Source: Promethearchaeota archaeon | Lineage (GTDB): Archaea > Asgardarchaeota > Lokiarchaeia > Sigynarchaeales > SOKP01 | NCBI GenBank assembly: GCA_019894655.1 | Contig: JAGXNZ010000108.1 | Location: forward strand, 1 to 12,381 | Reading direction: 5' to 3' | Length of the DNA stretch: 12,381 bases | Part shown: one piece after another, positions 1-12,381 of the stretch | Layout of the letters: each line of letters starts with the position of its first letter | How positions within the stretch are numbered: the first letter of the stretch is position 1 | The notes under the pieces: generated by a model | Told to the model about the DNA's origin: nothing | Database searches by the model: none | Seen by the model: the letters and a program-made list of their open reading frames with translations, nothing else | Translations under genes and position numbers: made by a program

Positions 1-292
1 ATTTATTGAATTAGCTTCTCTTCAACAACTTATCTCATTTTTGGAATTATTAATAGTTCGTAAATATATTCCAAGCTTAATTTTGAAGTACACTTTTCTT
101 TTTGTTTGCTTATCCTTGTTTTAAAAGAAAAAAGAAGACTAACTCAAGAATTTAGTTTATTAAAAATTAGCGTTAATATAATATGGAATTAAACAGAAGA
201 TGATAGTAAATTACAATTTATTGCTGGTTATGAAGCATTTGTTTTATATATTAATTGCCTAAAATTTCACAATAAAAGGTTGAAAAAGTCTT
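1..292. other. Left-edge region without a convincing gene
   Basis: No start-to-stop gene is supported here. On the plus strand a frame is open from position 2 to a stop at 122-124 (about 40 hydrophobic codons), and a second frame is open from 193 after a TAA at 190-192. The second reads through residues resembling the C-terminal end of a DDE transposase (a stretch ...FHNKRLKKS... at about 265-291) before overlapping the next gene. Both could be chance open frames in AT-rich DNA or remains of a decayed gene. The region also holds the TATA-like element for the next gene. Confidence 0.4.
242..251 (+). promoter_or_regulatory. TATA-like box upstream of the 7TM gene
   Basis: TTTTATATAT matches the archaeal TATA-box pattern. 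It would place transcription start near 270, leaving a leader of about 20 nt before the ATG at 293. That leader contains an AGGTTG stretch (277-282) that could serve as a weak ribosome-binding site. It is based on motif and spacing only. Confidence 0.3.
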
Positions 293-1006
293 ATGCTCAA
301 TCAAATATCACCGACTCGGATTATCTTAGTTTTTGGGCTACAACCGGTATTCGTATTCTTTTTTCTTTATATTGCGTATTTAATCTTTAAAAGGAAAATT
401 ACCCAAGCGACAAAGGTGTTGCTTATTTTTTATATTCTGACAGGTTTTGGATTAATTTTTAATATGGTAGCTGTATTAATAACTTTAACTAAAATAGAAT
501 GGATTAGCTTTCTTAGTTATGCTATTATGAGTTATTTTGTCTTCATTCCTCAAATATTCCTTGTTCTCTTTATATTAAAACTGCTCAATAATCCAGTGGG
601 TTTCAATAAGAAAAAGCAAAATATTTATTTTATTTTATTTTGTATAATAACACTATTAATAATAATGATTCCGGGGGGGATTACTGTAAATGAAAGCACT
701 AATTGGGCTCCCCGTTATAGTTGGGTATTTCTTATTATTGTTTACATCTTCTACTCGAGTTTTATCTTCATTCCTATTCTAGTAAATCTTATTAAATTGT
801 TGAAAACTTTTGAAGATAAATCTTTGAGAAGAAGATTATTACTCTTTTCTTATGGTACTATTGGGGTTATGATTGGTGTTTATGGGGCTGCATTGTACAA
901 CGCTTGGGATGAACCAACTTATAGGTTAATTTGGAGTTTGATTCAACTCTTTTTAATTCCAACTTCATCACTTCTGATATATTACGGAATCGGTAAAAAT
1001 CTATGA
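293..1006 (+). CDS. Seven-helix integral membrane protein, possible stand-alone sensor module
   Basis: I do not recognise a specific family. The 237-residue protein is almost entirely membrane-embedded, with hydrophobic segments at about residues 9-33, 41-65, 70-98, 110-132, 142-169, 179-201 and 212-235. Short basic loops (KRK near 34, NKKK near 105, LRRRL near 178-182) lie between them. Seven helices with basic cytoplasmic loops resemble the 7TM sensor domain found at the N-terminus of some histidine kinases, but the protein ends right after helix 7 and carries no kinase, PAS or other output domain. It could be a free-standing sensor or a protein of unrelated function. ATG at 293 is the first start in the frame. 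A hairpin/T-run follows the gene, so it is probably transcribed alone. The membrane topology is clear; the role is not. Confidence 0.75.
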   Translation: MLNQISPTRIILVFGLQPVFVFFFLYIAYLIFKRKITQATKVLLIFYILTGFGLIFNMVAVLITLTKIEWISFLSYAIMSYFVFIPQIFLVLFILKLLNNPVGFNKKKQNIYFILFCIITLLIIMIPGGITVNESTNWAPRYSWVFLIIVYIFYSSFIFIPILVNLIKLLKTFEDKSLRRRLLLFSYGTIGVMIGVYGAALYNAWDEPTYRLIWSLIQLFLIPTSSLLIYYGIGKNL

Positions 1007-1021
1007 TTAATCATAAAAGTT

Positions 1022-1061
1022 CGAATTATGCATGAACTTCATGATTCGTAAATAATTTTTT
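1022..1061 (+). terminator. Stem-loop followed by T-run after the 7TM gene
   Basis: CGAATTATG (1022-1030) can pair with CATGATTCG (1040-1048) with one G-T wobble over a 9-nt loop. A T6 run follows at 1056-1061. An alternative stem AAGTTC/GAACTT overlaps it. Archaeal termination depends mainly on the oligo-T run; the stem may or may not matter. Confidence 0.4.
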
Positions 1062-1066
1062 ATAAG
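1056..1066 (+). promoter_or_regulatory. TATA-like box for the beta-helix membrane protein gene
   Basis: TTTTTTATAAG lies 20-31 nt upstream of the ATG at 1087, the spacing expected if transcription begins at or very near the start codon (leaderless mRNA, common in archaea). It overlaps the T-run of the preceding terminator candidate. No Shine-Dalgarno motif precedes this ATG, which fits. Confidence 0.45.
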
Positions 1067-1086
1067 ATTTTAGTAATAATAGTATT

Positions 1087-1887
1087 ATGAACGATGAGAA
1101 AGAAGTAGGAAAAACAAATTCTGAGTTTGACCAGAAAAAGGATAAAGTTGTAGAATTTGCCATTTTCGATTTCCTTAAAATTAACTTAATTAGTTTCTTG
1201 GCTCCTTTATATGTATGTTTAGGGTTTTTTTTATTATTCGAGTATGGTTTTATAATTCCATTCTCAATCCCGTTAGATATTCATATTTTTCTACTCGCTG
1301 GATTTCTTTTTTTTCTTTATTTCCTTTACCTTATTCTCTTAATTGAGTTTACAGCATTATGGACTGGTAGATGGAATAAAAAATCTCCCCCTGTAGAAGG
1401 CGTGTTTAGAAGAGTTTTAGATGATAAAGAGGGCGATGAGGGTAAAATGATGAAATACTATCATAAGCGAGGATTTATCATTAAATTTCCGATGTGGTTA
1501 ACTTCGAAATCTCCGTTCCCATGGCTCGTTAATAGAACTTTGCGGAGAATAGGTCACAATAAACTCGGGAAAAATGTTATTTATTGCGATGCGTACGTAG
1601 GATTAGAACTTACTGAATTAGGAGATAATGTGTTCATATATCCTACTTCTGCCCTATCAAGTCACGCTGTAAACACAATATTTGGGAAAATTAGTATGAT
1701 GAAAATAAAAATGGGAAAAAATACAACACTGTATCCTGGAGTTATAATGGGGCCAAATGCTTTAACCACCGATAACAATGTAATTTTTCCAAACACAGTG
1801 TTGCATAAGAATTGGCGAGGAAAGCCAGATAAACTCTACTATCAAGGTAGTCCTGGGCGCCCTATAGAAGCGAGCGATAATGAATGA
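1087..1887 (+). CDS. Two-helix membrane protein with left-handed beta-helix (hexapeptide-repeat) acyltransferase-like domain
   Basis: The 266-residue protein begins with a charged 22-residue tail, followed by two hydrophobic segments at about 28-56 and 64-92. A cytosolic basic linker follows, then a hexapeptide-repeat region at about 155-260. Short turns in that region such as LGKNV, LGDNV, MGKNTTLYPG and TTDNNVIFPN alternate with small hydrophobics, the signature of left-handed beta-helix acyl/acetyltransferases. The turn count is low for a full trimeric enzyme, so substrate and activity are open. A His in SSHAVN (193) lies where such enzymes often keep a catalytic or structural histidine, but this is only a suggestion. 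Membrane anchoring plus this fold also recalls the C-terminal domain of Pls-type peptide synthetases. It faces a convergent acyl-CoA synthetase subunit gene. The fold call is fairly firm; the reaction is unknown. Confidence 0.72.
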   Translation: MNDEKEVGKTNSEFDQKKDKVVEFAIFDFLKINLISFLAPLYVCLGFFLLFEYGFIIPFSIPLDIHIFLLAGFLFFLYFLYLILLIEFTALWTGRWNKKSPPVEGVFRRVLDDKEGDEGKMMKYYHKRGFIIKFPMWLTSKSPFPWLVNRTLRRIGHNKLGKNVIYCDAYVGLELTELGDNVFIYPTSALSSHAVNTIFGKISMMKIKMGKNTTLYPGVIMGPNALTTDNNVIFPNTVLHKNWRGKPDKLYYQGSPGRPIEASDNE

Positions 1888-1889
1888 TT

Positions 1890-1895
1890 AAAAAA
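1890..1895 (-). terminator. Oligo-T terminator candidate for the minus-strand cluster
   Basis: On the minus strand a T6 run lies about 30 nt past the stop codon of the acyl-CoA synthetase subunit gene, in the 38-bp gap between two convergent genes. Oligo-T runs are the main archaeal termination signal. No stable hairpin is seen next to it. Confidence 0.3.
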
Positions 1896-1925
1896 TACTA
1901 AGCACATTCTATACAAAATACGATT

Positions 1926-3413
1926 TTAATCTTTACTTTTTGGATATTTTTCGTGCTTTTGTAAGAATTCACGATACGAGTTTAGTTTATCCAAAACAGT
2001 TCCTGCGAGATCTAAAGATTCAAAGACGGGAACATTTCGATTAAGCAATTTCAGCTTGAACTTGTATCTACTTTTATATTCTTCAAACCCCTCGTTGATT
2101 TTTAGCATGACGCAATACATAGGTTTTGTACATACACTCTTCGCTTTGGATATGTATCGAATAAATTCTTTATTTAGATCTAATCCACCATATCCTAATT
2201 CTTCCATTAGGTCAGAAAATCCACCAAATCTCTCGGGATCCTTGATGAAAAGGATAGATGAAATGTTAGGATCTTTATCAAGGGCTAATATCGTACGATA
2301 GTAGATATTGGGTTGAATTCCCATCCCACCAAGATCTATTGGGTTTGACAAGTTCGTATTTACATCGGGAACGAACCGTTTCATTTTATTGACACTTTTT
2401 GCTGAGAGTGGGGGAATCGTTAGGTTGTACTTCTCTAAAATATCTATCGCTTCTATCGTGGATCCTCCACCTATTCCGATCACGCCAACATTTCGCGAAT
2501 TAGGTAAATGAGTTAAATTAAAAGCAGATGCCAACGCAGCAAGTTCATTTGAATTACTTGTTATGCAACTCCCAGTTTGTTTTCCTACAGCTTTCCAAAT
2601 TTCGTTGTTACCAGCCAAACCTCCTGTGTGAGATAATATCGCTTTTTTAGTTGCTTCTCCGTACCCCGCCCGCCAAAGAATAACAGGTTTGCGGTTTAAA
2701 TTACACTTTTTAACAATATCCATAAAATTTCTTCCTTGATCAATACTCCTTAGATTTTCAATGTATAAGCCAATAATTTTTGTTTGGTCGTCGTTTAAGA
2801 AATATTCTAAAAATTCCACGGGAGATAGGTCAAGAGAATTCCCTATCGAGATGAATTTGGATGCATACAATCCATATGATACTATGAGTTGGGATATGTT
2901 TTGAGCGATTCCCCCCGATTGAAAAATTCCTCCGAAATTACCGTACTTACGGGATTGCTCGTAAGCAAAAAATAATCCTCCTTTAGGATTATAAACACCA
3001 ATACAATTTGGACCGATGATTCGAAGATTATGTTTACGAGCTATTTCAATAGTCTGTTTTTCTAGATCCTCGTTACCAACTTCGCGGAATCCTGAAGAGA
3101 AAATTGTGCAAAAGGGAATAGACTTTTGGCCTACTTCATCTAAGACCTTTGGAACTAAGCGTGCCGGAACTGCAATAATAACATAATCTATAGGTTCAGA
3201 AATTTCTAATATTGATGCGTAAACCTTCTGGCCATATAATGTTTTTCCTGCTAATCTTGGGTTAAATAAATAGGTTTTTCCCTTAAATTTACCCCTCATT
3301 GCTCGAACAAAAAAACCTCCACCTGCAGGATCATGGCTTGCTCCTATAATCCCAATTGCTCTTGGAAAGAATAATCTGTTAAAATCTATTGATGATTTTT
3401 GTAATGAAGACAT
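1926..3413 (-). CDS. Acyl-CoA synthetase (ADP-forming), alpha subunit, without its beta subunit nearby
   Basis: ADP-forming acyl/acetyl-CoA synthetases convert acyl-CoA, ADP and Pi to acid, CoA and ATP, the archaeal route for ATP from acyl-CoA. Numbering from the upstream Met, the protein shows a CoA-binding Rossmann domain (about 18-140; GIIGAS at 23-28, GFREVG at 110-115, GPNCIGV at 136-142). Two succinyl-CoA-ligase-like domains follow; SHTGGLAG (263-270) carries the phosphorylated-histidine position H264. Near 497 residues it matches a stand-alone alpha subunit (domains 1-2-5) and is too long for SucD. No ATP-grasp beta subunit is encoded here, so its partner must lie elsewhere. An ATG at 3419 is also in frame, but AGGT sits directly against it and 6 nt before the ATG at 3413, so I prefer 3413. 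The acyl substrate cannot be read from sequence. Confidence 0.85.
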   Translation of the reverse strand: MSSLQKSSIDFNRLFFPRAIGIIGASHDPAGGGFFVRAMRGKFKGKTYLFNPRLAGKTLYGQKVYASILEISEPIDYVIIAVPARLVPKVLDEVGQKSIPFCTIFSSGFREVGNEDLEKQTIEIARKHNLRIIGPNCIGVYNPKGGLFFAYEQSRKYGNFGGIFQSGGIAQNISQLIVSYGLYASKFISIGNSLDLSPVEFLEYFLNDDQTKIIGLYIENLRSIDQGRNFMDIVKKCNLNRKPVILWRAGYGEATKKAILSHTGGLAGNNEIWKAVGKQTGSCITSNSNELAALASAFNLTHLPNSRNVGVIGIGGGSTIEAIDILEKYNLTIPPLSAKSVNKMKRFVPDVNTNLSNPIDLGGMGIQPNIYYRTILALDKDPNISSILFIKDPERFGGFSDLMEELGYGGLDLNKEFIRYISKAKSVCTKPMYCVMLKINEGFEEYKSRYKFKLKLLNRNVPVFESLDLAGTVLDKLNSYREFLQKHEKYPKSKD

Positions 3414-3476
3414 TGTCATACCTAGAAAAATTCGATTAAATTAATAAAAAATATAGTAGAACTTGACTAAAATATT

Positions 3477-4196
3477 TTATTGGTAAGTTCTTCCTAAAGT
3501 TCTGTTTAATAAAGCAATATCGTTAGTAAAAATCCCATCAACACTTAATTTTATTAGTTTTTTCATCATATCTTCCTCATTTACTGTAAATACATTAACT
3601 TTAAGACCATGGCTATGAGCTAAATCTATAAATTCTTTATTAACTGTTGGATAATATGGATGGATAGCATATAGTTCATTATCTATTGCTCTTTGAAGAT
3701 ATCTTTTTACCATTCGAATTTTTGTTAAAGCCCTAGGAATTAAATAACCTAATTTTAATCCAGGCTCAATTTCCTTTACTTTTAATAATGCTGTAATGTC
3801 AAAACTGCTAACAATTGATGTGCTGATTAGGTTTTCTTCTCTTAAAACCTTAATTAAATCGTTTACAATTCCGGGAGCAATAATTTCAGGCTGGAGTTTT
3901 ATTTTTCCTCTAGTGAGTGCTATTAATTCCTTAAATGTAGGTATTCGCTCGCCCTCTCCAATATCTATCTTCTTGACTTCTTCAATTGACATATCTCGTA
4001 AATTTTTTAGTATACCAGCAGTCCTTAAAAGATTGGAATCATGACTTATAATAATTTTATTATCGAGAGTCTTCTGAAGATCAAATTCAATATAATCTGC
4101 ATTTAATTCAAATGCTCTCTCAAAAGATTTTAAGGTGTTTTCAGGTGCTTCTGAACTAGCTCCTCTGTGACCTATTACTAAAAAATCATTTTTCAT
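3477..4196 (-). CDS. Glycerophosphodiester phosphodiesterase (GDPD family), paralog 1
   Basis: GDPD enzymes hydrolyse glycerophosphodiesters to glycerol phosphate and an alcohol, in a metal-bound TIM barrel. The 239-residue protein has the complete N-terminal signature: HRGASSEAPENT with H10, the metal ligands E37 and D39 in YIEFD, and the second catalytic-type histidine in SHD (H52). The later acidic position usually written E-x-K is E104 in LQPEI and lacks the following lysine found in its neighbour. The C-terminal barrel end reads FTVNEE...DGIFTND. There is no signal peptide or membrane anchor, so it is probably cytosolic. It lies 65 bp downstream of a second GDPD gene and 57 bp upstream of the acyl-CoA synthetase subunit, on the same strand. 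The family is firm; whether the substrate is an ether-lipid head group is unknown. Confidence 0.9.
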   Translation of the reverse strand: MKNDFLVIGHRGASSEAPENTLKSFERAFELNADYIEFDLQKTLDNKIIISHDSNLLRTAGILKNLRDMSIEEVKKIDIGEGERIPTFKELIALTRGKIKLQPEIIAPGIVNDLIKVLREENLISTSIVSSFDITALLKVKEIEPGLKLGYLIPRALTKIRMVKRYLQRAIDNELYAIHPYYPTVNKEFIDLAHSHGLKVNVFTVNEEDMMKKLIKLSVDGIFTNDIALLNRTLGRTYQ

Positions 4197-4230
4197 TCTA
4201 CTAAAAATAATATCCCCAAATAGTAATTTG

Positions 4231-4246
4231 TAATAAATTTTTATTA
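4231..4246 (-). promoter_or_regulatory. TATA-like inverted repeat between the two GDPD genes
   Basis: TAATAAA and TTTATTA flank a central TT, forming a 7-bp inverted repeat 35-50 nt upstream of the GDPD paralog 1 start. It could be that gene's own TATA region, so the minus-strand genes need not be a single operon. AT-only composition makes the repeat weak evidence. Confidence 0.25.
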
Positions 4247-4261
4247 ATCGGATTACTTAGA

Positions 4262-4993
4262 CTATACATTACGGTTCAAAACTTCTTTAAGACGAGTTAT
4301 ATCGTTAGTTATGATTCCATCTGTGCCCATATTAATTAATTTTCTCATAGCAATTCCAGAATTAACGGTCCATGGAAATACTTTAATATTTTTTTCATGG
4401 GCATATTCAATAAATTGTTTATCAGCTAGTTTATATAGCGGATTAATTGCATAGTAATTATTTTGAGAAGTGTAATCAATTAATTTCTTTTTATAATTCC
4501 AATCTGAGAATTTTCCTGCTTCAGTAGGAACAAGGGTTGCCAATTTTAATTGTGGTTCAATTTTTTGTATCTTTATCAATTCTTCATGTAAAAATGAACT
4601 AACTATTGTAGAATCAAGAATATCAGTATCTTGGAATATTTGAATAATTTTGTTAGCAATACCTTCTACCTTAACTTCGCAATTAAGAGATATTTTATCC
4701 TTTGCTAACTTAATTAATTCCAATAGTGTTGGAATTAGCTCACCATTTCCAAAATTTAATTTTTTTAATTCTTTAAGTGTCAGTTGTTTGACAATACCTT
4801 CGGTTCCTGCTGTTCTTAGGGTATTGTCATCGTGGATGATAACAATTTCACCATCCAATGTTTCTTGGACATCAAATTCAACAGAATCTGCTTTTAAGCG
4901 AATTGCTTCTTTAAATGCTTTTAACGTATTCTCGGGGGCTATTTTACTTGCGCCTCGATGACCCATGATGATAATTCTGTTATTTGCATTCAT
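4262..4993 (-). CDS. Glycerophosphodiester phosphodiesterase (GDPD family), paralog 2
   Basis: This second GDPD of 243 residues keeps every expected motif: GHRGASKIAPENT (H12), E39 and D41 in VEFD, H54 in IHDDN, and E106 in NCEVK, the E-x-K form missing in its neighbour. The barrel closes with PWTVN and DGIITND near the end. Reading the two proteins side by side, they align over their whole length with long shared stretches, so the pair looks like an old tandem duplication followed by divergence, mostly in the middle insert (about 150-175). There is no signal peptide. It is the first gene of the minus-strand cluster, divergent from the LRR gene across 121 bp. The likely role is cytosolic breakdown of glycerophosphodiesters released from lipids; exact substrate unknown. 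Confidence 0.9.
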   Translation of the reverse strand: MNANNRIIIMGHRGASKIAPENTLKAFKEAIRLKADSVEFDVQETLDGEIVIIHDDNTLRTAGTEGIVKQLTLKELKKLNFGNGELIPTLLELIKLAKDKISLNCEVKVEGIANKIIQIFQDTDILDSTIVSSFLHEELIKIQKIEPQLKLATLVPTEAGKFSDWNYKKKLIDYTSQNNYYAINPLYKLADKQFIEYAHEKNIKVFPWTVNSGIAMRKLINMGTDGIITNDITRLKEVLNRNV

Positions 4994-5011
4994 ATTGATA
5001 TTCTCTCATAA

Positions 5012-5025
5012 AATAATTAATTATT
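5012..5025. promoter_or_regulatory. 14-bp AT palindrome in the divergent GDPD/LRR intergenic region
   Basis: AATAATTAATTATT is its own reverse complement and lies 19-32 bp upstream of the GDPD paralog 2 ATG, where that gene's TATA region should be. It could be the TATA box itself or an overlapping operator. Being AT-only, it carries limited weight. Confidence 0.3.
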
Positions 5026-5078
5026 ACTTTAAAAGTTAGCATTTGCTTTTCTTAATTAATGAGATCACATCCAATAAG

Positions 5079-5086
5079 TTTAAATA
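5079..5086 (+). promoter_or_regulatory. TATA-like box for the LRR gene
   Basis: TTTAAATA is centred about 32 nt upstream of the ATG at 5115, consistent with a very short leader or none. No Shine-Dalgarno motif precedes this start. Confidence 0.4.
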
Positions 5087-5114
5087 AGAGATTAACTAAA
5101 ATCAATATCAATCC

Positions 5115-5876
5115 ATGAGTATACAACAAAGTCAAACTTTTGTTATATATAACGGCCAAAAATTTAATATAGAAAATCAAGCCTTGTGCTTAACCAATAA
5201 GAGCATAAAGGATATTGAAAAAATACAAGGGCTCGAAAAATTATCGAACTTGCACACTTTAGATTTATCAAATAACCAAATAACTCAAATTAATGGTTTA
5301 AATAAACTCAAAAAATTAGAGATTTTATGTTTAAATAATAATCAAATTACTGAAATAAAAGGTCTTGATAATCTTGAAAACTTAAGGGTATTATGGTTGA
5401 AAAAAAACCTAATATCTGAAATCAAAGGTTTAAATTCCCTTCGTAATCTTGAAGAACTTTGGTTAAAAAAAAATAAGATTTCTATAATCAAGAATTTAAA
5501 TGAACTTAAAAAATTAAAATATTTGTGTTTATGCGATAATCTGATTTCTGAGATTAAAGGACTTGATTCCCTTATTAATTTAAGGAGTTTAAATCTAATT
5601 AAAAACAAAATTTCCGTCATAACTAATCTCCAACACTTAAGTAATTTAGAGTTTTTAGATTTAAGTTATAATAGAGTAAGCAATATTGAAGGGTTAGCAA
5701 ACCTTTCAAATTTAAATTTTTTAGGGTGCACACACAATAAAATAATTCAAATAAAAGATTTAGATAACCTAAAAAAAATTAGTACTCTTTGTTTAGAAGG
5801 CAATCCAATAGATTTGCGAAAATTAAGAAAAAATTATGAAAAAACTTTAACCCAAAAAGATAATATCCTAGCTTAA
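5115..5876 (+). CDS. SDS22-like leucine-rich-repeat protein
   Basis: The 253-residue protein is nearly all leucine-rich repeat. A short cap (1-24: FVIYNGQKFNIE) leads into a half repeat (CLTNKSIKDIEKIQG). Nine units of exactly 22 residues follow from L40 to L237, with pattern LxxLxxLxxLxLxxNxIxxIxx, then a 16-residue basic tail. The 22-residue unit with I-x-x-I is the SDS22-like class, which builds a curved solenoid used for protein-protein binding; the eukaryotic SDS22 regulates protein phosphatase 1. The spacing has no insertions, so the solenoid is likely regular. The unit-7 asparagine position and most others are intact. There is no signal peptide or membrane segment, so it is probably cytosolic. 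Its partner is unknown and the neighbours do not indicate one. Confidence 0.9.
   Translation: MSIQQSQTFVIYNGQKFNIENQALCLTNKSIKDIEKIQGLEKLSNLHTLDLSNNQITQINGLNKLKKLEILCLNNNQITEIKGLDNLENLRVLWLKKNLISEIKGLNSLRNLEELWLKKNKISIIKNLNELKKLKYLCLCDNLISEIKGLDSLINLRSLNLIKNKISVITNLQHLSNLEFLDLSYNRVSNIEGLANLSNLNFLGCTHNKIIQIKDLDNLKKISTLCLEGNPIDLRKLRKNYEKTLTQKDNILA
5232..5825 (+). repeat. Nine 66-bp in-frame tandem repeats encoding LRR units
   Basis: Each 66-bp unit encodes one 22-residue leucine-rich repeat with no change of unit length across nine units. Units 2, 3 and 5 share the ending ISEIKG/ITEIKG, suggesting recent internal duplication or gene conversion among these copies; the others are more diverged. 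It is a protein repeat, not a CRISPR array. Confidence 0.8.
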
Positions 5877-5896
5877 CGCACTAAATTCTCATACCC

Positions 5897-5920
5897 TTAT
5901 TATTAGTTATACAATAATAA
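5897..5920 (+). terminator. Weak stem-loop after the LRR gene
   Basis: TTATTATT (5897-5904) and AATAATAA (5913-5920) can pair across an 8-nt loop, about 20 nt past the LRR stop codon. The stem is all A-T and no clean T-run follows, so it is a weak terminator candidate. Confidence 0.2.
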
Positions 5921-5946
5921 CGTAAAAGAAAAATTTAAATATCTGA

Positions 5947-6001
5947 ACTTAACTCCTCTCATTGGACGCCGTTAAGTTTATAAATGTTAAGTATTTTAAG
6001 T
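5947..6001 (+). promoter_or_regulatory. TATA box flanked by GTTAAGT repeats, zinc-ribbon gene promoter
   Basis: A good archaeal TATA box, TTTATAAAT (5977-5985), is bracketed by two copies of GTTAAGT (5971-5977 and 5986-5992). A near copy TTTAAGT lies at 5995-6001 and an inverted copy ACTTAAC at 5947-5953. Transcription would start near 6007, giving a leader of roughly 80 nt before the preferred ATG at 6091. The repeated heptamer looks like binding sites for a regulator that would block or assist TBP; this is inference. Confidence 0.45.
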
Positions 6002-6090
6002 ATTAATTGACGATAGAATATTATACAACACATCTAAGGAATAATAAACTTAAAATAGTAAAAAATGAAAATTTGGTGGTAATCGAAACC

Positions 6091-6342
6091 ATGAAGTTCT
6101 GTCCAGAATGCGACAATATCATCTTTCCAAAAAATAAAAAATTATATTGTAAGGCGTGCGATAAAGAATTCAATTTAGAAGCCGAAGCAGATGATTTTAA
6201 AATAGTTAAAAAGATCATACACGACGAGAAGGAGTCAGCTCCTATAGTTGTGAAAGAATCAATGAATAATATCAAAATTTCTGCTCGAGATAGAAAAGCT
6301 TTTGAAGAATTCTTTGATACTGGTAGTGCTGAGAGTTATTAA
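6091..6342 (+). CDS. Single zinc-ribbon protein related to the N-terminal domain of TFS/RPB9
   Basis: The 83-residue protein starts MKFCPECDN and has C4, C7, C20 and C23 in CPEC...YCKAC, the zinc ribbon found at the N-terminus of archaeal transcription factor S and RNA polymerase subunit RPB9, which binds the polymerase. Full TFS is around 105-115 residues and has a second C-terminal ribbon with an acidic DE tip that stimulates RNA cleavage. Here the second ribbon is absent, replaced by a charged, probably helical tail (30-83) ending in EEFFDTG. It may therefore bind polymerase without the cleavage activity, or be an unrelated zinc protein. I chose ATG 6091 because GGTGGT (6075-6080) sits 10 nt upstream and the Zn-ribbon starts immediately. 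A TTG at 6007 is in frame and would add 28 residues. Confidence 0.7.
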   Translation: MKFCPECDNIIFPKNKKLYCKACDKEFNLEAEADDFKIVKKIIHDEKESAPIVVKESMNNIKISARDRKAFEEFFDTGSAESY

Positions 6343-6472
6343 CCTCACGGAGCGATAGCAATTCTCAGATTTAGAATCATACTTCTTCTTAGTTTTAAAC
6401 TTTAAAAAAGACAATTTTAAAGATACTTTATTATTATTAGAATTAATAAATTAGGAAATTACGGTATCGTGA

Positions 6473-6490
6473 TTTTACATTAATGTAAAA
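6473..6490. promoter_or_regulatory. Perfect 18-bp palindrome upstream of the SCP2-like gene, operator candidate
   Basis: TTTTACATTAATGTAAAA equals its own reverse complement and ends 11 nt before the ATG at 6502. A TATA-like TTAATAAAT (6443-6451) would place the transcription start near the left edge of the palindrome. A dimeric helix-turn-helix regulator bound there would obstruct initiation. The regulator is not identified. Confidence 0.5.
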
Positions 6491-6501
6491 AATGATTAAC
6501 C

Positions 6502-6903
6502 ATGAATGAAGTAGAAAAAAAGAAGCGGTTAAAAGGATTTGCTAAGGTTGTGGCTAAAGAAGTAGAAGTTTTGAACACAATCGAGAAATTTAAAGAAGAT
6601 TATAAGGATTCTTTAATCAAAATTCTTTTAAATGCCAAAGATGGAAAATATGCAGCACTATTAGTAATAGAAAAGGGTAGGATCTATGTTGAGGGCATTG
6701 AAAACACCCCAAAATCGAACATATCGAAAAAAACTCTTGGTTGGGATGGTTTAATGCAAACAAAAACCGAAGTGTTTGTAGACATCTTGGGAGGGGGAGA
6801 TATTTCAATGGGATCAATTATTTGGAAAGTTATCACTTTTCGGATCAAAATAAAAGGTATTAAAAATGTTCTGATTTTAATGAAACTGTTTGAATATGAA
6901 TAG
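6502..6903 (+). CDS. SCP2-like (sterol carrier protein type) lipid-binding protein
   Basis: The 133-residue protein has a basic, helical N-terminus (1-45) and an SCP2-type fold at about 46-131. A beta strand pair (YAALLVIEKGRIYVEGIE) leads to a segment with WDGLMQT at 81-87, then the GGGDISMGSIIW turn-helix where the family carries its 'G-x-l' element, and finally FRIKIKGIKNVLILMKLF closing the lipid pocket. SCP2-like domains bind acyl-CoA, lipids or other hydrophobic ligands and often work beside lipid enzymes. There is no signal peptide, so it is probably cytosolic. Nearby acyl-CoA synthetase and GDPD genes are compatible with lipid metabolism but are not in the same transcript. The gene is preceded by a perfect palindrome, so it is probably individually regulated. 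The family call rests on pattern and length; the ligand is unknown. Confidence 0.65.
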   Translation: MNEVEKKKRLKGFAKVVAKEVEVLNTIEKFKEDYKDSLIKILLNAKDGKYAALLVIEKGRIYVEGIENTPKSNISKKTLGWDGLMQTKTEVFVDILGGGDISMGSIIWKVITFRIKIKGIKNVLILMKLFEYE

Positions 6904-6936
6904 TGAAGATAAGTTCAACGGGGATTAAATAATTTA

Positions 6937-6964
6937 ATTCGAAAACGAATAAAATCTATTTTTT
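6937..6964 (+). terminator. Hairpin plus T-run between convergent genes
   Basis: ATTCG (6937-6941) and CGAAT (6946-6950) form a 5-bp stem over AAAA, and a T6 run follows at 6959-6964. It lies about 35 nt after the SCP2-like stop codon, just before the end of the convergent helical-protein gene. The stem is short, so the oligo-T run may be the active part. Confidence 0.35.
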
Positions 6965-6968
6965 CCAA

Positions 6969-7400
6969 TCATCCTTCTAATTTGAATACCTTTAAAATTG
7001 ATAATATTTTTTCTTTTAAACCTTTAGAGTCTTCATCCTTTATAGACTGGATAACCACCTTTTTATCTTGATCAGATATATCTTGAAATTTATCAAGGAA
7101 TAAGCGTAAAAAGAGCACTTTCTTGGAAGGATTTTTTTGAATATTTGTAATGAGATTATCAATTAATAAATCTATTGATGAGACCTCTTGATTCGATGAT
7201 TCTGGATCACATATTTTTTCCTTATTAATTCCATGTTCTTTAATAATACTATTCTGTTCAATAATATCTCGTGTAATTTCCCGAAGAAGTTCAATACGAG
7301 AGGATATTGGCAAATTTGAAAGAATTTCATCTATCTCTACATTTTTTTGCTCGAAGTCTTCTATAAGTGAAAGTGTTTTTAATATATTTTCTCGCTCCAT
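6969..7400 (-). CDS. Small helical protein of unknown function, divergent from RNase III
   Basis: I do not recognise this 143-residue protein. It is acidic to neutral, rich in Glu, Ile, Lys and Leu, with no cysteine pairs, no signal peptide and no membrane segment. Predicted helices occupy about 1-20, 22-53, 74-90, 93-108 and 112-140, separated by a polar linker around 60-74 (CDPESSNQEVSS). The pattern is that of a soluble helical bundle or coiled coil, possibly a dimer. ATG at 7400 is the first start in frame. It is transcribed away from the RNase III gene across only 53 bp, with overlapping promoter elements, so the two may be regulated against each other. A functional link (an inhibitor, partner or unrelated neighbour) is inference only. 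Confidence 0.6.
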   Translation of the reverse strand: MERENILKTLSLIEDFEQKNVEIDEILSNLPISSRIELLREITRDIIEQNSIIKEHGINKEKICDPESSNQEVSSIDLLIDNLITNIQKNPSKKVLFLRLFLDKFQDISDQDKKVVIQSIKDEDSKGLKEKILSILKVFKLEG

Positions 7401-7415
7401 ATACTTCTAACTTTT

Positions 7416-7452
7416 TTTAAATTTTTAAATTTATCCTTACATTTTATATAAG
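7416..7452. promoter_or_regulatory. Interlocked divergent promoters of the helical protein and RNase III genes
   Basis: Plus strand: TTTAAATTTTTAAATTTA (7416-7433) lies about 21-38 nt before the RNase III ATG at 7454, at the leaderless TATA distance. Minus strand: CTTATATAAAAT (7452-7441) is a strong TATA match and would start transcription near 7420, about 20 nt before that gene's ATG at 7400. Each TATA box therefore sits inside the other promoter's footprint, so occupancy could be mutually exclusive. Confidence 0.4.
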
Positions 7453-7453
7453 T

Positions 7454-8176
7454 ATGGATAAAGTTACAGAAGAGATATTAGGTCAATTTCAAGATTTTAT
7501 ATCTTACCGTTTTAATGAACCAGAAATCCTGCTTCAAGCCCTAACTACGCCCCAATTTGCTAACGAAAAAAAACTTCTTCACTATCAAATCCTCGAAACG
7601 CTTGGTGATGCAATAATAAAATTAATCCTTAGTTTAAAACTCTATAATAAAGGTGAAGTTGATCCTGGTGAATTAACTAAAACTAAACAACACTTAGAGG
7701 ATAATCAAACGTTTCAAAAAATAGCGGAGGAAATGGAATTGTGTAAATACATTTTTTCTTCTAAAAAGCAGAAAGTAAAAGACACTTCGATTCTTGCTGA
7801 TGTATTCGAAGCGATATGTGGGGCGATTTTTCTTGATTCAGGAAATAATCTACAAGTTGTTGAAAAAATAATTATTGATAGGTTTTTCACTGATTGGGAG
7901 TCGTTAATAAAGGAATCACCTCACTTATATAAAAATCAACTTTTAGAATATCTACAGAACAAATTCAAGATAACTCCCACTATAAAGTTTGATTATGAAA
8001 AGCTAGGCTCAGATAATGATACTCGTTGGATTGCGAAAAATCCAGAAATAGTTGGTATTAATCAAAAAGAGCTAATTAAAGTACCTAATTACTTGAAATC
8101 AGAAAAATTTAGAAAAATTAAAGACGCTGAGAAAAATATTAGTCTGAAAATTTTAAAATACTTACAAGGAATATGA
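7454..8176 (+). CDS. rnc: Ribonuclease III with divergent dsRNA-binding domain
   Basis: RNase III cleaves double-stranded RNA with two metal ions in each active site of a dimer. Residues 1-150 hold the catalytic domain, with the signature ILETLGDA (46-53) and DVFEAICGAIFLD (116-128). Aligned to E. coli RNase III, the ligands E41, D45, D114 and E117 correspond to E48, D52, D116 and E119, all kept. E38 becomes Q45 and E65 appears replaced by P71. Residues 157-238 resemble a dsRBD: KNQLLEYLQ opens it and KIKDAEKNIS...KILKYL closes it, but the middle lacks the usual G-x-x-H loop and carries a non-canonical stretch (200-216), so RNA binding may be altered. At 240 residues it matches bacterial RNase III in length. 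Most archaea lack this enzyme, so its presence is notable. It is probably active for catalysis. Confidence 0.88.
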   Translation: MDKVTEEILGQFQDFISYRFNEPEILLQALTTPQFANEKKLLHYQILETLGDAIIKLILSLKLYNKGEVDPGELTKTKQHLEDNQTFQKIAEEMELCKYIFSSKKQKVKDTSILADVFEAICGAIFLDSGNNLQVVEKIIIDRFFTDWESLIKESPHLYKNQLLEYLQNKFKITPTIKFDYEKLGSDNDTRWIAKNPEIVGINQKELIKVPNYLKSEKFRKIKDAEKNISLKILKYLQGI

Positions 8177-8352
8177 AATTCACTCTTATTTCAATCGTTT
8201 TAATTTTAAAATAATTTTTATTAGGGAAGTTCGAACAAAATAGAATCTTAAGGTTTAAAACCTTCCTAATACTTCTAAACCTACTGCAGTAATGATTATC
8301 TTAGTATTATTTAACTGTTTAAATTTTTAAACTTAAAAAAGGGTTAATCTCA
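8177..8352. other. Intergenic region between RNase III and ABC ATPase genes
   Basis: No gene is seen. It contains a 15-bp inverted repeat AAGGTTTAAAACCTT (8250-8264, arms of 7 around one base). This lies within a longer imperfect pairing of TTAGGGAAG (8221-8229) with CCTTCCTAA (8261-8269). It could be a terminator-type structure for RNase III or an RNA structure that the neighbouring RNase III might itself cut; the latter is speculation. Confidence 0.4.
8317..8332 (+). promoter_or_regulatory. Palindromic TATA-like element upstream of the ABC ATPase gene
   Basis: GTTTAAA and TTTAAAC flank a central TT, a 7-bp inverted repeat ending 20 nt before the ATG at 8353, the place of a leaderless TATA box. 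The core TTTAAATTTTTAAA is identical to the core of the RNase III promoter at 7416-7429. It could serve as TATA box, operator or both. Confidence 0.35.
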
Positions 8353-9531
8353 ATGTCTGAAGGAAAAATTGTTAAAAAAACTCAGGAAATGGATGAATAC
8401 GAAAACGAAACTGGAAAACTAGCAATATGGAAAGGAAGTGAAAGTAAAGAATTTCGAAAATGGCAAATGAAAAAACAAAAAAATACGATAAAAAAGCAGA
8501 AATTGGAGTCACTTACTCTCTCTCGTGAAGAAAGAAAGAAATTCAAATCAGAATTAAAACAAGAAAAAGAAGTGGGAAGAGATTATGACCACTTGATTGT
8601 TGTTGAAAACTTACACAAAACGTACTTACTCGGAACCACGGCGGTAGCGGCTCTCCGTGGCGTTGATTTAACGATTGACAAGGGTAATTTCATAGATATA
8701 ATGGGTCCTTCAGGAAGTGGCAAAACAACCCTTTTGAACCTAATAGGGGGATTGGATACTCCTACGAGAGGAAAAATTTTCTTGGAAGGGCGTAATATAT
8801 CTATGCTTAATGACAACGACTTAGCAGAAATAAGAAGAGAACGAATTGGCTTTGTGTTTCAATTCTATAATTTACTACCCCAAATGACAGCGTTAGAAAA
8901 TGTGATGGTTCCCTTGCATTTTTCCGGAAAATTAAGTAGAAGAGGCAAGAGAAAAAAAGCAATGGATTTATTAACTCTTGTTGGATTAGAAGAACGTTCC
9001 CATCATGCTCCTTCAGAGTTAAGTGGAGGGGAGCAGCAAAGAGTAGCGATAGCTAGAGCATTTGCAAATGATCCGGCTATATGTGTATTAGATGAACCTA
9101 CTGGTGATTTGGACTCAAAAACTGGAGTAATGATCTTAAATTTACTTAGGGATTTAAACAAGAGAGGAGCAACTTTTATATCTGTTTCTCACGATGCAGC
9201 TGTATCTGAGTTCGCTTCAAAAGTGTTTCACATGAGAGATGGAAAATTAACCGACAAGGGAAAAATTGGAGGTCTAAAAGAAACAGAAAATATGCAGATA
9301 CGAAGGAAACAGGACGCTGAAATTAATAAAGAAAAATGTAAAAATATGATTTTTAGATATCTCTTCGCTAATCAAGGGAGAAATCGTATCCAAGTAAGTG
9401 AGATTAAAAATAGTGTTCCAAATCCAATCCTTATGAACTTACCAGAACATTTTAACGATATTCTTGTGGAATTATTACAAGAAAATAATATTAGTGGAAA
9501 TGTTATTGGAAATGAATTGTTTTTAGAATAA
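8353..9531 (+). CDS. ABC transporter ATP-binding protein (MacB/LolD type) with N- and C-terminal extensions
   Basis: This is the ATPase of an ABC exporter of the MacB/LolD family, which couples ATP hydrolysis to mechanical work by an FtsX-type permease. The nucleotide-binding domain spans about 81-305: Walker A GPSGSGKTT (118-126), Q-loop Q170, signature LSGGEQQR (223-230), Walker B ICVLDE (243-248), D-loop, and the switch histidine H280. Typical family members are about 220-250 residues, whereas this one has 392. Residues 1-78 are a lysine/glutamate-rich, probably helical extension with many basic residues. Residues about 325-392 follow a charged linker and read like a small winged helix (ILVELLQENNISGNVIGNELFLE-type ending). 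The permease gene starts 51 bp downstream, so the two probably form one unit. The ATPase call is firm; the roles of both extensions are inference. Confidence 0.92.
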   Translation: MSEGKIVKKTQEMDEYENETGKLAIWKGSESKEFRKWQMKKQKNTIKKQKLESLTLSREERKKFKSELKQEKEVGRDYDHLIVVENLHKTYLLGTTAVAALRGVDLTIDKGNFIDIMGPSGSGKTTLLNLIGGLDTPTRGKIFLEGRNISMLNDNDLAEIRRERIGFVFQFYNLLPQMTALENVMVPLHFSGKLSRRGKRKKAMDLLTLVGLEERSHHAPSELSGGEQQRVAIARAFANDPAICVLDEPTGDLDSKTGVMILNLLRDLNKRGATFISVSHDAAVSEFASKVFHMRDGKLTDKGKIGGLKETENMQIRRKQDAEINKEKCKNMIFRYLFANQGRNRIQVSEIKNSVPNPILMNLPEHFNDILVELLQENNISGNVIGNELFLE

Positions 9532-9548
9532 GAAATTCATCAACTTAA

Positions 9549-9559
9549 TATTTAAAATA
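9549..9559 (+). promoter_or_regulatory. Possible internal TATA box before the permease gene
   Basis: TATTTAAAATA lies 24-34 nt before the permease ATG in the 51-bp gap after the ATPase gene. No Shine-Dalgarno motif precedes that ATG, so the permease could have its own leaderless transcript besides co-transcription with the ATPase. Confidence 0.3.
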
Positions 9560-9582
9560 AAATCTATAATTTTTTACCTCAT

Positions 9583-12381
9583 ATGTCTAATATAAAATTA
9601 GTATTCAAATATGCATTTAAAGACCTATCGCGTCATAAAGTAAGATCATCGTTAGGCATAATTGGTATAATGATTTCTGTAGGGCTTTTAGCGCTGATTC
9701 TTTTTTTATCTGATTCTATTTCGGTTACATTTATTGATTATCTTAGCATAGATGCGGGTCAACAAGATTTTAACATTAATGTAAGGCATTATAATGGTGA
9801 ACCAGACAATAGATCTAATTATTTCGAGTTTCAACCGTTAATAAATACGATACAGAATAATATAAACGAAATTGGTGGATTTATTCCAAGAATGGGTTTA
9901 TGGGGTGATGTGAACATATCGAAAGGGGTAGGAACCCAAGAATTAGAAAATGAAACGAGAGGAGTATCGATCTCTGGTATAAACTTCACTTTGGAAAATA
10001 GATTAAAGTTTGGGAGTTTTATTACGCCTGGATCAAATGAATTACTAGACTTAACAGAATTACCGTTATATCACGTTGCCATTTATTACAAGTTGAATGA
10101 GGAAATAAAATACGCAGAAAATGACACAATTGAAATTAGGATGGGTTTACGACATGGTAATAAAGTTTTTTCAAGAGTTCAAAACTTTACAATTGATCGA
10201 ATTTTTGATTTTCAATTAAAATGGCCAGTTAGCTATACGAATAGACCATTAATTGTTGTTGATATCAACACTCTTTATGATCTCTTTGGAAATGAAACAA
10301 TTAATGGAACGTGTAATGAACTAATTCTTACGGTAAAAAAAGGCTTAAATTTGTATGACGCTCGAGATATTGAAGGTTCTGAAAATCGGGTAAAAGATTT
10401 AGCGGGTGATGTTCAACTTTTAATAGGGATTAATGAATTTAGAATTGAATTGCCTAAATTACTAGTCTTGGGCTTTTCCGAATTTTTAAGTGTTGGAATA
10501 ACAATAATTTTTGTGTTTGTATCTATGATCACTATGTTGATATCAGGAGTATTAATTAACGGTATACTTAAAACTTCAGTGGAAGAACGAATAAGAGAAT
10601 TCGGAATCTTTAGGACAGTGGGTGCTACAAAGAAGTATAATTTGTTTATTGTGCTAGTTCAGGGATTTTTGTTATGTAATTTTGGTACGATATTAGGGAT
10701 TATTTTTGCTCAATTAGCCACTCAATTTATTGTCCTTCCCTTCGCAGGAGCAGCCGTAGCAGAAACCATCCCGGGATTAGCGGGCAATATTACATTTTCT
10801 ATAACTATTTGGTCAATTTTAATAGCATATATTATAGGAGTAAGCGTTGGACTTATAGTAAGCATTTCTCCAGCAGTAAAAGTGATGAAACTCCAATTAA
10901 TCGAATCCATTCATCCTTACCGTAAAGAAGATGTCTTATATAAGCTCCAGAAAAAAGCTTCCGTAAATTATAAATTATTAATAGTAGGTGCTATTTTGGC
11001 GGTAAATGGTGCGTTTGTTCTTTTTGTTATTCCAAGAATATTAACTACTGGAGATTTTGCGCTGATGTCAGGTACTTTAATAGCTCTCCTCATTATTTTT
11101 TTAATTGGAATGACATTTGCAGGACTAGCCATATTACCCTTGATATTAAGACTTTTCATAAGGTTATTTAGAATATTTGGTAAGAGAATAGCACCAGTGT
11201 ATAAAATTTTTATATTTCGATATGCAAGGAGAAATTCTAGTACCGTTGTTACCTTTGCTTTTACTTTTTCTTTCATAATATTTACTTCTAGTATATTTAG
11301 TTTCTTAGCTAATGAATCAGTAGTTGGTGCACACCTTAACTACGGAGCAGATTTAGTTATAGAGACGCAAGGTTGGTATGAACCAGAAGAAATTGAAGCT
11401 TTAACTTTATTTGGAGGGGGTGGCGGTTTTCTCAGTATTTCTCAAGAAAATGGGTATAATATAAATCCTAACAGAATCTTGACAAGTGATTTCGAAGAAG
11501 AATTGTTAGAGATGGAGGGAATTGAGAGAGTTTCTACAGTAATCGCGAGCCCATTTCACCTAACTCAAATTTATTCAGAGGAAGGCCAAGTATTTGCCGC
11601 AGAGATTGGCGATTACGCAGGTTTAGCGACTCAAGAAATTACTTTAATAGGAATTGATGAACAATATCCCTCTACAATTAAAACTCAGTATGTAGAATTT
11701 ACTCAAGGTAACATTATTTCGTCTTTTAGCCAACTTTTTAGCATTCCAGATGGATATACGTGTATTATTTCCGAGGGTTTGTCTCTAAGTTTAGATATGC
11801 ATTTAGGGGATATAATACGGATTTCAATTCAGCGTGGTTATGAAAATGAGATATACACATTTAAAATCGCAGGAGTAGCAGCAGCTATGCCGGGATTTTC
11901 TTCGGAATTTGGCAGGTCCAGCGCATCAGCAAACATGGGAGGAGTCATGATCTCGCAAGAAATATATATGACGCTTATGGATATCCCTCCTATTCCCTAT
12001 CTGGAAAAAATTTTTGTTAAACTTAATTTATATTCTCAAGGATTGTCTCAAGATATTATGGCACTCGTAAGAGAGAACGAGGAAGACTTTGATTTTGAAG
12101 TTATTAGCTTACAACAACAAGTTACACAACAACAATTATTATTTTCGATTATTAATATATTTTTTTCAATAACATTAGACGCAACAGTTATAATCTGCCT
12201 TTTTGGTTTACTTTCATCTTCTTATTCGACAATCATCGAAAGAAAGAAAGAAATCGGAATCATCAGAACATTAGGTCTAAAAGGCAAAGAAATCGTACGA
12301 TTGTTCACAATTGAATCATTAATTATAATGATGAGTAGTGGGACCGTAGGGGTTATAGTAGGATGGGTAACAGGGTTATTG
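9583..12381 (+). CDS. ABC transporter permease, two-module FtsX/MacB type (3' end outside window)
   Basis: The frame is open from ATG 9583 to the window end, 933 codons without a stop, so the gene is truncated by the window edge. The N-terminus (MSNIKLVFKYAFKDLSRHK) is the usual cytosolic amphipathic lead-in. A helix at about 24-48 is followed by a large extracytoplasmic domain (49-290). FtsX-module helices lie at about 293-325, 355-383 and 405-430, with the coupling motif VEERIREFGIFRTVGA (333-348). Helices at 463-486, 495-527 and 553-577 lead to a second outside domain (578-850). A second FtsX module then begins (about 853-880), with ERKKEIGIIRTLG (886-898) and a last helix running into the edge. 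Two such modules in one chain is the layout of large archaeal and bacterial permeases of this family. It pairs with the adjacent ATPase; substrate (lipoprotein, lipid or peptide export, or surface signalling) cannot be read. Confidence 0.9.
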   Translation, partial: MSNIKLVFKYAFKDLSRHKVRSSLGIIGIMISVGLLALILFLSDSISVTFIDYLSIDAGQQDFNINVRHYNGEPDNRSNYFEFQPLINTIQNNINEIGGFIPRMGLWGDVNISKGVGTQELENETRGVSISGINFTLENRLKFGSFITPGSNELLDLTELPLYHVAIYYKLNEEIKYAENDTIEIRMGLRHGNKVFSRVQNFTIDRIFDFQLKWPVSYTNRPLIVVDINTLYDLFGNETINGTCNELILTVKKGLNLYDARDIEGSENRVKDLAGDVQLLIGINEFRIELPKLLVLGFSEFLSVGITIIFVFVSMITMLISGVLINGILKTSVEERIREFGIFRTVGATKKYNLFIVLVQGFLLCNFGTILGIIFAQLATQFIVLPFAGAAVAETIPGLAGNITFSITIWSILIAYIIGVSVGLIVSISPAVKVMKLQLIESIHPYRKEDVLYKLQKKASVNYKLLIVGAILAVNGAFVLFVIPRILTTGDFALMSGTLIALLIIFLIGMTFAGLAILPLILRLFIRLFRIFGKRIAPVYKIFIFRYARRNSSTVVTFAFTFSFIIFTSSIFSFLANESVVGAHLNYGADLVIETQGWYEPEEIEALTLFGGGGGFLSISQENGYNINPNRILTSDFEEELLEMEGIERVSTVIASPFHLTQIYSEEGQVFAAEIGDYAGLATQEITLIGIDEQYPSTIKTQYVEFTQGNIISSFSQLFSIPDGYTCIISEGLSLSLDMHLGDIIRISIQRGYENEIYTFKIAGVAAAMPGFSSEFGRSSASANMGGVMISQEIYMTLMDIPPIPYLEKIFVKLNLYSQGLSQDIMALVRENEEDFDFEVISLQQQVTQQQLLFSIINIFFSITLDATVIICLFGLLSSSYSTIIERKKEIGIIRTLGLKGKEIVRLFTIESLIIMMSSGTVGVIVGWVTGLL

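Follow-up and report, generated by a model that had tools for sequence, protein, structure and literature searches.

The RNase III gene of this locus raises the question of where such an enzyme in an archaeon came from, whether it still cuts dsRNA, and whether it bears on the origin of the eukaryotic Dicer and Drosha catalytic domains. Members of the RNase III family typically act as homodimers with two two-metal sites that cleave dsRNA. The gene is located in the window, the whole 12,381-nucleotide stretch of DNA analysed here. Taken together, the evidence makes it quite probable that the gene encodes a vertically inherited Lokiarchaeal RNase III of an archaeal branch, likely acting as a homodimeric dsRNA endonuclease. 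The features referred to below are the following.

6969 to 7400, minus strand: divergently transcribed neighbour of 143 aa with no known domain (no Pfam match; of 35 Lokiarchaeal rnc loci, 32 have a member of its family)
7454 to 8176, plus strand: RNase III of 240 aa, composed of an RNase III catalytic domain (RIIID) and a dsRNA-binding domain (dsRBD); ATG at 7454, stop codon ending at 8176 (Pfam, NCBIfam, alignment, homologues)
7478 to 7888, plus strand: RNase III catalytic domain, residues 9-145
7580 to 7612, plus strand: signature motif HYQILETLGDA, residues 43-53, with Q45, E48, T49 and D52 (sequence, alignments)
7664 to 7666, plus strand: Pro71 at the position of E. coli E65 (Pro in 159 of 163 window-type rows)
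7799 to 7810, plus strand: D116 and E119, the second metal-ligand pair (family conservation)
7919 to 8173, plus strand: predicted dsRBD, residues 156-240, with helices at 156-171 and 222-239 and strands at 176-184, 191-200 and 206-208 (AlphaFold2, Foldseek, VIA-align)
8006 to 8029, plus strand: loop 2, G185-S-D-N188-D-T-R-W192 replacing G-P-x-H-x-x-x-F (sequence, alignments)
8030 to 8119, plus strand: extended β2-β3-α2 connection, residues 193-222 (11 residues more between W192 and A225 than is usual in bacteria)

The first-pass annotation read positions 7454-8176 as a genuine RNase III, in line with the profile searches, the alignment to solved RNase IIIs and the homologues. The catalytic domain matches the Pfam models Ribonucleas_3_3 (PF14622; E=1.8e-21, 77.1 bits, cut-off 35) and Ribonuclease_3 (PF00636; E=2.1e-18, 67.4 bits, cut-off 27). 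On the C-terminus, the Pfam dsrm match lies under its cut-off of 23 and is suggestive only (E=0.055, 14.5 bits). The ribonuclease III equivalog of NCBIfam, TIGR02191, reaches 114.7 bits (E=4.2e-33) and falls short of its cut-off of 166.25, the first sign of the divergence of this protein. Among 906 candidates, 296 are homologues at E<=1e-5; from this set and a second one of 732, the best 120 of each were examined (122 distinct proteins). The dN/dS ratio is 0.11-0.26 in all six comparisons with orthologues, in two of which dS is near saturation (1.75 and 2.0), and the gene is under purifying selection. Because of the homologues and these ratios, the ORF is not a chance one. The protein contains a RIIID recognised by curated profile, the four metal-binding acids and, after the RIIID, a domain with a predicted dsRBD fold, which is the organisation of class I RNase III. 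The dsRBD sets it apart from Mini-III, a RIIID without dsRBD, and its single RIIID in 240 aa differs from the two RIIIDs of Dicer and Drosha, to which Dicer adds helicase and PAZ domains.

Residues were compared over 163 window-type and 17 ANME-type alignment rows, loci under the bit limits of the script being omitted (for example, L048). Numbering of E. coli residues follows PMC8708148 and PMC9291653. By alignment to solved RNase IIIs, Q45, E48, T49, D52 and P71 correspond to E. coli E38, E41, F42, D45 and E65, whereas D116 and E119 correspond to D114 and E117. The earlier residue list, with E48, D52, D116 and E119 intact, Gln at E38 and Pro at E65, is correct, and Thr49 at the F42 position is a change absent from it. 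E48, D52 and E119 are each present in 162 of the 163 family rows, the remaining row having a gap there. Position 116 is Asp in 128 and Glu in 35 window-type rows, and Glu is found there in one of 36 bacterial rows. Thr49 is present in 135 of the 163 rows, and Phe occupies this position in 15 of the 17 ANME-type rows. The substitution of E38 by Q45 is real, but it is not the oddity it was taken for, as Gln is found at this position in 16 of 36 bacterial and all 17 ANME-type rows. Within the Lokiarchaeal family, Q45 is found in 68 rows, which make up a single clade (FastTree local support 99) nested among rows with Asp or Glu. The E65 position is Glu in 34 of 36 bacterial rows; outside the family, Pro occurs there in other Asgard (3/15), Argonaute-linked Asgard (2/5) and other Halobacteriota (2/11) rows. 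Judged by these alignments, Q45 is ordinary and P71 is odd relative to the bacterial rows.

The C-terminal domain was previously described as a degenerate dsRBD lacking the canonical G-x-x-H loop. The motif is indeed missing, with G185-S-D-N188 in its place. The domain is divergent, having lost the loop His and scoring under the dsrm cut-off, but it is predicted to be a variant dsRBD rather than a ruin. The AlphaFold2 model (mean pLDDT 88.5 for the whole protein and 87.0 for the dsRBD alone) adopts a dsRBD-like fold instead of the unrelated fold that would have spoken against the earlier assignment, and the best structural neighbours of the domain in Foldseek and VIA-align are dsRBDs. In addition, K160, E165 and Q168 of the first helix are invariant in all 163 window-type rows. 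Loss of the loop His is limited to part of the Lokiarchaeal family, because 17 of 17 ANME-type and 28 of 163 window-type rows retain it; Asn is found in 96 and Asp in 29 of the latter. The domain also carries a long span, counted in residues from W192, the loop aromatic, to A225, the KKxA alanine. The window protein has a span of 33, as do 138 of the 163 window-type rows and 13 of the 17 ANME-type ones, and all three rows of a further Asgard group have 34. Among bacteria, 32 of 36 rows have 22, a length also seen in 10 of 11 other Halobacteriota rows and in the Drosha dsRBD, the only eukaryotic dsRBD in the set; other Asgard RNase IIIs (15 and 5 rows) have 25-30. Compared with bacterial class I enzymes (Aquifex 2nug, E. 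coli 7r97), the window protein thus shares the RIIID with C-terminal dsRBD, the four metal ligands and the fold, but differs by Pro at E65, Thr at F42, the missing loop His, a span of 33 instead of 22 and its position outside the bacterial group in trees.

We take the window protein to be a variant of a known family that probably serves as a housekeeping dsRNA endonuclease. Two subunits would form a homodimer in which the catalytic domains line a valley. E48, D52, D116 and E119 from each subunit would build two 2-Mg2+ sites, and the sites in the valley would cut both strands of the dsRNA. The dsRBD may hold the duplex through K160, E165 and Q168 of its first helix and through the enlarged β2-β3 region, the usual loop-2 His being lost. 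The changed RNA specificity suggested earlier is a prediction. The general role of the enzyme may lie in dsRNA turnover or the processing of structured RNA. For pre-rRNA stems, six Asgard genomes were screened for rRNA genes, and the flanks of five genes from three of them were compared with 40 mononucleotide shuffles each. The best flank duplex of G003, the sole Lokiarchaeal genome with a full 16S hit, has a value of -71.2 and does not surpass its shuffles (mean -69.5, minimum -81.9). The 16S copies of G101 give -108.7 (mean -90.6, minimum -110.5) and -85.7 (mean -88.3). In G022, an Asgard genome without the window type (L241, L242), the long stems around 16S (-100.6; shuffled minimum -80.7) and 23S (-113.2; shuffled minimum -96.6) are both stronger than any shuffle. 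We ascribe no part in pre-rRNA maturation to the window type.

A more specific reading refines this explanation rather than opposing it. It holds that the changes from E38 to Q45 and from E65 to P71 allow adjacent dimers to pack along long dsRNA, so that the enzyme would act as a natural 'bacterial Dicer' releasing duplexes of ~22 nt, not ~11 nt. According to PMC9291653, E38 and E65 sit on the RNA-contacting surface of E. coli RNase III, and the engineered E38A/E65A/Q165A 'bacterial Dicer', as well as E38A alone, uses an inside-out mechanism to make products of 22 nt. The window protein resembles this variant in that both valley-end acids are gone; it differs in carrying natural Gln and Pro, not Ala, and in keeping Gln168 at the Q165 position. 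Of the 163 window-type rows, 72 have neutral residues at both sites, 67 of them with the exact Q/P pair, and the Q45 rows belong to one clade. The pair is absent from the 36 bacterial, 11 other Halobacteriota, 15 other Asgard and 5 Argonaute-linked rows, and is present in two of four eukaryotic rows, both of them Dicer RIIIb. However, in 91 family rows at least one of the two sites is not neutral, the Gln is shared with many bacteria, one bacterial row of 36 (R/K) likewise lacks both acids, and Pro differs from Ala. Moreover, PMC8708148 records that E65A alone lacks activity in vivo and binds poorly, and Pfam scans of all 12 window genes recognised no Argonaute among them. We regard this refinement as unlikely. 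More doubtful is its extension, in which an Asgard-inherited archaeal RNase III predating eukaryotes would have become, in the clade of the window, a natural Dicer-like enzyme producing ~22-nt duplexes without a PAZ/helicase ruler; if true, a lokiarchaeon would have had siRNA-sized RNAs before Dicer existed. The natural Q/P pair offers a direct test of what sets the product length of RNase III.

Alternatively, the protein could be a degenerate RNase III that binds without cutting and serves as a dsRNA-binding regulator, which we consider quite unlikely, if less so than the extension just described. Thr49 in place of Phe42, Pro71, the lost His at position 188 and the exchange of D116 for Glu in relatives are compatible with such a binder, and, according to PMC8708148, E. 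coli RNase III that has lost its catalytic activity is still able to bind. In Table 1 of the same paper, the E. coli variants F42G/D/R and E65A are listed without activity in vivo, and for this reason some caution about activity is warranted at Thr49 and the E65 position. The four metal ligands, however, are kept family-wide save for the Asp/Glu exchange at 116, and this conservation, together with the dN/dS of 0.11-0.26 against six orthologues, argues for an active enzyme.

The host, which the first-pass annotation treated only as a possible Asgard archaeon, is Lokiarchaeal. All 12 window genes belong to families common to Lokiarchaeal contigs (each in 3 to 35 of 35 loci), and contig L003 retains all 12 in unchanged order. 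The family of the 143-aa neighbour adjoins rnc in 30 of the 32 loci that have it, and two of the three lacking loci end at a contig edge; the protein is a candidate partner or regulator of rnc. The downstream ABC ATPase family is present in 25 of the 35 loci. Since the 12 genes are shared, their order is kept in L003 and the neighbours are conserved, we place the window in Lokiarchaea and rnc in stable chromosomal synteny. The zinc-ribbon protein encoded at 6007-6342 (plus strand) resembles transcription factor S (TIGR01384, 33.2 bits, cut-off 64.75), and its family is found in 29 of the 35 loci. Two glycerophosphodiester phosphodiesterase genes are located in tandem at 3477-4993 (minus strand). 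The rnc gene of the window adjoins neither an Argonaute nor a helicase gene, and PADLOC gave no defence match (E<=0.01) for the RNase III or three neighbours. No viral relatives were found in viral contigs with the two patterns searched, and nine phage records match partially, with 28-34% identity over 51-77% of the window protein.

A scan of genome contigs with the family alignment, which used two patterns favouring close kin and is not a census, returned 53 loci. Of these, 35 have Lokiarchaeal titles, 14 have methane-archaeal titles (Methanophagales, ANME-1, Methanosarcinales, Methanomicrobiales or Methanomicrobia; 28-32% identity) and four are from Clostridia, matching mostly within the catalytic domain. 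PF00636 is found in 152 of 227 Asgard-phylum genomes, a count that is inflated because a second, probably degenerate RNase III-like family also matches. For the phylum to which an ANME-1 genome belongs, 392 genomes were sampled, and 144 of them match. The window-type profile matches 105 of the 227 Asgard genomes at E<=1e-10; the window type proper occurs in 51 (228-368 bits; next score 137.5), with one copy per genome wherever found. Eight of 14 named control genomes match PF00636, all of them bacteria, and no match is present in the control archaea Methanocaldococcus jannaschii, Haloferax volcanii and Methanosarcina acetivorans. The earlier premise that most archaea lack RNase III therefore holds for many archaea, but the enzyme, missing from some, is far from rare in the Asgard and ANME-1 phyla. 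The second Asgard family (L116, L119, L122, L124, L126-L129, L131, L140-L153, L162-L166, L173; about 196-256 aa) has about 120 N-terminal residues, followed by an RNase III fold like LALLGDAALDLA ... KGTLVEAIxGxIYxE. By eye, a subset of its sequences has lost the E41 and D114 equivalents; other loci were assigned by match pattern. Loci L175-L180 from ANME-1-phylum genomes encode RNase III-domain proteins of 145-196 aa, a Mini-III-like size that leaves hardly any space, or none, for a dsRBD.

Trees were calculated from 86 rows (first tree), from a careful selection of 47 of these, and from 43 full-length rows containing neither eukaryotes nor Aquifex. All trees are unrooted, bacteria are sparsely sampled (12 of 47 rows), and the rows left out of the 47-row tree include L228, L185 and Drosha IIIb, which were flagged as long branches. 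In the catalytic-domain tree (47 rows, 135 columns), the Lokiarchaeal sequences form a clade (100/98) that is joined by L137/L139 from another Asgard group (89/76). These group with the ANME rows and one Argonaute-linked Asgard group (84/89), and weakly with the ANME rows alone (77/79). The full-length tree (43 rows, 229 columns) unites Lokiarchaea, L137/L139 and ANME (98/90), and within them Lokiarchaea and L137/L139 (94/88). We define the archaeal long-span RNase III branch by the ~33-residue span and by this full-length clade, and the window protein has the one and belongs to the other. Most likely, the window RNase III is a member of this archaeal branch together with another Asgard group and ANME-1-type archaea. 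The ANME-1/Methanophagales type (L036-L049) shares the long span and the Trp after loop 2, but its 17 rows differ by Glu at E65 (17), the loop His (17), Arg at Q165 (17) and Phe at F42 (15), and its gene neighbours are unlike those of the window. One neighbouring family of about 300 aa (f11), present in 14 of 14 of these loci, is presumably a formyltransferase, judging from its start.

Placement among the sampled bacteria is disfavoured by these sequence comparisons. Holding the Lokiarchaeal rows with the 12 bacterial and three nested Halobacteriota rows gives a p-AU of 0.017, for a group named after the first tree and a small bacterial sample. We prefer this test over that of Lokiarchaea with all bacteria (p-AU 0.007), because Halobacteriota rows nest among bacteria. 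All p-AU values are weakened since the groups were named after the first tree had been seen. Bacteria plus nested Halobacteriota as one clade is compatible with the data (p-AU 0.475), and a single clade of all Asgard rows is not rejected (p-AU 0.27). The label 'bacterial-type' given earlier does not fit a protein that stays ungrouped with the sampled bacteria and whose long dsRBD span is common to other archaeal members. The tree comparison called for at that time thus points to an archaeal branch, not to a bacterial clade on a contaminated contig, and it leaves the proposed Dicer/Drosha link unsupported.

According to that proposal, the window protein descends from the lineage that gave eukaryotes the Dicer/Drosha catalytic domains, which appears highly improbable. 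The host is an Asgard archaeon, and Gln and Pro match Dicer RIIIb at both positions. The tests do not favour kinship with Dicer RIIIb, nor do they reject it, with a cost of 9.9 log-likelihood units for Lokiarchaea (p-AU 0.18) and 7.8 with L137/L139 included (p-AU 0.32), in a tree holding three of only four eukaryotic domain rows. Yet the best tree keeps the two apart and no tree joins them; the long span is missing from the Drosha dsRBD (22 residues), and the shared Gln looks convergent because the Q45 clade is nested within Lokiarchaeal rows with Asp or Glu. Nothing shows the window RNase III to be a Dicer/Drosha ancestor.

RNase III is nearly universal in bacteria, which favours a bacterial source. 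Even so, recent transfer from bacteria, or contig contamination, is the least probable reading of all: PMC5303251 and PMC4571572 ascribe archaeal copies to transfer, the former (2017) reporting RNase III in very few mesophilic archaea, but the 12 of 12 shared Lokiarchaeal genes, the same divergent neighbour in 32 of 35 Lokiarchaeal loci, the presence of the window type in 51 of the 227 Asgard genomes and the p-AU of 0.017 all speak against it. An ancient transfer, which may also have run between archaea, is compatible with the unrooted trees. PMC5303251 allows that a Lokiarchaeota-like ancestor may have gained RNase III before endosymbiosis. Among the papers listed by searches of the open PMC literature, to which subscription journals and preprints do not belong, we recognised no account of the window family or of the archaeal RNase III branch, except for the rnc beside HrAgo1 (PMC11217426). 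In Lokiarchaea, a conserved chromosomal gene encodes an RNase III that keeps its metal ligands and lies on an archaeal branch; the catalytic domain of Dicer therefore need not be bacterial by default, and an Asgard source for it becomes a testable hypothesis.

By context, the RNase IIIs that bear on RNAi origins, if any do, are not the window's but those linked to Argonaute in other Asgard genomes. Piwi (PF02171) matches occur in 20 of 227 Asgard genomes, 18 of them over the cut-off, and in five of the 20 an RNase III-dsRBD gene is located by the Argonaute (L243-L247, in G101, G165, G183, G047 and G132). In the first four it adjoins the Argonaute on the same strand, and in G132 the two genes are on opposite strands, separated by a single ORF. 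The G101 locus encodes a PAZ-Piwi protein (Piwi 212 bits), then a 1,276-aa AAA_11/AAA_12 helicase-like protein. The HrAgo1 locus has the same PAZ-Piwi and helicase-like architecture, with rnc beside HrAgo1, according to PMC11217426, and G101 may be the HrAgo1 organism. G047 contains an RNase III, an Argonaute and a 1,152-aa helicase-like protein similar to that of G101. Two hmmscan runs assigned no family to the G047 Argonaute, though the PF02171 search scored its Piwi region at 84.5 bits. In BLASTP it has 37% identity to the Piwi-positive proteins of G165 and G183 over their length, so the three genomes share a related Argonaute; their RNase IIIs form one clade (100/97) in the catalytic-domain tree. 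These three loci appear to represent a second conserved Argonaute-RNase III pairing beside the HrAgo1 kind. The window protein and the enzyme beside HrAgo1 are both Asgard RNase IIIs with a dsRBD, whereas the Argonaute-linked proteins identified in this analysis fall into different subfamilies, and four of the five score over the Pfam cut-off for dsrm. None of the five is of the window type, and G132 and G165 carry both kinds.
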